Shown piece after piece: positions 1-64,000 of a stretch of 64,000 bases of DNA. Below the pieces are notes generated by a model. That model saw nothing but the letters and a program-made list of their open reading frames with translations. It had not been told where the DNA came from and did not search any database. The first letter of the stretch is position 1. Each line of letters opens with the position of its first letter. The stretch covers positions 1 to 64,000 of the forward strand of contig NZ_VOBR01000014.1 of NCBI RefSeq assembly GCF_007845675.1, in the 5' to 3' direction. A program made the position numbers and the translations under genes. Source of the DNA: Lentzea tibetensis. GTDB taxonomy: Bacteria > Actinomycetota > Actinomycetes > Mycobacteriales > Pseudonocardiaceae.

Positions 1-127
1 CTGCGATGCACGACACTTCCGGTTCTCGACCACTGCAACCCCTGCTCACAACCCAGGTGTTGCAACGATCAATAGAACCCAAGAGGGGCAGCGCCCCAAC
101 CACTTAACCCACGAGCAGCACACAAAA
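1..127. other. Non-coding left edge
   Basis: No convincing gene is seen here. A small hairpin (GGGGC-AGC-GCCCC) lies at 95-107. In related actinobacteria the gene following rpfB on this strand is ksgA (16S rRNA dimethyltransferase), which would begin just left of the window. This stretch is then the rpfB-ksgA spacer; that is inference from synteny. Confidence 0.5.
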
Positions 128-156
128 AGGGCCCCGCCCAAAAAGGACGGGGCCCC
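124..156 (-). terminator. Rho-independent terminator after rpfB
   Basis: Inverted repeat with arms GGGCCCCG (129-136) and CGGGGCCC (148-155), lengthened by a CC/GG pair. On the leftward strand it is followed by five T (124-128). It starts 16 bases after the rpfB stop codon. Confidence 0.8.
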
Positions 157-171
157 AAAAACCAAGACGCT

Positions 172-1797
<1,626 letters not shown>

Positions 1798-1862
1798 ACA
1801 CCCCGGCAGATCTTGTGACCTGAGCCACCCCTTCGGTGGTGCAACGCCGTGCTCCGTTCGCA

Positions 1863-2696
1863 CTACTCACCATTTGAGTCACCGAGGTCAAAGACTCGTT
1901 GGGCGTTTCGGGTGACCGCGGAAGAGAGTTCGTTCACATCTTCACAACGGAGCGTGGCGAGGTCCCGGACCGTGTACGCCACGCAGTAGGGCTCGTTCGG
2001 GCGACCGCGGTACGGATGGGGCGTGAGGAACGGCGCGTCGGTCTCGACGAGCAGCTGGTCCTGGGGCACCAGCTGGGCCGCCTCGCGCAACGCGCGCGCG
2101 TTGCGGAAGGTCACCGGCCCGGCGAACGACAGGACGAACCCGCGCTCGACGCACTTCCGGGCGAACTCCGCGTCACCCGAGAAGCAGTGGAAGACCACTG
2201 TGGACGGCGCACCTTCTTCGTCCAGGATCTGCAGGATGTCGTCGTGCGCGTCCCGGTCGTGGATCATCAACGGCTTGCCGACGCGCTTGGAAAGCTCGAT
2301 GTGCCAACGGAAAGCGGCCTTCTGGGCCTCCGGTGGCGAGTAGTCCCAGTAGTAGTCGAGACCGGTCTCGCCGATGGCCACGACGCGGGACCCCTGCGCC
2401 AGCTTCTCCAGTTCAGCCTTCTCGGACTCACCGAACTGGGCGGTCCTGGTCGGATGAACGGCGACCGCGGCGAACACGCGGGAGTCCCATGTGGACGCCT
2501 CGGCCGCCCACCGCGCGGCGGCCATGTCGTCCGCGACGGTGATCACCCGCGAGACGCCGGCCGCGTTGGCCCGGTCCAGCATCTCGGCGACCAGAGCGGG
2601 CGTCGTCGCGCCGCACGCGTCGAGGTGGGTGTGCGCGTCGACCACCGGCACCGGAAGGGGTTCCGGCACCGGCGGTCGCTCTTTCGGCTGGCTCAC
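1863..2696 (-). CDS. tatD: TatD family metal-dependent deoxyribonuclease
   Basis: TIM-barrel amidohydrolase-fold nuclease (277 aa) acting on DNA ends. Metal ligands are visible: HTH in DAHTHLD (residues 22-24), Glu in [10 protein letters not shown], His in [10 protein letters not shown] and FHCFSG, and Asp in [11 protein letters not shown]. The start GTG at 2696 overlaps the metG stop as GTGA, so translation is probably coupled; an in-frame upstream extension inside metG is rejected for this reason. The order metG-tatD-rpfB is conserved in actinobacteria, but the functional link is unknown. A short Pro-rich N-terminus precedes the barrel. Confidence 0.93.
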
Positions 2697-4483
2697 TTGA
2701 CGATCGGGGCCCACTCCGGCCCGGTCTCGCCCAGCTCGGGGTCGAGCTTCGCGAACAGCGGAGACGGCTTCTCCAGCGGACGGCCGACCTCGATCGGCGT
2801 CGACTCCCACTTGGCCTGCTCGCCCGCGTAGTCACCGGTGAGCACCGGGTAGGAGCGCTCGGGCACGTCGAGGTCGTCGACCTCCTGGATCTGCGGCTGC
2901 GCGGCCCACACACCCGTGCCACCCAGCGCCTCGTGCACCTTCTGCGCCGAGTGCGGCAGGAACGGCGTCATCAGCGTGTTCGCGTCCTGCACGACCTGCA
3001 GAGCGGTGTGCAGCACGGTGTCGCGCCGGTCCGGGTCGTCCTTGAGCTTCCACGGCTCCTGGTCGGACAGGTACTTGTTCGCCGCGCTGATGACCCGCAT
3101 CGCCTCGGACGACGCCTGCTTGAACCGCGACCGCCGCAGGTGCGCGCCGACCGTGTCGAACGCGGCCTTCGACAGCCCGAGCAGCTCGTGGTCGGCCGTG
3201 GTCTGCGAGATCGGCTTCGGGATCGCGCCGACGTTCTTGTGCGCCATGGAGATCGAGCGGTTGACCAGGTTGCCCCACTCGTTCGCCAGCTCGAAGTTCG
3301 TCCGGCGGACGAACTCCTCCCAGGTGAAGTCGGTGTCCTGGTTCTCGGGACCCGCGACGGAGATGAAGTACCGCAGCGCGTCCGGCCCGAACTGCTTCAG
3401 GAAGTCCGTGACGTAGATGACCGTGCCGCGCGACGTCGAGAACTTCGAGCCGCTCATCGTCAGGTACTCCGACGACACGACCTCGGTCGGCAGGTTCAGC
3501 GTGCCGAACGCGCCCGCCTCGCCGCCCTTGTCGCCCGCGCCGTTCTGCCCGAGCAGCAGCGACGGCCAGATCAGCGAGTGGAAGACGATGTTGTCCTTGC
3601 CCATGAAGTAGTAGCTCTGGGCGTCACCCGTCCAGAACTCCTGCCAGGCATCGGGGTTCCCGCTGCGCCGCGCCCACTCGACGCTCGCCGAGAGGTAGCC
3701 GATCACCGCGTCGAACCACACGTAGAACCGCTTCATCGGCTGCTCGCGCCACCCGTCGAGCGGGATCGGCACACCCCAGTCGAGGTCGCGGGTGATCGCG
3801 CGCGGCCGCAGGTCCTTGATCAGGTTCTGGCTGAACTTGAGGACGTTCGGGCGCCACTCGGTGCGGGTCTGCATCCACTCGCCGAGCGAACCGATGAACT
3901 GCGGCAGGTCGAGGAACAGGTGCTCGGTCTCGACGAACTTCGGCGTCTCACCGTTGATCTTCGAGCGCGGGTTCTTCAGGTCGGCCGGGTCGAGCTGGTT
4001 GCCGCAGTTGTCGCACTGGTCGCCGCGCGCGCCGTCGTAGCCGCAGATCGGGCAGGTGCCCTCGATGAAGCGGTCGGGCAGCGTGCGGCCGGTCGACGGG
4101 CTGATCGCGCCCAGCTCGGTCTTCGGGATGACGTACCCGTTGCGCCACAGCGACAGGAACAGCTCCTGCACCACCTGGTAGTGGTTGCCGGTCGTGGTGC
4201 GGGTGAACAGGTCGTAGCCGAGTCCGAGGCCCTGGAGGTCCTCGGTGATCACGCGGTTGTACTTGTCCGCGAGCTCACGGGTCGTCAGGCCCTCTTTCTC
4301 GGCCTGGACCGAGATGGGCGTCCCGTGCTCGTCGGTACCGCTGACCATGAGCACCCGGTGTCCGGACATTCGCATGTAGCGGGAGAAGACGTCGGACGGG
4401 ACACCGAATCCGGAGACGTGACCGATGTGACGGGGGCCGTTGGCGTAAGGCCAGGCCACCGCGGTCAGTACGGGGGCACTCAT
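2693..4483 (-). CDS. metG: Methionyl-tRNA synthetase
   Basis: Class I aminoacyl-tRNA synthetase that charges tRNA-Met. The HIGH signature is HIGH at residues 19-22 ([14 protein letters not shown]). A zinc knuckle with CPIC and CDNC pairs lies in the connective domain, and the KMSKS-equivalent loop is SGSKFSTSR. Length 596 aa fits the family; there is no C-terminal tRNA-binding (EMAP-like) domain. The ATG at 4483 is chosen; an in-frame GTG two codons upstream (4489) is possible. First gene of a metG-tatD-rpfB leftward unit. Confidence 0.96.
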
Positions 4484-4534
4484 GGGCACAGCCTAGAGAG
4501 CCCCCGCCATCACCTTTTCACTGCATAGGACAGG

Positions 4535-5308
4535 TCAGTTCCACCACTGCTGGTTCCGCCCGTCCCAGCAGTCGTAGACCATCACCCTGGCCCCGTTGGC
4601 CGCGCCCGCCTCGGCGTCCAGGCACTTGCCGTTGGCGGAGTTCTTCAGCTGGTTGCCCTCCCAGACCCACTTCTGGTTGTTCCCGCCCCAGCAGTCGTAG
4701 AGCGTCACGGCGGCACCGCTGCCCCCGCCCGCTGCCGCGTCGAGGCACTTCGTGTTGGCCGCGTTCTTCATCTCGAGCGGCGTGCAGTTCTGGCTCTTCA
4801 ACCGCTGCGACCGGCCGACCCCGACGGTGACCTGCCAGCCGTTGAACTCCGACCGCACGGTGTTGGACGGGCTGGTGCGCCATTGCTGGAAGTGCAGGTG
4901 CGGGCCGGACGAGTTGCCGGTGCTGCCGACCTTGCCGAGTTGAAACCCCTGGTAGACGTTCTGACCGTTGCCGACCGACGGTCTCTCGATCATGTGCAGG
5001 TACGTCGTGCCCCACCCGTTCGCGTGGCTGATGTTGACCATCCAGCCGCCACCGCTGTCCCAGCCCGCGAAGGTCACCCGCCCGGCGGCCGCCGCGACGA
5101 TCGGCTGACCGTTCGAGCCGCCGCCGACCTTCGTGAAGTCGAGGCTGTTCGGGTTCGGGCTGTGGTCGGAGCGGGTCGCGGCGACCCACTCCTGGCCGCA
5201 GGCGAACGGCAGGAGGAACGGCGGACGTTCGTCCGCGTGTGCAGGGACGACGAGAACGGTCGACAGGGCGAGGAGAGCGAGCACCGGGCTCGACCACTTG
5301 ATGTTCAT
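4535..5308 (-). CDS. Secreted M23 (LytM/beta-lytic-like) peptidase with ricin-type lectin repeats
   Basis: 257 aa. A signal peptide ends near PAHA-DE (about residue 25). An M23 metallopeptidase domain follows with His...Asp in HSPNPNSLDF, the spacing of the beta-lytic (M23A) type rather than HxxxD, and the HLH zinc motif in GPHLHF. The last about 85 residues are two ricin-B/QxW carbohydrate-binding repeats (NQKW and NQQW) with paired Cys; the usual third repeat is absent. Likely cuts peptide cross-links in bacterial cell walls outside the cell, possibly of competitors. Stands alone, divergent from the ArsR-type pseudogene. Confidence 0.85.
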   Translation of the reverse strand: MNIKWSSPVLALLALSTVLVVPAHADERPPFLLPFACGQEWVAATRSDHSPNPNSLDFTKVGGGSNGQPIVAAAAGRVTFAGWDSGGGWMVNISHANGWGTTYLHMIERPSVGNGQNVYQGFQLGKVGSTGNSSGPHLHFQQWRTSPSNTVRSEFNGWQVTVGVGRSQRLKSQNCTPLEMKNAANTKCLDAAAGGGSGAAVTLYDCWGGNNQKWVWEGNQLKNSANGKCLDAEAGAANGARVMVYDCWDGRNQQWWN

Positions 5309-5311
5309 GGC

Positions 5312-5367
5312 GTTGAGTGTCAGATGACGCTGTGCGACGAGTCGATGACGTTTAGTCAGAACTCAAC
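5312..5367. promoter_or_regulatory. Inverted half-sites between M23 peptidase and ArsR-type gene
   Basis: GTTGAGT (5312-5318) and its exact complement ACTCAAC (5361-5367) are each flanked by a TCAGA-like extension and lie in the 79-base divergent spacer. A second short inverted pair GACGTT/AACGTC (5347-5352, 5365-5370) overlaps. This may be an operator for the adjacent regulator, now apparently broken; that is inference. Confidence 0.3.
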
Positions 5368-5387
5368 GTCGAATCAGGGGGCTTGGC

Positions 5388-6244
5388 ATGGCCGGGGACT
5401 TGCGCATCCACTTCACCAGCGAGGACCTCGCGAAGCTGCGGCTCGCGACCGCTCCCGACCCGCTCTGGGAGCTGGTGCTGAGCGCGTACTCGCTGCGCGA
5501 TCCCGGTCCGGCGCTCGACGTCGTCGCGTGGCGCGGGCAGGCGCGGCGGGAGCTCGCGAGCAGACCGCTGTCCGGCGGCGAGCGGATGCTGGCAGAGCTC
5601 ACCCGGCCCGGCGCGTTCCCGGACTTCCTGACCCCGCTCGCGGCACTCGACGGCTTCGACGCCGGACTCGACGCGGTCCGGTCCACACCGGACCACCAGC
5701 TCCGCGAGGAGATCGCGCACATCGGCACGCAGCGCGCGCTTCCGGCGTGGGCGCGGGATCTGGGTGACCACATGAGCGCACTGACCGACGGGCTGCGGAC
5801 GTACTTCGACGCGGTGATCCAGCCGCACTGGCGGACGGTCCGCGCCCGGTGCTGGAGACCGCGTACCTGGTCGACCGGGAGATCCACCTGGACGGCCGGG
5901 GCCTGCTGCTGATCCCGTCGTACTTCTGCTGGGGCGCGCCGGTCACGCTCGTCGACGTCGCCAGATCGACGCCGCTGCTGGTCTACCCGGTCGAGCACGA
6001 CCTGGCCGTCACGCCGGGACCGCTCTCGGCGTTGATCGGGCGCACGAGGTCCGAGCTGCTGCACCTGCTGGCGGGCGCGCACCTCACGACCGGCGAGCTC
6101 GCGCGGCGGCTCGACGTCACCGCGGGCAACATCAGCCAGCACACCAGGGTGCTGCGGGAAGCCGGGCTGATCACCACGTGCAGACATGCGAACCTGGTCG
6201 TCCACACGGCCGCGCCGCTCGGCCGCCGCCTGCTCGACCGATGA
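5388..6244 (+). pseudogene. ArsR-type (DUF5937) regulator, broken by an internal deletion with frameshift
   Basis: The N-terminal part reads in one frame from 5388 to about 5842 (start ATG behind AGGGGG). The C-terminal part reads in another frame from about 5846 to 6244 and contains a clear ArsR-like winged helix (LTTGELARRLDVTAGNISQH). Between VRA and PVLETAYLVDREIH the family normally has roughly 33 more residues, by my memory of homologues. A deletion of about 100 bp (length 1 mod 3) at GCGCCCGG explains both the loss and the frame change. The unbroken flanks suggest a recent event or an assembly error. Intact relatives are DNA-binding repressors next to small efflux or PadR operons. Confidence 0.7.
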
Positions 6245-6261
6245 GAACGTAGGGGGACGGG

Positions 6262-6816
6262 GTGTCCGCGACCAGGATGCTGGTGCTGGGGGTCGTGCGG
6301 CTCGCCGGCGAGGCACACGGCTACCAGGTGCGGCGCGAGCTGCAGAGCTGGTCGGCGGACCGGTGGGCGAACGTGCAGCCCGGCTCGATCTACCACGCGC
6401 TGAAGTCGCTGGCCAAGGACGGACTGGTCGAGTCGACCGGCACCGAGGAGGGCGGCGACGGCCCGGCCCGCACGATCTACCGGATCACCGACGCGGGCTC
6501 GCACGACCTGATCACGATGATCAGCGACGCGCTCGTGAACGCGGGATCGGCGCCGGACCAGCTCAGCGCGGGCGTCGCGCTGATCACCCTGCTCCCCCGG
6601 CGGCAGGCGATCGTGCTGCTCGAACACCGGCTGGCCGGGCTCGAGGCCCAGGTTCCCGCGATGGAGCACGCCGTGGGCTCGTACCCGGACATGGGCAAGC
6701 CCGCGCACGTCAGCGAGCTGGCCCGGTTCTGGCTCGTGAGCATCGAGGCGCAGGTCAAGTGGACGAGTGAGCTGCTGGAACGGCTCAGGGCGGGCGAGTA
6801 CGACCTCGTCGACTAG
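6262..6816 (+). CDS. PadR family transcriptional regulator
   Basis: 184 aa. The N-terminal PadR winged helix (about residues 5-85: HGYQVRRELQSW, GSIYHALKSLAKDGLV, YRITDAG) is followed by an alpha-helical dimerisation domain. GTG start behind AGGGGGACGGG. It directly precedes an ABC exporter operon whose promoter carries two palindromic boxes, so it most likely represses that exporter and is released by a drug-like ligand. This is the standard logic for PadR-ABC pairs in actinobacteria; the ligand is unknown. Confidence 0.88.
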   Translation: MSATRMLVLGVVRLAGEAHGYQVRRELQSWSADRWANVQPGSIYHALKSLAKDGLVESTGTEEGGDGPARTIYRITDAGSHDLITMISDALVNAGSAPDQLSAGVALITLLPRRQAIVLLEHRLAGLEAQVPAMEHAVGSYPDMGKPAHVSELARFWLVSIEAQVKWTSELLERLRAGEYDLVD

Positions 6817-6862
6817 TCAAACTTGACGAGTTGCCCTAACCTCTAATCAAATTTGATTAGAG
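6816..6862 (+). promoter_or_regulatory. Promoter and paired operator for the ABC exporter (PadR candidate)
   Basis: Two copies of TCAAAYTTGA, at 6817-6826 (inside GTCAA-AC-TTGAC) and 6847-6856. The second is the core of a perfect 22-bp palindrome (6841-6862; half-site CTCTAATCAAA). Their centres are 30 bp apart, about three helical turns. The first overlaps a -35 TTGACG (6824-6829) and the second a -10 TCAAAT (6847-6852) with a 17-base spacer, so binding would block RNA polymerase. Assignment to the upstream PadR is inference. Confidence 0.7.
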
Positions 6863-6872
6863 GGGGTTTCGC

Positions 6873-7796
6873 ATGATCAAGGCACGCGGGCTCGCGCGCC
6901 GCTTCGAGACCAGGCAGGGACCGGTCGAGGCCGTGCGAGGGGTCGATCTCGACGTCGCTGAAGGGGAGCTCGTCGGGTTCCTCGGTCCGAACGGCGCGGG
7001 CAAGTCCACGACGTTGCGCATGCTCACGACGTTGCTGACGCCGACGGCGGGCGAGGCGCTCGTCGCCGGGTGCGACCTGCTGACCGACCCGGCCGGGGTG
7101 CGCGAGCGCATCGGGTACGTCGGCCAGCAGCCCGGCGGCGGCCAGGACCAGCGCGTCGGCGAGGAGCTGGAGCTGCAGGGCCGGTTCCACGGGCTGTCCC
7201 GGCACGAGTCGAGGCGCCGAGCCGCCGGCCTGCTGGAGCGGCTCGACCTGACCGGGCTGGAGAAGCGGCTGGTCGCAACGTTGTCGGGTGGCCAGCAGCG
7301 CAGGCTCGACATCGCGATGGGGCTGATCCACCGGCCGGCGCTGGTGTTCCTCGACGAGCCGTCCACCGGGCTCGACCCGCAGAGCAGGCGCAACCTGTGG
7401 GAGCACATCAGGGGGCTCGGCGTGACGGTCTTCCTGACCACGCACTACCTGGACGAGGCGGACTTCCTGTGCGACCGGGTCCTGGTCATCGACCACGGCG
7501 CGATCGTCGCCGAGGGCTCGCCGGACGAGCTGAAGAACCGCGTGTCCGGCGACCTCGTCGTGCTCGGCACGCCGCAGGCCGCGCGGATCGCGCCTCGGTT
7601 CGACGGCGCGACCGTCGACGGTGACGTGGTCAGCTTCCGCGTCCCGGACGGCGACCGCGCGCTGCCGTCGTTGCTCCGCTCGCTGGACGCGGACGGGGTC
7701 GAGCTGCGCTCGGTGCAGGTGCACCGGCCGACGCTCGACGACGTGTTCCTGACCATGACCGGCCGCTCGCTGCGGGAGGACGACCGTGCTGCGTGA
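6873..7796 (+). CDS. ABC exporter ATP-binding protein (DrrA-type)
   Basis: 307 aa ATPase of the daunorubicin-resistance (DrrA) subfamily that powers the permease encoded downstream. Walker A GPNGAGKST, signature LSGGQQRRLDIAMGL and Walker B LVFLDEPSTGLD are intact, with the H-loop His in TTHYLDEAD. A C-terminal extension after about residue 215 is typical of DrrA. ATG at 6873 behind AGAGGGGG. Its end overlaps the permease start by 11 bases, showing translational coupling. Likely substrate: a lipophilic drug or secondary metabolite, not identifiable from sequence. Confidence 0.92.
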   Translation: MIKARGLARRFETRQGPVEAVRGVDLDVAEGELVGFLGPNGAGKSTTLRMLTTLLTPTAGEALVAGCDLLTDPAGVRERIGYVGQQPGGGQDQRVGEELELQGRFHGLSRHESRRRAAGLLERLDLTGLEKRLVATLSGGQQRRLDIAMGLIHRPALVFLDEPSTGLDPQSRRNLWEHIRGLGVTVFLTTHYLDEADFLCDRVLVIDHGAIVAEGSPDELKNRVSGDLVVLGTPQAARIAPRFDGATVDGDVVSFRVPDGDRALPSLLRSLDADGVELRSVQVHRPTLDDVFLTMTGRSLREDDRAA

Positions 7797-8499
7797 GATC
7801 TGGCTCGTGTTCCTCCGCTCGCTGCGGCCCGCGCTGCGCAGCCCCGCGATGATCGTCGTCGGGCTGGCCCAGCCGCTGCTCTACCTGGGCCTGTTCGGCC
7901 CGCTGCTCGGCGACGACGGCTGGCAGTGGTTCGTGCCCGGCCTGCTGGTGCAGATGACGTTGTTCGGCACCGCGTACGCGGGTTTCTCGCTGATGCCCGA
8001 GATGCACGCGGGTGTGCTGGAGCGGCTCCAGGTGACGCCGGTCAGCCGGGTCGCGCTGCTCGTCGGCCGGGTGCTGAAGGACGTGGTGCTGCTGGTCGTG
8101 CAGGCCGTGCTGATCGTGCTGGTGGCGCTGCTGTTCGGCTTCGAGACGTCGGTCGGCGCGGTGCTGCTCGGCATCGGGCTCGTGGCGCTGCTCGGCGTCG
8201 CGGTCGGCTCCGTGTCCTACGCGGTCGCGCTCAGGGCGAAGTACGAGTACGTGCTCGCGTCGGTCATCTCGTCGACCGTCGTGCCGCTGATGCTGCTCTC
8301 GGGCGTGCTGCTGCCCATGTCGAACGGGCCGCGCTGGCTGTACTGGCTCTCGCGGGCGAACCCGCTGAGCCACGTCGTCGACGCCGAACGCGCGATCTTC
8401 ACCAGCGGCTCGGTGCTGCTCGGCCTGGGCGCGACCGTGCTGCTCGTGTGCGCGGCCGTCCTCTTCGGCACCCGCACCTTCCGCCGCGAAGCCGCCTGA
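7786..8499 (+). CDS. ABC-2 type exporter permease (DrrB-type)
   Basis: 237 aa integral membrane protein with about six predicted hydrophobic segments and the ABC-2 membrane fold. It partners the ATPase encoded immediately upstream, overlapping it by 11 bases. GTG start at 7786. Ends just before a long bidirectional hairpin. A two-gene exporter under PadR control fits self-protection or drug efflux. Confidence 0.9.
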   Translation: MLREIWLVFLRSLRPALRSPAMIVVGLAQPLLYLGLFGPLLGDDGWQWFVPGLLVQMTLFGTAYAGFSLMPEMHAGVLERLQVTPVSRVALLVGRVLKDVVLLVVQAVLIVLVALLFGFETSVGAVLLGIGLVALLGVAVGSVSYAVALRAKYEYVLASVISSTVVPLMLLSGVLLPMSNGPRWLYWLSRANPLSHVVDAERAIFTSGSVLLGLGATVLLVCAAVLFGTRTFRREAA

Positions 8500-8505
8500 A
8501 CGCCA

Positions 8506-8550
8506 TGAGGGGAGCTTTCCGAGCGGTCAGCGCTGGGAAAGCTCCCCTCA
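8506..8550. terminator. Bidirectional hairpin between convergent genes
   Basis: Perfect 15-bp arms, TGAGGGGAGCTTTCC (8506-8520) and its complement (8536-8550), with a loop that can itself pair (AGCG/CGCT). No T-tract. The right arm includes the stop codon of the convergent hydrolase gene. Probably terminates both transcripts; this style of element looks like a dispersed family. Confidence 0.7.
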
Positions 8551-9333
8551 CGGCACCGCGGTGAGGAAGTCCAGGACGAGCGGGCTCGCGACGGCGCGGA
8601 ACTCGTCGAAATAGGCGTGCCGCGCTCCTGGGAGCACGTGCAGCCGGGCGCCGGGGATGCGGCTCGTGAGGAGGGGAGCGTTGGCGGCCGGGTTGAGCAG
8701 GTCGTCGCTGCCGTGCACGACCAGGGTCGGTGCGCTGATGCCGGGCAGGAGGTCCCACGCGTCGTGCCGGTTGCTGGCCACCAGGTGGTGACGCTGGGCG
8801 TGGGCGGGCATGGCCGGGTCGCCGAGCACCTGGTACGGGCCGAGGTGGGTCGCCAGCCAGGCCGGGGTGTACATCAGCTCGAGCAGGGCCTGCCGCGCCG
8901 CACCCGGTTGCTGCTGCACCAGCGACCTGCGCACGTCGTTGTCGCGTTCGACGCCGTGCGAGCCACCGGGCGACGTGCAGCCGAGCACCAGTGCGCGCAC
9001 GCGGTGCGGATGGCGGGCCGCGAGGTGCTGGGCCACGCGTCCGCCCATGGACGTTCCGTACACGTCGGCCCGGTCGACACCGAGGTCGTCGAGCACGGCG
9101 ATCACGTCCTGCGCGAAGCCCTCGGTGCTGTGCGGCCGGTCGGGCTTGTCGCTCTCCCCCGTGCCGCGGTAGTCGAGCGTGACGGTGCTGCGGGCGGCGT
9201 GGAAGTCGTCGCGCACCCCGTCCCACCAGTGGTGGTTGTTCGCCTGGCCCGCCAGCAGCACGAGCGGCGGCCCCTCACCCCGGACCTGATAGGCGATGCG
9301 GACCCCGTCAGGCGTGGTGGCGTGGGTGCTCAA
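8548..9333 (-). CDS. Alpha/beta hydrolase
   Basis: 261 aa single-domain alpha/beta-hydrolase. The nucleophile elbow is GTSMGG (Ser), the acid Asp lies in HGSDDLLNP, and His lies in GARHAYFDEF, so the triad is complete; the oxyanion region is in LLAGQANNHHWW. The start is TTG at 9333, overlapping the rsmI stop as TTGA, so it is probably co-translated with rsmI. Substrate cannot be inferred; it resembles esterases or perhydrolases of the 3-oxoadipate enol-lactonase type. Confidence 0.85.
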   Translation of the reverse strand: MSTHATTPDGVRIAYQVRGEGPPLVLLAGQANNHHWWDGVRDDFHAARSTVTLDYRGTGESDKPDRPHSTEGFAQDVIAVLDDLGVDRADVYGTSMGGRVAQHLAARHPHRVRALVLGCTSPGGSHGVERDNDVRRSLVQQQPGAARQALLELMYTPAWLATHLGPYQVLGDPAMPAHAQRHHLVASNRHDAWDLLPGISAPTLVVHGSDDLLNPAANAPLLTSRIPGARLHVLPGARHAYFDEFRAVASPLVLDFLTAVP

Positions 9334-10175
9334 GGGCTCTTCACGGCCGCGTCGTAGAGGGCCTTCTTGCTGACGCCCGCAGCCTCCGCCACCTCGGCGG
9401 CGGCGGACTTCAGCCGTTCACCGTCGGCGGCGCGCTGCTTGACCTCGGCGACCAGCGTCGCCATGTCCGGCGCCTCGGACGGCGGCGCGGGCGCGAGCAC
9501 CACGGTGATCTCGCCGCGCACACCCTCGACGGCCCATTCTGCGAGCTCGGCGAGGGTGCCGCGGCGGACCTCCTCGTAGGTCTTGGTCAGTTCGCGGCAC
9601 ACCGCGGCCTGCCGGTCCGCGCCGAGCACGTCCACGGCGTCGGCCAGGGTGTCCGCGAGCCGGTGCGGGGCCTCGAAGAAGACGACCGTGCGCGGCTCGG
9701 TCCTCAGCGGCTCGAACCAGCGCTTGCGTTCGCCCTGCTTGCGCGGCGGGAAGCCGTCGAACGCGAACCGGTCGGACGGCAGCCCGGACACGGCGAGCGC
9801 GGTCGTCACCGCCGACGGGCCGGGCAGGCAGGTGACCACGATGTCCTCGGCGACGCAGGCGGCGACGAGCCGGTAGCCGGGGTCGGACACGCTCGGCATG
9901 CCCGCGTCGGTGACGAGCAGCACGGTCTGGCCGCCGTGCAGCGCCTCGACGAGGCCGGGCAGCCGCGCGGACTCGACCTGGTCGTAGAAGCTGATCACCC
10001 GTCCGGACGGCTTGACCTGCAAGGCGTTGGCCAGCGAGTGGAACCGCCGGGTGTCCTCGGCGGCGATGACATCGGCGGTCCGCAGCGCGTCGACGAGACG
10101 TGCGGAGGCGTCGCGGATGTCGCCGAGCGGGGTGGCGGCGAGGACCAAGCGGCCTGATCCAGATACGGGACTCAC
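9330..10175 (-). CDS. rsmI: 16S rRNA 2'-O-ribose C1402 methyltransferase RsmI
   Basis: 281 aa tetrapyrrole-methylase-fold enzyme that methylates C1402 of 16S rRNA. Motifs: ATPLGDIRDASARL near the N-terminus, AAEDTRR, VTDAGMPSVSDPGYRL, GPSAVTTALAVSGL, and FFEAPHRL. GTG at 10175 is chosen over an in-frame GTG at 10184 because a TAGGGT box ends 7 bases before it. A much longer frame extends across the opposite gene and is an artefact. Divergent from the protein mannosyltransferase, as in M. tuberculosis Rv1003/Rv1002c. Confidence 0.94.
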   Translation of the reverse strand: MSPVSGSGRLVLAATPLGDIRDASARLVDALRTADVIAAEDTRRFHSLANALQVKPSGRVISFYDQVESARLPGLVEALHGGQTVLLVTDAGMPSVSDPGYRLVAACVAEDIVVTCLPGPSAVTTALAVSGLPSDRFAFDGFPPRKQGERKRWFEPLRTEPRTVVFFEAPHRLADTLADAVDVLGADRQAAVCRELTKTYEEVRRGTLAELAEWAVEGVRGEITVVLAPAPPSEAPDMATLVAEVKQRAADGERLKSAAAEVAEAAGVSKKALYDAAVKSP

Positions 10176-10182
10176 GTGGTTC

Positions 10183-10192
10183 ACCCTACGAT
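10183..10192. promoter_or_regulatory. Overlapping divergent -10 boxes of rsmI and pmt
   Basis: The 24-base gap between the two GTG codons holds TACGAT (10187-10192) for the rightward gene and TAGGGT (10188-10183 on the other strand) for the leftward gene, sharing two bases. Each ends 7 bases before its start codon, the spacing of leaderless mRNAs. No clear -35 was found on either side. Confidence 0.45.
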
Positions 10193-10199
10193 CGGCGGC

Positions 10200-11738
10200 G
10201 TGACAGTCCTCGTACCGCCAGGCGAGCTGACCGAATCCGTCGAGGAGCCCCGCTCCGACCGCGCGGCCCAGCTCGACCTGCCGATGCCCGCGAACCGCCT
10301 GCGCGGCTGGCTGGTGACGCTGGCCGTGACGCTGATCGGCGCGGTCGTCCGGTTCTGGAACCTGGGCTACCCGACCGACAAGGGCACCCCGATCTTCGAC
10401 GAGAAGCACTACGTGCCGCAGGCGGCGCAGGTGCTCCGCAACGGGGGTTACGAGGACAACCCCGGCTACGAGCTGATCGTGCACCCGCCGTTCGCCAAGC
10501 AGCTCATGGCGATCGGCGAGGGGATCTTCGGCTACGACGGGCTCGGCTGGCGGTTCGCGTCCGCCGTCGCGGGCACGCTGACGATCCTGCTGATCGTGCG
10601 GATCGCCCGCAGGCTCACCCGGTCCGACCTGCTCGGCGCGATCGCCGGTCTGCTGCTGATCGCGGACGGCGTGTCGCACGTGCAGTCGCGGATGGGGATG
10701 CTGGACATCTTCCTGGCGCTGTTCGTGGTGATCGCGTTCGGCTGCCTCGTGGTGGACCGGGAGCAGGTGCGGTCGCGGCTGGCCGTCGCGGTGCGCGAGG
10801 GATTTGTCGACAACTCCCCTTATGGACCCTGGCTCGGCTTCCGCTGGTGGCGCTTCGGCGCGGGTGTCGCACTGGGACTCGCGGGCGGCGTGAAGTGGTC
10901 CGCGCTCTGGTACATGATCGCGTTCGGTCTGCTCTGCCTGGTGTGGAGCGCGACGGCCCGCCGTGCGGCGGGTGTCGAGCGGCCGTGGGCGGGTGCGTTC
11001 GCGAAGGACCTGCTGCCGTCCGTCATCGCGCTCGGACTGGTGCCGGTCGCCGCGTACATCGCGACGTGGACGCCGTGGATGGCCAGCGAGACCGGCATCG
11101 ACCGGCACGTCGTCGGCACCAAGGTCGAGGACATCTTGTGGATCCCGGATCTGCTGCAGTCGCTCTGGTACAACGCGAAGACCGTCTTCAAGTTCCACAC
11201 CGAGCTCGTGACGTCCGCGACGAACCGGCACCCGTGGGAGTCGAAGCCGTGGACGTGGCCGATGGGCCTGCGGCCGATGCTCTACTACTGGGAAGGCACC
11301 GTGCAGGGCTGCGGTGCCGCGACCTGCGTCGGCGCGATCATGCTGATCGGCACGCCCGCGATGTGGTGGCTCGCGTTCCCGGTGATCGGCTGGGCGCTCT
11401 GGCGCGCGTTCGGCAAGCTCGACTGGCGCTACGCCGCCGTCCTCGTCGGGTACATGGCCGGGCTGCTGCCGTGGTTCCTCAAGGTCGACCGGCAGATGTA
11501 CTTCTTCTACGTCACGCCGATGGCGCCGTTCCTCGTCCTGATGATCACGCTGGCGCTCGGCGAGATCCTCGGCCGGGCCAGTGCCGGATCCGAACGCCGC
11601 GGCACCGGTCTGCTCGTGGTCGCGCTGTACCTGGGACTGGTCGTGGCGAACTTCGTGTGGCTGTGGCCGATCCTGAACGGCGACCCGATCACGAACGAGC
11701 GGTGGCAGCAGGAGCTGTGGCTGCCTAGCTGGCGCTGA
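10200..11738 (+). CDS. pmt: Dolichyl-phosphate-mannose-protein mannosyltransferase (GT39/PMT)
   Basis: 512 aa polytopic membrane enzyme that transfers mannose from polyprenyl-phosphate-mannose to secreted proteins; the actinobacterial orthologue is Rv1002c. The first extracytoplasmic loop carries the catalytic DE pair (IFDEKHYVPQA), followed by about ten membrane segments and a C-terminal PMT_4TMC region (PWFLKVDRQMYFFYVTP). GTG at 10200 is preferred over GTG 10176 because TACGAT lies 7 bases before it. The 3' end overlaps the convergent anti-sigma gene by 14 bases. Confidence 0.92.
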   Translation: MTVLVPPGELTESVEEPRSDRAAQLDLPMPANRLRGWLVTLAVTLIGAVVRFWNLGYPTDKGTPIFDEKHYVPQAAQVLRNGGYEDNPGYELIVHPPFAKQLMAIGEGIFGYDGLGWRFASAVAGTLTILLIVRIARRLTRSDLLGAIAGLLLIADGVSHVQSRMGMLDIFLALFVVIAFGCLVVDREQVRSRLAVAVREGFVDNSPYGPWLGFRWWRFGAGVALGLAGGVKWSALWYMIAFGLLCLVWSATARRAAGVERPWAGAFAKDLLPSVIALGLVPVAAYIATWTPWMASETGIDRHVVGTKVEDILWIPDLLQSLWYNAKTVFKFHTELVTSATNRHPWESKPWTWPMGLRPMLYYWEGTVQGCGAATCVGAIMLIGTPAMWWLAFPVIGWALWRAFGKLDWRYAAVLVGYMAGLLPWFLKVDRQMYFFYVTPMAPFLVLMITLALGEILGRASAGSERRGTGLLVVALYLGLVVANFVWLWPILNGDPITNERWQQELWLPSWR

Positions 11739-12384
11739 TCTCCAGTGCGCGCTCCTTCGTGAGCTCGCCCTGGAGCCGGTAGGTCACGCCGTCCTGTTGC
11801 CAGAGCAGGGTTTTCCCGGTGCTGCGCGCTTCCTCGCGGTGCCAGGCGCCTTTGGGGTCGATGTAGAAGACCTCGTGCGGGCGCGGGATCCAGTACTTGC
11901 CGTCGACCGCCTCGACGTCCGACTGGTTCACGACCTTGCCGATGATCGACTCGAACGTGCCGTCGAACTCGTCGAGCAGCACGTCCCCGTAGTGCAGCGT
12001 GACGAACCGTCCATCGTGGACGGTGACCTTCTGGGGCTCGCCAAGGGTCTTGGGCACGCGGATCTCGAACTTCACGAGGTTGCGCGCCTCGTCGAGCGAC
12101 ACCTCGCGCACTCCGAGCGGCGGCGGCGTCGGCGTGCGCGGCGCCTCGGTGCGGAACTCGATGCCCGCGAACTCCAGCAGCTCGACCACACCGGCCCGCA
12201 CCGCCGGTGACACGGCGATCGCGACGCCGAACGCGGCCACCGCGGCGACCAGCGCACCCCACCACCGGCTGGGCGGCGGCTCCTTCGCGATCTCGGCGCG
12301 CACGGCGTCCGCCACGTCCGGCGGTTCCGGGACGTGGATCTTCGGTGCGAGGTCGCGCAGGGCGGCCTCGACGTCGTCAGTCAC
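11725..12384 (-). CDS. Membrane-anchored protein, probable anti-sigma factor
   Basis: 219 aa. A cytoplasmic N-terminus (about 40 residues) is followed by one membrane segment (WWGALVAAVAAFGVAIAVSP) and an extracytoplasmic domain of about 150 residues rich in beta structure. No HxxxCxxC zinc anti-sigma motif is present. The role is inferred from position: its GTG start overlaps the end of the ECF sigma gene by 8 bases. The outer domain may sense an envelope signal. It could instead be an unrelated sigma-dependent membrane protein. Confidence 0.6.
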   Translation of the reverse strand: MTDDVEAALRDLAPKIHVPEPPDVADAVRAEIAKEPPPSRWWGALVAAVAAFGVAIAVSPAVRAGVVELLEFAGIEFRTEAPRTPTPPPLGVREVSLDEARNLVKFEIRVPKTLGEPQKVTVHDGRFVTLHYGDVLLDEFDGTFESIIGKVVNQSDVEAVDGKYWIPRPHEVFYIDPKGAWHREEARSTGKTLLWQQDGVTYRLQGELTKERALEISAS

Positions 12385-12913
12385 GGGCCACCTCCAGCAG
12401 CGGTCGCAGTTTCGCCAGCGCGCGGGACAACCGCGACTTCACGGTGCCCTTGGCGATGTCCAGTGTCTGCGCGGTCTCGGCCTCGGTGAGGTCGAGCAGG
12501 TATCGGCACGTGACGACCTGCCGGTCCTTCTCGGGCAGCTGCTCGAGAGCCTGGAGCAGTCGTGCCCGCGAGTCGTCGACCAGCTCGGCGGGGTCGTTGT
12601 GGTCGACGGTGTCGGTCGTGTTGTGGACGCGCAGCTCCATCAGGTTGCGGCGCTTGCGCGCCCGGTGCAGGTTCTTGGTCTCGTTCGCGACGATGGCCAG
12701 CAGCCACGGCCGGAACGTCGCACCCTCGCGGAACGTCGACAGCTTGCGGAAGCCCTTCACGAACGCCTCCTGCACGATGTCCGCGGCGTCCGCACCGGCA
12801 CCGAGCAGGTACGCGGTCCGGTGCGCGAGCGCGGTGTACCTGGCGACCAGCACGCCGTACGCGTCCAGGTCACCCCGCTGGGCTCTCGCCACCGCCTCTT
12901 CGTCGTCCGTGAT
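12377..12913 (-). CDS. ECF RNA polymerase sigma factor
   Basis: About 178 aa with sigma region 2 (DAADIVQEAFVKGFRKL, WLLAIVANETKNLHRARKRR) and region 4 (LPEKDRQVVTCRYLLDLTEAETAQTL, then a helix-turn-helix). Homologous ECF factors begin M-T-D-D-E-E; here that position reads ATC (12911-12913) behind AGGA at a normal distance, so I place the start at this non-standard codon. Alternatives in frame are ATG 12964 (no ribosome site, would make the promoter repeat coding) and GTG 12892 (deletes conserved residues). Followed with overlap by the putative anti-sigma gene. Confidence 0.82.
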   Translation of the reverse strand: MTDDEEAVARAQRGDLDAYGVLVARYTALAHRTAYLLGAGADAADIVQEAFVKGFRKLSTFREGATFRPWLLAIVANETKNLHRARKRRNLMELRVHNTTDTVDHNDPAELVDDSRARLLQALEQLPEKDRQVVTCRYLLDLTEAETAQTLDIAKGTVKSRLSRALAKLRPLLEVARD

Positions 12914-12921
12914 GTCTTTCC

Positions 12922-12954
12922 TACACCGGGAACCGCGACCTGGTTCCCGGTGTA
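12922..12954. promoter_or_regulatory. Symmetric divergent ECF-type promoter
   Basis: Thirteen-base arms (half-site TACACCGGGAACC) around a 7-base loop GCGACCT. Read in either direction the element offers a GGAAC -35 and a GTGTA -10 about 15 bases apart, the layout of ECF-sigma promoters. In both directions GTGTA ends 8 bases before the presumed start codon (ATG 12963 rightward, ATC 12913 leftward). Suggests autoregulation plus co-induction of the divergent gene. Confidence 0.55.
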
Positions 12955-12962
12955 TCCGCAGC

Positions 12963-13565
12963 ATGAGAATCGTCGCGCTGGTGTTGCTCCTGCTGCTGGT
13001 CACGCCTCCCGCGCACGCGGGCGGCTGGGCCGTGACGTACGTCGATCCGGTGGCCGCGGTGGAACCCGGCCGCGCCCACACCGTCGGGTACTGGGTGCTG
13101 CAACACGGCACGCACCCGTACGAAGGAGATCTCGGGACGACCGGGCTGAAGTTCGCGGGCGGCTCGGGGGAACCCGTGCTGTTCAAGGGGGTTCGGCTGC
13201 ACGAGACCGCGCACTACGCCGTCTCGTTCGCGCTGCCGGCCGGGAAGTACCGGGTGTTCGGCGTGCAGGGGTGGTTCGCCGACCACGAGATCGGGACGCT
13301 GACCGTTCCTGGGACGCTGGACATCAAGCCCGTCGAGCGCGGCGAGATGATGCCGTGGCCGGACGCGGGGAAGACGTGGGGTGAGGTTCGGCCACCGCTG
13401 CCCGCCGGCCTCATTCCGGCCGTTCCCGTTCCGCAGCCCGCCGCTTCGGTGACCCCGACGGCCCCTGAGCCGTCGGAGCGGCCGATCTGGGTGGTCGCGG
13501 GGGTGCTGGTGGCGCTGGGCGGTGCCTTCTGGCTGACCCGGCGGTTGCGTTCGGGCAAGGCTTAG
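12963..13565 (+). CDS. Secreted, C-terminally membrane-anchored protein of unknown function
   Basis: 200 aa. A signal peptide (MRIVALVLLLLLVTPPAHA, cleavage after AHA) is followed by an extracytoplasmic domain of about 120 residues, a Pro-rich stalk (about 140-165), a membrane segment (WVVAGVLVALGGAFWLTRR) and a short basic tail. Its start codon ATG sits in CATG directly after the symmetric ECF promoter, so it is a likely member of the adjacent sigma regulon. The beta-rich ectodomain is reminiscent of copper- or YcnI-like envelope proteins, but I see no metal-binding motif and assign no function. Confidence 0.8.
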   Translation: MRIVALVLLLLLVTPPAHAGGWAVTYVDPVAAVEPGRAHTVGYWVLQHGTHPYEGDLGTTGLKFAGGSGEPVLFKGVRLHETAHYAVSFALPAGKYRVFGVQGWFADHEIGTLTVPGTLDIKPVERGEMMPWPDAGKTWGEVRPPLPAGLIPAVPVPQPAASVTPTAPEPSERPIWVVAGVLVALGGAFWLTRRLRSGKA

Positions 13566-13570
13566 GTGAG

Positions 13571-13602
13571 TGGTGAGGCGATCGGCGGAAACCGCCTCAC
13601 CA
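13571..13602 (+). terminator. Hairpin terminator after the secreted protein gene
   Basis: Arms TGGTGAGGCG (13571-13580) and CGCCTCACCA (13593-13602), 6 bases after the stop codon, with an alternative inner hairpin GGCGG-AAA-CCGCC. No T-tract. Confidence 0.55.
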
Positions 13603-13695
13603 CCCTTCGCGAGGCGTCGCCCGAACGACGCCCGATGGCTTGCCACCGGGGACTTCGTTGAGCGTTGAACAACCGTTACGGACCGGGCGCGAGGT

Positions 13696-15681
13696 TCACC
13701 CGTTCGGCATGTGCCTGGTCGGAGGCGGGACGGGCTTGGTGATCATCGTGGTCATCGGCCCCTCCTTGCTCACGCCGCTCTGGTCGATCCACCGGGTCAG
13801 CTCACCGCGCACGGTCGCGAGCGCCGGCCGCTTGCCGGGGTCCGGGTCCAGTGCGGCGAGCAGCAGCCTGGAGTGGGCGCTGCGCTGCGGCAGCTTCGTG
13901 CACGGCTCGCCCTGCGCGGCGGCCATGAGCGACGAGATCGGGTTCTCCCGCGACCCGCGCGGCGGCTGGCCGGTCAGCGCGTAGCTGATGGTCGCGGCGA
14001 GCTGCCACGAGTCCGACGACGGGGTGGCCGCCTCGCCACGCGCCGTCTCGGGCGCGAGGAAGTCCGGCGTGCCGACCATCATGCCGGTCGCGGTGAGCGT
14101 GCTGTCGCCCTTGGAGCGGGCGATGCCGAAGTCGATCAGGTGCGCGGTGCCGGTCAAGTCGACGAGCACGTTGGAGGGCTTCACGTCGCGGTGCAGCACG
14201 CCCCGCTCGTGCGCGGCGGCGAGTGCGTCGGCCATGGTGGCCCACAGGCGCGCGGCCATCGCGTCCTCCAGCAGGCCGTTGCCGAGCACGACCTCGGACA
14301 GCGACTTGCCGTCGATGTACTCCATGACCAGTGCGAGGCCGTCCGGGTCCTGGACGATGTCGTAGACCCGCACGCAGTTCGGGTGCCGCACGGCCGCGAG
14401 CGCCCTGGCCTCGCGCAACATGCGCTGCTCGGTCTCGTTGTCCGGCGCGTGCGCGAGCTTGATCGCGACCGTCCGGTCCAGCTGCTCGTCGACGGCGAGC
14501 CACACGGTGCCGAACCCGCCCGAGCCGATCTCGCGGACGCGGCGGAACCGGCCGTTGCCCGGATTCCAGACCTTGCCGGACTTCTGCGCGGGCGCGGGGC
14601 TCTGCGCGTTCGCCGCACCCGGCCCGAACGGCAGCGGGCCCGGCGTGTCCGCGAGCGCGGACGGCTGCGACGGCTGGGGCGACTCCGCCACCCGCGTCTG
14701 CGGGTACTGCTTCGGCTGCACGACGGGCTGCGGCACCGGCTGCTGGACCGGCGTCATCGGCCGGTTCATCGGCGCGGGCTGGTACGGCGGGATGTGCGCC
14801 GGCTGGTACGGCGGCGGCTTCTGCTGGCTCGACTGCTGCGCGGCGGGCTGCACCCGCGTCGGCGGGTACTGCTTCTGCTGGTTGCCGTGCTGCTGGTTGC
14901 CGTGCTGGTTGTTCTGGTGCGGCTGGTTGCCGTGCTGGTTGCGCTGGTTGTTCTGGGGCAGCGGCGAGGGCTGGGGTGAGCGCGCGGCAGCGGGCTGTGG
15001 CTTCTCGCGGTCGCGGCCGGGGCGGTTCAGCATGGCGGTAGTCAACCCGAAAATCCGAACGACGATTGAGCCGATTATCGCAATCGGGAAGAACCCGAGG
15101 AGTACGTGACCCACGAGCGTGACCGGAAGAGCACTCGTAGCGAGCAACAGCACCAGGAACGGCAGCCAGAACACCCGGCGCGGCCAGTTCGGGCCGAGCC
15201 GGAACGCCGAGCCCGCCTGGAGCATCACGAAGATCAGGCAGAGCAGCGCCAGCACCGCCATGGCCGCGGCGGCCGCGATGAACAGCTGCGCGCGTCCGGG
15301 GTGCTGGATGACGTTGAGGATCGACGGCGCGCCGTCGACCAGGTACCGGCCCTGCGTGACGACGTCGAAGCAGGTCGACTCGTCCAGCGTGTTCGCACCC
15401 GGCAGGGCGCGGGTCTGCAGCAGCTCGGTGGCGTCCCGCAGGATCAGCCAGGGCAGCACGAGGCAGGAGGTCACGCCGACGACCGCGAAGATCGCGCCGA
15501 CGACCGGGCCGTAGGAGTTGCCGACCATCCGCCTGATGGCGATGGCGATCAACGCCCCCACCGTGGGGAACACGCCCAGCGCAGCCCCCAGCGCGGTGGT
15601 GGTCCACACCCAGTCGCCGGGACACACGGGCACACCGGCGAAGCCGTGCAGCCACGTGAGCAAGGACTCCGCGAGCCCCAC
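13696..15681 (-). CDS. Membrane serine/threonine protein kinase with N-terminal membrane domain
   Basis: 661 aa. Residues 1-215 are a polytopic membrane domain with about five or six segments. Residues 220-375 are a Gln/Pro/Asn-rich disordered linker, and 380-645 are a Hanks-type kinase: glycine loop IGSGGFGTVWLA, VAIK Lys408, HRDVKPSN (Asp499), DFG (517-519) and GTPDFLAPE. All catalytic residues are present. The order (membrane domain first, kinase last) is the reverse of PknB-like kinases, which place the kinase N-terminally. GTG start at 15681 has only a distant GGAGG. It stands alone, so substrates are unknown. Confidence 0.9.
   Translation of the reverse strand: MGLAESLLTWLHGFAGVPVCPGDWVWTTTALGAALGVFPTVGALIAIAIRRMVGNSYGPVVGAIFAVVGVTSCLVLPWLILRDATELLQTRALPGANTLDESTCFDVVTQGRYLVDGAPSILNVIQHPGRAQLFIAAAAAMAVLALLCLIFVMLQAGSAFRLGPNWPRRVFWLPFLVLLLATSALPVTLVGHVLLGFFPIAIIGSIVVRIFGLTTAMLNRPGRDREKPQPAAARSPQPSPLPQNNQRNQHGNQPHQNNQHGNQQHGNQQKQYPPTRVQPAAQQSSQQKPPPYQPAHIPPYQPAPMNRPMTPVQQPVPQPVVQPKQYPQTRVAESPQPSQPSALADTPGPLPFGPGAANAQSPAPAQKSGKVWNPGNGRFRRVREIGSGGFGTVWLAVDEQLDRTVAIKLAHAPDNETEQRMLREARALAAVRHPNCVRVYDIVQDPDGLALVMEYIDGKSLSEVVLGNGLLEDAMAARLWATMADALAAAHERGVLHRDVKPSNVLVDLTGTAHLIDFGIARSKGDSTLTATGMMVGTPDFLAPETARGEAATPSSDSWQLAATISYALTGQPPRGSRENPISSLMAAAQGEPCTKLPQRSAHSRLLLAALDPDPGKRPALATVRGELTRWIDQSGVSKEGPMTTMITKPVPPPTRHMPNG
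14872..14955 (-). repeat. NQHGNQ-type low-complexity repeat inside the kinase gene
   Basis: Residues about 243-270 of the kinase linker are built from HGNQ/NNQ units (for example NNQHGNQQHGNQQ). At the DNA level these are iterated CAGCACGGCAAC-like units, a likely site of length variation. The region is probably a flexible spacer. Confidence 0.7.
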
Positions 15682-15972
15682 GACCGTTCACCACCCTCCA
15701 GGTACGTCCCCAGCCTAGGCGTGGTTAGAGCTTACGGTGCGTGATTGGTCTGCGGTCATGACCACAGCAACCTCGTACCGGTCCACACCTCTACATGGAT
15801 TACGGGTAAATAGACGCTCGGGACGCCCCGTGTTGCTGCACCGCTCTGTAACGAATCGGATCCGCGCCAAATGGGACGGGATGACCTGCGGTTGTTCCGA
15901 ACGGACTGACGATCGTCTCGGATGGCCGCACTTCCTGGTGTGGTCTGTACCAGACGTGGAAACCTCCGCCGC
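15682..15972. promoter_or_regulatory. Divergent spacer with a DasR-like (dre) palindrome
   Basis: Less GC-rich than its surroundings, and it contains no gene I accept. TGGTCTGTACCA at 15941-15952 matches 10 of 12 positions of the DasR site TGGTCTAGACCA and lies 21 bases before the ATG of the secreted SMP-30-like gene. Whether this organism has DasR cannot be seen here. Confidence 0.35.
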
Positions 15973-16890
15973 ATGAGAATCGCGGCACTGATCGCCACAC
16001 TCACCGCAGTCGCGGCCGTCGTCCCCGGCACCGCACAGGCGGACCCGACGACGATCACCGTCGGCCCTCGACCGGAGAGCATCACCAGGGGCTGGGACGG
16101 CAAGTACTTCGTGTCCATCCAGGGCGTACCGGACCTCGGCCGCAACGACGGTGAGATCCGCACCGTCAACCCGGCGACCGGCGAGGTGAAGACGTTCGCG
16201 ACGGGCCTCGACAACCCGCGCGGCCTCGCGTTCACCCAGAACCACCTGGTGGCCACGGACACCGACAAGATCTGGCTGATCGACAAGACGGGCACCAAGC
16301 GCCTGCTCGCGTCGGCCGCCCAGTTCCCGCACCCGGCCGAGTTCTTCAACGACGCGGCACCCGCACCGGACGGCGTCTACGTGACCGAGATGGGCGCGCG
16401 CACGAAGATGCGCGACCCCAACGGCTTCCTGTGGCCGACCGACAGCCAGCAGGCGCTGGACATCCCCGCGCTCGGCCGCGTCTACAAGATCACCCTGACC
16501 GGCCGGATCACCGAGGTCGTCAGCCCGTCCCGCAAGAACCTCGTCATCAACGGCACCGCGCCCAGCCGCAGGCCGGGCCACCTGCTCGTCGGCGAGTTCT
16601 TCTACGGCAACGTCGTCGAGGCCAACATCGCGACCGGTCAGCGCACCGTCATCGCCACCGGCTTCCGCGGCATCGACGGCATCGAGCAGGGGCACGACGG
16701 CACGATCTACGTGTCGTCGTTCGACAACGGCGCCGTTTGGAAGATGGACCGCTCCGGCGAGAACCCCAAGGTCCTGCTGAAGGACGTCGGCCGGTCCAGC
16801 ACCGCCGACTTCTACCTCGACGAGCGCGGCGGGCGTCTGCTCGTGCCGGACACCTCGCACGGCACCGTGATCGTCGTCCCCATCCGGTAG
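15973..16890 (+). CDS. Secreted SMP-30/gluconolactonase-like beta-propeller protein
   Basis: 305 aa. Signal peptide with cleavage after GTAQA (about residue 23), then a six-bladed-propeller-like repeat pattern (GLDNPRGLAF, NDAAPAPDGVYVTE, GIDGIEQGHDGTIYVSSFDNG) as in SMP-30/LRE proteins. Acidic and Asn residues that could bind calcium are present, but the lactonase active site cannot be confirmed. The ATG at 15973 is chosen because it opens a clean signal peptide; a longer frame from 15922 lacks one. A DasR-like palindrome just upstream hints at amino-sugar-linked control. No operon partners. Confidence 0.75.
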   Translation: MRIAALIATLTAVAAVVPGTAQADPTTITVGPRPESITRGWDGKYFVSIQGVPDLGRNDGEIRTVNPATGEVKTFATGLDNPRGLAFTQNHLVATDTDKIWLIDKTGTKRLLASAAQFPHPAEFFNDAAPAPDGVYVTEMGARTKMRDPNGFLWPTDSQQALDIPALGRVYKITLTGRITEVVSPSRKNLVINGTAPSRRPGHLLVGEFFYGNVVEANIATGQRTVIATGFRGIDGIEQGHDGTIYVSSFDNGAVWKMDRSGENPKVLLKDVGRSSTADFYLDERGGRLLVPDTSHGTVIVVPIR

Positions 16891-16920
16891 GACCTGACGC
16901 CCCGACCGCCGCCGGGGCAC

Positions 16921-17062
16921 CTACCCCACCGGCAGCACCACGTACGAGCCGTCCCCGAGCGTGATCACGCCGCTCTCCTCGACCTGTTCGAAGCCCAGGT
17001 GCGGCCGGCTCACGACCACCGCGAACCGATCCGCCCGCGCCGCGCGGAGCGACGGACTTACT
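16921..17062 (-). pseudogene. Remnant: 3' end of an unidentified gene
   Basis: On the leftward strand about 47 in-frame codons with fully GC-rich third positions end in TAG (16921-16923). The translation (for example FAVVVSRPHLGFEQ, then GVITLGDGSYVVLPVG) reads like a genuine protein C-terminus. There is no plausible start or ribosome site; upstream the frame runs into the oppositely oriented small gene at 17079. It looks like the tail of a gene truncated by a past rearrangement. The family is not recognised. Confidence 0.45.
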
Positions 17063-17078
17063 CGTCCAGGTGCAGCAC

Positions 17079-17330
17079 GTGTCGTACCCTTCGTCCTTCC
17101 AGGACCCCGCGTTCAGCGAACCCACGCGCGCCGAACTCGGCCGGCTGCACGCCTTCCTCGACGAGGAGCCGGCCGTGGTGGTCGCGTTCGACACCGAGGG
17201 CGCCCGATCACGCATGCGGTGCCTGATCGCGGCCGAGCGGGTCGAGGTCGTGCCGGGCATCGTCTACCGCTACTGGCGGGAGGACCTCCGCCCTGGCGAG
17301 CGGCTGGCCCCGTGGGTCACGCCTGAGTGA
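17079..17330 (+). CDS. Small conserved-looking protein of unknown function
   Basis: 83 aa, no signal peptide or membrane segment. Strong GC bias at third codon positions supports coding. Mixed alpha/beta prediction with a charged C-terminus ending in WREDLRPGERLAPWVTPE. GTG at 17079 follows CAGG at 8 bases; an in-frame GTG at 17070 is possible. Its end overlaps the convergent kinase-like gene by 14 bases. I do not recognise the family. Confidence 0.6.
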   Translation: MSYPSSFQDPAFSEPTRAELGRLHAFLDEEPAVVVAFDTEGARSRMRCLIAAERVEVVPGIVYRYWREDLRPGERLAPWVTPE

Positions 17331-17922
17331 GCAGGCCGTCCGCCCACGCGGTGGCTCGCGCCACCGTTTCTCCGGGCTTCAGAGACGTCGTGTCGACGAT
17401 TGTCAATGAATGCGGCGGCGGCACTTCCGCGTTCTTGAGCGTGTCGTTCAACGCGACGTGCCGATCAACGCGCCGAACAGCCGACTCAGCACCACGCCGT
17501 TGAACGATCCGCCGCACCAGTTCGTCCTCAGAACAGACCAACCCGAGGAAGTGCACGCCGTCGAACGAAGCGCATTCAGCGTTGGCGAGCACCTGCGAAG
17601 GCAGCCCTACGCAGCAGATCACCGGAATGAGCCCGTTCTCCACCACAGCACCAGCGAGGTCCAGCACGTACCGCCAGAAGGCGACGTAGTCGGTGCGCCC
17701 GTCAGCCACCGCGGCAGCGCCGGAAGCCACAACGTCACCGTCCAGCGCGAAAAACGACGGCCGGAGCGCCAACGCGTGGCACACGGTCGACTTCCCGGAA
17801 GCCGCAGCGCCGGTGACGATCAGCAGCGGCAGGAACGGTCGCGCGGAGGCGGCGCCGCAATGGCGACAACGGCCGTCGACGGGGCCTCCGTAGTTACCGC
17901 AGACAACGCAGGTGAGTGCCAC
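17317..17922 (-). CDS. Zinc-ribbon P-loop nucleotide kinase-like protein
   Basis: 201 aa. The N-terminal CVVCGN...CRHCG forms a zinc ribbon (residues 5-22). A P-loop follows (VTGAAASGKST, about 36-46), then an adenylate/shikimate-kinase-like fold with a DGD in FFALDGDVV and a lid-like Arg-rich stretch (RRIVQRRGAESAVRR). Probably phosphorylates a small metabolite or nucleotide; the substrate is unknown. GTG start at 17922, right behind the tRNA-Ala terminator. Convergent with the small gene at 17079. Confidence 0.75.
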   Translation of the reverse strand: MALTCVVCGNYGGPVDGRCRHCGAASARPFLPLLIVTGAAASGKSTVCHALALRPSFFALDGDVVASGAAAVADGRTDYVAFWRYVLDLAGAVVENGLIPVICCVGLPSQVLANAECASFDGVHFLGLVCSEDELVRRIVQRRGAESAVRRVDRHVALNDTLKNAEVPPPHSLTIVDTTSLKPGETVARATAWADGLLTQA

Positions 17923-17930
17923 AACAAAAG

Positions 17931-17965
17931 AATCAGGGCCCGTCCGGATTGGACGGGCCCTGATT
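17931..17965 (-). terminator. Terminator of tRNA-Ala
   Basis: Perfect 15-bp arms AATCAGGGCCCGTCC (17931-17945) and complement (17951-17965) around GGATT. The leftward strand continues CTTTTGTTGT. It sits 5 bases after the tRNA 3' end. Confidence 0.85.
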
Positions 17966-17969
17966 TACG

Positions 17970-18042
17970 TGGAGCTGAGGGGAATCGAACCCCTGACCTT
18001 CTCGATGCGAACGAGACGCGCTACCAACTGTGCTACAGCCCC
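17970..18042 (-). tRNA. tRNA-Ala (anticodon CGC)
   Basis: 73-nt cloverleaf on the leftward strand. Acceptor GGGGCTG/CAGCTCC contains the G3:U70 alanine identity pair; anticodon stem TCTCG/CGAGA with loop TTCGCAT gives anticodon CGC (reads GCG). T arm AGGGG-TTCGATT-CCCCT. CCA is not encoded. The D stem (GCAC/GCGC) has one A-C mismatch. Followed by a strong terminator. Confidence 0.95.
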
Positions 18043-18077
18043 TTGCGGTGTTACGGGGAAGAGCTTAGCAGAGCGAT

Positions 18078-18100
18078 GGGGGGTGGTTTGACCACCCCCC
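18078..18100 (-). terminator. Hairpin terminator after glpR
   Basis: Perfect arms GGGGGGTGGT (18078-18087) and ACCACCCCCC (18091-18100) around TTG, one base after the glpR stop codon. It also lies in the upstream region of tRNA-Ala, whose -10 may be TAAGCT (18062-18067, leftward). Confidence 0.75.
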
Positions 18101-18101
18101 G

Positions 18102-18812
18102 CTACGCACCAACGGCCCCCCGGTAGGGGAGCTTCTCCAGCCCGTCGAGCTCGACGAACATCGGGTCCTCATCGTCGGCGTCCACCGGGATCGTGCCCGG
18201 ACGGACGTGGTGTTCGAAGCGCGGCAAGGGTGCTAACGCCGGAGCGTCCTCCTCTTCCTGCTCCTGCGCCGCCGGCTCGACGACGGTGGCCTCGACCACC
18301 GACGGCGGAGTCTCGACGCGCTGCGTCGGCACGCGACGGCGGCGCATCTGCTGCATGCGCGCGAGGCGGCGGGCGCGGATCTCCTCTTCGATCCGCACCT
18401 GCCGGCGCAGGTAGGTCAGGTAGCCGACCAGGAGCAGGTCGACGCCCGCGTGACCCCACCAGACCACCGCGTACAGGAGACCCGCGACCAGGCCCGACAC
18501 GATGGACGCGAACAGCAGGAACGCGACCACGCGACGCCGGAAGGCGTAGCGGGCCTGTGCGATCACAGCCGCCGTCTCGGGGTCGTAGCCGCCTCGGCCG
18601 GGCCGGAAGGGGCGCTCAGCGAAGGAGGCGTCGACGTCCGAGTCGTCCTCGAACTCGTCGAACTCTTCGTAGTCGTCGAACTCGGCGTCAGGCATGAGGT
18701 CGTAGTCCTCCTCCACGCTGCGCGCGTTTTCCTGGCGCTTGCGGGCCACCATGGGCACGAGGACGACCAACCAGGCGACAACCAGTGCAACGATGATCAG
18801 TGAGCTGGGCAT
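18102..18812 (-). CDS. glpR: Divisome membrane protein GlpR/SepX (Glp receptor)
   Basis: 236 aa. An N-terminal membrane segment (LIIVALVVAWLVVLVPMVA) is followed by an acidic cytoplasmic stretch (DDYEEFDEFEDDSDVD), two central hydrophobic segments (VVAFLLFASIVSGLVAGLLY, then VDLLLVGYLTYL), a basic helix and a long cytoplasmic tail. This matches GlpR of Corynebacterium (membrane receptor of the gephyrin-like protein Glp) and SepX of Streptomyces, which act in cell division. Gene order galU-glp-rimJ-glpR is that of the known locus and supports the call. ATG at 18812 behind GGGAGGTG. Confidence 0.88.
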   Translation of the reverse strand: MPSSLIIVALVVAWLVVLVPMVARKRQENARSVEEDYDLMPDAEFDDYEEFDEFEDDSDVDASFAERPFRPGRGGYDPETAAVIAQARYAFRRRVVAFLLFASIVSGLVAGLLYAVVWWGHAGVDLLLVGYLTYLRRQVRIEEEIRARRLARMQQMRRRRVPTQRVETPPSVVEATVVEPAAQEQEEEDAPALAPLPRFEHHVRPGTIPVDADDEDPMFVELDGLEKLPYRGAVGA

Positions 18813-18909
18813 CCCCGTTCACCTCCCCTGAACGCTAACCACGCTAGTCACAACAGTCACACCAGTGTCGGAGGCACGCCGAACGCGGTGCGTACCAAAG
18901 TGTGGTGTA

Positions 18910-18927
18910 TCACCCACTATTGGGTGA
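18910..18927. promoter_or_regulatory. Small palindrome between rimJ-type gene and glpR
   Basis: TCACCCA-CTAT-TGGGTGA, perfect 7-bp arms, about 28 bases after the acetyltransferase stop and 100 bases before glpR. It could be a weak terminator or an operator in the glpR promoter; sequence alone does not decide. Confidence 0.3.
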
Positions 18928-18954
18928 ACTGATTACTGCGCCCAGCCGTAGCCG

Positions 18955-19611
18955 TCAGGGAATTCGGGCCTCTCCGCGAGCGACCAAACGGCGCACTAGG
19001 CCGTCTGAGACCTCCTCGGCGGTGAGGGCGAAGCAGAGGTGGTCGCGCCACTGTCCTGCAACATCCAGATAACGCTTGAACAGGCCTTCTTCGCGGAACG
19101 ACGACTTCGTCAGCACCCGCAGGCTGGCCACGTTCTCCGGGCGGACGGTCGCTTCGACCCGGTGCAGACCACCCTCGGAGAACGCGTGGTCGGTGAGCAT
19201 GGCCACCGCGGCCGTCGCGACGCCGCCGCCCGCGCGGTCGGCCGCCACCCAGTAGCCGATCCAGGCTGAGCGCAGCGAGCCGCGGACGATGTTGCCAACG
19301 GTGATCTGACCGGCTAAGGCGCCGTCGACGGTGATCATGAACGGCAGCGCCTGGCCGCGGCGGGCCATGGCGCGCAGCGACGACCACTGGGCGGGCCAGG
19401 ACAGCACGGCGTTGCGCTCGGTCCAGCCCTCGGTGGCGGTCGGCTCCCAGTTCTCCAGGTACTCGCGGTCCCTGATGCGGATGCGCGACCACTGCGAGGC
19501 GTCGAACAACCGCGGGCCGCGCAGCGCGACGACGCCCGCGTTCACCTCGAGCGGGCCCAGGCGCGCAGGCCAGCCCGGATGACGTCCGGCTTCGGCGGCG
19601 AAAGCGCTCAT
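18955..19611 (-). CDS. GNAT N-acetyltransferase, RimJ/RimL type
   Basis: 218 aa. Complete GNAT domain with beta-alpha core and acetyl-CoA loop region (YWVAADRAGGGVATAAV; ENVASLRVLTKSSFREEG, then F.RYLDVAGQWRDH), as in ribosomal-protein N-terminal acetyltransferases RimJ/RimL. ATG at 19611 overlaps the glp stop as ATGA. It is the Rv0995 counterpart. In this conserved cluster it lies between the gephyrin-like scaffold and its receptor, so it may modify a division protein; that is speculation. Confidence 0.88.
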   Translation of the reverse strand: MSAFAAEAGRHPGWPARLGPLEVNAGVVALRGPRLFDASQWSRIRIRDREYLENWEPTATEGWTERNAVLSWPAQWSSLRAMARRGQALPFMITVDGALAGQITVGNIVRGSLRSAWIGYWVAADRAGGGVATAAVAMLTDHAFSEGGLHRVEATVRPENVASLRVLTKSSFREEGLFKRYLDVAGQWRDHLCFALTAEEVSDGLVRRLVARGEARIP

Positions 19612-20831
19612 CCGCGCTGAGCGAGGAAGCTGACCAGCACTTCCTCGCCAACGGACACGTCCGTGACGTCCTCGTCGATCATGATCAGGCAGTTCGCCTC
19701 CGCCAGCGAGGCGAGCAGGTGCGATCCGCCCGTGCCGAGCGGCTGCACCAGGTACTCGCCGTTGTCCGCGTCGCGCAGCAGCTGGCCGCGCAGGAAGCCG
19801 CGGCGTCCCTTGGTGGACGCGAGCGGCGAGAGCAGGCGGGCCGACACGGCCCTGCGGTACGGGTTCTTCTTCCCGAGCGCGGCCCTGATCAACGGCCTGA
19901 CCAGCACCTCGAACACGACCAGCGCGCTCATCGGGTTGGCCGGGAGCAGGAACGTCGGCACGGCGTCCGGGCCGAGCCGCCCGAAGCCCTGCGCCGAGCC
20001 GGGGTGCATCGCGATGCGCGTGCAGTCCAGGTCGCCGAGGTCGGCGAGCGCGGCCCTGACCTCGTCGCCGATCGCACCGCCGACGCCACCGGCGACGACG
20101 ACGATCTCGGACAGCAGCAGCCTGCCCTCGACGACCTCGCGCAGCCTGCGCGGGTCCGACGACTGGATGCCGACCCGGCTGACCTCGGCGCCCGCGTCAC
20201 GGGCGGCGGCGGCCAGCGCGTAGGAGTTGACGTCGTAGACCTGGCCCTGGCCTGGCGTGCGGTCGACGTCGACCAGCTCCTCGCCGATCGAGATCACCGA
20301 CACGCGCGGCCGGGGGTGGACGAGCACCTTGTTGCGCCCGACGGCGGCCAGCAGGCCCACCTGAGCAGCGCCGATGGACGCGCCGCGGCGCACGGCGACG
20401 TCACCGGTCTGCACGTCCTCGCCGGTGCGGCGGACGAAGCCCGCCGACGGCACGCCCCGGTTGACCGTCACCTTCGCGTGGTGGCCGTCGGTGTAGCCGA
20501 GCGGCACGACCGCGTCGGCCAGCGTGGGCAGCGGAGCACCGGTCGCGACCCGCACGGCCTGACCCGGCTGCAGCCTGCGCGGCTGCCTCGACCCGGCCGC
20601 GATCTCACCGACGACCGGCAGCTGCACCGCTTCGACGGAGGCGCGGCCGACGTCGACGCTGCGCACCGCGTAGCCGTCGACGGCGGCCTGGTCGAAGCCG
20701 GGCAACGCGCGCTCGGCGACGACCTCCTCCGCGCAGAGCAAGCCCTGCGACTCGGAGATCGCCACTCGCACCGGGGCGGGCCGCACCGCGGCACCGATCA
20801 CCCGAGCGAGTTGCTCGTCCACTGACCTCAT
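19608..20831 (-). CDS. glp: Gephyrin-like molybdotransferase-fold protein Glp (MoeA family)
   Basis: 407 aa with all MoeA domains. MoeA enzymes insert molybdenum into molybdopterin. In actinobacteria this locus paralogue (Glp, Rv0994/moeA1 position) works as a division scaffold bound by GlpR, and gene order here supports that role. Visible motifs: FDQAAVDGYAVRS, GAPLPTLADAVVPLG, ISIGEEL...GQVYDVNS, and VVAGGVGGAIGDEV where true MoeA usually reads TGG.S.GDxD. The altered GVGGAIGD may indicate reduced catalytic function. ATG 20831. Confidence 0.88.
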   Translation of the reverse strand: MRSVDEQLARVIGAAVRPAPVRVAISESQGLLCAEEVVAERALPGFDQAAVDGYAVRSVDVGRASVEAVQLPVVGEIAAGSRQPRRLQPGQAVRVATGAPLPTLADAVVPLGYTDGHHAKVTVNRGVPSAGFVRRTGEDVQTGDVAVRRGASIGAAQVGLLAAVGRNKVLVHPRPRVSVISIGEELVDVDRTPGQGQVYDVNSYALAAAARDAGAEVSRVGIQSSDPRRLREVVEGRLLLSEIVVVAGGVGGAIGDEVRAALADLGDLDCTRIAMHPGSAQGFGRLGPDAVPTFLLPANPMSALVVFEVLVRPLIRAALGKKNPYRRAVSARLLSPLASTKGRRGFLRGQLLRDADNGEYLVQPLGTGGSHLLASLAEANCLIMIDEDVTDVSVGEEVLVSFLAQRG

Positions 20832-20848
20832 GTCGTGAGTCCTCGCGC

Positions 20849-21733
20849 TCAGGAGTTGTCGAGGCGTTCCCGCAACCACTCGCGCAGGTCGGGCCCGTAC
20901 TCCGGGGTCTTGAGTGCGAAGTCAACCGCAGCGCGGAGGAAACCCCCGGGATTGCCGAGGTCGTGTCGCCCACCACGGTGAACGACTACGTGGACCGGGT
21001 GACCCTCCGCGATCAGCAGCGCGATGGCGTCGGTCAGCTGCAGCTCACCGCCCGCACCAGGGGTGATGCGCTTCAGCGCGTCGAAAACGGCCCGGTCGAG
21101 CAGGTAGCGGCCGGCCGCGGCGAACGTCGACGGCGCGTCCTCCGGCTTCGGCTTCTCCACCATTCCGACGACCTGCTTGACGTCGTCGTCACCCGTTTCA
21201 CGGACGTCGAACACGCCGTAAGCGGAGATCTGCTCGCGCGGGATGTCGAACGCCAGCAGGACGCTGCCGCCGTGCTGCTCGCGCACCTCGGCCATCCGCT
21301 TGAGCGCGCCGGTCGGCAGGATGATGTCGTCCGGCAGCAGGACCGCGACGGCCTCGTCCGCGCCGGTCAGGTTGCCCTCCGCGCAGCCGACGGCGTGGCC
21401 AAGCCCGAGCGCCTTCTCCTGGATCGCCGTCTCGGCGTGCAGCAGGTTCGGGGCCCGGCGGACCTTCGCCACGAGGTCGGACTTGCCACGCGCCTCGAGC
21501 GTCGCCTCGAGCTCCGGCTGCGGCCGGAAGTACTCGGCGACGGCCTCCTTGCCGGGCGACGTGACGATGATCAGCCTCGTCGCGCCCGCCTCGGCCGCCT
21601 CGGCCGCGACCAGCTCGATGCCGGGCGTGTCGACCACGGGCAGCAGTTCCTTCGGCACGGCCTTCGTGGTCGGGAGGAAACGGGTGCCCAGGCCGGCAGC
21701 GGGCACGATAGCGGTCTGGAAGGCGCTGCTCAT
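20849..21733 (-). CDS. galU: UTP-glucose-1-phosphate uridylyltransferase
   Basis: 294 aa nucleotidyltransferase making UDP-glucose for polysaccharide and glycolipid synthesis. Signature GLGTRFLPTTKAVPKEL lies at the N-terminus, with LPDDIIL and AYGVFDV, GMVEKPKPEDAPS further on. ATG 21733; a TAGCAT box ends 8 bases before it, suggesting a leaderless mRNA. Heads the galU-glp-rimJ-glpR unit (17 bases to glp). Divergent from the cyclo-ligase gene with only 38 bases between start codons. Confidence 0.95.
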   Translation of the reverse strand: MSSAFQTAIVPAAGLGTRFLPTTKAVPKELLPVVDTPGIELVAAEAAEAGATRLIIVTSPGKEAVAEYFRPQPELEATLEARGKSDLVAKVRRAPNLLHAETAIQEKALGLGHAVGCAEGNLTGADEAVAVLLPDDIILPTGALKRMAEVREQHGGSVLLAFDIPREQISAYGVFDVRETGDDDVKQVVGMVEKPKPEDAPSTFAAAGRYLLDRAVFDALKRITPGAGGELQLTDAIALLIAEGHPVHVVVHRGGRHDLGNPGGFLRAAVDFALKTPEYGPDLREWLRERLDNS

Positions 21734-21771
21734 GGGCAGCGATGCTAACGACTTACCTAGGGTTACCCACC

Positions 21772-22338
21772 ATGACGTCCGATCTTCGTGACCGGAAAGC
21801 CACCGAGCGTGCACGTCTGCTCGCCGCCCGCCGCGCCGTGCCACCTGACGTGCGCGCCGCCGAAGCCGCCGCGCTCGCCCGGCACGTCGCTGAGCTGGAC
21901 GTTCCCGGTGATCAGACGATCTGCGCGTTCCTGCCGGTCGGCTCGGAACCGGGTTCTGTCGAGATGCTGACGGGACTGCGCTGCCGGGTGCTGCTGCCGG
22001 TCGTGGTGGGCGCGGCGCCGCTGGAGTGGGCCGAGTTCACCGGTGCCGACGGGCTGCGCCCCGGCCCGCACAGACTGCTCGAACCGTCCGGTCCGCGGCT
22101 CGGCGTGACGGCCATCGCGTCGGCGGCGCTCGTGCTGGTGCCCGCGCTGGCCGTGGACCGGTCCGGCGTGCGGCTCGGGAAGGGCGCCGGGCACTACGAC
22201 AGGTCGTTGCCGCTGGTCCAGGCGCCGCTGATCGCCGTGATCAGGGATTCCGAGTTCGTCGCGGAGCTGCCCGGCGAGGAGCACGACATTCGGATGAACG
22301 CCGTGCTGACCCCCTCGGTCGGTCTCCGCCTGCTGTGA
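21772..22338 (+). CDS. 5-formyltetrahydrofolate cyclo-ligase
   Basis: 188 aa folate enzyme (5,10-methenyl-THF synthetase) converting 5-formyl-THF with ATP. Motifs: RLLAARRAVPPD near the N-terminus, ICAFLPVGSEPGS, and the phosphate-binding VDRSGVRLGKGAGHYDR. ATG 21772; TAGGGT ends 8 bases upstream, so the mRNA is probably leaderless. Counterpart of Rv0992c, in the same position relative to galU and the zinc-ribbon gene. Confidence 0.93.
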   Translation: MTSDLRDRKATERARLLAARRAVPPDVRAAEAAALARHVAELDVPGDQTICAFLPVGSEPGSVEMLTGLRCRVLLPVVVGAAPLEWAEFTGADGLRPGPHRLLEPSGPRLGVTAIASAALVLVPALAVDRSGVRLGKGAGHYDRSLPLVQAPLIAVIRDSEFVAELPGEEHDIRMNAVLTPSVGLRLL

Positions 22339-22353
22339 CTTCGACCAGTGCTG

Positions 22354-22415
22354 TTTGCGCTCCGGGAAGGTCCTGGCGCAAAATCGTGTTGGCACTCACA
22401 TCGGCCGAGTGCCAG
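22354..22415 (+). promoter_or_regulatory. CIRCE (HrcA operator) preceded by a hairpin
   Basis: TTGGCACTC-N9-GAGTGCCAG at 22389-22415 matches the CIRCE consensus TTAGCACTC-N9-GAGTGCTAA at 15 of 18 arm positions, with exactly 9 spacer bases. It ends 18 bases before the zinc-ribbon gene start. Just upstream a hairpin (TTTGCGC/GCGCAAA, 22354-22382) may terminate the cyclo-ligase transcript. HrcA is the heat-shock repressor of groE genes. Confidence 0.85.
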
Positions 22416-22433
22416 ACAGAGGAGCGAAGTCCA

Positions 22434-22742
22434 GTGCCTACGTACCAGTACGCCTGCACCGCGTGTGAGCACCGGTTCGAGGCTGTGCAGTCGTTCAGCG
22501 ACGCCTCCCTCACCGAGTGCCCCGAGTGCGCGGGCAAGCTGCGCAAGCTCTTCGGCGCCGTCGGCGTGGTCTTCAAGGGCAGCGGTTTCTACCGCACGGA
22601 CAGCCGGTCGTCGAGCAAGAGCCCTGCTTCCACGGGCTCTTCGGCCACCGAGTCGAAGCCGGCCGCGGCCAAGACCGAGTCGAAGCCGAAGTCGGAGACG
22701 AAGTCCGAGTCGAAGAGCGCGCCCGCCGCCAAGGCCTCCTGA
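22434..22742 (+). CDS. FmdB-family zinc-ribbon protein (Ruc/Rv0991c-like chaperone)
   Basis: 102 aa. N-terminal zinc ribbon with CTAC and CPEC Cys pairs (residues about 9-35), then a hydrophobic FGAVGVVFKGSGFYRTD stretch typical of FmdB, and a long Ser/Lys/Glu/Ala-rich disordered tail. The M. tuberculosis counterpart Rv0991c (Ruc) is an HrcA-regulated, redox-controlled chaperone that cooperates with DnaK. The CIRCE element here and identical synteny support the same role. GTG 22434 behind GAGGAG at 9 bases. Confidence 0.85.
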   Translation: MPTYQYACTACEHRFEAVQSFSDASLTECPECAGKLRKLFGAVGVVFKGSGFYRTDSRSSSKSPASTGSSATESKPAAAKTESKPKSETKSESKSAPAAKAS

Positions 22743-22804
22743 GTTGTCCACAGCCTGAGCTGTTGCTCGGTTCATGCCCCTGACGCGCCCCTAGCGTCGG
22801 GGGC

Positions 22805-23365
22805 ATGAGTCTTTCCGGCACCCCTGCGGACCGCATCCGCTCGCTGCTCCGCTTCCGCCCCACGCACCCCGCCCGCCTGCGCAAACTCGTCGCCGGTGCG
22901 TTGGTGCTGACAGCGATCACCCTGGGCTTCTGGCCCGACGACGGGCATCCCGTGGTCACCGCCGCCCGCGACCTGCCGCCCGGCGCTGTTCTTTCGCCGA
23001 ACGATCTGCGGGTCGTGTCGTTCAACAACCCCCTGGTCGGATCGTTCAACAATCCCGCGGTTCTCCAGGGTCGCTCGTTGAACAGTCCGGCAAGAGCGGG
23101 CGAGCCGGTCACGGACGTCCACCTCGCGGCCACAGAACCAGGATCGGCCGCGGTGGCCGTGAAGCTGGCCGACGCGAGCCTGACGGGCTTGGTCAGGCCG
23201 GGCAGCAGGGTCGACGTCGTCAGCAAGGACGGCCAGACGCTCGCCGAGAACGCCGTGGTCCGCGAGACGCGGGACGAGGTCGTGGTGGTGGCGTTGCCGA
23301 GACGCAACGCAACACGACTAGCCGCGCTCTCACTGGAACAAGCGGTAGCCGTTACTCTCCGCTAG
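22805..23365 (+). CDS. SAF-domain (CpaB/RcpC-like) membrane-anchored protein
   Basis: 186 aa. Basic N-terminus, one membrane segment (KLVAGALVLTAITLGFW), then a SAF/CpaB-like domain (AARDLPPGAVLSPNDLRVVSF...GRSLNSPARAGEPVT) and a second beta domain (VRPGSRVDVVSKDG). CpaB proteins help assemble Flp pili, but no pilus genes are nearby; it fills the Rv0990c position. The sequence contains an in-frame duplication, VVSFNNPLVGSFNNP (near 23017-23056). ATG 22805 follows TAGCGT by 7 bases (leaderless). A DnaA-box-like TTGTCCACA lies at 22744-22752. Confidence 0.8.
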   Translation: MSLSGTPADRIRSLLRFRPTHPARLRKLVAGALVLTAITLGFWPDDGHPVVTAARDLPPGAVLSPNDLRVVSFNNPLVGSFNNPAVLQGRSLNSPARAGEPVTDVHLAATEPGSAAVAVKLADASLTGLVRPGSRVDVVSKDGQTLAENAVVRETRDEVVVVALPRRNATRLAALSLEQAVAVTLR

Positions 23366-23398
23366 CCCCCCGGTAGTCAACTGCACAGGAGTACGGCT

Positions 23399-23800
23399 GT
23401 GATCAAGGGATTCAAAGACTTCCTGATGCGCGGGAACGTCATCGACCTGGCCGTGGCCGTGGTCATCGGCGCGGCGTTCGGCGCGATCGTCACCGCGTTC
23501 ACGTCGAACATCATCAACCCGATCATCGCGGCACTCGGCGGCTCGAACGTCAAGGGCCTCGCGGTCACCCTGGTCGACGGCAACGACAAGTCGACCATCG
23601 ACTTCGGTGCGCTGATCACCGCGGCCATCAACTTCGTGATCGTCGCCGCCGTCATCTACTTCGTGTTCGTCATGCCGATGAACATCGTCAAGGAGCGGCG
23701 CAAGCGCGGCGAGGAGGTCGGTCCGTCCGAGCCGACGGACGTCGAGCTGCTCATCGAGATCCGCGACCTGCTCGCGTCGCAGCAGAGGTCGAGGGACTAG
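23399..23800 (+). CDS. mscL: Large-conductance mechanosensitive channel MscL
   Basis: 133 aa. Two membrane helices: TM1 VIDLAVAVVIGAAFGAIVTA and TM2 around INFVIVAAVIYFVFVMPMN, with the N-terminal amphipathic helix (IKGFKDFLMRGN) and a C-terminal bundle helix. Opens under membrane tension in hypo-osmotic shock. GTG 23399 behind CAGGAG at 8 bases. Same place as Rv0985c. Confidence 0.96.
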   Translation: MIKGFKDFLMRGNVIDLAVAVVIGAAFGAIVTAFTSNIINPIIAALGGSNVKGLAVTLVDGNDKSTIDFGALITAAINFVIVAAVIYFVFVMPMNIVKERRKRGEEVGPSEPTDVELLIEIRDLLASQQRSRD

Positions 23801-23983
23801 CTAGCCGCCGTGGTGCGGCGGGCGGTTCTCCCGGTACCAGGACTCGCGGTCGGGTTCGGCATCCGAACCGCGTTCGTCCGACGTGGTCTCCGGGAGGACG
23901 TCGCCGAACACCTCGGCCAACCGGCGACGACGCGCGATCGCGTCGTCGTCGGCCGGCTGGGGCTGGTCACTACTCTTCGTCAA
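23801..23983 (-). CDS. Small acidic protein of unknown function
   Basis: 60 aa, no membrane segment. The C-terminus SWYRENRPPHHGG resembles the end of small conserved actinobacterial proteins found beside mog/moaB genes (from memory; not verified). TTG start at 23983 overlaps the mog stop by 14 bases, consistent with coupled translation; the ribosome site is weak. Its stop abuts the mscL stop tail-to-tail. Confidence 0.5.
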   Translation of the reverse strand: MTKSSDQPQPADDDAIARRRRLAEVFGDVLPETTSDERGSDAEPDRESWYRENRPPHHGG

Positions 23984-24470
23984 GACCGGACAGCTGTTCG
24001 ATGACGTAGGGCACCAGTGACGAGAGGGTCGCCATGCCGTCGCGGACGGCGGAGCGCGACCCCGCGAGGTTCACCACGAGGGTGCTACCCGAGACACCGA
24101 CGAGTCCACGCGAGATTCCCGCGTCGACAGCACCCGCGGCGAGACCGGAGGCACGCAGTGCCTCGGCGATGCCGTGGATCGGGCGGTCGAGCACGCCCTG
24201 TGTGGCGTCCGGAGTGACGTCACGCGGCGAGACGCCGGTGCCGCCAACCGTCACCACGAGGTCGACGCCACCGATGACGGCCGTGTTGAGCGCGGCCCGG
24301 ATGTCGACCACCTCACCCTCGACCGCGACGGTGCCGTCGACGATGAAGCCTGCTTCCTCGAGCAGTTCGGTGACGAGTGGGCCTGAGTTGTCGTCCTGCT
24401 CGCCGTGCGCCACCCGGTCGTCGACGATGACGACCAGGGCGCGTCCGAGGCGCTGCGCGCTGCGTTCCAT
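23970..24470 (-). CDS. MogA/MoaB family molybdenum cofactor protein
   Basis: 166 aa with the molybdopterin-binding fold: VVIVDDRVAHGEQDDNSGPL, VVTVGGTGVSPRDVTPDAT (the GGTG loop) and LVNLAGSRSAVRDG. Family members adenylylate molybdopterin; the M. tuberculosis gene in this place is moaB2 (Rv0984). ATG 24470, six bases after the histidine kinase stop, so it is in the same operon as the two-component system. Confidence 0.88.
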   Translation of the reverse strand: MERSAQRLGRALVVIVDDRVAHGEQDDNSGPLVTELLEEAGFIVDGTVAVEGEVVDIRAALNTAVIGGVDLVVTVGGTGVSPRDVTPDATQGVLDRPIHGIAEALRASGLAAGAVDAGISRGLVGVSGSTLVVNLAGSRSAVRDGMATLSSLVPYVIEQLSGLDEE

Positions 24471-24475
24471 ACCGA

Positions 24476-25375
24476 TCACCGTAGCGGGAGGCGCACTTCG
24501 AAGCGGCAGCCAGGACCGTGGTTGCGCGCCGCGATGCGCCCGTGGTGCGCTTCGACGAGCCCGCGCGCGATGGCGAGGCCCAGTCCCGCACCGGACGGAT
24601 TGCGGGTGGGACTGCCGCGAAAGGCCACTTCGAACACCTGCGGCAGGTCGTTCTCGGGGATTCCTCCGCACCCGTCGTCCACACGCACCAGTGCGTCGGC
24701 GCCGTCCACTTCGACGTGGACGGCGACCGTCCCGTCCGGAGGTGTGTGGCGGATCGCATTGGACACGAGGTTCCGCACGACCCTCATCAGCTCGGGGTCG
24801 CTGCCGTGGACGACGGGCCACGTGTGCGCCTCGGCGACGAGCCGGACGCCCTTCAGCTGCGCCACAGGGGCCTCGGACGCCACGACGTCGCTGACGACGT
24901 CCGCCAGCGGCACGTCGGACAGCGTCAGCCGCAGCGCGCCCGCGGTGATGCGGGACAGCTCGAACAGGTCGTCGACCATCTTCGCCAGGTGCTCGGCCTC
25001 GACGCTGATCTGCTTCGCGTAGGTGGCGACCTCGCCCGGCTGGTGCACGACGCCGTCCGCGAGCGCCTCGGTCATGGCCCTGATGCCGGCGAGCGGTGTG
25101 CGCAAGTCGTGGCTCATCCACGCGACGAGCTGCCTGCGCGCCGCCTCGGCCTCGCGCTCCCACACGCTGCGCCGCGCGACGGCCCGGCCGAACACCACCG
25201 CCATCGGCACGGTGACGAGGCTGACGAGCGCGCAGATGATCAGCGTCGTGGTGAGCACCGGGGTGAACATGAACCCGCTGACCGCGAGCACCCCGCCGAC
25301 GGTGGCCAGCACCGGCACGATGACCATCACGGTCATCACGCTGGTGAGACTGATCTTGCTCAGTCTGTTGAACAT
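24476..25375 (-). CDS. Two-component sensor histidine kinase
   Basis: 299 aa. Two membrane helices (about residues 10-35 and 40-62) with almost no extracellular loop, so it probably senses in the membrane. Then a HAMP-less linker, DHp with H-box [12 protein letters not shown], and HATPase boxes N (NLVSNAIRH), G1 (VDDGCGGI) and G2 ([12 protein letters not shown]). ATG 25375 overlaps the regulator gene by 16 bases. Lacks the large sensor loop of MprB, although it occupies the mprB-like place next to pepD/mog. Confidence 0.88.
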
Positions 25376-26040
25376 CGGTCGTACCGGTAGCCGACGCCCC
25401 ACACCGTGCTGATCCGCATCGGGTGCGCGGCGTCGTTCTCGATCTTCTCGCGCAACCGTCGCACGTGGACGGTCACAGTGGACTGATCGCCGAACTGCCA
25501 GCCCCACACCCGTTCCAGGAGCTCGGCGCGGTTGAACGCCTTGCCGGGGTTGGAGATGAAGAACGCGAGGAGGTCGAACTCGCGCGTGGTCAGGGAGAGC
25601 TCGTGCCCGTCGAGCGTCGCGGTGTGCGCGCCGACGTCGAGCTTCAGGCCGCCGTCGGTGAGCTCGCGGACCTCCGGCGCCTTGCGGTTGGCACGTCGCA
25701 GGATCGACCCGACGCGCAACGCCAGCTCGCGCGGGCTGAACGGTTTGGTGACGTAGTCGTCCGCGCCGAGCTGGAGTCCCGCGATGCGGTCCTCCTCCTC
25801 GCCGAGCGCGGTCAGCATGACGACCGGAACGGTGTTGTTCAGCCTGCGGCAGACCTCCAGCCCGTCGATGCCAGGCAGCATCAGGTCGAGCACGACGAGG
25901 TCCGGCGGCTGCCGGCGCACCGACCTCAGCGCGTGCTCCCCGTCGCCTGCGAGCTCGACCTCGTAGCCCGCGTGCTCCAGATACCTGCGCACGACGTCGC
26001 GCACCGTCGTGTCGTCGTCGACGACCAGCACCCTCTCCAC
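25360..26040 (-). CDS. OmpR-family response regulator
   Basis: 226 aa. Receiver domain with acidic pocket VVDDD, phospho-acceptor Asp in [11 protein letters not shown] in VVMLTALG and K in DYVTKPF. The C-terminal winged helix contains [12 protein letters not shown] and [16 protein letters not shown] 26040 is preferred because TAACTT (26048-26053, leftward) ends 7 bases before it (leaderless); a TTG at 26049 is in frame. Partner kinase overlaps downstream. Confidence 0.92.
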
Positions 26041-26180
26041 ACGGACCAAGTTAGGCCACGCGTGCGGGGCCGGCCGAATTCCGTCACCAGCCCGTAAGAA
26101 GCGGAAGCCGCACCTGCGGGCACAGGTGCGGCTCCCGGTCGCATGCCCGGCCGGACGGCGGTCGGCCGAGCATCCCCCGA

Positions 26181-27668
26181 CTACTCCACCTCGACACCGC
26201 CGAGGGTGGCTTCCACGGTGCGGCCGTCGGAGAGGGTGATGGTCACCTTCTCGTCCGGCGCCTTCGAGCGGACGGCCGCGACCAGCGTGTCCGAGCTGTC
26301 GATGCGGCGGTCCCCGAACTTGGTGATGACGTCACCGACCTTGATCCCAGCCTTCTCGGCGGCGCCACCGCTGGTGACCTTGCCGACCTTGGCCCCGCCG
26401 TTCTCGGCACCGGTGACCTCGACGCCGAGCACGGTCTGCTTGGCCTTGCCGGTCTTGACGATGTCCTCGGCGGTGCGCCGGGCCTGGTCGATCGGGATGG
26501 CGAACCCGATGCCGACCGAGCCGGCCTGGCCGTTGGCCGAGTTGGGGCTGTAGATGGCCGAGTTGATGCCGACGACCTGGCCCTGCATGTTCACCAGCGG
26601 TCCGCCGGAGTTGCCGGGGTTGATCGCGGCGTCGGTCTGGATGGCGTTGAGCACGGTGGCCTGCGAGCGGTTGTCGCTCTCGCCGCCCGCGGACACCGGG
26701 CGGTTGAGCGAACTGACGATGCCGGACGTCACGGTGCCGGACAGCTCGAACGGCGACCCGATGGCGACGACCTGCTGGCCGATCTTCAGGTCGGACGAGC
26801 TGCCGAGCTGCACGATGGGCAGGTCGGCGACGCCGTCCGCCTTGATCACGGCGACGTCCGAGCTGGGGTCGCGGCCGAGCACCTTGGCGCTGGCCGTCTT
26901 GCCGTCCTGGAAGACGACCTTGATCTGCCCCGCTCCGCCCACCGCGCCCTCGATGACGTGGTTGTTCGTGACGATCTGGCCGTCCGCGCTGGTGATGAAG
27001 CCGGAGCCCTCACCGGCGCCGCGGCCGGTCGTCACCTGGATCTGCACGACCGACGGCAGCACCTGCGACGCGACGGCCTCGATCGAGCCCTGCGACACGT
27101 TGCCGGTCTGCTGGATCGGCTTGGGCGCGTTCAGCGCGTTCGCCGACGACGTCTCCCGCGCGAACTGGTGGCCGATGTACCCGCCCAGTGCGCCGGACAG
27201 ACCTCCCACCGCCAGCACGAGCGCCGCGACACCCGCCACGACCTTGCTTCGGCCGCGAGCGGCGGGACCCGCGAGCGGCGCGGGAGGCGGCTGGTAGCCG
27301 GGCGGCGCGTAGTACGGACCGGGCTGCCCCTGAGGACCGGGGCCTTCCTGGTGCGCCCAGACCTGGCCAGCGCTCTCGTGGCCAGGCTGGGCGACGTTCT
27401 CGTGGCTGGACTGAGCGACGTTCTCGTGAGCGGGCTGAGCGACGTTCTCCTGGCCCGGTTGAGCGACGTTCTCCTGAGCTGCCCGCGCGTCGGCGGCGGG
27501 CAGTTGCTGAGTGTGCCCCGGCTGGCCGGATCCCCCCTGCAAAGGATCCGGCTGGCCGGGTTCCGGCTGCGAGGAGCCCTGCACCCCTGCGCCGGAGTCA
27601 GCTTGACCGGCGTCTCGCTGCCACGGGTTCGGCTCGGGCTGCGGCGCTGGCTGGTTGCTCTCGGTCAT
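26181..27668 (-). CDS. HtrA/PepD-type membrane serine protease with PDZ domain
   Basis: 495 aa. A Gln/Pro/Asn-rich cytoplasmic N-terminus of about 140 residues includes four 8-residue repeats. It is followed by one membrane helix (VVAGVAALVLAVGGLSGALGG), a trypsin-fold domain with triad His in TNNHVIEG, Asp in SSDVAVIKAD and Ser in NPGNSGGPLVN, and a C-terminal PDZ domain (GGAAEKAGIKVGDVITKFG). Degrades or refolds damaged proteins outside the membrane. In M. tuberculosis pepD is activated by MprA, and a TCTCAGG-type repeat precedes this gene. ATG 27668; ATG 27674 is also possible. Confidence 0.92.
   Translation of the reverse strand: MTESNQPAPQPEPNPWQRDAGQADSGAGVQGSSQPEPGQPDPLQGGSGQPGHTQQLPAADARAAQENVAQPGQENVAQPAHENVAQSSHENVAQPGHESAGQVWAHQEGPGPQGQPGPYYAPPGYQPPPAPLAGPAARGRSKVVAGVAALVLAVGGLSGALGGYIGHQFARETSSANALNAPKPIQQTGNVSQGSIEAVASQVLPSVVQIQVTTGRGAGEGSGFITSADGQIVTNNHVIEGAVGGAGQIKVVFQDGKTASAKVLGRDPSSDVAVIKADGVADLPIVQLGSSSDLKIGQQVVAIGSPFELSGTVTSGIVSSLNRPVSAGGESDNRSQATVLNAIQTDAAINPGNSGGPLVNMQGQVVGINSAIYSPNSANGQAGSVGIGFAIPIDQARRTAEDIVKTGKAKQTVLGVEVTGAENGGAKVGKVTSGGAAEKAGIKVGDVITKFGDRRIDSSDTLVAAVRSKAPDEKVTITLSDGRTVEATLGGVEVE
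27381..27476 (-). repeat. Four tandem 24-bp repeats in the htrA-like gene
   Basis: Encodes QENVAQPG, QENVAQPA, HENVAQSS, HENVAQPG in a row, with a degenerate fifth unit (HESAGQ). Unit copies are close to identical at the DNA level, so copy number may vary between strains. Lies in the disordered cytoplasmic part of the protease. Confidence 0.8.
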
Positions 27669-27689
27669 GCCCATAGTGTGTGGTGCACG

Positions 27690-27707
27690 CCTGAGAGAAC
27701 CCTTAAA
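27690..27707 (-). promoter_or_regulatory. OmpR-type direct repeat before htrA (MprA-box-like)
   Basis: Leftward reading: TTTAAGG-GTTC-TCTCAGG, an 11-bp-period pair in which the second copy is identical to the repeats before the mprA-like gene (40016-40033). It lies 22 bases upstream of the chosen htrA start. The first copy is degenerate, so the site is tentative. Confidence 0.4.
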
Positions 27708-27719
27708 CCCAGCTGGGTA

Positions 27720-28805
27720 TCAGTTGTGCGTTCGAAGTCGTTCCGCGATCTGCTCGGGCGTGGCGTCGTTGATCCAGACCTCCATGCCCGACTCCGAGCC
27801 CGCGAGGTACTTCAGCTTGTCCGCGGCGCGCTTCACCGAGAACACCTCGAGGTGCAGCCACAGCTCGGACCGGCCCACGTGCACGGGCGCCTGGTGCCAC
27901 GCCGCGATGTAGGGCAGCGGCCGGTCGTACAGCGCGTCCAGCATGCGCAGCACGTCCAGGTACAGCACGGCGAAGTCGTCACGCTCCACATCGGACAGAG
28001 CGGCGATGTCGGGAACCTGGCGCCGCGGCACCACGTGCACCTCGACCGGCCAGCGCGCGGCGGCGGGCACGTAGGCCACCCAGCACTCGCTGGTGGCGAC
28101 CACGCGCGTCTCGGCGGCCAGCTCGGACGCCAGCAGGTCGCCCATCAAGGCACGGCCGTGCTCGGCGAAGTACTCGGTCGCCACCGACAGCATCTGCGTG
28201 GTGCGCGGCGTGATGAACGGGTACGCGTAGATCTGCCCGTGCGGGTGGTGCAGCGTGACGCCGATCTCCTCGCCCCGGTTCTCGAACGGGAAGACCTGCT
28301 CCACGCCGGGAATCTCGGACAACGCGGCGGTCCGGTCCGCCCACGCGTCCACGACCGTGCGCACGCGCGAGGGCGACAGGGAGCCGAAGGAGGAGTCGTG
28401 CGACGAGGTGAAGCAGACGACCTCGCACCTGCCGTGACCGGCTGCGCGGGCCACCAGGGGCATGCCGTCCACAGTGGACGACACCTCGGGGGAGCCGACG
28501 GACAACGACGGGAAGCGGTTCTCGAACACCGCCACGTCGTAGTCGGCCTCGGGGATCTCGGTCGGACGCCCCGGCGTCGACGGGCACAGCGGGCACAGGT
28601 CGGCAGGGGGCTTGTAGGTGCGCGTCTGCCGGTGCGCGGCCATCGCCACCCACTCGCCCGTCAGCGGGTCGCGCCGCACCTCGGACAGCGGTTGCGTCAC
28701 GGGCAGGTCCCGCGTGTCGACCGCGATGCGAGGTGGTGCGTCCTGCGTGTCGTCGAAGTAGATGATTTCCCGGCCGTCCGCCAGCTTTCCCGCGGTACGC
28801 CTCAC
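27720..28805 (-). CDS. galT: Galactose-1-phosphate uridylyltransferase
   Basis: 361 aa Leloir-pathway enzyme exchanging UDP-glucose and galactose-1-phosphate. Zinc-site residues CPLCPS occur near residue 63, the HPH active site in HHPHGQIYAYP, and a C-terminal EVHVVPRR and LHLEVFSVKR. GTG 28805 overlaps the DeoR regulator stop as GTGA. Third gene of the leftward beta-galactosidase-deoR-galT unit, so it processes the galactose that the GH42 and GH36 enzymes release. galK and galE are not in the window. Confidence 0.95.
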   Translation of the reverse strand: MRRTAGKLADGREIIYFDDTQDAPPRIAVDTRDLPVTQPLSEVRRDPLTGEWVAMAAHRQTRTYKPPADLCPLCPSTPGRPTEIPEADYDVAVFENRFPSLSVGSPEVSSTVDGMPLVARAAGHGRCEVVCFTSSHDSSFGSLSPSRVRTVVDAWADRTAALSEIPGVEQVFPFENRGEEIGVTLHHPHGQIYAYPFITPRTTQMLSVATEYFAEHGRALMGDLLASELAAETRVVATSECWVAYVPAAARWPVEVHVVPRRQVPDIAALSDVERDDFAVLYLDVLRMLDALYDRPLPYIAAWHQAPVHVGRSELWLHLEVFSVKRAADKLKYLAGSESGMEVWINDATPEQIAERLRTHN

Positions 28806-29599
28806 GCCAACTCCTCGCCGCTTCCCGGTACGTGGGCGAGCACGAGTTCTCCGACCTGGTCGCCGAGCACCGCGCGCGCGTCGGCCGACAGTCCTTCGTC
28901 GGTCACGAGCACGTCGGCCTCGTCGAGGTCGGCGATCGTGGAGATGCCCACGGTTCCCCACTTCGTGTGATCAGCGACAACGACCACGCGGCCGGCGGCG
29001 TCGACAAGCGCGCGGTCCGTTTCGCTCTCGTTCAGGTTCGGGGTGGTGAAACCCGATCGCTCGGCCATGCCGTGCACGCCGAGGAACACCACGTCCAGGT
29101 GCAGCGAGCGCAGCGCCTGCACGGCGACCGGGCCCACCAGCGCGTCGGACGGCGTGCGCACGCCACCCGTCAGCACGACGGTGCGGTCCGTGCGTCCGCT
29201 CTGCTGCAGCACGTCCGCGACCCGGATCGAGTTCGTCACGACCGTCAGGTCGGGGATGTCGTCCAGGAAGCGGGCTAATGTCCACGTCGTCGTCCCCGCG
29301 GACAGACCGATGGCGGTGCCGGGACGCACGAGGCCCGCGGCCTGGGCCGCGATGGCCTCCTTCTCCGGCAGCTGCCGGACGGACTTCGCCTCGAAGCCCG
29401 GCTCGTCGGTGCTGCGGCCGACCACGGACGTCGCGCCGCCGTAGACCTTCTCCACCAGTCCACGTGACGCGAGCACGTCGAGGTCGCGGCGCACGGTCAT
29501 GTCCGAGACGCCCAGCCGCACCACGAGGTCGCTGACGCGCACCGCCCCCGTTCGCCGGACCTCCTCCAGGATCACCGCTTGCCGTTGCCGTGCCAGCAC
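28802..29599 (-). CDS. DeoR-family sugar-responsive repressor
   Basis: 265 aa. N-terminal DeoR helix-turn-helix (RTGAVRVSDLVVRLGVSDMTVRRDL, i.e. residues about 16-40) and a C-terminal sugar-phosphate isomerase-like sensor (GLSAGTTTWTLARFL, LTGGVRTPSDALVGP, DHTKWG). Usually releases DNA on binding a phosphorylated sugar, here plausibly galactose-1-phosphate or tagatose-phosphate. GTG 29599 is one base after the beta-galactosidase stop and its stop overlaps galT. Probably controls the divergent promoter region at 31600-31840. Confidence 0.9.
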   Translation of the reverse strand: MLARQRQAVILEEVRRTGAVRVSDLVVRLGVSDMTVRRDLDVLASRGLVEKVYGGATSVVGRSTDEPGFEAKSVRQLPEKEAIAAQAAGLVRPGTAIGLSAGTTTWTLARFLDDIPDLTVVTNSIRVADVLQQSGRTDRTVVLTGGVRTPSDALVGPVAVQALRSLHLDVVFLGVHGMAERSGFTTPNLNESETDRALVDAAGRVVVVADHTKWGTVGISTIADLDEADVLVTDEGLSADARAVLGDQVGELVLAHVPGSGEELA

Positions 29600-29600
29600 C

Positions 29601-31598
29601 TCACACCTCTTCCCTGAGGACGACTACGTCCCCGGCCCGCACGGTGAGGCGTCCGGAGACACGTGTGCCGGACAACAACTCGACACCGGACGCGTCGAGC
29701 TCTGCGTCGGTGTCGGTGTGGTTGACGGCGAACAGCCACGATACGTGCCCATCAGCTCCGGCACTGCTTCTCCGCACGATCTCAAGTCCAGCACGGGACA
29801 CCGGAACCGATGCCCCGCGCAGCGCTTCTTCGACCGTTCGGGTCAGGCCCTCACCGGTCAGCCCGCACGCCAGGTACCACGCGACACCGGCGCCGTGCTC
29901 GTTGCGCGTCACCGCGGGCACGCCGGGAAGCGGCCCGTCCAGGTACGACGCGACAACCGAAGCACCGCGCGCGTGCAGGTGCTCCGTCCACACCGAAACG
30001 GTCGATTCGTCGTCGAGCGAAACGGTTTCTCCTTGGCGCAGCGGGAAGAACTCCTCGGTCCACACGCCGAGCATCTCCCTGAACGCGCCGGGGTAGCCGC
30101 CGAGCCTGATCCGCGCGTGCTCGTCCGCGACGCCGGACAGGTAGGTGACCAGTGCGTGCCCGCCACCGGACACGTAGTCCGTGACCACCGCGGCGTCGGC
30201 GTCGCGCACCGCGTAGAGCGACGGCACGACCACGAGGCGGTACGACGAGAGGTCCGCGCCGGGAGGCACGAAGTCGACCGTCACGCCCAGCTCCCACAGC
30301 GCCCGGTACAGGTCCAGGACGGTGCGCTGGTAGTCGAAGTCCGCGGTGGGGTGCGACGGCTGCCGCGCCGCCCAGCGCGAGTCGTAGTCGTAGACCACCG
30401 CGACCGAGGCGTCCACAGTGGACCCGACGACCTCAGCGGCCAGCTGGTACTCGGCGCCGACCTGGCTGACCTCGCGGAACACCTTCGTCTCGGTGCCGGC
30501 GTGCGGCACCATCGCCGAGTGGAAGCGCTCCGATCCGCCGCGCGACTGCCGCCACTGGAAGAACAGCGTGCCGTCGGCGCCGCGGGCGATGTGCGCGAAC
30601 GAGTGCCGCCGCATCTCCCCCGGCAGCTTCGCGATGTTGCGCGGCTGCCAGTTCACCGCGGACGTCGAGTGCTCCATCAGCAACCACGGGTGCCCGCCTG
30701 CGAGACCGCGCACCAGGTCCGCGGACAGCGCCAGCTCGACGTGCCGGTCGGGTGACTCGGACTGGGTGTAGTGGTCGTTGGACACGAAGTCGACCTCGCG
30801 CGCCCACTTCCAGTAGTCCAGCGCGGCGAACGTCCAGTTCACCATGAAGTTCGTCGTGACCGGCACGTCCGGCGTGATCATCCGCAGCACGTCGCGCTCG
30901 GCCTTGTACAGCTCCAGCAACGCGTCCGATGCGAACCGGTCGTAGTCCAGCACCTGGCCGGGGTTGCTGAACGTCGGCGTCACGCGCGGCGGCAGGATCT
31001 GCTCCCAGCGCGTGTAGCCCTGGCTCCAGAACGCGGTCGACCACGCGTCGTTCACCTCGTCCAGCGTGTACCGCTCGGCGAGCCAGTCGCGGAACGCGGC
31101 GGCGCAGGTGTCGCAGTAGCAGCGCTGGACGTGGCAGCCGTACTCGTTGCCGACGTGCCACGCGGCGAGCGCGGGGTGGTCGCGGTAGTGCGACGCCAAC
31201 TCGGCCGCGAGCGCCGTGGCGCGTTCCCGGTAGATCGGGGAGGTCGGGCAGTACGCCTGGCGCGAGCCGTGCGAGAGCCGCACGCCGTCCGCGCGGACGG
31301 GCAGCATCTCCGGGTACTCGGCGGTGAGCCACGGCGGCGGCGAGGCGGTCGCGGTGGCGAGGTCCACCCGGATCCCGCCCGCGTGCAGCATGTCCATGAT
31401 CCGGTCGAGCCAGTCGAACCGGTACTCGCTCTTCGCCACCTCGATGCGGGCCCAGCTGAAGATGCCGACGCTGACCAGGTTGACCCCGGCCGCGCGCATG
31501 AGCTCGACGTCCTCCGCCCACACGTGCTCGGGCCACTGCTCGGGGTTGTAATCGGCACCCCAGCCGAGGCCGGGCATGCCGGTGGGCCAAGTGGTCAC
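29601..31598 (-). CDS. Beta-galactosidase, glycoside hydrolase family 42
   Basis: 665 aa, three-domain GH42: TIM barrel, trimerisation domain, C-terminal beta-sandwich. Acid/base Glu152 in WHVGNEYG, nucleophile Glu in LLMEHST (about residue 311), and the Zn cluster Cys residues in CHVQRCYCDTC. No signal peptide, so it hydrolyses imported beta-galactosides in the cytoplasm. GTG 31598. First gene of the leftward unit, divergent from the ABC importer genes; together they form one utilisation locus. Confidence 0.95.
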   Translation of the reverse strand: MTTWPTGMPGLGWGADYNPEQWPEHVWAEDVELMRAAGVNLVSVGIFSWARIEVAKSEYRFDWLDRIMDMLHAGGIRVDLATATASPPPWLTAEYPEMLPVRADGVRLSHGSRQAYCPTSPIYRERATALAAELASHYRDHPALAAWHVGNEYGCHVQRCYCDTCAAAFRDWLAERYTLDEVNDAWSTAFWSQGYTRWEQILPPRVTPTFSNPGQVLDYDRFASDALLELYKAERDVLRMITPDVPVTTNFMVNWTFAALDYWKWAREVDFVSNDHYTQSESPDRHVELALSADLVRGLAGGHPWLLMEHSTSAVNWQPRNIAKLPGEMRRHSFAHIARGADGTLFFQWRQSRGGSERFHSAMVPHAGTETKVFREVSQVGAEYQLAAEVVGSTVDASVAVVYDYDSRWAARQPSHPTADFDYQRTVLDLYRALWELGVTVDFVPPGADLSSYRLVVVPSLYAVRDADAAVVTDYVSGGGHALVTYLSGVADEHARIRLGGYPGAFREMLGVWTEEFFPLRQGETVSLDDESTVSVWTEHLHARGASVVASYLDGPLPGVPAVTRNEHGAGVAWYLACGLTGEGLTRTVEEALRGASVPVSRAGLEIVRRSSAGADGHVSWLFAVNHTDTDAELDASGVELLSGTRVSGRLTVRAGDVVVLREEV

Positions 31599-31840
31599 GG
31601 CCGCAAGGGTGGCTGACGAACACCCACAACGTCAACACAGTCAAACAGGACTTCTCGTTTGGGTCTGTTCGGCGGTATGAGGTCAACTTCGGGCATGGTC
31701 ATGCCAGGAAGTGACCAGTGGCCTGGTTTAACGGCTGCGTAACAGGGCTTGACAGGATGTGTGGCTGGGGACACATTGTGCGCAACTTTGTTTGAGTCAG
31801 TGTTCGGTTGGTTCAGCCGACGTCACCCGTAGGAGCGATG
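31599..31840. promoter_or_regulatory. Divergent regulatory region of the galactoside locus
   Basis: Rightward promoter TTGACA (31749-31754), 17 bases, CACATT (31772-31777). Leftward TTGAC motifs occur near 31635-31650. An inverted pair CAAAC (31642-31646) / GTTTG (31657-31661) is a candidate DeoR operator for the beta-galactosidase side. The binding-protein ribosome site is AGGAG at 31831-31835. Which sites the DeoR protein binds is not decided by sequence. Confidence 0.5.
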
Positions 31841-33148
31841 ATGGATCGGTACTCGTCCAGTTCCAGCGCGTTACCGCTGCTCGGTAGGCGGTCCATGCTC
31901 AAGGTGATGCTGGCGGGCGCGGGTGTCGCAGCTCTTCCCGGTCTCGCTGCCTGTGGCGGCGGCTCTGACTCCGGCGCGTCGTCAACGAGCGTCAGCTTTG
32001 GCAACAACCTGTCCGACCAGGTGCCGAAGGACGCGATCACCGCCGCGGTCAAGGGCTTCGAGAAGAACTCGGGCGGGTTGACCGTCGCCGTCAACACCAA
32101 GCAGCACGAGCAGTACCAGGAGCAGATCAACAACTACCTGCAGGGCAAGCCGGACGACGTGCTCGCCTGGTTCGCCGGCTACCGGATGCGGTTCTTCGCC
32201 GACAAGGGCCTCACCGGTGACCTGTCCGAGCTGTGGGGCAAGGTCGGCAGCTCGTACTCCGACGCGCTCAAGCAGGCGTCCACGGGCTCGGACGGCAAGC
32301 AGTACTTCGTGCCGTTCACGCAGTACCCGTGGGGTCTCTTCTACCGCAAGAGCGTGTGGCAGGAGAAGGGCTACGCGGCCCCGAAGACCCTCGACGAGCT
32401 CGTCGCGCTCTGCACCAAGATGAAGACCGACGGTCTCATCCCGATCGCCTTCGCCCAGAAGCAGGGCTGGCCGGGCATGGGCACGTTCGACCAGATCAAC
32501 TTCCGGACGAACGGCTACCAGTTCCACGTCGACCTGCTGGCAGGCAAGGAGGACTGGCAGGACAAGCGCGTCAAGGACGTCTTCGACACCTGGAAGCGGC
32601 TGCTGCCGTTCCACCAGGAGAACGCGCTCGGCCGCGAGTGGCAGGAAGCTGCGCAGTCGTTGCAGCAGAAGAAGTCCGGCATGTACCTGCTGGGTTCGTT
32701 CGTCGGTCAGCAGTTCCCCGACGCGGAGAAGGACGACATCGACTTCTTCCCGTTCCCGGAGATCAACCCGCAGCACGGCACGGACACGGTCGAGGCACCG
32801 ATCGACGGCTACATGATGGCGAAGAAGCCGGCCAACAAGGACGGCGCGATCAAGCTGCTCGAGTACCTGTCCACGGCCGAGCCGCAGCTGGCGTACCTGA
32901 AGGCCGACCCGACGGCGGTCGCGACGAACTCGGGCGCGAAGACCGACGGCTACAACGCGCTGCAGAAGAAGGCCGCGCAGGTCATCAAGGAAGCCAAGCA
33001 CATCACGCAGTTCCTCGACCGCGACACCGACCCCGGTTTCGCGTCCGAGGCGGCGACCAACGGGCTCATCGCGTTCATCAAGAACCCCGATGACATCGAC
33101 TCCGTGCTCAAGGGCATGGCCGACCAAGCGAAGAACATCTTCAAGTGA
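31841..33148 (+). CDS. ABC sugar importer solute-binding lipoprotein
   Basis: 435 aa. Tat-type lipoprotein signal: twin Arg in GRRSMLKVML and lipobox LAAC-GGG (about residue 36). The mature part is a family 1 extracellular sugar-binding protein (DVLAWFAGYRMRFFADKGL, YPWGLFYRKSVW, GSFVGQQFPDAEKDD). Probably binds galactosides such as melibiose/raffinose or galacto-oligosaccharides, judged from the neighbouring GH36 and GH42 enzymes. ATG 31841 is chosen from an ATGATG pair because AGGAG then has 5-base spacing. Its stop overlaps the permease start. Confidence 0.93.
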   Translation: MDRYSSSSSALPLLGRRSMLKVMLAGAGVAALPGLAACGGGSDSGASSTSVSFGNNLSDQVPKDAITAAVKGFEKNSGGLTVAVNTKQHEQYQEQINNYLQGKPDDVLAWFAGYRMRFFADKGLTGDLSELWGKVGSSYSDALKQASTGSDGKQYFVPFTQYPWGLFYRKSVWQEKGYAAPKTLDELVALCTKMKTDGLIPIAFAQKQGWPGMGTFDQINFRTNGYQFHVDLLAGKEDWQDKRVKDVFDTWKRLLPFHQENALGREWQEAAQSLQQKKSGMYLLGSFVGQQFPDAEKDDIDFFPFPEINPQHGTDTVEAPIDGYMMAKKPANKDGAIKLLEYLSTAEPQLAYLKADPTAVATNSGAKTDGYNALQKKAAQVIKEAKHITQFLDRDTDPGFASEAATNGLIAFIKNPDDIDSVLKGMADQAKNIFK

Positions 33149-34110
33149 CTGCCTTGCAAGAAAAGTCGCACGACAAGCGGGCGGCGGACCCCTCGGGTCC
33201 GCCGCCCCGGCGCGTCCGCAAGAAGGCCACCACGCTGGCCAAGACCGACAAGCTCGTGCTCGGGCTCATGCTGGGCATCCCCACGCTCGTGCACGTGCTG
33301 TTCGTGTGGGTGCCGACGCTGGGCTCGATCGTGCTGTCGTTCAGTTCGTGGGACGGCATCGGCGGGTTCGAGGACATCGAGTGGATCGGTGTCGAGAACT
33401 ACGTCGAGATCTTCACCGAGTACCCGCGCTTCTGGCCCGCGGTGCAGCACAACCTGATCTGGCTGGTGTTCCTGCTCGTCGTGCCGACGGTGGCGGGCCT
33501 GTTCTTCGCCGTACTGCTGGATCGGCAGCTGCGCTTCACCAAGGTCTACCAGAGCGCGCTGTTCATGCCCGTGGTCCTGTCGCTCGCGCTGGTCGGCTTC
33601 ATCTGGCAGCTGATCTACCGTCCGGACGACGGCCTGCTGAACAGCCTTCTCGGGCTGGAGGGCAAGCCGATCGACTGGCTCGGTGACACGGACATCAACC
33701 TGTACGCCGTGCTCGTCGCCGCCGCGTGGCGGCACACCGGCTACATCATGATCCTCTACTTGGCGGGCCTGAAGTCCGTCGACCCGGCGCTGAAGGAAGC
33801 GGCCGCGCTGGACGGCGCGAACTCGTGGCAGACGTTCTTCCGCGTGACGTTCCCGGTGATGAAGCCCGTGAACATCGTCGTGCTGGTCGTGACGGTCATC
33901 GAGGCGCTGCGCGCGTTCGACATCGTCTACGTCATCAACAAGGGGCGCAACGGACTCGAGCTGCTGTCGGTGCTGGTGACGGACAACATCATCGGCGAGG
34001 CCAGCCGGATCGGCCGCGGCTCCGCGGTCGCGGTGGTGCTGCTGACGATCTCGCTCGGCACGATCATCACGTTCCTGTACCAGACGTTCAGCAAGGAGAG
34101 CCGGTCGTGA
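33145..34110 (+). CDS. ABC sugar importer permease (MalF/UgpA type)
   Basis: 321 aa with about six membrane helices and the EAA cytoplasmic loop EAAALDGANSWQTFFRVTFP that docks the ATPase. A long basic N-terminal tail. GTG 33145 overlaps the binding-protein stop as GTGA; its own stop overlaps the next permease. No ATPase gene is present in the locus, so it must share a general MsiK-type ATPase encoded elsewhere (usual in actinobacteria). Confidence 0.94.
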   Translation: MTALQEKSHDKRAADPSGPPPRRVRKKATTLAKTDKLVLGLMLGIPTLVHVLFVWVPTLGSIVLSFSSWDGIGGFEDIEWIGVENYVEIFTEYPRFWPAVQHNLIWLVFLLVVPTVAGLFFAVLLDRQLRFTKVYQSALFMPVVLSLALVGFIWQLIYRPDDGLLNSLLGLEGKPIDWLGDTDINLYAVLVAAAWRHTGYIMILYLAGLKSVDPALKEAAALDGANSWQTFFRVTFPVMKPVNIVVLVVTVIEALRAFDIVYVINKGRNGLELLSVLVTDNIIGEASRIGRGSAVAVVLLTISLGTIITFLYQTFSKESRS

Positions 34111-34994
34111 CCGCGGCAGTGGCAACCCAGCGCAAGCGGTCGGTCAGCATCGGCACGATCGCCACGCACACGTTCCTGGTGGTCGCCTGCCTCGGCGTCC
34201 TGGCGCCGTTGTTGTGGGCGCTCTACGCCTCGCTGCGCACGTACGACGACACGTCGACCAACGGCTACTTCTCGATCGCGAAGTCGTTGACGCTGAAGAA
34301 CTACAGCAACGCGTGGGAGATCGGCGACCTGCCGCACTACTACTTGAACACGTTCCTCATCACCATCCCCGCGCTGGTGATCACGTTGCTCCTGTCGTCG
34401 ATGGTGGCGTTCGGCGTGGCGCGGTTCAGCTTCAAGTTCAACCTGGTGCTGCTGATGCTCTTCACCGCGGGCAACCTGTTGCCGCAGCAGGTCATCGCGA
34501 CTCCGCTGTGGCGGTTGTACCGGCTGATCGAGGTGCCGCTGTGGGTGAGCGACAGCGAGTCGCTGATCGACTCGACGCTCGGCGTCATCCTGATCCACAT
34601 CGCGTTCCAGTCCGGCTTCTGCACGTTCGTGCTGTCGAACTACATGAAGACGATCCCGTACGAGCTGACCGAGGCCGCGCGGGTGGACGGTGCGTCGGTG
34701 TGGCGGCAGTACTGGCAGCTGACGATGCCGTTGTGCCGCCCGGTGCTGGCGGCTCTGGCCACGCTGCAGTTCACCTGGATCTACAACGACTTCCTGTGGG
34801 GACTCGTGCTGATCCAGACCGGTGACAAGATGCCGATCACCTCGGGGTTGCTGAACCTCAAGGGCGCGTTCTTCACCGACAACAACCTGCTCGCCGCGGG
34901 CTCGATGATGGTCGCGTTGCCGACCCTGATCGTGTTCTTCGCGCTGCAGCGCCACTTCATCGGCGGGCTCACCCTCGGATCCACGAAAGGCTAG
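34107..34994 (+). CDS. ABC sugar importer permease (MalG/UgpE type)
   Basis: 295 aa, about six membrane helices, EAA loop TEAARVDGASVWRQYWQLTM. GTG 34107 overlaps the preceding permease as GTGA. Pairs with it to form the membrane channel of the galactoside importer. The coding frame is continuous to 34994, four bases before the alpha-galactosidase ATG. Confidence 0.94.
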   Translation: MTAAVATQRKRSVSIGTIATHTFLVVACLGVLAPLLWALYASLRTYDDTSTNGYFSIAKSLTLKNYSNAWEIGDLPHYYLNTFLITIPALVITLLLSSMVAFGVARFSFKFNLVLLMLFTAGNLLPQQVIATPLWRLYRLIEVPLWVSDSESLIDSTLGVILIHIAFQSGFCTFVLSNYMKTIPYELTEAARVDGASVWRQYWQLTMPLCRPVLAALATLQFTWIYNDFLWGLVLIQTGDKMPITSGLLNLKGAFFTDNNLLAAGSMMVALPTLIVFFALQRHFIGGLTLGSTKG

Positions 34995-34997
34995 TGA

Positions 34998-36326
34998 ATG
35001 CGCACGGTTGCCGAGATCGGCGTCGATCCCGCACGCGCTCAGGTGCACGAGCAGGGCTGGCAGTCGTGGTCACCGTCGACCGGGTACGCGCTGGACGCCG
35101 CGCCGTACCGCTGGGTGGACAAGCCGCACCGGATCAGCTCGTACCGCTACGAGAACTCCCAGGGCACGGACGTGTTCTGGGGCGAGGGCCTGCTGGCCGT
35201 CGACCCCGGTGACGGCTCGCCGGTCACGCTGGTCGCCGCGGCCTCGCCGTTGACGGAAGTGCCCTCGATCCAGGCACAGGTCGTCGGCGACAAGGTCGTC
35301 GTGTCCGCCAACGGTGAAGTCGTGGTGCGGACGGACACCTCGGTCGAGGCCGCTCTGACGCACTGGGCGGACGACCTCGTCGCCTCGCTCGGCCTGGCCG
35401 CACCTCGGCCCGCGCCGACGATCTGGTGCTCGTGGTACCAGTACTTCACCGACGTCACCGAGTCCGATGTGGACTCGAACCTGGCGCTGATGAAGACGCT
35501 GGACCTGCCGATCGACGTGGTGCAGGTCGACGACGGCTACCAGGCGGAGATCGGTGACTGGCTGATCCCCTCCGGCCGCTTCGCCGACGTACCGGGACTC
35601 TTCGAGCGGATCCGTTCGAACGGCCGTCGCGCGGGCATCTGGACCGCGCCGTTCCTGGTCGCCGAGAACTCGCGGACGTTCGCGTCGCACCCCGAGTGGC
35701 TGGTCCGTTCCTCCGACGGCGCACCGGTGTCGGCCGGGTACAACTGGCACCAGAACCTGTACGCGCTGGACACCACGAACCCCGGTGCGCGCGACTACTT
35801 GCGCGCGGTGTTCTCGACGTTCACCTCGTGGGGCATCGACTTCCACAAGACGGACTTCATCTACGCCGCGGCAATCCCCGGTGTGCGCCATGAGGACGTG
35901 TCGCCGATCGAGGCGTACCGGTCCGGTGTGTCGCTCATCCGCGAGGTGATCGGCTCGTCCTACCTGCTCGGCTGCGGTGCGCCGCAGCTGCCGTCGATCG
36001 GCCTGTTCGACGCCATGCGCGTGTCGCCGGACATCGCGCCCACCTACGCGTCGTTCAACGGCGACGCGTCCATGCCGAGCCAGTTCGGGGCGACGTTGAA
36101 CGGCGTGTCCCGCGCGTTCCAGCACGGCCGGTTCTGGGTCAACGACCCGGACTGCGTCGTGGCGCGGCCGGAGATCGAGCGGCGCGAGGAGTGGGCGGCG
36201 CACGTGTCGCGGTACGGCGGGCTGCGCGGCTCGTCGGACGGGCTGGACCAGCTCGACGAGTGGGGCCTGGCCACCACGCGACGCCTGCTCTCCGAGCCCG
36301 TGCCGCGGTACTTCGTTCAGTCCTGA
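34998..36326 (+). CDS. Alpha-galactosidase, glycoside hydrolase family 36 (short form)
   Basis: 442 aa. GH36 catalytic (beta/alpha)8 barrel with nucleophile Asp286 in HKTDF and acid/base Asp345 in RVSPDIAP, plus WCSWYQYF and VQVDDGYQ substrate-site motifs. Much shorter than the about 700-residue GH36 enzymes because the large N-terminal beta-sandwich is reduced. No signal peptide: cleaves alpha-galactosides after import. ATG 34998, AAAGG ribosome site. Last gene of the importer operon, followed by a strong terminator. Confidence 0.92.
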   Translation: MRTVAEIGVDPARAQVHEQGWQSWSPSTGYALDAAPYRWVDKPHRISSYRYENSQGTDVFWGEGLLAVDPGDGSPVTLVAAASPLTEVPSIQAQVVGDKVVVSANGEVVVRTDTSVEAALTHWADDLVASLGLAAPRPAPTIWCSWYQYFTDVTESDVDSNLALMKTLDLPIDVVQVDDGYQAEIGDWLIPSGRFADVPGLFERIRSNGRRAGIWTAPFLVAENSRTFASHPEWLVRSSDGAPVSAGYNWHQNLYALDTTNPGARDYLRAVFSTFTSWGIDFHKTDFIYAAAIPGVRHEDVSPIEAYRSGVSLIREVIGSSYLLGCGAPQLPSIGLFDAMRVSPDIAPTYASFNGDASMPSQFGATLNGVSRAFQHGRFWVNDPDCVVARPEIERREEWAAHVSRYGGLRGSSDGLDQLDEWGLATTRRLLSEPVPRYFVQS

Positions 36327-36383
36327 TTTGCCGTCAACTGCGCGCTCAGCACCGAAAACTGTCAGACCTGGCTGGGAGAATCA

Positions 36384-36416
36384 AAGCAGGGGTCCCCTGG
36401 GCGGGGACCCCTGCTT
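36384..36416 (+). terminator. Terminator of the galactoside importer operon
   Basis: Perfect 14-bp arms AAGCAGGGGTCCCC (36384-36397) and complement (36403-36416) around TGGGC, 58 bases after the alpha-galactosidase stop. No long T-tract, but a very stable stem. Confidence 0.85.
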
Positions 36417-36481
36417 CAGCTTCAGGGCGAAGTCGTTCGGGCTTGTCAGGTGGGGACTCCGAGGAGTTGGAGTGGTCGTGT

Positions 36482-36509
36482 GGGGTTGCGGGCCGTGGTC
36501 CGCAACCCC
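36482..36509. terminator. Hairpin beside the transposase remnant
   Basis: Arms GGGGTTGCGG (36482-36491) and CCGCAACCCC (36500-36509) around GCCGTGGT. It borders the decayed transposase; may be a terminator or part of the old element. Role undetermined. Confidence 0.4.
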
Positions 36510-36860
36510 GCGTGCGGACGTGGGCGGGGTGGGCGTGATCACCGGTCAGGCTGGTCAGCCCGAGCGCGGTGTGCGCGCTGCGGACGCCGGTGGCGTGGTG
36601 GTGGACGTAGCGCTCAACACAGAACGCGTGCCCCGCGTGGGGAAAGTCGAGGACCGGGTAGCGGGTAGCCGAGGTGGTCACCGAGTGGTGCGACCGCGAC
36701 GGTGCGACGTTCGGTGCGACCGTGCTCGCGATCGGTGAACTCCAGCGTGGGAAGGCCGGACCAGGGCAACGAGTCCAGCTGCGGGTAGAGCTTGATCACC
36801 GGGACCAGCCGATCCACCACAGCGGGGATCGGGCAGGACGACAAGGCGGGCAGGGCACTC
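36510..36860 (-). pseudogene. Decayed ISAs1-family transposase fragment
   Basis: Leftward translation gives transposase-like pieces in two frames. One frame (about 36844-36690) reads LYPQLDSLPWSGLP, then REHGRTERRTVAVAP; the other (about 36670-36530) reads VLDFPHAGHAF and GVRSAHTALGLTSLTGDHAHP. In ISAs1 transposases these blocks follow each other, so a frameshift separates them. The N-terminal domain and the C-terminal RGHWxIEN-type block are missing, and no terminal repeats are evident. Dead insertion-sequence scar in the gap between the galactoside locus and lepB. Confidence 0.6.
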
Positions 36861-37001
36861 CCACAAGATCATGCAACTTAGACGCTCACATGATCAACGA
36901 GCGCCGTGCACGCCCCTTGTCCAGGCCACATGACTTTGCCGGAACCCGCCCCCGGCGGGACCCTGCGTCAGCTTCTGGCGACGAGCGACTGGCCCTGAGG
37001 G
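36861..37001. other. Spacer with small inverted repeats before lepB 3' end
   Basis: GATCATG (36867-36873) / CATGATC (36889-36895) may mark an old insertion border. A GC hairpin CCCGCC-CCC-GGCGGG near 36945-36961 could terminate lepB. No gene is visible. Confidence 0.35.
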
Positions 37002-37910
37002 CTAGTTGCCGCCCTGCGGGTTGTGGTCCGAGATGGTCTGCCACCGGGACACCGGCATCACGATCACGCGGGCCTTGCCCACCACGTTGGAGATCGGGAC
37101 GGCGCCGTCCGCGGGCGTCGGGTCGCCGTGCCGCCGCGAGTCGGCGGAGTTGTTCCGGTTGTCGCCCATGACCCAGATCCGGCCCTCGGGCACGGTCACC
37201 TTGTCGAACGGCTCCTGCTTCTGCTCGCCGGGCAGGTTCAGGTACGGCTCGTCGAGCGGCTTGCCGTCGACCAGCACGCGGCCCTGCTCGTCGCAGCACT
37301 CGACGGTCTGGCCGCCGACGGCGATGACGCGCTTGATGAAGTCCGTGCCGCTCGGCTCGGACAGGTTCACCATCGAGCCGAGGTCCTGCACGGTGCCGAC
37401 GAAGAAGTTCGGCGGCTCCTGGCCACCGGTCCAGTTCGGCGGGCCGCGGAAGACGACCACGTCACCGGGCTTCGGGTCGCCGAACAGGTAGGTGATCTTG
37501 TCGACCAGCACCTTGTCGTTCACGCACTCGGAACAGCCGTGCAGCGTCGTCTCCATCGATGCCGACGGGATGACGAAGACGCGCGCGATGAACGTCTGGA
37601 TGACCGTGGTCAGCACGACCGCGACGACCGCGATGACCAGCAGCTCGCGCCAGAACGGCTGCTTCTTCTTCGGCTTCTTCGGCGGCTTCGACGAGGAACG
37701 CTCCGACGTCGCCCACTCGGGCCCGCGCTCAGCGGGCGAGTACCGCTGGGTCTCCTCGGACGGCTCGGGTGTGTTCCCGATGCGCACGGTCTCGGCCGGC
37801 GCCGCGAGGGACTCCCACGAACCCGAGGGCGAATCGGGTGATTCGGACGATCGTGCACGCCGACGCAGCTTGCTCGTCGAGCCGGGCTCGTCGTTCACTC
37901 GATGACTCAC
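37002..37910 (-). CDS. lepB: Signal peptidase I
   Basis: 302 aa. A disordered basic/acidic cytoplasmic N-terminus of about 85 residues, one membrane helix (LLVIAVVAVVLTTVIQTFIA), then the S26 catalytic domain: Ser118 in IPSASMETTL, Lys193 in DFIKRVIAVGG, and the MGDNRNNSADSR box. Cleaves Sec/Tat signal peptides outside the membrane. An inserted loop with Cys pairs (GCSEC, ECCDEQG) suggests a disulfide. GTG 37910. It is close behind the sensor kinase gene (9 bases), on the same strand. Confidence 0.95.
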   Translation of the reverse strand: MSHRVNDEPGSTSKLRRRARSSESPDSPSGSWESLAAPAETVRIGNTPEPSEETQRYSPAERGPEWATSERSSSKPPKKPKKKQPFWRELLVIAVVAVVLTTVIQTFIARVFVIPSASMETTLHGCSECVNDKVLVDKITYLFGDPKPGDVVVFRGPPNWTGGQEPPNFFVGTVQDLGSMVNLSEPSGTDFIKRVIAVGGQTVECCDEQGRVLVDGKPLDEPYLNLPGEQKQEPFDKVTVPEGRIWVMGDNRNNSADSRRHGDPTPADGAVPISNVVGKARVIVMPVSRWQTISDHNPQGGN

Positions 37911-37919
37911 GCAACCACC

Positions 37920-39302
37920 TTACGGACGTCCCGGTAGGCGCAACGTGAACAGGGCACCGCCCTCGGGCGCTCTGCCCGCGTAAGCCGTGCCGCCGTGCCG
38001 CGCCGCCACCTGCTTGACGATCGCCAGCCCGAGCCCGGATCCCGGCAGGGTCCGCGCCTCGGACGAGCGGTAAAAACGCTCGAAAACGTGTGGTAGATCG
38101 GTGTCCGCGAGGCCGGGACCGGAGTCCGCCACCTCGATCACCGCGCTCCCGTCACCGCTCTGCCTGAGCTCCAGACGTACCACGCCACCGTCCGGGCTGA
38201 ACTTCACCGCGTTGTCGAGGAGATTCAGCACGGCCCGTTCGAGCGCGCTGGAATCACCCAGAAGTGTCCACGGTTGGAGCCGGACTTCAAAGGAGACGTC
38301 CGTCGTGGACGCCCGCCTCCTGGCCCGGTCGAGTGCGCGTTCGACGACCTCGACGAGGTCGACGGGCTCGTGGATGACCTGCGGCGCGTCCTCGCGGGCC
38401 AGCTCGACCAGGTCGCCGATCAACGTGGTCAGCTCGTCGAGCTGGCCGCGCACGTCGGCGTGGATCTCGGTCTTGTCCTCGTCGGACAGCGTCGGCCGGT
38501 CCGGTCGTTCGGACGCCAGCAGCAGCTCGAGGTTGGTCCGCATCGAGGTCAGCGGCGTGCGCAGCTCGTGGCCGGCGTCCGCGACCAGCCTGCGCTGGCG
38601 TTCCTGCGACTCGGCGACCGCGCCGAGCATCGCGTTGAAGCTGTGCGTCAGCCGCGCCAGCTCGTCGTCACCGGACACCGGGATCGGGGTCAGGTCACCG
38701 GTGTTGGCGACCCGCTCGGTGGCGTCGGTGAGGCGCTGCACCGGCCGCAGGCCCGTGCGCGCGACGGCGGTGCCCGCGATGGCCGCGAACAGCACGCCCG
38801 CACCGCCGATGAGCAGCAGCACGACGCTCAGCTTGGCCAGCGTGGTGCGCTGCTGGCGCAGCGACTGCGCGACGACGATGGCCTGGTCGTCGCCGTACGG
38901 TACGGAGATGACCCGCATGTCGGTCTTGCTGTCCGTCCACAGGTGCTCGGGCAGCTCGCCCTTCGCGACCAGCAGGTCGGCGGGGTGCGTCGGGGGCGGC
39001 GGCGAGTACTTGGGCGACACGATCCGGCCGGACGCGGACAGCAGCCCGATCCGGACGTCACCGGCGACCAGCACGGCCGCGGGAACGGAGGTGACCTCGC
39101 TCTCGACGATCGGCGAGTTCACCGCCGACACGGCGCGCTGGCGCAGGTTCTCGTCGAGCGAGTCGACCAGGTTGTCCTGGACGACCACGTACGCGCCGAG
39201 AGACACGAGGGCGACGGCGCCGGCCACGCAGAACGCGGCCAGCCACGTCACCCGTGCGCGCAGTGAGGCGCGCTGGAACCGGCCCTGGTGAGCCAGGTTC
39301 AC
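37920..39302 (-). CDS. mprB: MprB-like sensor histidine kinase
   Basis: 460 aa. Membrane helix 1 (about 20-42), an extracytoplasmic sensor of about 115 residues, helix 2 ([22 protein letters not shown]), HAMP ([22 protein letters not shown]), H-box [20 protein letters not shown] and a full HATPase ([26 protein letters not shown]). Matches MprB in architecture: a large sensor domain that in mycobacteria detects envelope stress. GTG 39302 overlaps the regulator stop as GTGA. Confidence 0.9.
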
Positions 39303-39994
39303 GGAGGGGTCTCGCGGAGGACGTAGCCCACTCCACGAACCGTGTGGATCAGGCGCGGCTCCCCATCCGCCTCGGTCTTGCGGCGGAGATACCCGACGTA
39401 GACCTCCAGTGCGTTGCCTGATGTCGGGAAGTCGTATCCCCACACGTCCTCCAGGATCCGGCCGCGGGTCAGCACCTGTCGCGGGTGCGCCAGCAGCAGT
39501 TCGAGCAGCGAGAACTCGGTGCGCGTGAGGCTGATCGGACGATCACCCCTGCGCACGTCCCTGGTCGACGGGTCGAGCTCGAGATCGGCGAACTTGAGAA
39601 CGGCGGCCGGTGACGAGGCCGCGTCCGCGTCCGTGGCCGACCTGCGCAGCAGCGCGCGCAGCCGGGCCAGCAGTTCTTCCAGTGCGAACGGCTTGGGCAG
39701 GTAGTCGTCGGCACCCGCGTCCAGCCCGGACACCCGGTCGCTCACGGCGTCGCGGGCGGTCAGCACGAGGATCGGCAGGTCGTCGCCGGTGCTGCGCAGC
39801 CTGCGACACACCTCCAGCCCGTCCAGCCGGGGCATCATGACGTCCAGGACCATCGCGTCCGGTCGCTGCGCGGTCACCGACTCGAGCGCCTGCATGCCGT
39901 CGCCAGCGCATTCGACCTGGTAGCCGTTGAACTGGAGCGAACGGCGCAGTGACTCGCGGATCTGCCGGTCGTCATCGACAACGAGAATGCGCAT
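39299..39994 (-). CDS. mprA: MprA-like response regulator
   Basis: 231 aa OmpR-family regulator. Receiver with VVDDD, phospho-Asp in [13 protein letters not shown] in LVLTARD, K in DYLPKPF; winged helix [17 protein letters not shown] and [14 protein letters not shown]. The opening [20 protein letters not shown] closely resembles mycobacterial MprA. ATG 39994. A perfect TCTCAGG direct repeat (11-bp period) 22 bases upstream indicates autoregulation. In mycobacteria MprA also controls pepD. Confidence 0.92.
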
Positions 39995-40015
39995 GGCTGC
40001 AGTGTTGCTTGTCGT

Positions 40016-40033
40016 CCTGAGAGGCGCCTGAGA
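40016..40033 (-). promoter_or_regulatory. OmpR-type direct repeat before mprA (MprA-box-like)
   Basis: Leftward reading TCTCAGG-CGCC-TCTCAGG: two identical heptamers with an 11-bp period, the classic geometry for tandem binding of OmpR-family dimers. 22 to 39 bases upstream of the mprA ATG. Confidence 0.6.
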
Positions 40034-40063
40034 AGGGCCTCAACAGCGGATGTGAGTTGCGTG

Positions 40064-40675
40064 TTAACCCTCAAGGCCCCTGGCCACCGGCGCGTTCCAC
40101 TTCCGCCACAGCGCCACCAGGCGCAACGCCACGATCAGCCCGGACGCCGCGAGCGCCACCGGCGCCTCGGGCAGCCGGGCCCAGTGGCCGACCACGATGA
40201 CGACGGCACCGGCGAGCGCGGCGACGGCGTAGATCTCCCTGCGCAGCACCATCGGGATCTCGCGCAGCAGCAGGTCGCGCACGGCGCCGCCGCCGATGCC
40301 GGACGTCATGCCGATCAGGCACGCCGCGTACGGGGTCGCGCCGAGCGCGAGCGCGGTGGTCGTGCCGGAGGTGACGAACAGGCCGAGCCCGACCGCGTCC
40401 AGCAGCAACACGCTGCGGCGCAGCCGGGCGACCTGCGGGTGGTAGAAGAAGACGATCAGTCCGGTGAGCGCGGGAACGAGCAGGTAGGGCCAGTTCCGCA
40501 GGCTCGTCGGCGGGTGCACGCCCAGCAGCACGTCCCTGATGATGCCGCCGCCGAGCGCGGTCGTCAGCGCCACCACGATGACGCCGAACACGTCGAGCCT
40601 CGCCCGGACGGCCGCGACGGCCCCGGACGCCGCGAAGACGGCGATACCGATCATTTCCAGTGCGATGAGCAGCAC
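40064..40675 (-). CDS. Trimeric intracellular cation (TRIC)-type channel, UPF0126 family
   Basis: 203 aa with seven predicted membrane helices formed by two UPF0126 repeats. Each repeat has a Gly-rich signature: TTALGGGIIRDVLLG and TSGIGGGAVRDLLLR. Bacterial TRIC homologues conduct potassium or sodium. GTG 40675 is chosen; a GTG at 40723 is in frame but would overlap the preceding gene by 37 bases. Lies 11 bases after the P450-methyltransferase gene on the same strand. Confidence 0.88.
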   Translation of the reverse strand: MLLIALEMIGIAVFAASGAVAAVRARLDVFGVIVVALTTALGGGIIRDVLLGVHPPTSLRNWPYLLVPALTGLIVFFYHPQVARLRRSVLLLDAVGLGLFVTSGTTTALALGATPYAACLIGMTSGIGGGAVRDLLLREIPMVLRREIYAVAALAGAVVIVVGHWARLPEAPVALAASGLIVALRLVALWRKWNAPVARGLEG

Positions 40676-40686
40676 GGGAGCGGAGA

Positions 40687-42699
40687 TTACGTCCTTCGGG
40701 CGATGGCCACGAGATAACCCCACTCCGGGAGCGCCGCGATCGGCGAGCGCACCACGTCGAGGTACGCCTTCGCCTCGTCGCCGAACCGCTCGACGAGCTC
40801 GTCGTGGTGCTCGGTGGCGCCCGCGGCGAGCCGCTCCATCGTCTTCTTCGTGTGCTCGCTGATGTCACGCAGCTCGACCGGCTCCAGGCCGGCCTCGGTG
40901 AGCAGCACCCGGTAGTCCTCGATCGTCGGCACGGGCGTCAGCGCGAACGTCTCCAGCGCGGGCCCGAGCGCCGCCTCGCTCTCCTGGCTGAGCGGTCCGC
41001 GCTGGATGATGTCCGCGACGACCACCAGCCCGCCGGGCCGCACGACGCGCGCCAGCTCGGTCAGCGCCTTCGGCCGGTCCATGTGCAGCAACGACTCGAA
41101 CGCCCACGCGGCGTCGAAGTGGGCGTCCGGGAACGGCAGTGCCAGCGCGTCCGCGCACACGAACGAGGCACGGCCACCCGCGCGCCGGTTGGCCTCGTCC
41201 ACCTGCGCCTGGTTGATCGAGATGCCGACGACCTCGGCGCCCGTCGCGTCGGCCAGCGCGAGCGCGGGCACGCCGACGCCGCAACCGAGGTCGAGCACGC
41301 GATCGTCCGCGGAGACGTCGACCAACGAGATCATCAGGTCGGTGAGCCGTTGCGCGGCGATCCGGTTGGAACTGTCGTCGGTGTCGGAAACCCAGTAGCC
41401 GTAGTGGAAGTTGTCGTCCCAGATCTTCAGCAGCACGTGGCTGTAGACGTCGTAGAACCTCGAGACGTCGCGCTCGGCGTTGGTGCGCAGGGGAAGCGCC
41501 TCCAGGCCGCGGCTCAGCAGGGACATCCGCCACCGCAGTTCCTCGGCGGGGACGGCCAGTCGCAGGTTCGGGCAGCGGGTGATCAGCTCGCGCAGCGCGA
41601 CCTCGGTCTCGATGCGGGCGAGCGCGGCGCCGATGCAGTAGTGGACGCCGTGCCCGAACCCGAGGTGTGCACGCGCGTCACGTGTCACGTCCAACTGGCC
41701 CGCGTGCTCGAAGGCGCTCTCGTCGCGGTTTGCGGACAGCAGCGAGACGAACACGACCGCGCCCGCCGGGATCGTCACGCCGGCGACCTCGACGGGTTCG
41801 GTGGTGTAGCGGAACGTCGAGGTGTGCACCGAGCCGTCGAACCGGATGAGCTCGTCGACGGCGCCGCGGACCAGGTCGGGGTCGTGCCGAAGGATCCGCA
41901 GCTGCTCGGGGTTCTGGAGCAGTGCGAGCACGGCGTTGCCGATGAGGTTCGACGTGGTCTCGAACCCGCCGATGATCATCACCGCGATGAGCGAGATCAG
42001 CTCGTCCTCGGTGAGCTCGTCCTCGGTGTCGCGGAGGTGGATGAGCGAGCTGATGAGATCCGCGCCGGGCGCGACGCGCTTGGTCATCACCAGACCGGCG
42101 ATGTGGTCGTGCAACGCCCTGCTGTGCGCCGCGACCCGCTCGACCGGCGCGAACGACAGCGACACCATGGTCTGCGTCCACTCCAGCAGCGCCGGACTGT
42201 CCTCTTCGGGCACGCCCAGCAGCGCGCAGATCACCTTGACCGGCAGCTGCGCGGCGAACGCGGACACCAGGTCGACGACGTCGTAGCCCTCCATGCCGTC
42301 GAGCAGCGAGCCGACGATGCGCTCGATGCCGGGGCACAACGACTCCACCTGCCGCACCGTGCACGCGCGGCTCACCAGCCGCCGCAGCCGGAGGTGGTCC
42401 GGTCCGTCGACCGACAGCAGGTTGTCCCGCAGCGGTCCGGGCAACGCGGCGAAGTTGCGCGCCTCGGCGGTGTCCGGGTCCAACAGGTGCATCGCGTCGC
42501 GCACGGACTTGCTCAGCCTCGGATCGGAGAGCACGTCCCTGGCGTCGTCGTGACGGGTGACGACCCAGATCTTCATCCCGTTCGGGGTGAGGGTGGGAAA
42601 GACCGGCGCATCGGCCCGCAGCCGTGCGTAGGTGGGGTGGGGATCGCGGATGAAGCCGGCACCCAGCACCGCACCGTCCATAGTGGCCTCTTGGTCCAT
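40687..42699 (-). CDS. Cytochrome P450 fused to a SAM-dependent methyltransferase
   Basis: 670 aa. Residues 1-405 are a complete bacterial class I P450: I-helix GGFETTS (244-250), ExxR E283/R286 (ELIRF), heme ligand Cys355 in GFGHGVHYCIG. Residues 412-670 are a class I methyltransferase with SAM motif VLDLGCGVG (468-476) and the opening FYDVYSHVLLKIWDDNFHYGYW. This opening resembles RebM-type small-molecule O-methyltransferases. There is no stop or frameshift between them, so one polypeptide should hydroxylate and then methylate a metabolite. Electron-transfer partners are not nearby, and no biosynthetic cluster surrounds it. ATG 42699 (or 42681). Confidence 0.9.
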   Translation of the reverse strand: MDQEATMDGAVLGAGFIRDPHPTYARLRADAPVFPTLTPNGMKIWVVTRHDDARDVLSDPRLSKSVRDAMHLLDPDTAEARNFAALPGPLRDNLLSVDGPDHLRLRRLVSRACTVRQVESLCPGIERIVGSLLDGMEGYDVVDLVSAFAAQLPVKVICALLGVPEEDSPALLEWTQTMVSLSFAPVERVAAHSRALHDHIAGLVMTKRVAPGADLISSLIHLRDTEDELTEDELISLIAVMIIGGFETTSNLIGNAVLALLQNPEQLRILRHDPDLVRGAVDELIRFDGSVHTSTFRYTTEPVEVAGVTIPAGAVVFVSLLSANRDESAFEHAGQLDVTRDARAHLGFGHGVHYCIGAALARIETEVALRELITRCPNLRLAVPAEELRWRMSLLSRGLEALPLRTNAERDVSRFYDVYSHVLLKIWDDNFHYGYWVSDTDDSSNRIAAQRLTDLMISLVDVSADDRVLDLGCGVGVPALALADATGAEVVGISINQAQVDEANRRAGGRASFVCADALALPFPDAHFDAAWAFESLLHMDRPKALTELARVVRPGGLVVVADIIQRGPLSQESEAALGPALETFALTPVPTIEDYRVLLTEAGLEPVELRDISEHTKKTMERLAAGATEHHDELVERFGDEAKAYLDVVRSPIAALPEWGYLVAIARRT

Positions 42700-42782
42700 G
42701 GCCAGACGAACGGGCCGCGCCCTCCCGCTAGTTCAAGTGAGACGGAATGTCGTCGACACCTGTGACCTGAACCACCTCGGCC

Positions 42783-43937
42783 TCAGAAGAAGTCGGCCAG
42801 CCTCGGCACACCCGGTGCGGCGGCGAGCTGGTCGAGCAGCGCGGCGTCGGCGGGGTCGCCGTCGAGCAGCCCGGCGCGGCGCAGCGCGTGCGTGTCGTGC
42901 ATGCCGGAGAACCACGGCCCGAGCGCCCGCGCCGTCATCGTCACGGCACCGGACCCACCCGGTTCACAACGGACGGAGCCGTCCTCGACGACGATGCGAT
43001 GCCTGCCCGCGTGCCACGGCGCGGTCTCGTCGACCACCTCGATGTCGACGGCGCTGTCGCGCAGGTGCGTGGGCCAGCCGCGCGCGGCGACCGCGGCGGG
43101 CAGATCGACCACGCGCATCAGCCAGGTGGACCGGCCGACGTCGTAGCGCAGCTGCTGCGACGTCAGGAACGACAGCAGCCCGGGATCGGTGATCCTGATC
43201 TGGAGGTTCTCCACGATGCCCGTCCAGGACTTGAGCTCGGCGAGCAACGAGAGCTGCGCGTCCGGGTCGGTGCCGATGAGGTCGAACACCTTGAGCCCGC
43301 CGTCGGACTGCCGTTGCGCCGTCAGGTAACCGCGCACGGTCCCGTCGTCGCCGGGCAGGACGCTGACGGTGTCCATCTCGAGCACTTTGGACACGTCGAC
43401 GCGCGGCGGCCGCCGGTCGATCATGCCGTTGACGGTGCGCGCGAGGCCGACGTAGCACTCGTGCAACGCCTTGAGCGTGTTCTCGGTGGCGGGCTCGGCC
43501 CGCAGCCGGGTGCCGGGCTTGGGTGCGGCGAGCAGCCGGTCCATCGGCAGCGTCGTCCACTCGAAGACGCCCGCGCGGTCCCAGCCGCGCGTCCGGTACA
43601 GCTCGGGCACCGTCGGGTAGAGCACGGAGAGCACCTGGCCGTGTTCACGCATGGTGCGCAGCGCGGTGTCGAGCAGCTGCGACGCGACGCCGCGCCCGCG
43701 TGCGTACGGGTCGACGGCGACGCCGCCGATGCCGCCCATCGGCACGGCCCTGCCGCCGAAGAACTGCGCGTACTCGCCGATGCCCAGCACGCCGGCCGGT
43801 CGGCCGTCGAGCGCGGCGACCAGTCCCCGCGAGCCGGGTTCGATCCGCGGGGCGTCCTCGTTCACCCTGCCGAAGGCGAGCTTCCGGATGCGCTGGACGT
43901 GCTCGAAGTCGTCTTCGGTCTGTTCACGAATGTCCAC
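42783..43937 (-). CDS. Eis-family GNAT N-acetyltransferase
   Basis: 384 aa with the tripartite Eis layout: N-terminal GNAT (VPMGGIGGVAVDPYARGRGVAS binding acetyl-CoA), a second degenerate GNAT domain, and a C-terminal SCP2-like domain (about residues 290-384) whose terminal carboxylate serves catalysis in Eis. It ends RLADFF. Eis proteins multiply acetylate aminoglycosides or lysines; the actual substrate here is unknown. GTG 43937. The spacer of 83 bases from the P450 gene shows no clear promoter. Confidence 0.88.
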   Translation of the reverse strand: MDIREQTEDDFEHVQRIRKLAFGRVNEDAPRIEPGSRGLVAALDGRPAGVLGIGEYAQFFGGRAVPMGGIGGVAVDPYARGRGVASQLLDTALRTMREHGQVLSVLYPTVPELYRTRGWDRAGVFEWTTLPMDRLLAAPKPGTRLRAEPATENTLKALHECYVGLARTVNGMIDRRPPRVDVSKVLEMDTVSVLPGDDGTVRGYLTAQRQSDGGLKVFDLIGTDPDAQLSLLAELKSWTGIVENLQIRITDPGLLSFLTSQQLRYDVGRSTWLMRVVDLPAAVAARGWPTHLRDSAVDIEVVDETAPWHAGRHRIVVEDGSVRCEPGGSGAVTMTARALGPWFSGMHDTHALRRAGLLDGDPADAALLDQLAAAPGVPRLADFF

Positions 43938-43947
43938 ACCACACTGA

Positions 43948-44769
43948 CTACCAGGAGAAGAAGCCCTGCTTCGACTTCCGGCCCAGTTCTCCCCTGGCGA
44001 CCATGTCCCTGAGCAGCTGCGGCGGCTCGAACCTCGGGCCCAGCTCGCGGGCGAGGTGCTCGGCGATCGCCAGCCGGACGTCCAGTCCGACCAGGTCGGT
44101 CAGCCTGAGCGGCCCCATCGGCCAGCCGTAGCCCAGCCGCATGCCGGTGTCGATGTCCTCGGCGGACGCGACGCCCTCCTCCAGCATCCGGATGGCTTCC
44201 ATGCCGACCGCGACGCCCAGGCGTGACGTGGCGAAACCGGGCGAGTCGCGCACCTCGATGACGGTCTTGCCCATCTCCTCGGCCCACTTGCGGGCCTTGG
44301 CGACGTTCACCGGGTCGACCCCGGAGTGGTGGACGAGCTCGACGAGCTGCTGCACCGGAACGGGGTTGAAGAAGTGCATGCCCAGCACGCGGTCGCCGGG
44401 CAGTCCCTCGGCGATGTCCGCGATGGACAGGCTGGAGGTGTTCGACGCGAGCACCGCGCCGGGGCAGGCGTCGGCCGCCCTGGTGAGGACCTCTCGCTTC
44501 AGCTCGACGGTCTCCGGCACGGCCTCGACGACCAGCTCGGCGTCGCCGGGGAGCGTGAAGTCACCGGTCACCGCGAGGTTGGCGAACACCTCGTCCGCGT
44601 TGTCGAGCTTGCCGCGTTCCTGCGCCTTGGCGAGTGACGCCTTCACGGCCTTGAACGCGTGGTCGCAGCGCTCGGGCGCCTCGGCGAGCGTGACCTCGTG
44701 GCCGTGCGCGAGCAGCAGGTGCGCGATGCCCGCGCCCATGGTGCCGCCGCCGATCACCACGGCCTTCAC
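43948..44769 (-). CDS. 3-hydroxyacyl-CoA (3-hydroxybutyryl-CoA) dehydrogenase
   Basis: 273 aa. Rossmann NAD site VIGGGTMGAGIAHL at the N-terminus, catalytic His in GMHFFNPVPVQQLVE, SNTSSLSI, and C-terminal 3HCDH domain (DSPGFATSRL, GYGWPMGPLRLTDLVGLD). Acts in fatty acid or butyrate-type metabolism. GTG 44769 overlaps the stop of the EthD-domain gene as GTGA, so the pair is co-translated. Confidence 0.92.
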   Translation of the reverse strand: MKAVVIGGGTMGAGIAHLLLAHGHEVTLAEAPERCDHAFKAVKASLAKAQERGKLDNADEVFANLAVTGDFTLPGDAELVVEAVPETVELKREVLTRAADACPGAVLASNTSSLSIADIAEGLPGDRVLGMHFFNPVPVQQLVELVHHSGVDPVNVAKARKWAEEMGKTVIEVRDSPGFATSRLGVAVGMEAIRMLEEGVASAEDIDTGMRLGYGWPMGPLRLTDLVGLDVRLAIAEHLARELGPRFEPPQLLRDMVARGELGRKSKQGFFSW

Positions 44770-45083
44770 GCGACGACCTCGGCGGTGAACATGCTGACCA
44801 GCTCCATGCCCCCGATCTCGGTGAGGTTCGCACCGGAGGTCGCCCACTCGGGGGTCTGGAAGGCCGCGCGCATCGCTTCCTTCGACTCGAAGTACAGCTC
44901 GGCGATCAGGTGCAGCTCGGTGTCACCGAGGAAGCCGGGCACGACGACCCGCTGGATCTTGGCGACCTCGGCCCTGACCAGCCCCGGCACCGAGTCGGCG
45001 ATCGGCAGGTGCGTCTCGAAGTACTTCTGGTCGAAGCCCTCCGGGTCGGCGGGTTTCTTGTACAGGGCGACGTACTTGATCAT
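44766..45083 (-). CDS. EthD-domain protein
   Basis: 105 aa ferredoxin-like dimeric alpha/beta-barrel protein; MIKYVALYKKPADPEGFDQ and HLPIADSVPGL are the EthD signature. EthD-like proteins are small accessory enzymes of degradative pathways, sometimes with monooxygenases. ATG 45083 behind GGGAG at 6 bases. Coupled to the hydroxyacyl-CoA dehydrogenase gene downstream, suggesting a shared catabolic route; the substrate is not evident. Confidence 0.85.
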   Translation of the reverse strand: MIKYVALYKKPADPEGFDQKYFETHLPIADSVPGLVRAEVAKIQRVVVPGFLGDTELHLIAELYFESKEAMRAAFQTPEWATSGANLTEIGGMELVSMFTAEVVA

Positions 45084-45156
45084 GTGACACTCCCGATGTC
45101 GACTCGCCCAGCACTGTAACGCTGCTCCGGTTGGGGCGACCGGGCACGATGGAGGT

Positions 45157-45813
45157 GTGCGGATCATCCTCGTGCGGCACGGGCAGAGCCTCGGCAACGT
45201 CGACGAACTGGCCTACTGCCGAATACCCGACCACGCGCTCCCGCTGACGCCCACGGGCGAACGGCAGGCGCGCACGGTCGGGCCGCAGGTGCGCGCGTTG
45301 ATCGGTGACGGGCCGGTCGCCGTGTACGTCTCGCCCTACAAGCGCACGCGCAAGACGTTCGAGCTGCTGGACGTCGCGGCCGAGCGGATCGTCGCGGAGC
45401 CGCGGCTGCGCGAGCAGGACTGGGGCAACCTGCAGGACCCGGTGCAGCAGGAGATGCTCAAGCACCAGCGGCACGCGTTCGGCCACTTCTTCTTCCGGCT
45501 GCCCAACGGCGAGTCCGGTGCGGACGTCGACGACCGGATCGCCGCGTTCCTCGGCGAGCTGCAGTTCCGGATGCTGATGGACCGGGCGCACCCGAAGACC
45601 GTGCTGATCGTGTCGCACGGTCTGACGATCCGGTTGCTGTGCCGCCGGTTGTTCTCGTGGAGCGTCGATCTCTTCGAGTCTCTGTCCAATTTGGACACCT
45701 GCGAGAACAGGGTGCTGGACTTCGTCGACTCGGAGTGGAGGCTCGACCGCCCGTTCACGCAGTGGCGGGACTCGCCGGACGGTGCGACCCAGCTGGGCCC
45801 ACCGGTTCCCTAG
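45157..45813 (+). CDS. Histidine phosphatase superfamily protein (phosphoglycerate-mutase-like)
   Basis: 218 aa. Catalytic LVRHGQSLGN at the N-terminus, Arg in YVSPYKRTRKTFE, Glu in EPRLREQDWG and the second His in IVSHGLTIRLL. All active-site residues are present, so it is probably a phosphatase or mutase. GTG 45157 sits directly after GGAGGT, too close for a ribosome site, but 6 bases after CACGAT, so a leaderless mRNA is likely. Its stop overlaps the convergent gene's stop in one CTAG. Confidence 0.88.
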   Translation: MRIILVRHGQSLGNVDELAYCRIPDHALPLTPTGERQARTVGPQVRALIGDGPVAVYVSPYKRTRKTFELLDVAAERIVAEPRLREQDWGNLQDPVQQEMLKHQRHAFGHFFFRLPNGESGADVDDRIAAFLGELQFRMLMDRAHPKTVLIVSHGLTIRLLCRRLFSWSVDLFESLSNLDTCENRVLDFVDSEWRLDRPFTQWRDSPDGATQLGPPVP

Positions 45814-46163
45814 TGCGCGGTGACGGTGCCCGGTGATGCGCGGGTCAGCAGCTTGACGACGCGGACCGCTCCGCTGGCGAGCGTCGCCAGCACGGCGAGC
45901 TGCACCATGAGCGCGAGCACCCACTGCGTCTCGGCCGTGAACGTCAGGTCTCCGGACGGGCCGACCATGAACGTGGCGTACAGGCCCCAGCACTGGAGCG
46001 CGGCCAGCACCGCGCCGACGACCGTCGTGTGCAGCGAGACGACGAGCACGACCGCCACGAGCAGCACGAGCGCGAGCAGCGGCCATGCGGCCGTCACCAC
46101 GCTCACCGCCACTCCGCAGCCGAATCCGAGTGCCGAGCCGTAGCCACCACCGATTCTTCGCAT
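45810..46163 (-). CDS. Small integral membrane protein of unknown function
   Basis: 117 aa, three or four hydrophobic helices (VVTAAWPLLALVLLVAVVLV; VVGAVLAALQCWGLYATFMV; VLALMVQLAVLATLASG). No recognised motif. Convergent with the histidine phosphatase, sharing the CTAG stop overlap. Divergent from bluB. Confidence 0.7.
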   Translation of the reverse strand: MRRIGGGYGSALGFGCGVAVSVVTAAWPLLALVLLVAVVLVVSLHTTVVGAVLAALQCWGLYATFMVGPSGDLTFTAETQWVLALMVQLAVLATLASGAVRVVKLLTRASPGTVTAH

Positions 46164-46246
46164 CAGAACGGTCTATCGTCGCGCTGAGATTTGCGCCACC
46201 TCACCGGTGTGAAGTTACTGCTTTCGCGTGAGGCACGATCGTACGA

Positions 46247-46888
46247 ATGAGCCTGGCCGACCTGTACGAGGTGTTGCACCGCCGCCGCGACACCAGGGGC
46301 GAGTTCACCGGTGCGGAAATTCAAGACGACGTGCTGCGCCGCATCCTGGCGGCCGCGCACGCGGCGCCCAGCGTCGGGCTTTCCCAGCCGTGGGACTTCG
46401 TGCTCGTGAAGAACCAGGACACCCGGCGCGCGTTCCGCGACCACGTGCAGGCCGAGCGCAGCGTGTTCGCCGCCGGGTTGGAGGGTGAACGAGCTGAGCT
46501 GTTCAGCCGTATCAAAGTCGAAGGCGTCATGGAGTCGAGCCTCGGCGTCGTCGTCACGTACGACCCGGACCGCGGATCACCTGCGGTGCTGGGACGGCAC
46601 GCGATCGCCGACGCGGGGCTCTACTCGGTGTGCCTCGCGATCCAGAACCTCTGGCTCGCGGCCACGGCCGAAGGGCTCGGCGTCGGCTGGGTGAGCTTCT
46701 ACCGGGAGGACGTGCTGCGACGGCTGCTCGACATCCCGGCCCGGCTGCGCCCGGTCGCGTGGCTCTGCGTGGGCCCTGTTCGTTCTTTGCCGGAAACCCC
46801 GGATCTGGAACGTCACGGTTGGCGCAACCGTCTACCTCTCGATGACGTCCTGCACCACGATCGGTACAGGGCGCGACCATCCCGGTAG
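46247..46888 (+). CDS. bluB: 5,6-dimethylbenzimidazole synthase BluB
   Basis: 213 aa nitroreductase-fold flavoenzyme that breaks down FMN to dimethylbenzimidazole, the lower ligand of vitamin B12. Characteristic segments: RRRDTRGEFTG, HAAPSVGLSQPWDF (FMN site), WLAATAEGLGVGWVSFY. ATG 46247; CACGAT ends 7 bases upstream (leaderless type). No cobalamin riboswitch was seen in the 83-base spacer, and no other cobalamin genes are nearby. Confidence 0.92.
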   Translation: MSLADLYEVLHRRRDTRGEFTGAEIQDDVLRRILAAAHAAPSVGLSQPWDFVLVKNQDTRRAFRDHVQAERSVFAAGLEGERAELFSRIKVEGVMESSLGVVVTYDPDRGSPAVLGRHAIADAGLYSVCLAIQNLWLAATAEGLGVGWVSFYREDVLRRLLDIPARLRPVAWLCVGPVRSLPETPDLERHGWRNRLPLDDVLHHDRYRARPSR

Positions 46889-46940
46889 CCTGTGGGGGCT
46901 CAACCGGCCGCGCGGCGAGTCGGAACGGAGTCGAGAACGA

Positions 46941-48437
46941 GTGGAACAGCGCGACCCGCTGGTGGCGGGCCAGATTCCGCGGCTGGACCGTGAGGTCCGC
47001 GCGCTGCTGAATGCTGGGCGCCTTCCTGAGGCGAACAGCCTGTTCGACGAGGTCGTCACGAAGGTGTCGCCCGGTGTCGACCGCTGGGTGCGGTCCGCGG
47101 TGCTGGTGAACCGGGCCGTGCTGGCGTGGCGGCTCGGCCGCATCCCGCTCGCGCTGGAGCTCGCCGCCGAGGGCTGGACCGATCTCGACGCGGATCGTGC
47201 GGACAGCCCCGCTGTCGCGCAGACCATGGGCGCTCTCGGCTACCTGCTCGAAGGCATCGGCAACCGCCGCGCCGCGCTGGACATGGTGCGCCTGTCCGTG
47301 CAGGTCGCGCGCCGGGCCGGGAACACGGACACGCTCGCGCAGTGCCTGCAGCGAGTCGGCGGCCTGCTGAACTTCCGCGCGTGCGCCGGCGCTCCGTCGG
47401 CCGCGCCCGCGATCTTCGAGGAGGCCCGCGCGTACCTCGAGGAGGGCCTCGCGCTGGTCAAGGACGAGGTGCTGCACCGCGCGCTGCTCGGCGCGTTCGG
47501 CCGCTCGCTCGCCGGTGTCGGTGAGCTGGAGAAGGCCGAGCGGGTGGCGTGCGAGACGCTCGAGCTGGCGACCGCGGCGGACGACCTGTGGGGCATCTCG
47601 GTCGGCAACTGGGTGCTCGCCGTGGTGCGCCGTGAACAGGACAACCTCGCGGACGCCCGCACGCACGCCTCGCGCGCGGTGACCAGCGCCGAACGCATCA
47701 ACGACACTTCTCTGCTGCTGCGGTTCTCGACCGAGCTGGCGGACATCTGCGCCGCGCTGGGCGACTCGGTCGGCGAGGCCGCCGCGCTGCGGCGTTCCGT
47801 CGCGGCGGGCCGGACGGCGACCGAGACGCTGCAGGAAGGCCTCGGCCAAGCGCTGGAACAGCGCCGCGTCGCCGTGCAGGCGCAGCGGCTGGCGGTGGCG
47901 GCGCAGGAAGCGGCCGCACGGGACCCGTTGACGGGCCTCGCGAACAGGCTCGGCCTCGAACGCGCTGCTCAGGCGTTGCTGGAGTCCACCGCGGCGCGCG
48001 GCAGAGTGCCGTGGCTGGTGCTGGTGGACGTGGACTGGTTCAAGGGCGTCAACGACGACGCCGGTCACGCGGCGGGCGACGCGGCGCTGCGCGAGATCGC
48101 CCAGCTGCTGCGCCGCGAGTGCCGCTCGGACGACCTGGTCGCGCGCTGGGCCGGTGACGAGTTCGTGGTGCTGCTCGGCGACGCGGGCAACAACGGCGAG
48201 GTCGGCCCGAACGTGGCCGAGCGGATCCGCGCGGCGGTGGACAGCCACGACTGGACGATGGTGCTCGGCACCGCACGGCGTCCGACCGTGTCGATCGGCG
48301 TCGCGGCCGGACCGGCGAAGCTCGACCAGCTCTTCGCGGCCGCGGACATGGCCCTGTACCGGGCCAAGCGCCACGGCCGCAACCGCGTCGAGGTCGAGCC
48401 GTCCGCCGAGATCCCCGAGATCGTCTCCGGCAACTGA
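46941..48437 (+). CDS. TPR-like diguanylate cyclase (GGDEF variant AGDEF)
   Basis: 498 aa. Residues 1-330 are helical repeats of TPR type (FEEARAYLEEGLALVKDEV, GELEKAERVACETLELATAA). A short coiled linker leads to a GGDEF domain (about 345-490) with DPLTGLANRLGL, VDVDWFKGVNDDAGHAAGD and active-site AGDEF (404-408). The Gly-to-Ala change at the first position is tolerated in several active cyclases. Probably makes c-di-GMP under control of the TPR part. No RxxD inhibitory site noticed. GTG 46941 chosen; TAGCCT at 46885-46890 could be its -10. Confidence 0.88.
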   Translation: MEQRDPLVAGQIPRLDREVRALLNAGRLPEANSLFDEVVTKVSPGVDRWVRSAVLVNRAVLAWRLGRIPLALELAAEGWTDLDADRADSPAVAQTMGALGYLLEGIGNRRAALDMVRLSVQVARRAGNTDTLAQCLQRVGGLLNFRACAGAPSAAPAIFEEARAYLEEGLALVKDEVLHRALLGAFGRSLAGVGELEKAERVACETLELATAADDLWGISVGNWVLAVVRREQDNLADARTHASRAVTSAERINDTSLLLRFSTELADICAALGDSVGEAAALRRSVAAGRTATETLQEGLGQALEQRRVAVQAQRLAVAAQEAAARDPLTGLANRLGLERAAQALLESTAARGRVPWLVLVDVDWFKGVNDDAGHAAGDAALREIAQLLRRECRSDDLVARWAGDEFVVLLGDAGNNGEVGPNVAERIRAAVDSHDWTMVLGTARRPTVSIGVAAGPAKLDQLFAAADMALYRAKRHGRNRVEVEPSAEIPEIVSGN

Positions 48438-48770
48438 CCTACCGCTGGCACAGGCCTCAGCCAGCCACGCGACCAAGCGCTGGCTTGCACCCCTGACACG
48501 CGACCAAGCGCTGACCTGAAGCTGCCAGGCGATCAAGTACTGGCCCGAACCTGTCGTCTGGGCGATGAGCCCGCCCAGCCCGGTACGCCACGAGCGCGCA
48601 AGCGCGAAAGAGCCCAAGCGCGAAAGAGCCCAAAGGGCAGCCCCCACCCATCCCGGGGGGCGTCCCTGCTCCAGCCTACCGCCAAAACCGCAGGTCAAGC
48701 TGCCACTCGGCGATCTGTGGACAACTCAGCCGCTGTGGACAACTCGCGATCAAGCGATCAGCCGATGCGA
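48438..48770. repeat. Repeat-rich convergent spacer with duplicated luxR-type 3' end
   Basis: No gene. Contains a 17-bp direct repeat CACGCGACCAAGCGCTG (48466-48482, 48497-48513) and a tandem 16-mer CAAGCGCGAAAGAGCC (48599-48614, 48615-48630). A 36-base segment (48562-48597) nearly matches the last 32 bases region of the convergent regulator gene (48775-48806). GCGATC/GATCA words recur up to 48775. Looks like a mosaic made by local duplications. Confidence 0.7.
48716..48745 (-). promoter_or_regulatory. Pair of DnaA-box-like sequences
   Basis: TGTGGACAACTC occurs at 48716-48727 and 48734-48745. On the leftward strand each contains TTGTCCACA, identical to the high-GC actinobacterial DnaA box consensus, 18 bp apart. 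Could titrate or use DnaA, or be chance in a repeat-rich spacer. Confidence 0.35.
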
Positions 48771-49418
48771 TCAGGCGATGAGCCCACCCCGGTAAGCCAC
48801 GAGCGCCGCCTGCACCCGGTTGACCGCACCGATCTTCCCCAGCACCGACGACACGTAGCCCTTCACCGTGGCCTCGGAGAGGTGCAGCGTCCCGCCGATC
48901 TCGGCGTTCGACATGCCCTGCCCGATGAGCACGAGCACCTCGCGTTCCCGCTCCGACAACGATGCCAGCAGCCGCCGAGCAGGCTCGGCCATCCGCTCAC
49001 CGTCCGCGACGGCCGCGAGCACGCGAGCCGCGACGCCGGGGTCAAGGACCGCTCCACCGCGCGCGAGGTCGCGCACGGCCTTCACCAGCTGCTCAGGCTC
49101 GGTGTCCTTGAGGAGGAACCCGGACGCCCCGAGCCGCAGCGCCTCGCTCACGTACTCGTCGACGTCGAAGGTCGTCAGGATGCACACCCTCGGCTGATCC
49201 GGAAGAGTCCGGAGCCTGCGCAGTGCCACGAGGCCGTCCGAGGTGCGCATGCGGATGTCCAACAGCACGACATGAGGACGGTGCTGGCGCGCCAGGTCGG
49301 CCACCAGGTGCCCGTCATCGCATTCGGCGACCACTTCTATGTCACCGACGCTGCTCAGGATCATGCGGAGGCCCGATCGAACGAGATCCTCGTCGTCGGC
49401 CAGCAAAACCTTGATCAC
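48771..49418 (-). CDS. NarL/LuxR-type response regulator (orphan)
   Basis: 215 aa. Receiver (LLADDEDLVR, phospho-Asp in VVLLDIRMRTSDG, LTTFD, LLKDTEPEQL) plus a C-terminal LuxR helix-turn-helix (LSEREREVLVLIGQGMSNAEI, VKGYVSSVLGKIG). Usually paired with a DUF4118/HisKA_3 kinase, but no kinase gene is adjacent. GTG 49418 behind GGGAGG. The 3' end is partly duplicated in the spacer downstream. Confidence 0.9.
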   Translation of the reverse strand: MIKVLLADDEDLVRSGLRMILSSVGDIEVVAECDDGHLVADLARQHRPHVVLLDIRMRTSDGLVALRRLRTLPDQPRVCILTTFDVDEYVSEALRLGASGFLLKDTEPEQLVKAVRDLARGGAVLDPGVAARVLAAVADGERMAEPARRLLASLSEREREVLVLIGQGMSNAEIGGTLHLSEATVKGYVSSVLGKIGAVNRVQAALVAYRGGLIA

Positions 49419-49550
49419 GACGCCTCCCGCATTGGCGTTCCGTGCTCCCACATGGCGCAAGCTTCGCGTACGAACGCGCAAGCTCGCGTTAATTCTCAGT
49501 TATCTCATCATGTGGTAGGAGATTTGCCGGTTGTTCCGACTCGTTCACAG

Positions 49551-50150
49551 TTACCGGAATTGACCGGCGACTTCGCTGCGTAAGCGGGGCAGCAGGGCGT
49601 AGAGGGCATCACCGGGACACTGAGTAACCGTGAAGTCTCGATGCCCAAAAATCTCACTGGCTGGAATGTTGTACCGATCACACGCGTGCGCGCAGAACGC
49701 GACGAGTGAATCCCACTGTTGTTGTGGTGGCTCCACCGCCACGTAGAGACCTTCGTTCTCGATTCCGATGGCGACGTCGTTCTGTCCCGGACAATGTGCA
49801 CCTACAACTATCTGGTCACCAGCACGCAGCGCCTCGAAACTGCCGTGCCTGCCCTCCATGAGGACGCCGCCGCGACTGTTCGTGAAGTGCTGGCCGGAGT
49901 CGACCCACCCGTTGCGGTCCATGTGGAGGTCCTGGATCCACCGCGCGAGGTCGTAAGCGTGACCGATCGAGTAGTCCTCGACGTTCTCCGTCGCCGTGTG
50001 GTGCACGAGGATGCGCGACGGCCTGCGGTGGACGGTCACCAGCTCCTGCGCAGGGGGTCTGGCCTGCCAGTCCTGGCACGTCCGCACCGACAGCTCGGCC
50101 GGTGGGACGACCACGGCGACGGAGCCCAGGAGGAACGTTCGTCTGCGCAT
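49551..50150 (-). CDS. Secreted N-acetylmuramoyl-L-alanine amidase (PGRP/amidase_2 fold)
   Basis: 199 aa. Signal-like N-terminus MRRRTFLLGSVAVVV (Tat-like), then an amidase_2/PGRP domain. Zinc ligands are His in LVHHTA, His in GHRDF and Cys in TQCPGD; the catalytic Tyr/Glu region is GIENEGLYV. Cleaves the amide bond between MurNAc and the peptide stem. ATG 50150. Divergent from the giant acylase gene with 126 bases between. Confidence 0.9.
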   Translation of the reverse strand: MRRRTFLLGSVAVVVPPAELSVRTCQDWQARPPAQELVTVHRRPSRILVHHTATENVEDYSIGHAYDLARWIQDLHMDRNGWVDSGQHFTNSRGGVLMEGRHGSFEALRAGDQIVVGAHCPGQNDVAIGIENEGLYVAVEPPQQQWDSLVAFCAHACDRYNIPASEIFGHRDFTVTQCPGDALYALLPRLRSEVAGQFR

Positions 50151-50199
50151 CTGATCTTGATCTCACACCTGATCGATTCAGCGCCTGACAGGAGTGAAC

Positions 50200-50214
50200 G
50201 CGAAACACTTTCGC
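50200..50214. promoter_or_regulatory. Palindrome in the amidase/acylase divergent region
   Basis: GCGAAA-CAC-TTTCGC, perfect 6-bp arms, 63 bases before the acylase ATG and 50 bases from the amidase ATG. Candidate operator; the binding protein is unknown. Confidence 0.35.
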
Positions 50215-50276
50215 AATTGCTTACCGGAAAGTAACGTGCGCCACATCAGCCCTGCACTGAGAGGAGCTTCGCCGTC

Positions 50277-53200
50277 ATGCGGAGAGCCGCCCACAGGCGC
50301 ACCGTGGTCACCCTGCTCGCCACGGCCGTCGTCACAGCCTCGGTCATCAGCGCCGCACAGGCGGAGGAAGCACGGGAGGCGGCGTTCGCTCCTGACGACT
50401 ACTGCCTCGGCCAGTGCGAGGACATCCTCCCGCCCGGCAACAACGGCAACGCCACACTCGCCGAGATCCTGACGCACAAGGCGTTCGGCACCCGTCCCGC
50501 GCACTCGGCCGACCAGCTCGGCAAGTACGACGCCCTCGCGCACGGGTACCAGGGCCTCACGAACGCGCAGCTGACCGACTTCTACAACGACGCGGCGTTC
50601 GGCGTTCCCGCCGACCAGGTCGAGAGCACGATCAAGCCGCGCTCCGACGTGACGATCGTGCGCGACAAGAAGATCGGCATGGCGCACGTCAACGGCACCA
50701 CCCGGTCGGGCACCGAGTTCGGCGCGGGCTACGCGGCCGCGCAGGACCGGCTGTGGCTGATGGACCTGTTCCGCCACCTCGGTCGCGGCACGCTCAGCGG
50801 GTTCGCCGGTGGTGCACCGGGCAACCGCGTGCTGGAACAGGGCTTCTACAGCCAGATCGCTTACACCGAGGCGGACCTGCAGGCGCAGATCGACCGCGTC
50901 GCGAACACCGGCCCGCGCGGCCAGCAGGCGCTGAAGGACGTCAAGGACTACGTCGACGGCATCAACGCCTACCTCGCGAAGTCCATCAAGGACCGCAACT
51001 TCCCCGGTGAGTACGTGCTCACCGCGCACGCGGACTCCATCACGAACTGGAACGACATCCAGCCGTTCAAGCCCACCGACATGGTCGCGATCGCCTCGGT
51101 CGTCGGCGGCCTGTTCGGCGCGGGCGGCGGCGGTGAGGTGCAGTCGGCGCTCGTGAAGCTGGCCGCGCAGAACAAGTACGGTGCCGCGGTCGGCGACCAG
51201 GTGTGGCGCTCGTTCCGCGCGCAGAACGACCCGGAGGCCGTCCTCACCCTCCACAACGGACAGTCGTTCCCCTATTCGGCCACACCGGCCAACCCGCAGG
51301 GCGTCGCGCTGCCGGACGCGGGCAGCGTGACGCCCGAGCGGATGGTCTACGACGAGGTCGGCGGTGCGGGCACGACCGCTGTCCCCGCCCCCGCGGAGCA
51401 GGAGAAGCTGCGCGGGATGTTCGAGGACGGCGTGCTGCCCGCCGACCTGGCGAAGCGGCGCGGCATGTCCAACGCTCTCGCGGTGTCCGGTGCCTACACC
51501 GACACCGGCAACCCGATCGGCGTGTGGGGCCCGCAGGCGGGCTACTTCGCGCCGCAGCTGCTGATGCTGCAGGAGCTCAACGGGCCCGGCCTGCGCTCGC
51601 GCGGCGTCTCGTTCGCGGGCGTCAGCATGTACGTGCAGCTCGGCCGCGGCGTCGACTACTCGTGGAGCGCGACGTCGGCCGGTCAGGACATCGTCGACAC
51701 CTACGCCGTCGAGCTGTGCGAGCCGAACGGCTCCGCTCCCACGAAGGCGTCGCAGCACTACAGGTTCCACGGCGCCTGCGTGCCGCTGGAGAAGCTGGAG
51801 CGCAAGAACTCCTGGAAGCCCACGGTGGCCGACGGGACGAAGGAGGGTTCCTACTCGCTCGTCATGTGGCGCACCAAGTACGGCCTGGTGACGCACCGCG
51901 CGTTGATCAACGGCAAGCCGGTCGCGTACTCGACGCTGCGCTCGACGTACATGCACGAGGTCGACTCGATCGTCGGCTTCCAGGAGCTGAACGATCCGAG
52001 CGCGGTGAAGTCCGCGCAGGACTTCCAGCGCGTCGTAGACAAGATCGGCTACGCGTTCAACTGGCTGTACGTCGACTCGAAGGACGCCGCGTACTTCAAC
52101 TCGGGCCTCAACCCGGTGCGCAAGTCCACTGTGGACCCGAACCTGCCGATCTGGGGCGCGTCCGCGTACGAGTGGGACGGCTGGAACCCCGACCTCAACA
52201 CGGCGTCGTACACGCCGTTCGCGCAGCACCCGAACGCGATCAACCAGGACTACTTCATCTCGTGGAACAACAAGCAGGCCGTCGACTTCACGGCGGGCGG
52301 GTTCCACCTGTCGTCCGTGCACCGCGGTGACCTGCTCGACACGCGGGTGAAGAAGATGGTCGCGAGCGGCAAGAAGATCACCCGCGCGTCGCTGACCCAG
52401 GCGATGGCCGAGGCGGGTCTCGCCGACCTGCGCGGCGAAGAGGTGCTGCCGAACCTGTTGCGCGTCATCGACACCGCGGCCGTCACCGACCCGTCGCTCG
52501 CACCGGTCGTGCAGAAGCTCAAGGACTGGCAGCGTTCCGGCGCCCTGCGCAAGGAAACGGCGAAGGGCAGCAAGGCCTACGCCCACGCCGAGGCGATCCG
52601 CACGCTCGACGCGTGGTGGCCGCTGCTGGTGCAGGCGCAGTTCCAGCCGCTCGGCCAGGACCTCTACACGGCACTGACCGGCGCGTTGCAGGTCGACGAG
52701 GCACCGTCCGACTCGCACGGCGGCCCGAACAGCTCGCCGCACAAGGGTTCCGCGTTCCAGTTCGGCTGGTGGGGCCACGTGGACAAGGACATCCGCAAGG
52801 TGCTCGGCGACCAGGTGAAGGGCCCGTTCCCGCAGACCTACTGCGGCAACGGCGTGCTGTCCGCGTGCCGTCAGATCCTGCTGGACACGCTGAAGCAGGC
52901 CGCGGCCAAGCCGGCGAACCAGGTCTACCCCGGTGACGCGGACTGCGCGGCGGGCGACCAGTGGTGCGCCGACACGATCGTCCACCGCGCGATGGGCGGC
53001 ATCACGCAGGACAAGATGCACTGGCAGAACCGCCCGACCTACCAGCAGGTCGTGCAGTTCCCGTCCCGCCGCGGCGCTTCTCTGGCGAACCTGGCGCAGG
53101 GCCGCGCGGCCACCGCGTCGAGCCACGAGAAGGGCTGGCACAGCCTGCCACCGCTGAACGTGCTGGACGGCAACCCGGCGTCGCGCTGGGCGTCGGACTG

Positions 53201-53477
53201 GAACGACGACCAATGGATCCAGGTCGACCTCGGCAGCGTGCAACGGGTCGGTCGCGCTGTGTTGCGGTGGGAATCCGCGTACGGCAAGGGATATCGCATC
53301 GAGGTCTCTTCGGACGGCTCCACCTGGCAGTCCGTCTACGCCACCACGACGGGTAACGGTGGGGACGACGTTGTGTCATTCGCCCCAACGGATGCGCGAT
53401 ACGTCCGAATGACGGGTACCCAACGCGCGACTGGTTACGGATACTCGCTGTACGAACTTGAGGTCTACGGCTCGTAG
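50277..53477 (+). CDS. Secreted penicillin-acylase-family Ntn hydrolase with C-terminal discoidin domain
   Basis: 1066 aa. Signal peptide to about residue 29 (ISAAQA-EE). Alpha-like segment, then a spacer and the autocatalytic site RRGMSNALAVSG; Ser398 would become the N-terminal nucleophile of the beta chain, as in penicillin and acyl-homoserine-lactone acylases (SN...G signature). Catalytic-domain motifs continue (GPQAGYFAPQLLM, RTKYGLVTHR). Residues about 925-1066 form an F5/8 type C (discoidin) domain (VLDGNPASRWASDWNDDQWIQVDLG) that would bind glycans or cell surface. Unusually large for the family. ATG 50277 behind GAGGAG. Possible roles: acyl-amide degradation, quorum quenching; the substrate is undetermined. 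Confidence 0.88.
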   Translation: MRRAAHRRTVVTLLATAVVTASVISAAQAEEAREAAFAPDDYCLGQCEDILPPGNNGNATLAEILTHKAFGTRPAHSADQLGKYDALAHGYQGLTNAQLTDFYNDAAFGVPADQVESTIKPRSDVTIVRDKKIGMAHVNGTTRSGTEFGAGYAAAQDRLWLMDLFRHLGRGTLSGFAGGAPGNRVLEQGFYSQIAYTEADLQAQIDRVANTGPRGQQALKDVKDYVDGINAYLAKSIKDRNFPGEYVLTAHADSITNWNDIQPFKPTDMVAIASVVGGLFGAGGGGEVQSALVKLAAQNKYGAAVGDQVWRSFRAQNDPEAVLTLHNGQSFPYSATPANPQGVALPDAGSVTPERMVYDEVGGAGTTAVPAPAEQEKLRGMFEDGVLPADLAKRRGMSNALAVSGAYTDTGNPIGVWGPQAGYFAPQLLMLQELNGPGLRSRGVSFAGVSMYVQLGRGVDYSWSATSAGQDIVDTYAVELCEPNGSAPTKASQHYRFHGACVPLEKLERKNSWKPTVADGTKEGSYSLVMWRTKYGLVTHRALINGKPVAYSTLRSTYMHEVDSIVGFQELNDPSAVKSAQDFQRVVDKIGYAFNWLYVDSKDAAYFNSGLNPVRKSTVDPNLPIWGASAYEWDGWNPDLNTASYTPFAQHPNAINQDYFISWNNKQAVDFTAGGFHLSSVHRGDLLDTRVKKMVASGKKITRASLTQAMAEAGLADLRGEEVLPNLLRVIDTAAVTDPSLAPVVQKLKDWQRSGALRKETAKGSKAYAHAEAIRTLDAWWPLLVQAQFQPLGQDLYTALTGALQVDEAPSDSHGGPNSSPHKGSAFQFGWWGHVDKDIRKVLGDQVKGPFPQTYCGNGVLSACRQILLDTLKQAAAKPANQVYPGDADCAAGDQWCADTIVHRAMGGITQDKMHWQNRPTYQQVVQFPSRRGASLANLAQGRAATASSHEKGWHSLPPLNVLDGNPASRWASDWNDDQWIQVDLGSVQRVGRAVLRWESAYGKGYRIEVSSDGSTWQSVYATTTGNGGDDVVSFAPTDARYVRMTGTQRATGYGYSLYELEVYGS

Positions 53478-53487
53478 ACCACTCGAG

Positions 53488-53525
53488 AGAGGACCTCGGT
53501 CCACCCCCAGGGGCCGAGGTCCTCT
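53488..53525. terminator. Terminator after the acylase gene
   Basis: Perfect 12-bp arms AGAGGACCTCGG (53488-53499) and complement (53514-53525) with a 14-base loop, 11 bases after the stop codon. Also lies 44 bases beyond the convergent stop at 53569 and may serve both sides. Confidence 0.75.
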
Positions 53526-53568
53526 GCTATTTCCGGAAAGTCCACTTCCGTCACGGTGACGCGTTCCG

Positions 53569-54240
53569 TCACGAGGCCAGTGGGTCCACGTAGAACCCGA
53601 GCACCTTCCTGATCTGCCGGTTCAACCCGTGTCTGTCGTGCACGTCGAGGTCGGGTGTGGCTTCCACCAGCGCCGCGGTGAGCTTCTCCGACCAGTGCAC
53701 GTCGTCCACGCCCCGCACGAGCTCGACGATCTCCTCGAGGATGCCCCTCGCCGACCTGACCTCGTCGACACGGAAGTCGTTGCGCTGCAACCACCAGAGG
53801 ACGGCGGTGGTCAGGTCGGCGAACACCGTCTCGCGCAGGTGCGCGATCTCAGCCATCTCAGCGGTCCGCGACCGGTGACGAGCGACGGCCTCCGCCGCCG
53901 CAGGTGACAACGCAACCTCCACCGCACTGGCCGACACCCACATCGACGTCCGCTCGACGCGCAGCTGCTTGCCGAGTTCGGCGGCCAGCCGGTCCCGCAC
54001 CACGCGCTCGTCCGGCGGCGCGACGGCCGCGAGCTCGACGGCGCGCTGGTACATCGCGTCGACTGCCAGCGCACGCGGTTCAGGGTGCCGGGTCTCCGTC
54101 CGTTCCGCCCACCAGGTGACCAGCCAGGCCGCGTCGAACTGCACCCCTGGCACCGAGCTGGCGACGTGCCCGCGCCACAGTTGCTGGTCGGTGTCACCGA
54201 GAGGTCCGGATTCCACGCTGTGCCCACGTCGCCGGAACAT
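53569..54240 (-). CDS. WWLQRN-domain protein, short paralogue of the 58358-59209 product
   Basis: 223 aa, no signal peptide or membrane segment. The last about 95 residues align clearly with the C-terminus of the first gene of this operon: EIAHLRETVFADLTTAVLWW then LQRN (149-154) here, EIRYLRDEVLTDVGTATIWW then LQRN there, and a common HWxExL and LxxxLGxY further on. The middle also aligns weakly (RHPEPRALAVDAMYQRA versus RHHAPRSAAINSIVQRA), so it is a paralogue trimmed at the N-terminus. ATG 54240 overlaps the preceding stop as TGATG. Last gene of the six-gene unit; function unknown, possibly an adaptor or effector partner. Confidence 0.75.
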   Translation of the reverse strand: MFRRRGHSVESGPLGDTDQQLWRGHVASSVPGVQFDAAWLVTWWAERTETRHPEPRALAVDAMYQRAVELAAVAPPDERVVRDRLAAELGKQLRVERTSMWVSASAVEVALSPAAAEAVARHRSRTAEMAEIAHLRETVFADLTTAVLWWLQRNDFRVDEVRSARGILEEIVELVRGVDDVHWSEKLTAALVEATPDLDVHDRHGLNRQIRKVLGFYVDPLAS

Positions 54241-56072
54241 CACGCGACTCCTGCCGGGTGTTGCTGGTCGATCAGGGCCAGCAACCGTTCGTGCACCGAC
54301 CCGCGCTCGTCGGGGTCTTCGCGCAGCCAGCGGAACGACGCCATGTCGATCAGGTCGAGCAGGGCGCGATCACCGCGAGCGGCTCGGACCAGCGAGTCCA
54401 ACCCGGCGCCGTTCACGAGCGCGAGCGTCAACCGCTCCCGCACGACCCGGTCGACCTCGACGCGGTCCCGCCCGTTCAGCAGCTCGTACCAGGCGTTGCC
54501 GAGCAGCTCGCCGGTCAGCTCCGGTCCGCCGCGCTCGGTCAACCTCTGCAACAACCCGGCCGCCATCAGCCACTGCTCGCGAGTGCCGTCGCGCAACCAC
54601 GTGACCACTCGGTTGAGCACGGCGGGGCGACCGGTGGCCAGGCCCAGCATCGCGTCGACGGCCCTCGCGACCACGTCCGGGTTGCCGTGGCTCGCGACGT
54701 GCCCCAGCCTCGTCAGCGCCATCTCCGGGTAGGCACGCCCGAAGTCGCCCGCGCACACGGTGATCACGGCCCTCCCGAGCAGCGGCGAGAGCTGCGGATC
54801 CTTGGCCCAGCTGTACAGCTTCCTGCGCACCTGCACAGCGATCCTGTCGTCGGCTGCCGCACCGCTGAGCAGCGCGACCGCGAGCGACTCGTCGTGGTGG
54901 ACCCACTTTGCCACGGCGTTGAGGAGCAGTGCCGCGTTGCCGTTCTCAGCGCACAGGGCCAACACCCGACCGGCCAGCTTGCCCTGCTCGGACGCGTCGA
55001 GCTGCACGGTGCCGGGTATCGCCGTGATCCACTTCTCCAGGGGGTCGCGCAGTTCGAAGAAGCCCTGCCACACGTGATGCAGCACGGAGGTGTCGTAGTC
55101 GCGCTTGGTGAACGAGACCCTGCCTCCGCTGAGCGTGGCCGACTTCAGCTCGACCACCCGGCCGGAGAACCCTTCGCCGGCCAGGGGGTTCAGGGATTCC
55201 GGTGCGTAGTCCACGACCTTCAACAGGCTTCTCTCGGCGTCGTGCACGACCTCGTTCCTCGCGCCGTTCAGCAAGGCGATCGCCAGCGTCAGGCCGCGCC
55301 TGCGTGGCGGCGCCTTGTCGAACCTCTCGGCGAGGTCCTCGACGTAGTGCTCGAACACCGACATCGCTTCGGCGAGCCACGTCGACAGCGGCAACTCCGG
55401 TGACTGCGCACGGAAGTCGCGCAGGAGCTGGGCGAACCGCACCGCGTCCGCCGGTCGTGCGTCGGGTGCCGTCTCCACCCACCTGCACAGGATCTCCGGC
55501 AGGTGCTCCTGCATCTCGCCGCGCAGGTGCGCTTCGAGCACGTCGTGGACGATCGGCGCGTCCAGCCTCTTGACGAGGTGCCAGTACTCGTGGCGAAAAT
55601 CGCTGCTCTCGTTGCCGGACAACAGGAGGACGATGCGCCCGCCCTCACCCGTCACGGCGGCCCTGAAGCCCTCGAACCGCCTCTCGACGTGTCCGAGTCG
55701 TTCGGCGGCCCGGAAGTCCACCAGCACCAGTGCTTCCGGTTCGACGCGACGCAACCCGAGCTCGGTGTCCTCGTCGACGGGGATGTGCTCGATCGGCCGT
55801 TCACGGCCCAGGTCGAGCTCCCTCAGCAGGCAGATGCCCGCGGTGCGCAGGCCGTCGCCAGAGCACTCCAGCATCACCACCGACTCGCGGCGCAGGGTGT
55901 CGAGCGCGGCCTGGAAACCGACCGGCGGGGCGAACCGCTCGCGCACGGCCCTGACCTGCGCGGTCGTGATCTCATCCCTGATGAGCACCTGCTTGGCGAG
56001 CTGGTCGCCGTACAACGTGAAAGCATCGCGTCCGGCAACGGTGTTGCCGTGTCCCTCGACGTGCTGCGTCAT
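54240..56072 (-). CDS. STAND/AAA-like protein with degenerate P-loop and helical repeats
   Basis: 610 aa. N-terminus QHVEGHGNTVAGRD repeats the tail motif of the preceding cyclase-like protein. Residues 52-160 look like a P-loop NTPase core (FQAALDTLRRESVVMLECSG; Walker-B-like ALVLVDF at 114-120). The Walker A reads SGDGLRTAG, with Arg for the usual Lys and without GxxGxGK, so ATP hydrolysis is doubtful. Residues about 200-600 are all-alpha, HEAT/ARM-like repeats. Such NTPase-repeat proteins are signalling hubs in bacterial conflict systems. ATG 56072 overlaps the cyclase stop as ATGA. Confidence 0.7.
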   Translation of the reverse strand: MTQHVEGHGNTVAGRDAFTLYGDQLAKQVLIRDEITTAQVRAVRERFAPPVGFQAALDTLRRESVVMLECSGDGLRTAGICLLRELDLGRERPIEHIPVDEDTELGLRRVEPEALVLVDFRAAERLGHVERRFEGFRAAVTGEGGRIVLLLSGNESSDFRHEYWHLVKRLDAPIVHDVLEAHLRGEMQEHLPEILCRWVETAPDARPADAVRFAQLLRDFRAQSPELPLSTWLAEAMSVFEHYVEDLAERFDKAPPRRRGLTLAIALLNGARNEVVHDAERSLLKVVDYAPESLNPLAGEGFSGRVVELKSATLSGGRVSFTKRDYDTSVLHHVWQGFFELRDPLEKWITAIPGTVQLDASEQGKLAGRVLALCAENGNAALLLNAVAKWVHHDESLAVALLSGAAADDRIAVQVRRKLYSWAKDPQLSPLLGRAVITVCAGDFGRAYPEMALTRLGHVASHGNPDVVARAVDAMLGLATGRPAVLNRVVTWLRDGTREQWLMAAGLLQRLTERGGPELTGELLGNAWYELLNGRDRVEVDRVVRERLTLALVNGAGLDSLVRAARGDRALLDLIDMASFRWLREDPDERGSVHERLLALIDQQHPAGVA

Positions 56073-56131
56073 CGCCCGCTCCCGTGGATGTCACGCCCTG
56101 ACACGGTGTTGTTGTTGCCCTGGACGTGCTG
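56022..56131 (-). repeat. Imperfect 45-bp direct repeat straddling a gene junction
   Basis: Copies at 56087-56131 (end of the cyclase-like gene) and 56022-56066 (start of the NTPase-like gene) match at 31 of 45 bases. They encode QHVQGNNNTVSGRDI and QHVEGHGNTVAGRDA. One protein carries it as a C-terminal tail, the other as an N-terminal head, as if the motif were a paired interaction module. Confidence 0.8.
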
Positions 56132-56932
56132 CCTGACCGAGTTGTCGGTCTGGTGCACGTTGCCGACGCGACCTGCTTGGATGACCATCCCGCTCGCCGT
56201 ACCCGAGAACTCGTTGTGCGTGTTGTAGTGCTTCGGCTCGCCGACCGCGGCGGCCGCCTCCTCCGCCCGCTCCACCTGCTGCTGCCCGAATCCCTTCTCC
56301 AGCAACCGGTCCGACGGCTTGGGCACGTGGAGGAACGCCTCGCCGCGGTACGACTTGACGCTGACGGACGTCCGCACGTACTCGGTCGCCGGCTTCGGTG
56401 CGTACCCGGCGGCGATCACGTCGCGGTGCACGCGGTCCGAGAGGATCGCCGCGACGAACGTGACGTCGGGGTCCGACTCGTCCAGCAGCCGGCGCACCTC
56501 GTCCGCGTCGACCAGCCGGTGTGCTTCGACGCGGCTGTCGCCGGTTCCGTCGCCGTCGCCCTCCGCCTCCGCGAGAGGTCCAACGGTGATCGCGACCCTC
56601 ATGCGCATCCGTGCGGAGCGGCTGACCGACCGCAGCACCTGGTCGCGGTACTCGAGTTCCCGCTGCAGGCTGTCGAGGAAGGGGCCGACCAGGAACGGCA
56701 GGACCTCGGGTGCGAAGCCGACCGCGTACCCGTCGCCGGTGCTGTCCGGGAACCGCCGTGCCGCCCAGATCTCGGGCCGGCCCGCCTGGCCGAACGCGCG
56801 TTCCAGCACCACCGGGATGGTCTCGGTGAGCTGCTGCTGCTCGGCGCCTGGGTGACGGCTGTAGTCCTTCATGTCCACGACCACGACCGCGCGGTAGGGC
56901 GGCAGATCGCGCACGGTCGCTGGCTGAGTCAT
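56069..56932 (-). CDS. Class III nucleotidyl-cyclase-like protein with RHIM/amyloid-like tail
   Basis: 287 aa. Residues about 12-190 resemble class III cyclases: metal Asp in VVVVDMKDYS, second metal Asp in DSTGDGYAVGF, LPFLVGPFLDSLQREL, RMRVAITVGPL and HRLVDADEVRRLL, whose Arg fits the transition-state Arg. The purine-specifying Lys before GD is Asp here, as might suit another base or an inactive enzyme. After about residue 225 comes a tail with NEFSGTASGMVIQAGRVGNV; the VIQAG core and SG spacing resemble bacterial amyloid/RHIM signalling motifs. ATG 56932 is preferred over an upstream GTG. Next to a CRP-type gene. Confidence 0.72.
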   Translation of the reverse strand: MTQPATVRDLPPYRAVVVVDMKDYSRHPGAEQQQLTETIPVVLERAFGQAGRPEIWAARRFPDSTGDGYAVGFAPEVLPFLVGPFLDSLQRELEYRDQVLRSVSRSARMRMRVAITVGPLAEAEGDGDGTGDSRVEAHRLVDADEVRRLLDESDPDVTFVAAILSDRVHRDVIAAGYAPKPATEYVRTSVSVKSYRGEAFLHVPKPSDRLLEKGFGQQQVERAEEAAAAVGEPKHYNTHNEFSGTASGMVIQAGRVGNVHQTDNSVRQHVQGNNNTVSGRDIHGSGR

Positions 56933-56987
56933 GCCTTGCACAATGGCAGCGCGGCGGCGAGCGAGGTGCGCACGAGGTAACACCTCC

Positions 56988-57614
56988 TCAGCTGGCGAGC
57001 CGGCGGAGCCCTTCCACGTCGGCGACCCGGATCGGGTTGGTGTCGCTGAGCAGCCCGCGTTCCCGCAGCTCCCCCACGGCCTGCACGACGACGCGCCGCG
57101 ACAGCTCGAACGACCGCGCGAGCAACGCCTGGGACATCGGGATCAGGTGGGGGTCGGGGTGCTGCGGATCGGCGAGCTCGACGAGCCGCACGAACAGGTC
57201 GGCCGTGCGCCACAGGGGCCGTTCCGACCTGGTCGCCGCGAACGCGAGCGACTGCCGGAACTTGGCGAGGACGTACTCGTTCAGCACGTTGCCGACGTGG
57301 TGCCGGTCGAGCAGCCGCTTGAACGGCGCGGCGTGGATCTTGTACGCGACGCAGGGCTCGAGCGCGGTGACCGTCGCCGAGCGCGCCCGGCCGTCCTGCG
57401 CGGCCATCTCACCCAGCAGGTCGCCCGGACCGCGCAACGCGATCAGCCGGGCGGAGCTCAGCACGGCCACCCGCCCGGTCTGCAGCGCCAGCAGGAACGT
57501 GCCCGGCGCGCCTTCGTACAGCAGCTTCTCGTTGACCTTGAAGTCCGCGCGCTCGGCACTCCGCAGCAGGTCGTGCCAGACCACGACCGGGACCAGGGCG
57601 CGAAACCCGCTCAT
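56988..57614 (-). CDS. CRP/FNR-family cyclic-nucleotide-binding regulator
   Basis: 208 aa. Cyclic-nucleotide-binding domain with phosphate cassette GDLLGEMAAQDGRARSATV (Glu and Arg-Ser conserved, so ligand binding is plausible), a dimerisation helix, and a C-terminal winged helix (PMSQALLARSFELSRRVVVQAVGEL). ATG 57614 overlaps the FkbM stop by one base (TGATG). Being directly before a cyclase-like gene, it is the obvious candidate receptor for that enzyme's product, working as a transcription factor. This is inference. Confidence 0.85.
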   Translation of the reverse strand: MSGFRALVPVVVWHDLLRSAERADFKVNEKLLYEGAPGTFLLALQTGRVAVLSSARLIALRGPGDLLGEMAAQDGRARSATVTALEPCVAYKIHAAPFKRLLDRHHVGNVLNEYVLAKFRQSLAFAATRSERPLWRTADLFVRLVELADPQHPDPHLIPMSQALLARSFELSRRVVVQAVGELRERGLLSDTNPIRVADVEGLRRLAS

Positions 57615-58354
57615 CAAGCTCGGAACAGGTAGTTCCTGACGTGGTCGTTGACGCGCACCGCGGGCCGCCACTCGTTGGCGTGCCACACGCTCATCCGGTA
57701 GCCCCGGTCGACGAGCCAGTCCGCGACGTCCTGCGCCCGGTAGCCGAACCGCTCGACGTGCCGTTCCTCGATCTCCAGCAGGATGGCTGGCCGGAACCGT
57801 TCGATGGTCTCCTCGCCGCCCTGCAGCACCTTCAGCTCGGCGCCTTCCACGTCGGCCTTGACGAAGTCGAGCCGCGTGATGCCGTTCTTCTTGACGAACC
57901 CGTCGAGCGTGTCGGTGCGGACGAACACCTCGAGGTGGTCGTCGAACTCGGCGTTGGACCCGAGCCCGCTGGCGCCCGCGGTGAGGAAGCTGCGTCCCGT
58001 CACCGGGCTGCCGTGGCGCACCGGGACGCTCATGACGTCCCGCCCGTCCTCGATCGTGCCGAGCGCGACCGAGTGCCGCTTGATGTTCCGCCCCTCACGC
58101 GGCCGCAGGATCATGCTCAGCGTGGGGTGCGCGAACACCAGTGGCTCGATGCTGTGCACAGTCCCTTGTGGACCGACGAGCTGTGAGAGCGTGACCGTGT
58201 ACAGCCCGAGGGCCGCGCCGACGTCGATGCAGACGTCACCGGGCTTGACGACTCTCTCCAGCCCGATGAGCTCGGGTTCTGCGAACGGCGTGAGCCTGGC
58301 GAGCACGCGCAGGCCGGCGGCGACGGCGGCGCCACGGAGTTCGGTCATCAGCAC
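57614..58354 (-). CDS. FkbM-family SAM-dependent methyltransferase
   Basis: 246 aa. SAM site IDVGAALGLYTVTL, FkbM motifs DFVKADVEGAE (metal/SAM region) and LEIEERHVERFGY near the end. FkbM enzymes O-methylate sugars, lipids or polyketides. Start GTG 58354 or ATG 58348. Coupled on both sides to operon genes, so it belongs to the system, although methylation has no obvious role in it. Its substrate could be a small signal molecule or a lipid. Confidence 0.88.
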   Translation of the reverse strand: MLMTELRGAAVAAGLRVLARLTPFAEPELIGLERVVKPGDVCIDVGAALGLYTVTLSQLVGPQGTVHSIEPLVFAHPTLSMILRPREGRNIKRHSVALGTIEDGRDVMSVPVRHGSPVTGRSFLTAGASGLGSNAEFDDHLEVFVRTDTLDGFVKKNGITRLDFVKADVEGAELKVLQGGEETIERFRPAILLEIEERHVERFGYRAQDVADWLVDRGYRMSVWHANEWRPAVRVNDHVRNYLFRA

Positions 58355-58357
58355 AGC

Positions 58358-59209
58358 CTAGACGTGCGGCGAGTTCCCGTTCATGTGCTGCTCCGCCGCG
58401 GGCAGTCCGACCTGGTCGGCGAACTCGGCGGCCACCGAGCTCCCGCCGTACACGCCGAGCGCCTTGGCGAGGTGCTGCCGCAGATCCCGCCGATGCCCGT
58501 CGTCCAACCGCGGCAACGCCCGCTCGAAGCTGCTGACCAGGCTCTCCGCCCAGTGCGGATCGCTGGTGTGCCGCGCGATGCGCACGAGCTCCTGCAACTC
58601 ACCCGCGAGCTGAACGGCCCGCTCGACCTCGTACCCGTTGCGCTGCAACCACCAGATCGTGGCGGTCCCGACGTCCGTCAGCACCTCGTCGCGCAGATAC
58701 CGGATCTCCGCCCGCTCGAGCTCCCGCTCGGCGTGCCGCACAGTGGAGTTCCTGAGCAGCTCGATGTGCTTGCGCGCCATCTCCAGGTCGCCCTCGTCGA
58801 CCGAGATCTTGACCTGCTCGGCCCGCGCCCACACGTGCGTCTCCGGAACCTGTTGCTCCTCAGCCAGTTCAGCCCCGAGCTGGTGCTGCAACGGCGCGTG
58901 ATGCACGAGCATCGCCTGCGAACTGATCGCCCGCGCCCGCTGCACGATGCTGTTGATCGCCGCACTGCGCGGCGCGTGATGACGCAGCCCGGTGTGCAGA
59001 TCGAGCCGGTAGACGACCGTGAACTTCACCCGGAAGTCCAGCCCGTACACCGCACTCGGCAACGGCGTCTCGAACTCCTGCTGGTGCGAAGACTGCGGCA
59101 CCGCGTACGTGAAATCCTCGACGCGCCCCAGGTCACGACGCCGACGCCACCACGCGCCGAACGCCCCGAGTGGGCCGGGTCGGGTATCAGGCCAAGGTCT
59201 GCCGCTCAC
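58358..59209 (-). CDS. SPFH-like protein with C-terminal WWLQRN domain
   Basis: 283 aa, no membrane segment found. Residues about 45-135 have a beta-rich pattern like SPFH/band-7 domains (LPSAVYGLDFRVKFTVVYRL, THVWARAEQVKISVD), followed by a long charged helix (140-175) and the conserved C-terminal block with WWLQRN at 186-191. Paralogous to the last gene of the operon. GTG 59209 behind AAGGAG. First gene of the six-gene leftward unit. SPFH assignment is by pattern only. Confidence 0.7.
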   Translation of the reverse strand: MSGRPWPDTRPGPLGAFGAWWRRRRDLGRVEDFTYAVPQSSHQQEFETPLPSAVYGLDFRVKFTVVYRLDLHTGLRHHAPRSAAINSIVQRARAISSQAMLVHHAPLQHQLGAELAEEQQVPETHVWARAEQVKISVDEGDLEMARKHIELLRNSTVRHAERELERAEIRYLRDEVLTDVGTATIWWLQRNGYEVERAVQLAGELQELVRIARHTSDPHWAESLVSSFERALPRLDDGHRRDLRQHLAKALGVYGGSSVAAEFADQVGLPAAEQHMNGNSPHV

Positions 59210-59360
59210 GGCTACTCCTTACCTGACGCCGTGGCCTGCGGGAAGGTGGCCTGGCTCACTTCCCTCCAACGGCGGCAGGCGTCTCGGGTGGTTCTCACGG
59301 ACGGTGAGCGGGACCCTGGGGCCGGGGCGGGGGGTTGGTCCCGCTAGGATGTCCGCGTTG

Positions 59361-59436
59361 GCCCTAGTAGCTCAGGGGATAGAGCATCGGTTTCCTAAAC
59401 CGTGTGTCGCAGGTTCGAATCCTGCCTGGGGCACCA
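59361..59436 (+). tRNA. tRNA-Arg (anticodon CCT)
   Basis: 73 nt plus encoded CCA (59434-59436). Acceptor GCCCTAG/CTGGGGC with one T-G wobble; anticodon loop TTCCTAA gives CCT, reading AGG. T arm GCAGG-TTCGAAT-CCTGC. TAGGAT at 59345-59350 is a likely -10. Encoded CCA and rare-codon Arg tRNAs are frequent integration targets, but no integrase or att repeat was noticed. Confidence 0.95.
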
Positions 59437-59452
59437 CCTTTCGCCGGGTGAA

Positions 59453-59496
59453 ATCAAGCCTTGACCAGCAGCAATGCGGTCAAGGCTTGATCTTTT
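59453..59496 (+). terminator. Rho-independent terminator of tRNA-Arg
   Basis: Perfect 14-bp arms ATCAAGCCTTGACC (59453-59466) and complement (59478-59491), loop of 11, followed by CTTTTT. The classic form, 17 bases after CCA. Confidence 0.92.
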
Positions 59497-59646
59497 TCAT
59501 CGGTCACCGTCTGCCACCATCCGGCCCGGTTTGCCACCATCCGCGAAACCATTGCGAACGACTCGACCACCTGCCAGCGCCACACCGACGAGCTCACTCG
59601 TAGAGCCATGCCAGCTCCTGGGGTCCGTGGCCGCAGACCGAGCAGA

Positions 59647-60138
59647 TCAGTCCTTCGCTTCGCGGACGTCCTCTCCCAGCTCGGCGAACGCCTTGAAGTC
59701 CTGCATGTGCTGTTGCGACTGCTTGCGGAAGGCACCGGGCATCAGGACCCCTGCCAGCCGCATCAGCACGCCGCTGAACCGGTACTCGCTCTCACTCACC
59801 CAGAGCGTCGTCTCCGGACCGGCTTCGGTCAGCCGGTCGCGCACGGCGCTCCACATGCCCTCGCCGACGATCTCGCGGTCGAAGTGAACGACGCTCCCTG
59901 TCGGGATCTCGCGCAGGTCTGCCGGTTCCCGGCGCGTGATGGTCTCGGTGCACTCGATCTTCTGCCGCCCCATCTGCATCACGACCCGCGACTTGGTATC
60001 GACCTGCCCGTGCACCCCGCTCAGCGGCTCGTGCAGCACCAGGCCCCGCAGCCACTTCGGCAGGTGTGCCGGGTCGGCGAGCAGCTGGACCACCCTCTCC
60101 CGCGGCAGAGCGATCTCGATCGAGACGGTGTACTTCAT
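59647..60138 (-). CDS. SRPBCC (START-like) family protein
   Basis: 163 aa with the SRPBCC hydrophobic-ligand fold: MKYTVSIEIALPRERVVQLL, DPAHLPKWLRGL, and a C-terminal helix FRKQSQQHMQDFKAFAEL. Family members bind or modify lipophilic ligands (polyketide cyclase/dehydrase-like). ATG 60138. A TetR-type palindrome lies 25 bases upstream, so expression is probably ligand-controlled. The gene stands alone. Confidence 0.85.
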   Translation of the reverse strand: MKYTVSIEIALPRERVVQLLADPAHLPKWLRGLVLHEPLSGVHGQVDTKSRVVMQMGRQKIECTETITRREPADLREIPTGSVVHFDREIVGEGMWSAVRDRLTEAGPETTLWVSESEYRFSGVLMRLAGVLMPGAFRKQSQQHMQDFKAFAELGEDVREAKD

Positions 60139-60162
60139 TGCGGCGCGCTCCAGGGTTCCCGA

Positions 60163-60178
60163 GTGAACGAGCGTTCAC
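60163..60178. promoter_or_regulatory. TetR-type operator palindrome
   Basis: GTGAACG-AG-CGTTCAC, a perfect 7-bp inverted repeat with 2-base centre typical of TetR-family sites, 25 bases upstream of the SRPBCC start. No TetR gene is in the window. Confidence 0.6.
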
Positions 60179-60372
60179 CAGCATCCTCGCCCAGTCAATG
60201 TGTGGGTAGTGTGCCGAGCACCTGAGCTGTCTGTCACGACGGCCCCGGCTTCCCATGCTCATCCCGGCCGCCACCACGCGGGTGCTCTGTCCTAACAGGA
60301 CGACCGGTGGTGAGCGTGATCGCGTTCAGTGACATCAGCAGGCTGAAACCTCGATTTGGCTACGGTGGTGGC

Positions 60373-60825
60373 GTGATCGACGACCAGGAAGTCAACGCGG
60401 ACGACGGTCTCGACTGCACGCTGTTGACCGTGACGAGCGCTCTGGCCGAGCGCTACCCCGAGGCGAGGATCGTCGGGGCGGCGAACATCGACCGCGGGGA
60501 GAACCACGACGAGACCGCTGTTCACCTGCCCGGTGGACTGAAGCTGCACACCGAAGGTTGGCCCGCCGCCGGTCAGTTCTACATCGATGGTGACCCGCAC
60601 GCCGTCGTGAGCGCGCTCGGCATCAGCGCTGAAGTCCTCGCTTCGGCCTACATCGACCTCGGCGAGGAGCAGTGGACCGTTCCCTGGGAGCACTTCGGCC
60701 GTCAGCTGCTGGATCCGTACAACCCATGGGGCTTCGCGGAACTCAAGATGTCTCTCTTCCGCGTGCGCCACACCGAAGAAGCCATGCTCCACATGGAAGA
60801 CATCTGGCTGGCCGCCGTGGACTAG
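60373..60825 (+). CDS. Conserved-looking protein of unknown function
   Basis: 150 aa, cytoplasmic, acidic, no recognised domain. Composition and third-position GC support coding. GTG 60373 is chosen because TACGGT ends 6 bases before it; an in-frame extension to 60307 has poor codon bias. Segments such as LKLHTEGWPAAGQFYIDGD and WTVPWEHFGRQLLDPYNPWG suggest a compact alpha/beta protein. No operon partner. Confidence 0.65.
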   Translation: MIDDQEVNADDGLDCTLLTVTSALAERYPEARIVGAANIDRGENHDETAVHLPGGLKLHTEGWPAAGQFYIDGDPHAVVSALGISAEVLASAYIDLGEEQWTVPWEHFGRQLLDPYNPWGFAELKMSLFRVRHTEEAMLHMEDIWLAAVD

Positions 60826-60928
60826 TCGCGGCGCGCCTGCAGCCACCGGGTTGGTCATTCGACGAACAACTCGTGGAGACGGCCGACCACCGCGCATCGG
60901 GTACATCGCTCCGCGTGTCGCGAATGTT

Positions 60929-60940
60929 TCGTCTAGACCA
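60929..60940. promoter_or_regulatory. DasR-like (dre) palindrome before the tachylectin-like gene
   Basis: TCGTCTAGACCA matches 11 of 12 positions of the DasR site TGGTCTAGACCA (core GTCTAGAC, 60931-60938). It lies 80 bases before the start of a secreted lectin predicted to bind N-acetylated sugars, which fits DasR, the GlcNAc-responsive regulator. Confidence 0.45.
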
Positions 60941-61019
60941 CAAAGCGGTTGTGACCTGCGGCTCGGGCGCGTAAGGATGGAGTCGTCTGACGAAGACAGA
61001 ACTCTGGGGGAATTGAACA

Positions 61020-61820
61020 GTGCGATTCAAGCGTGCAATGACGGCTGTCCTGGGTCTGGCGGCGGCGCTGTCCGTCGTGACGGGCGTTCCAGCTTCCGCT
61101 GAGGGGCACGACTACCTGCCGTCGGGCGGGGTCGAGCGCAAGCAGGACGTTCAGGCCAGCACCACCGACGGCAACTCCTACATGGAGATCAACTCTGCCG
61201 GTCAGCTGGTTCTGTGGCGTCGTACCGGCGAGACCTTCTACGGTGAGGTTCGCGGGTCCGACTGGAACAACACGCGGATCATCTCCACGCTGTCCGCGAA
61301 CAGCTTCCTCGAGGTCAAGGGTGATGGGCGCCTGGCCAAGTGGACGTGGAACGGCGGCACCTACATCCAGCAGATCGTCGGCTCGGGCTGGAACAACGCC
61401 CGCCTGGTGACCGGTGTCTCCGCCAACAAGTTCCTGGAGATCAACCAGCAGGGCAACCTCGTCCTGTGGACGTTCGACGCCGCGAACAACCTGTTCGCGA
61501 CGGTGCGCGGCACGGGCTGGGAGAACACCAAGAGCATCACCGGGCTCGGTGACCTCGACTTCATGGAGGTCAAGGGCGCCGACCCGCAGGGCGTCAGCGC
61601 GCTGTCCGAGTGGATCGACTTCAACGGTCTGCAGGAGACCAAGTTCGAGGGTTCCGACTTCTCGCGGGCTCGTCTCATGGCGGGTACGGACGTCAACCAC
61701 TTCGTCGTGATCGACGGTGTCGACGGCACTCTGCTGGAGTTCACCTACACCGAGTCCGACAACACCTGGCACGTCGCACTCCGCGGCAGCGGCTGGGGCG
61801 GTACGCGACTGATCGGCTGA
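61020..61820 (+). CDS. Secreted tachylectin-2-like beta-propeller lectin
   Basis: 266 aa. Signal peptide with cleavage near PASA-EG (about residue 28). About five repeats of 45-47 residues follow, each with a GSGWNN(T/A)R-type block (RGSDWNNTR, GSGWNNAR, GTGWENTK, GSDFSRAR, GSGWGGTR) and a SANxFLE(V/I) strand. This is the layout of tachylectin-2, a five-bladed propeller binding GlcNAc/GalNAc. GTG 61020 behind GGGGGA. Exported sugar-binding protein; role unknown. Confidence 0.8.
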   Translation: MRFKRAMTAVLGLAAALSVVTGVPASAEGHDYLPSGGVERKQDVQASTTDGNSYMEINSAGQLVLWRRTGETFYGEVRGSDWNNTRIISTLSANSFLEVKGDGRLAKWTWNGGTYIQQIVGSGWNNARLVTGVSANKFLEINQQGNLVLWTFDAANNLFATVRGTGWENTKSITGLGDLDFMEVKGADPQGVSALSEWIDFNGLQETKFEGSDFSRARLMAGTDVNHFVVIDGVDGTLLEFTYTESDNTWHVALRGSGWGGTRLIG

Positions 61821-61837
61821 TCAACAGCTGACGTAGA

Positions 61838-61873
61838 GCGGGCCTCGACCGGCAGCGGTCGGGGCCCGCTTTT
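61838..61873 (+). terminator. Terminator between lectin and Excalibur genes
   Basis: Arms GCGGGCCTCGACC (61838-61850) and GGTCGGGGCCCGC (61857-61869) with one T-G pair, loop GGCAGC, then TTTT. Terminates the lectin transcript and sits at the 3' end of the convergent gene. Confidence 0.85.
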
Positions 61874-61876
61874 CGT

Positions 61877-62779
61877 TCACTCGCAGGCGATTCCGTCCTT
61901 GTCGCTGTCCAGGCCGTAGATGTCCGTGCCGGTCACGCGGATCGGGCCGGACACGTACGCGGGGCCGTTGCCGCTGCCGCCCGCGCAGTCCACGTCGCTC
62001 GCGATCGGGACGCAGCCGCTGTAGTTGGAGTCGCACGTCGGCTGAGGCTGAGGCTGGGGCTTGGGTTGCGGCTGAGCTGCCGGAGGCGGCGGAGCCGGGG
62101 TGTTGACCGGGTTCTGGGCCACAGGCGGCGGAGCCACCGGCGGGGCAACAGTGGTGGTCGTCGTCGTAGGCGCAACAGTCGTTGTGGTGGAAGAAGTTGT
62201 GGTGGTGGAAGAAGTAGTTGCGGTCGTCTCGTAGGTCGACGTGGCCAGCTGGGCGGCGGGAGTCGTCGACGGGGAGTCGTTGTCCGTGCTGGCCAGTGCC
62301 GCCACGAAGATCAGGGCGATGACCGCCGCGGCGATCCACTTCGGCGCCTGGGACGAGCTGCGGCGCACCGGCGGTGGCACGTGCGCCACCGGCGGAGCGG
62401 GTAGCGGAATCACGACGTTGCCGTTGCGCGGCAAGCGGAGCAGCACCTCGATGCCGCGGTTGCCCCACTGGATCAACGCTTGGCAGCCGGGACGGGCGCC
62501 GCGCGCGGTGAGCTGGGCGACGAGTGGTGCGTAGCGCTGCGACATGAGGTGGGTCAGCGAACCGACGCGCTGGCCGTCCAGTCTGACCTCGATGGCGCGC
62601 TGACCGCGGTACTTGCCCGACGCGATGACGCACCAGGCGAGCTCGACGACCACGTGGCGCTGCATCCCCTGCGCCACGGGGAAACGGGCCAGTGCGGCCT
62701 GGTGGTGCTCCTCGCCGATGACGGTCACCATCACCTCGGATTCGAGCATCACGAGACCGGCAGGCGAGTTTTCGATCAC
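61877..62779 (-). CDS. Membrane-anchored Excalibur-domain protein
   Basis: 300 aa. Cytoplasmic N-terminal domain of about 115 residues (SGKYRGQRAIEVRLDGQRVG, LTHLMSQRYAP) of a type common in actinobacteria, one membrane helix (APKWIAAAVIALIFVAALAS), a Thr/Ser- then Pro/Gln-rich stalk, and a C-terminal Excalibur calcium-binding motif (SDVDCAGGSGNGPAY, YGLDSDKDGIACE). The stalk codons include iterated GTGGTGGAAGAAG-like units. GTG 62779 behind GGAG at 6 bases; longer frames are rejected. Probably a surface protein tied to calcium; function unknown. Confidence 0.75.
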   Translation of the reverse strand: MIENSPAGLVMLESEVMVTVIGEEHHQAALARFPVAQGMQRHVVVELAWCVIASGKYRGQRAIEVRLDGQRVGSLTHLMSQRYAPLVAQLTARGARPGCQALIQWGNRGIEVLLRLPRNGNVVIPLPAPPVAHVPPPVRRSSSQAPKWIAAAVIALIFVAALASTDNDSPSTTPAAQLATSTYETTATTSSTTTTSSTTTTVAPTTTTTTVAPPVAPPPVAQNPVNTPAPPPPAAQPQPKPQPQPQPTCDSNYSGCVPIASDVDCAGGSGNGPAYVSGPIRVTGTDIYGLDSDKDGIACE

Positions 62780-62876
62780 GGGTGACTCCAGTCGAAGGCG
62801 ACGTGTGCACGGTGCATCGCGCGGGACCGGAGGAGCCGTTACGAGGTGACTCGAAAGTGTCATAGGGCTTTGTGAT

Positions 62877-62965
62877 CGGTAACAACGGACCGAAGAAGAA
62901 TCTGGGGAGATTCCGAGCACCACGCCAGTGATCTGACCCCACGATGTGACTGACCGGTAACAACG
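62877..62965. repeat. Direct repeat CGGTAACAACG in the divergent spacer
   Basis: Eleven identical bases at 62877-62887 and 62955-62965, the second 14 bases before the GDSL gene. The 200-base divergent spacer otherwise holds no gene. Could be binding sites for a shared regulator. Confidence 0.35.
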
Positions 62966-62979
62966 ACGTGGAGGTCGGG

Positions 62980-63813
62980 ATGCGGCGACTCGTGGCAGTG
63001 CTGCTGGCGGGCGGGCTGGCGATGACGGTGACACCCGCGCACGCGCAGGGTGAGCTGGAATACGTGGCGCTGGGCGACTCCGCCGCCGCCGGGCCGCTCA
63101 TCCCCACGCAGGACCCGAACCTGCTGTGCCTGCGGTCGAACCGCGACTACCCGGCCGTCGCGGCCAAGGCACTGCAGGCGAAGCTCACCGACGTCTCCTG
63201 TTCCGGCGCCACGACGGACGACCTCGCCAACCGGCGGTTCGGCATCCTCGCGCCGCAGTTCGACGCCATCAAGCCGAGCACCGACCTGGTCTCCGTCACG
63301 ATCGGCGCCAACGACATCGGGCTGTTCCAGACGGCGTTGTCGTGCATCAACTTCCTGCCCGAACCCGTCGGCATCTCGTGCGCTGACCGGTTCACCGCGG
63401 GTGGCAGGGACCAGCTCGCCGAGGCCGTCGACGCGTGGGCGCCGAACTTCGGCCAGGCGCTCGACGAGATCCAGAAGCGGTCACCGCAAGCCAAGATCGT
63501 GGTCACCGGGTACGGCACGTACGTGCGGCACAACGGTTGCCACCCGATCCAGCCGGTGTGGGCGCGCGACGCCAACTACCTGCAGAGCGTGATGAGCCGG
63601 ATCTCCTTGCACAGCAAGGAAGAGGCTGCCAAGCGCAACGCCGTGTTCGTCGACTTCGCCGCCGTCACGGTCGGGCACGACATCTGCGCCGCGCCGAAGG
63701 ACCGGTACCTCGAAGGACTCATCCCCACGACCATCGCGGCACCGCTGCACCCGAACGCGCAGGGCATGGTGGCGTTCGGCAACGCCGTCGCCGCCGCGGC
63801 TAACGGCGGTTGA
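62980..63813 (+). CDS. Secreted SGNH/GDSL hydrolase
   Basis: 277 aa. Signal peptide (cleavage after PAHA, about residue 22). Block I ALGDSAAAG (nucleophile Ser), block III GANDIG (oxyanion Asn), block V HPNAQG (His), so the SGNH set is complete; three conserved Cys pairs suggest disulfides as in Streptomyces lipases. Likely a lipase or esterase acting outside the cell. ATG 62980 behind GGAGG. Convergent with the PucR-type gene, overlapping by 14 bases. Confidence 0.92.
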   Translation: MRRLVAVLLAGGLAMTVTPAHAQGELEYVALGDSAAAGPLIPTQDPNLLCLRSNRDYPAVAAKALQAKLTDVSCSGATTDDLANRRFGILAPQFDAIKPSTDLVSVTIGANDIGLFQTALSCINFLPEPVGISCADRFTAGGRDQLAEAVDAWAPNFGQALDEIQKRSPQAKIVVTGYGTYVRHNGCHPIQPVWARDANYLQSVMSRISLHSKEEAAKRNAVFVDFAAVTVGHDICAAPKDRYLEGLIPTTIAAPLHPNAQGMVAFGNAVAAAANGG

Positions 63814-64000
63814 GCCGGGAGGCCATGGCCGCGGTCAGCAGCGCGATGTCGCTGACGCTCGACGGGTCGAGGCCGGTGAGCTCGGAGATCTTGCGCAGCC
63901 GGTAGTCCACGGTGTTCGGGTGCACGTGCAGCTCGGTGGCCGTCGGGCGACGACTTCCCCGGCGCAGGAACGTCTCCAGGGTGAGCAGCAGGTCGTCGTC
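63800..64000 (-). CDS. PucR-family regulator, C-terminal part only
   Basis: The window cuts the gene; 66 codons to the TAG at 63800-63802 are visible. They form the PucR C-terminal helix-turn-helix: TLETFLRRGSRRPTATEL, HVHPNTVDYRLRKISELTGL, then a terminal helix ending ASRLNRR. Regulators of this family control purine or amino-acid catabolism and similar pathways. The rest lies right of the window. Confidence 0.85.
   Translation of the reverse strand, partial: DDDLLLTLETFLRRGSRRPTATELHVHPNTVDYRLRKISELTGLDPSSVSDIALLTAAMASRLNRR

Follow-up and report, generated by a model that had tools for sequence, protein, structure and literature searches.

Four adjoining genes of Lentzea tibetensis, encoding a cNMP-binding regulator (CRP), a protein with a class III nucleotidyl cyclase fold (cyc), a degenerate nSTAND3-like protein (NTP) and a protein of the 'WWLQRN' family (W), make up a cassette in which, judged from sequence comparison, the tail of cyc and the head of NTP appear to link a sensor-like protein to a signal-making enzyme, and in which CRP appears, in many relatives, to control the cassette's own promoter. 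The window, that is the whole stretch of DNA analysed, comprises 64,000 nucleotides (contig NZ_VOBR01000014.1, positions 1 to 64,000). The best explanation of the cassette, to which we give an even chance, is a STAND-triggered cyclic-nucleotide switch.

How might such a switch operate? A trigger would be sensed by the nSTAND3-like NTP working with W, which has a membrane-type N-terminus in many relatives. The Asn/Gly-rich head of NTP would then template the matching tail of the adjoining cyclase, in the manner of NLR/effector amyloid-signalling pairs, and the motifs seen to pair would presumably assemble in an amyloid state, gathering the cyclases into active dimers. Given its fold and key residues, the class III cyclase would produce a cyclic mononucleotide, which would load CRP; loaded CRP would bind the cyc promoter at its palindrome (about -41.5), probably raising transcription of cyc-NTP-W and thereby closing an autocatalytic loop. 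This last step draws on the pocket residues, the operator, the -10 spacing and the helix/operator link found in relatives; the window copy keeps the cyclase, the CRP pocket and the motif pair, and the canonical operator is absent from it. Candidate final outputs are the nucleotide signal, nucleotide depletion or the action of W at the membrane, and the TIR version of the cassette suggests that growth arrest or cell death might be the result.

That prion-like templating of the cyclase tail by a STAND/NLR-like protein and CRP feedback on a class II promoter together make an all-or-none immune switch, with an enzyme module that can be swapped for TIR, is a more tentative proposal, for which we would not claim an even chance. 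If true, it would unite STAND receptors, amyloid-type signalling motifs and cNMP/CRP control, mechanisms that are usually studied apart, in a single unit of four genes that has a defined operator, and that operator would be a ready reporter of cassette activation.

Gene layout and cassette boundaries

An earlier note on this DNA had described six leftward genes, joined by the junctions TGATG, TGATG and ATGA and by short gaps, as one unit made together. Six minus-strand ORFs, W1, FkbM, CRP, cyc, NTP and W2, do lie within 53569..59209 (Table 1), with W1 and FkbM spaced by 3 nt if the GTG is taken as start and by 9 nt if the ATG is, and with the junctions TGATG between FkbM and CRP (57616-57612), ATGA between cyc and NTP (56072-56069) and GTGATG between NTP and W2 (54243-54238). 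Such tight junctions favour joint production, but this part of the claim weakens between CRP and cyc, where a gap of 55 nt holds a promoter pattern in many relatives. The FkbM methyltransferase and the cNMP-binding regulator named in the note were recovered by Pfam (FkbM, 1.1e-24; cNMP_binding, 8.6e-14, and HTH_Crp_2, 2.6e-9, both in CRP). W1, cyc, NTP and W2 gave nothing above the Pfam cut-off and no NCBIfam or PADLOC match at E up to 1. Of the six proteins, PADLOC matched only CRP, by virtue of its cNMP-binding part, and FkbM, the latter weakly.

Table 1. Features of the cassette and its surroundings in the window; gene starts come from our own ORF calling and some are probably late (W1 and W2 of the window), such that heads and W N-termini may be shortened
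Feature	Position	Strand	Basis
W2, core cassette protein ('WWLQRN' family)	53569..54243	-	ORF and locus comparison
NTP, nSTAND3-like receptor-type, P-loop degenerate	54240..56072	-	profile matches of relatives and locus comparison
NTP N-terminal head motif QHVEGHGNTVAGRD	56025..56066	-	motif comparison with cyc tail
cyc, class III nucleotidyl cyclase fold and C-terminal tail	56069..56932	-	fold and conserved residues
cyc tail motif QHVQGNNNTVSGRD, counterpart of NTP head	56090..56131	-	motif comparison
cyc tail stretch NEFSGTASGMVIQAGRVGNVH	56153..56215	-	RHIM/BASS3-like by eye
Predicted -10 box CATTGT, 7 nt upstream of cyc ATG	56940..56945	-	picked by analogy with relatives
Degenerate operator-B position TGTTACCTCGTGCGCA	56967..56982	-	palindrome at same place in many relatives
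CRP, cNMP-binding domain and Crp-type HTH	56988..57614	-	Pfam
FkbM methyltransferase, genus backbone, outside cassette	57614..58354	-	Pfam and Lentzea survey
W1, W2 paralogue, genus backbone next to tRNA-Arg	58358..59209	-	locus comparison and Lentzea survey
tRNA-Arg (cct) beside variable site	59361..59436	+	tRNA call

The six-gene unit itself was rejected, because Lentzea genomes without the cassette still have W1 and FkbM (a survey of 20 of 21 such genomes; in G019, which was excluded, the contig extends less than 2 kb in that direction). In locus L070 the identities are 73% for W1 and 77% for FkbM versus 54% for CRP, 60% for cyc, 42% for NTP and 35% for W2, and the cassette proteins are thus more diverged than their flanks. 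Of the 45 cyclase genes in the named genomes, 33 lie in the gene order CRP-cyc-NTP-W, which is more than chance; in L075 and L087 CRP-cyc is present without NTP. A cyc match occurs in just 4 of 25 Lentzea genomes (counted at E 1e-10 or better, with G030, G053, G076 and G095 at only 1e-11 to 1e-13; the phylum scan scored five candidates per genome), and the block is both conserved and patchy, a point that the earlier note had proposed to check. Recent insertion was dropped as the sole reading, since one Umezawaea has the full set at the same site and, in the tree, Lentzea falls together with this Umezawaea and one Goodfellowiella copy; ancestral presence followed by repeated loss fits as well. 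The tree mostly tracks genera and so does not point to frequent transfer.

The cyclase

Comparison of folds gives the catalytic domain of cyc the arrangement b-a-a-b-b-a-b, as in class III nucleotidyl cyclases. The metal-binding Asp pair D19 and D66, the latter in the b2-b3 turn, is invariant in 45 aligned sequences (A5), as is the transition-state Arg R138 of NxxxR; in A1, a wider set of 32 sequences, R138 and D66 are kept at 90% or more, both falling short of full invariance. K192 is conserved too. Residue numbers, as in most of the cyc analyses, count from 56069-56929 and exclude the Met of the ATG at 56932. These features uphold the description of a class III cyclase-like protein adjoining the cNMP-binding CRP, and its fold and key residues make it a putative producer of a cyclic mononucleotide. 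The assignment came from the fold, as 32 cyc members match no Pfam cyclase family.

At the Asn position of NxxxR the window has V; most of 32 relatives have V or I there, and L075 and L097 keep the Asn. Its replacement may make turnover slow. This Asn is usual, not universal: a table in PMC4886424 includes predicted members that have just the Arg. In L074, a second copy of cyc has no equivalents of D66 and R138. Among the 50 fold matches listed, Pycsar structures are absent, with P. aeruginosa CyaB (3r5g) as a possible exception. The DUF2652 cyclases described in PMC4886424 were considered as possible relatives.

CRP and its promoter

In the window and most aligned relatives CRP has the phosphate-binding cassette GE...R[ST]A. 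Several Streptomyces rows have R-L-A in this cassette. The residue roles follow, in part, PMC11224242.

What, then, does CRP regulate? In many relatives the CRP-cyc gap carries a CRP-type promoter pattern of fixed geometry, with a conserved palindromic operator (TGTCC-N6-GGACA) at about -41.5 and a set -10 spacing, and the CRP helix is linked to the operator; the Fisher test on the operator data and the locus-survey correlations concern related, hence non-independent, sequences. The exact operator has 0-6 copies per genome across 20 genomes and is confined to the cassette in four, and such rarity, together with its position at the cassette's own cyc promoter, indicates local feedback and runs against the suggestion that CRP stands in for a killing effector. 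Upstream of CRP a similar dyad was not found (best CGCG-N7 in 11 regions versus 5-8 in mononucleotide shuffles, eight per set). In the window operator A is absent and operator B weak.

Could the circuit instead be a house-keeping regulator of stress or development, with a local cyclase-CRP cNMP circuit, NTP and W as scaffold, and invaders irrelevant? The fixed geometry of the promoter pattern and the mostly vertical tree within genera would suit it, but the sparse occurrence of cyc in Lentzea, the divergence of the cassette proteins relative to their flanks in L070 and the swap of the enzyme for TIR make it unlikely.

NTP and W proteins

Of 25 NTPs, 16 match the nSTAND3 family with E no higher than 0.1, the best of them at 9.7e-7; the window NTP is not among these. 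Canonical Walker A (GxxxxGK[ST]) is absent from the first 200 residues in all 39 NTPs, in agreement with the degenerate P-loop first read from the sequence, and a nucleotide-driven STAND cycle is therefore doubtful. The C-terminal part, which a designed repeat in the PDB matches weakly (E 0.0014), perhaps forms helical repeats. No TM-like stretch was found in W2 of the window, and the Pfam hits of 29 W members include neither SPFH nor a cNMP-binding family.

These proteins bear on a Pycsar-like abortive infection, in which the cyclase signal would act on W as a membrane effector and CRP would only set expression. A cyclase fold and a cNMP-binding protein do share the locus, W has a hydrophobic N-terminal stretch in 29 of 42 relatives, and CRP matches PADLOC PycTIR at 8.5e-15; that match, however, spans CRP residues 15-135, i.e. 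the cNMP-binding part, cyc has no PADLOC match, the W proteins have no cNMP-binding family, and in five of the seven TIR loci W accompanies NTP and TIR without a cyclase, so W is not tied to cNMP. We regard this reading as improbable.

Pairing of tail and head

Within the switch preferred here, the tail/head motifs would join cyclase and NTPase, as the earlier note had proposed, and in the window the cyc C-terminal tail QHVQGNNNTVSGRD does resemble the NTP N-terminal head QHVEGHGNTVAGRD, the pair ranking first of 39. The own partner is not ranked first in 17 of the 39 pairs, tail and head match little in L111, L114, L119, L123 and L138, and tails are kept without an adjoining NTP in L075, L079, L086 and L092. 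The VIQAG stretch of the cyc tail, NEFSGTASGMVIQAGRVGNVH, we take by eye to be RHIM/BASS3-like; no counterpart of it was found in the window NTP head.

That the likeness is a by-product of local coding-sequence duplication across the cyc/NTP overlap (median 4 nt in the cassette loci surveyed), with no protein-protein role, is very improbable: the same-codon share at tail/head identities is 0.68 overall versus 0.57 expected, and is so high in L150 (27/30), L117 (26/32) and L113 (22/28) that recent copying contributes in such pairs, but elsewhere codon choice is near independent (window 5/10, L136 5/14, L130 9/18), the pairing persists over 10 cassettes with cyc identity under 55%, and the TIR version L106 has it as well.

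Relation to known systems

This cassette was not found described in the literature searched by title and abstract start, a scope outside which most subscription papers lie; what follows compares it with the accessible parts of the papers cited. With Pycsar (PMC11224242) it shares a class III-type cyclase and a cNMP-binding protein. It differs in having as receptor a CRP transcription factor with HTH_Crp_2 and no TM or TIR killing domain, in adding a STAND-like protein and W, and in a cyc without PADLOC PycC match at E up to 1. The conflict systems dependent on nucleoside triphosphates that Kaur 2020 (PMC7159879) describes in multicellular prokaryotes likewise include cNMP cyclases, TIR, STAND NTPases, Band-7 domains and CRP-like cNMP factors, whereas the CRP-cyclase-nSTAND3-W cassette, such tail/head pairing and the operator were not found described in the part consulted. 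The defence system Avs5 (PMC12931631) also has an nSTAND3 NTPase with C-terminal repeats, but its Sir2 effector is fused and its Walker A Gly and Lys are required, whereas the cassette encodes its effector separately and canonical Walker A is missing.

The BASS NLR/effector pairs (PMC7889193, PMC8086366, PMC12261475) are likewise encoded by adjacent or overlapping genes and have a short motif that the effector, at its C-terminus, shares with the N-terminus of its STAND/NLR partner, the look of the VIQAG stretch being a further likeness. TIR effectors are mentioned in PMC7889193; a nucleotidyl cyclase fold, as in the effector here, was not found mentioned for BASS in the accessible parts, and NTP differs in being degenerate and nSTAND3-like. 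The tail/head motif is particular to its locus, as BASS effector/STAND pairs require, and the locus-specific pairs would form a natural library for the specificity of amyloid signalling.

Gene content and spread of the cassette

The six minus-strand genes that the earlier note read in the window, which lies in a 9.36 Mb genome, were confirmed in place (see table), with junctions TGATG, ATGA and GTGATG. The gene for the class III cyclase-fold protein (cyc) starts with ATG at 56932, and the cyc reference, which residue numbering follows, is taken as 56069-56929 with the Met excluded. A tRNA-Met called by ARAGORN inside the methyltransferase gene FkbM, on the opposite strand, is probably a false call.

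Coordinates of the features discussed; G000 is the window's own genome
Feature	Location	Positions	Strand
W2, WWLQRN paralogue	window	53569..54243	-
NTP, P-loop-degenerate protein	window	54240..56072	-
cyc	window	56069..56932	-
CRP, cNMP-binding regulator	window	56988..57614	-
FkbM	window	57614..58354	-
W1, WWLQRN paralogue	window	58358..59209	-
tRNA-Met call	window	57997-58072	+
MCRAGGRRC protein, L006	G000:C97:186557-189736	1270-2259	
MCRAGGRRC protein, L008	G000:C88:117962-121105	925-2082	
P-loop protein, L007	G000:C1:506063-509155	1-1554	

On 40 relative loci, tblastn with the six window proteins revealed CRP, cyc, NTP and W in a constant order. Scanning with a cyclase alignment (A4) gave 45 loci in named genomes of Pseudonocardiaceae, Kribbella, Frankia, Nocardiopsis, Streptomyces and two unclassified bins. 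From 44 of these loci came 45 called cyc genes, L152 yielding none. Of the 45 genes, 43 have CRP immediately upstream and 38 have NTP immediately downstream, and at 33 the whole run CRP-cyc-NTP-W is uninterrupted on one strand, with median gaps of 101, -4 and -4 nt. The six-gene block that had been proposed stands as this four-gene core but not as a whole, since W1 and FkbM persist in Lentzea genomes without a cyc match (20/20 and 18/20, respectively), as does the same tRNA-Arg (20/20). Among the loci surveyed, FkbM accompanies the cassette only in Lentzea and one Umezawaea. Counting the own genome, a cyc-like match was found for 32 of 150 relatives at an E value of 1e-10 or lower, with just 1e-11 to 1e-13 in four, and for 2 of 396 genomes of the phylum. 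None of the papers listed by the literature searches reports the cassette, as judged by titles and abstract openings.

History of the site

The closest named kin at the window's cassette locus are Lentzea species, and the flanking penicillin acylase gene is present in all 25 Lentzea genomes searched. Only four of these carry cyc, namely the window's, G006, G010 and G024; it is accompanied by NTP and W2 in the first three (NTP being in two pieces in G010) and by neither in G024. As the flanks are kept where cyc is missing, the cassette has been gained or lost between FkbM and the acylase gene. Between G006 and the window the flanks share 73-78% identity, against 54% for CRP, 60% for cyc, 42% for NTP and 35% for W2. 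The cyc tree largely tracks genera, with some splits, so that loss may account for much of the patchy distribution. In another genus, two loci (L098 in G042, L107 in G079) hold NTP and W next to a penicillin acylase cluster gene, with no cyc or CRP matches, and the variability of the site thus reaches beyond Lentzea.

Pairing of effector tails with NTP heads

The suggestion that motifs join the cyclase to the NTPase is borne out at the sequence level by locus-specific pairing of the last 100 residues of the effector (tail) with the first 75 of NTP (head), which in the window are represented by QHVQGNNNTVSGRD and QHVEGHGNTVAGRD. Alignment is best within the own locus when taken over 28 loci including seven TIR pairs (66.7 vs 33.3, sd 2.3, 0/20000; own partner first in 14), over the window pair together with 38 named ones (74.5 vs 33.9, sd 2.05, 0/20000; 22/39) and over ten cassettes whose cyc proteins share less than 55% identity (68.6 vs 33.0, sd 5.3, 0/20000; 8/10). 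Control alignments using the body of the cyclase or of NTP were flat, and the match of tail and head is weak in L111, L114, L119, L123 and L138. Tails and heads are enriched in Asn (3.7x and 3.0x), Gly and His and are poor in Leu. In the 32 of 39 pairs scoring at least 45, identical residues use the same codon at a frequency of 0.68, vs 0.57 if independent (5 of 10 in the window); from their codons, tail and head look recently copied in L150 (27/30 shared), L117 (26/32) and L113 (22/28). The tail is kept on cyc lacking an adjoining NTP in L075, L079, L086 and L092, and cyc of L087 has neither.

In seven loci (L099, L100, L101, L102, L104, L105 and L106) a TIR-type protein with a similar tail occupies the cyc position beside NTP, and the three scanned match PF13676 at 1.4e-10 to 3.8e-9. 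CRP matches are absent from all seven, W is present in five, and a gene of one cluster lies upstream of TIR in L099, L100, L101 and L105, with HTH_31 in L101. The cyc of L080 carries an IQVG tail, and one gene away from it is an NB-ARC/TPR protein whose head has VIQAG. The pairing of tail and head is the arrangement that PMC7889193 describes for bacterial amyloid-signalling (BASS) pairs, its available text mentioning TIR effectors but no cyclase. The cassette would be a form of STAND/NLR motif-pair signalling with a cyclase-fold effector and a CRP loop of its own.

The NTP and W proteins

An nSTAND3 match with an E value no higher than 0.1 was obtained for 16 of 25 NTPs (9.7e-7 at best), the window NTP not being one of them. 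The P-loop is degenerate, as originally read: GxxxxGK[ST] is absent from the first 200 residues of all 39 NTPs, with 22 showing a GxxGxGR form and L143 retaining the Lys (GPNGAGKVT). In the defence system Avs5, whose NTPase is nSTAND3, the Walker A Lys is required, according to the available text of PMC12931631. W gave no consistent Pfam match among the members scanned; an N-terminal hydrophobic stretch (mean hydropathy at least 1.9 over 19 residues) is found in 29 of 42 relatives and in none of the Lentzea copies.

The CRP regulator and its promoter pattern

Residues of the cNMP pocket are conserved in CRP of the window and most relatives. The CRP-cyc gap carries a perfect TGTCC-N6-GGACA dyad in 23 of 44 cases and GTCC-N6-GGAC in 28 (at most 5 in shuffles), and no such dyad was found upstream of CRP. 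Allowing one mismatch, the dyad accompanies 42 of 59 distinct CRPs: 32 of the 33 whose recognition helix is RSTV vs 10 of the other 26; L111, with a different helix, has TGTGCAGTTGTGCACA at the dyad position. At up to two mismatches it is present in 45 of 54 gaps examined, and in 42 of these 45 an xANNNT box stands exactly 21 nt past it (other offsets 1.0%). Were the start about 7 nt past this box, the dyad centre would lie near -41.5, the class II CRP position. A GTGA-N6-TCAC site some 23 bp upstream is intact in L108-L112. The window gap has no GTGA/TCAC site, only a weak dyad, and a -10-like CATTGT 7 nt upstream of the cyc ATG.

Each of 20 genomes holds 0-6 exact copies of TGTCCGNNNNCGGACA. 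The sequence lies within the cassette in G037, G045, G057, G068, G085 and G089, as the sole genomic copy in the last four; G084 has a single copy outside the cassette, G070 none, and Lentzea genomes 1-6, none at the cassette. The best explanation would be a STAND-triggered cyclic-nucleotide switch with CRP feedback. Of its elements, the cassette, the cyclase fold, the pairing of tail and head and, in relatives, the promoter pattern are observed, and we infer the trigger, assembly, product, direction of control and output.

Motif carriers elsewhere in the genome

Two MCRAGGRRC proteins of the window's genome bear arrays of both cyc-tail motif types (VVQAG-type and GNGNTVSG-type), and the L006 gene has a Prim-Pol gene as its neighbour, an arrangement seen in mobile elements. 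Of 61 genomes, 2 give matches: that of the window itself and G024, where the match spans just residues 1-158 and cyc is present too; a decoy or trigger of the cassette system is conceivable. The L007 protein, with the P-loop GPAGVGKT, was called up to the point where the locus breaks off; as called it begins VVQAGNIGEVHFH, resembling the first cyc tail stretch, and from this likeness is a possible second partner.
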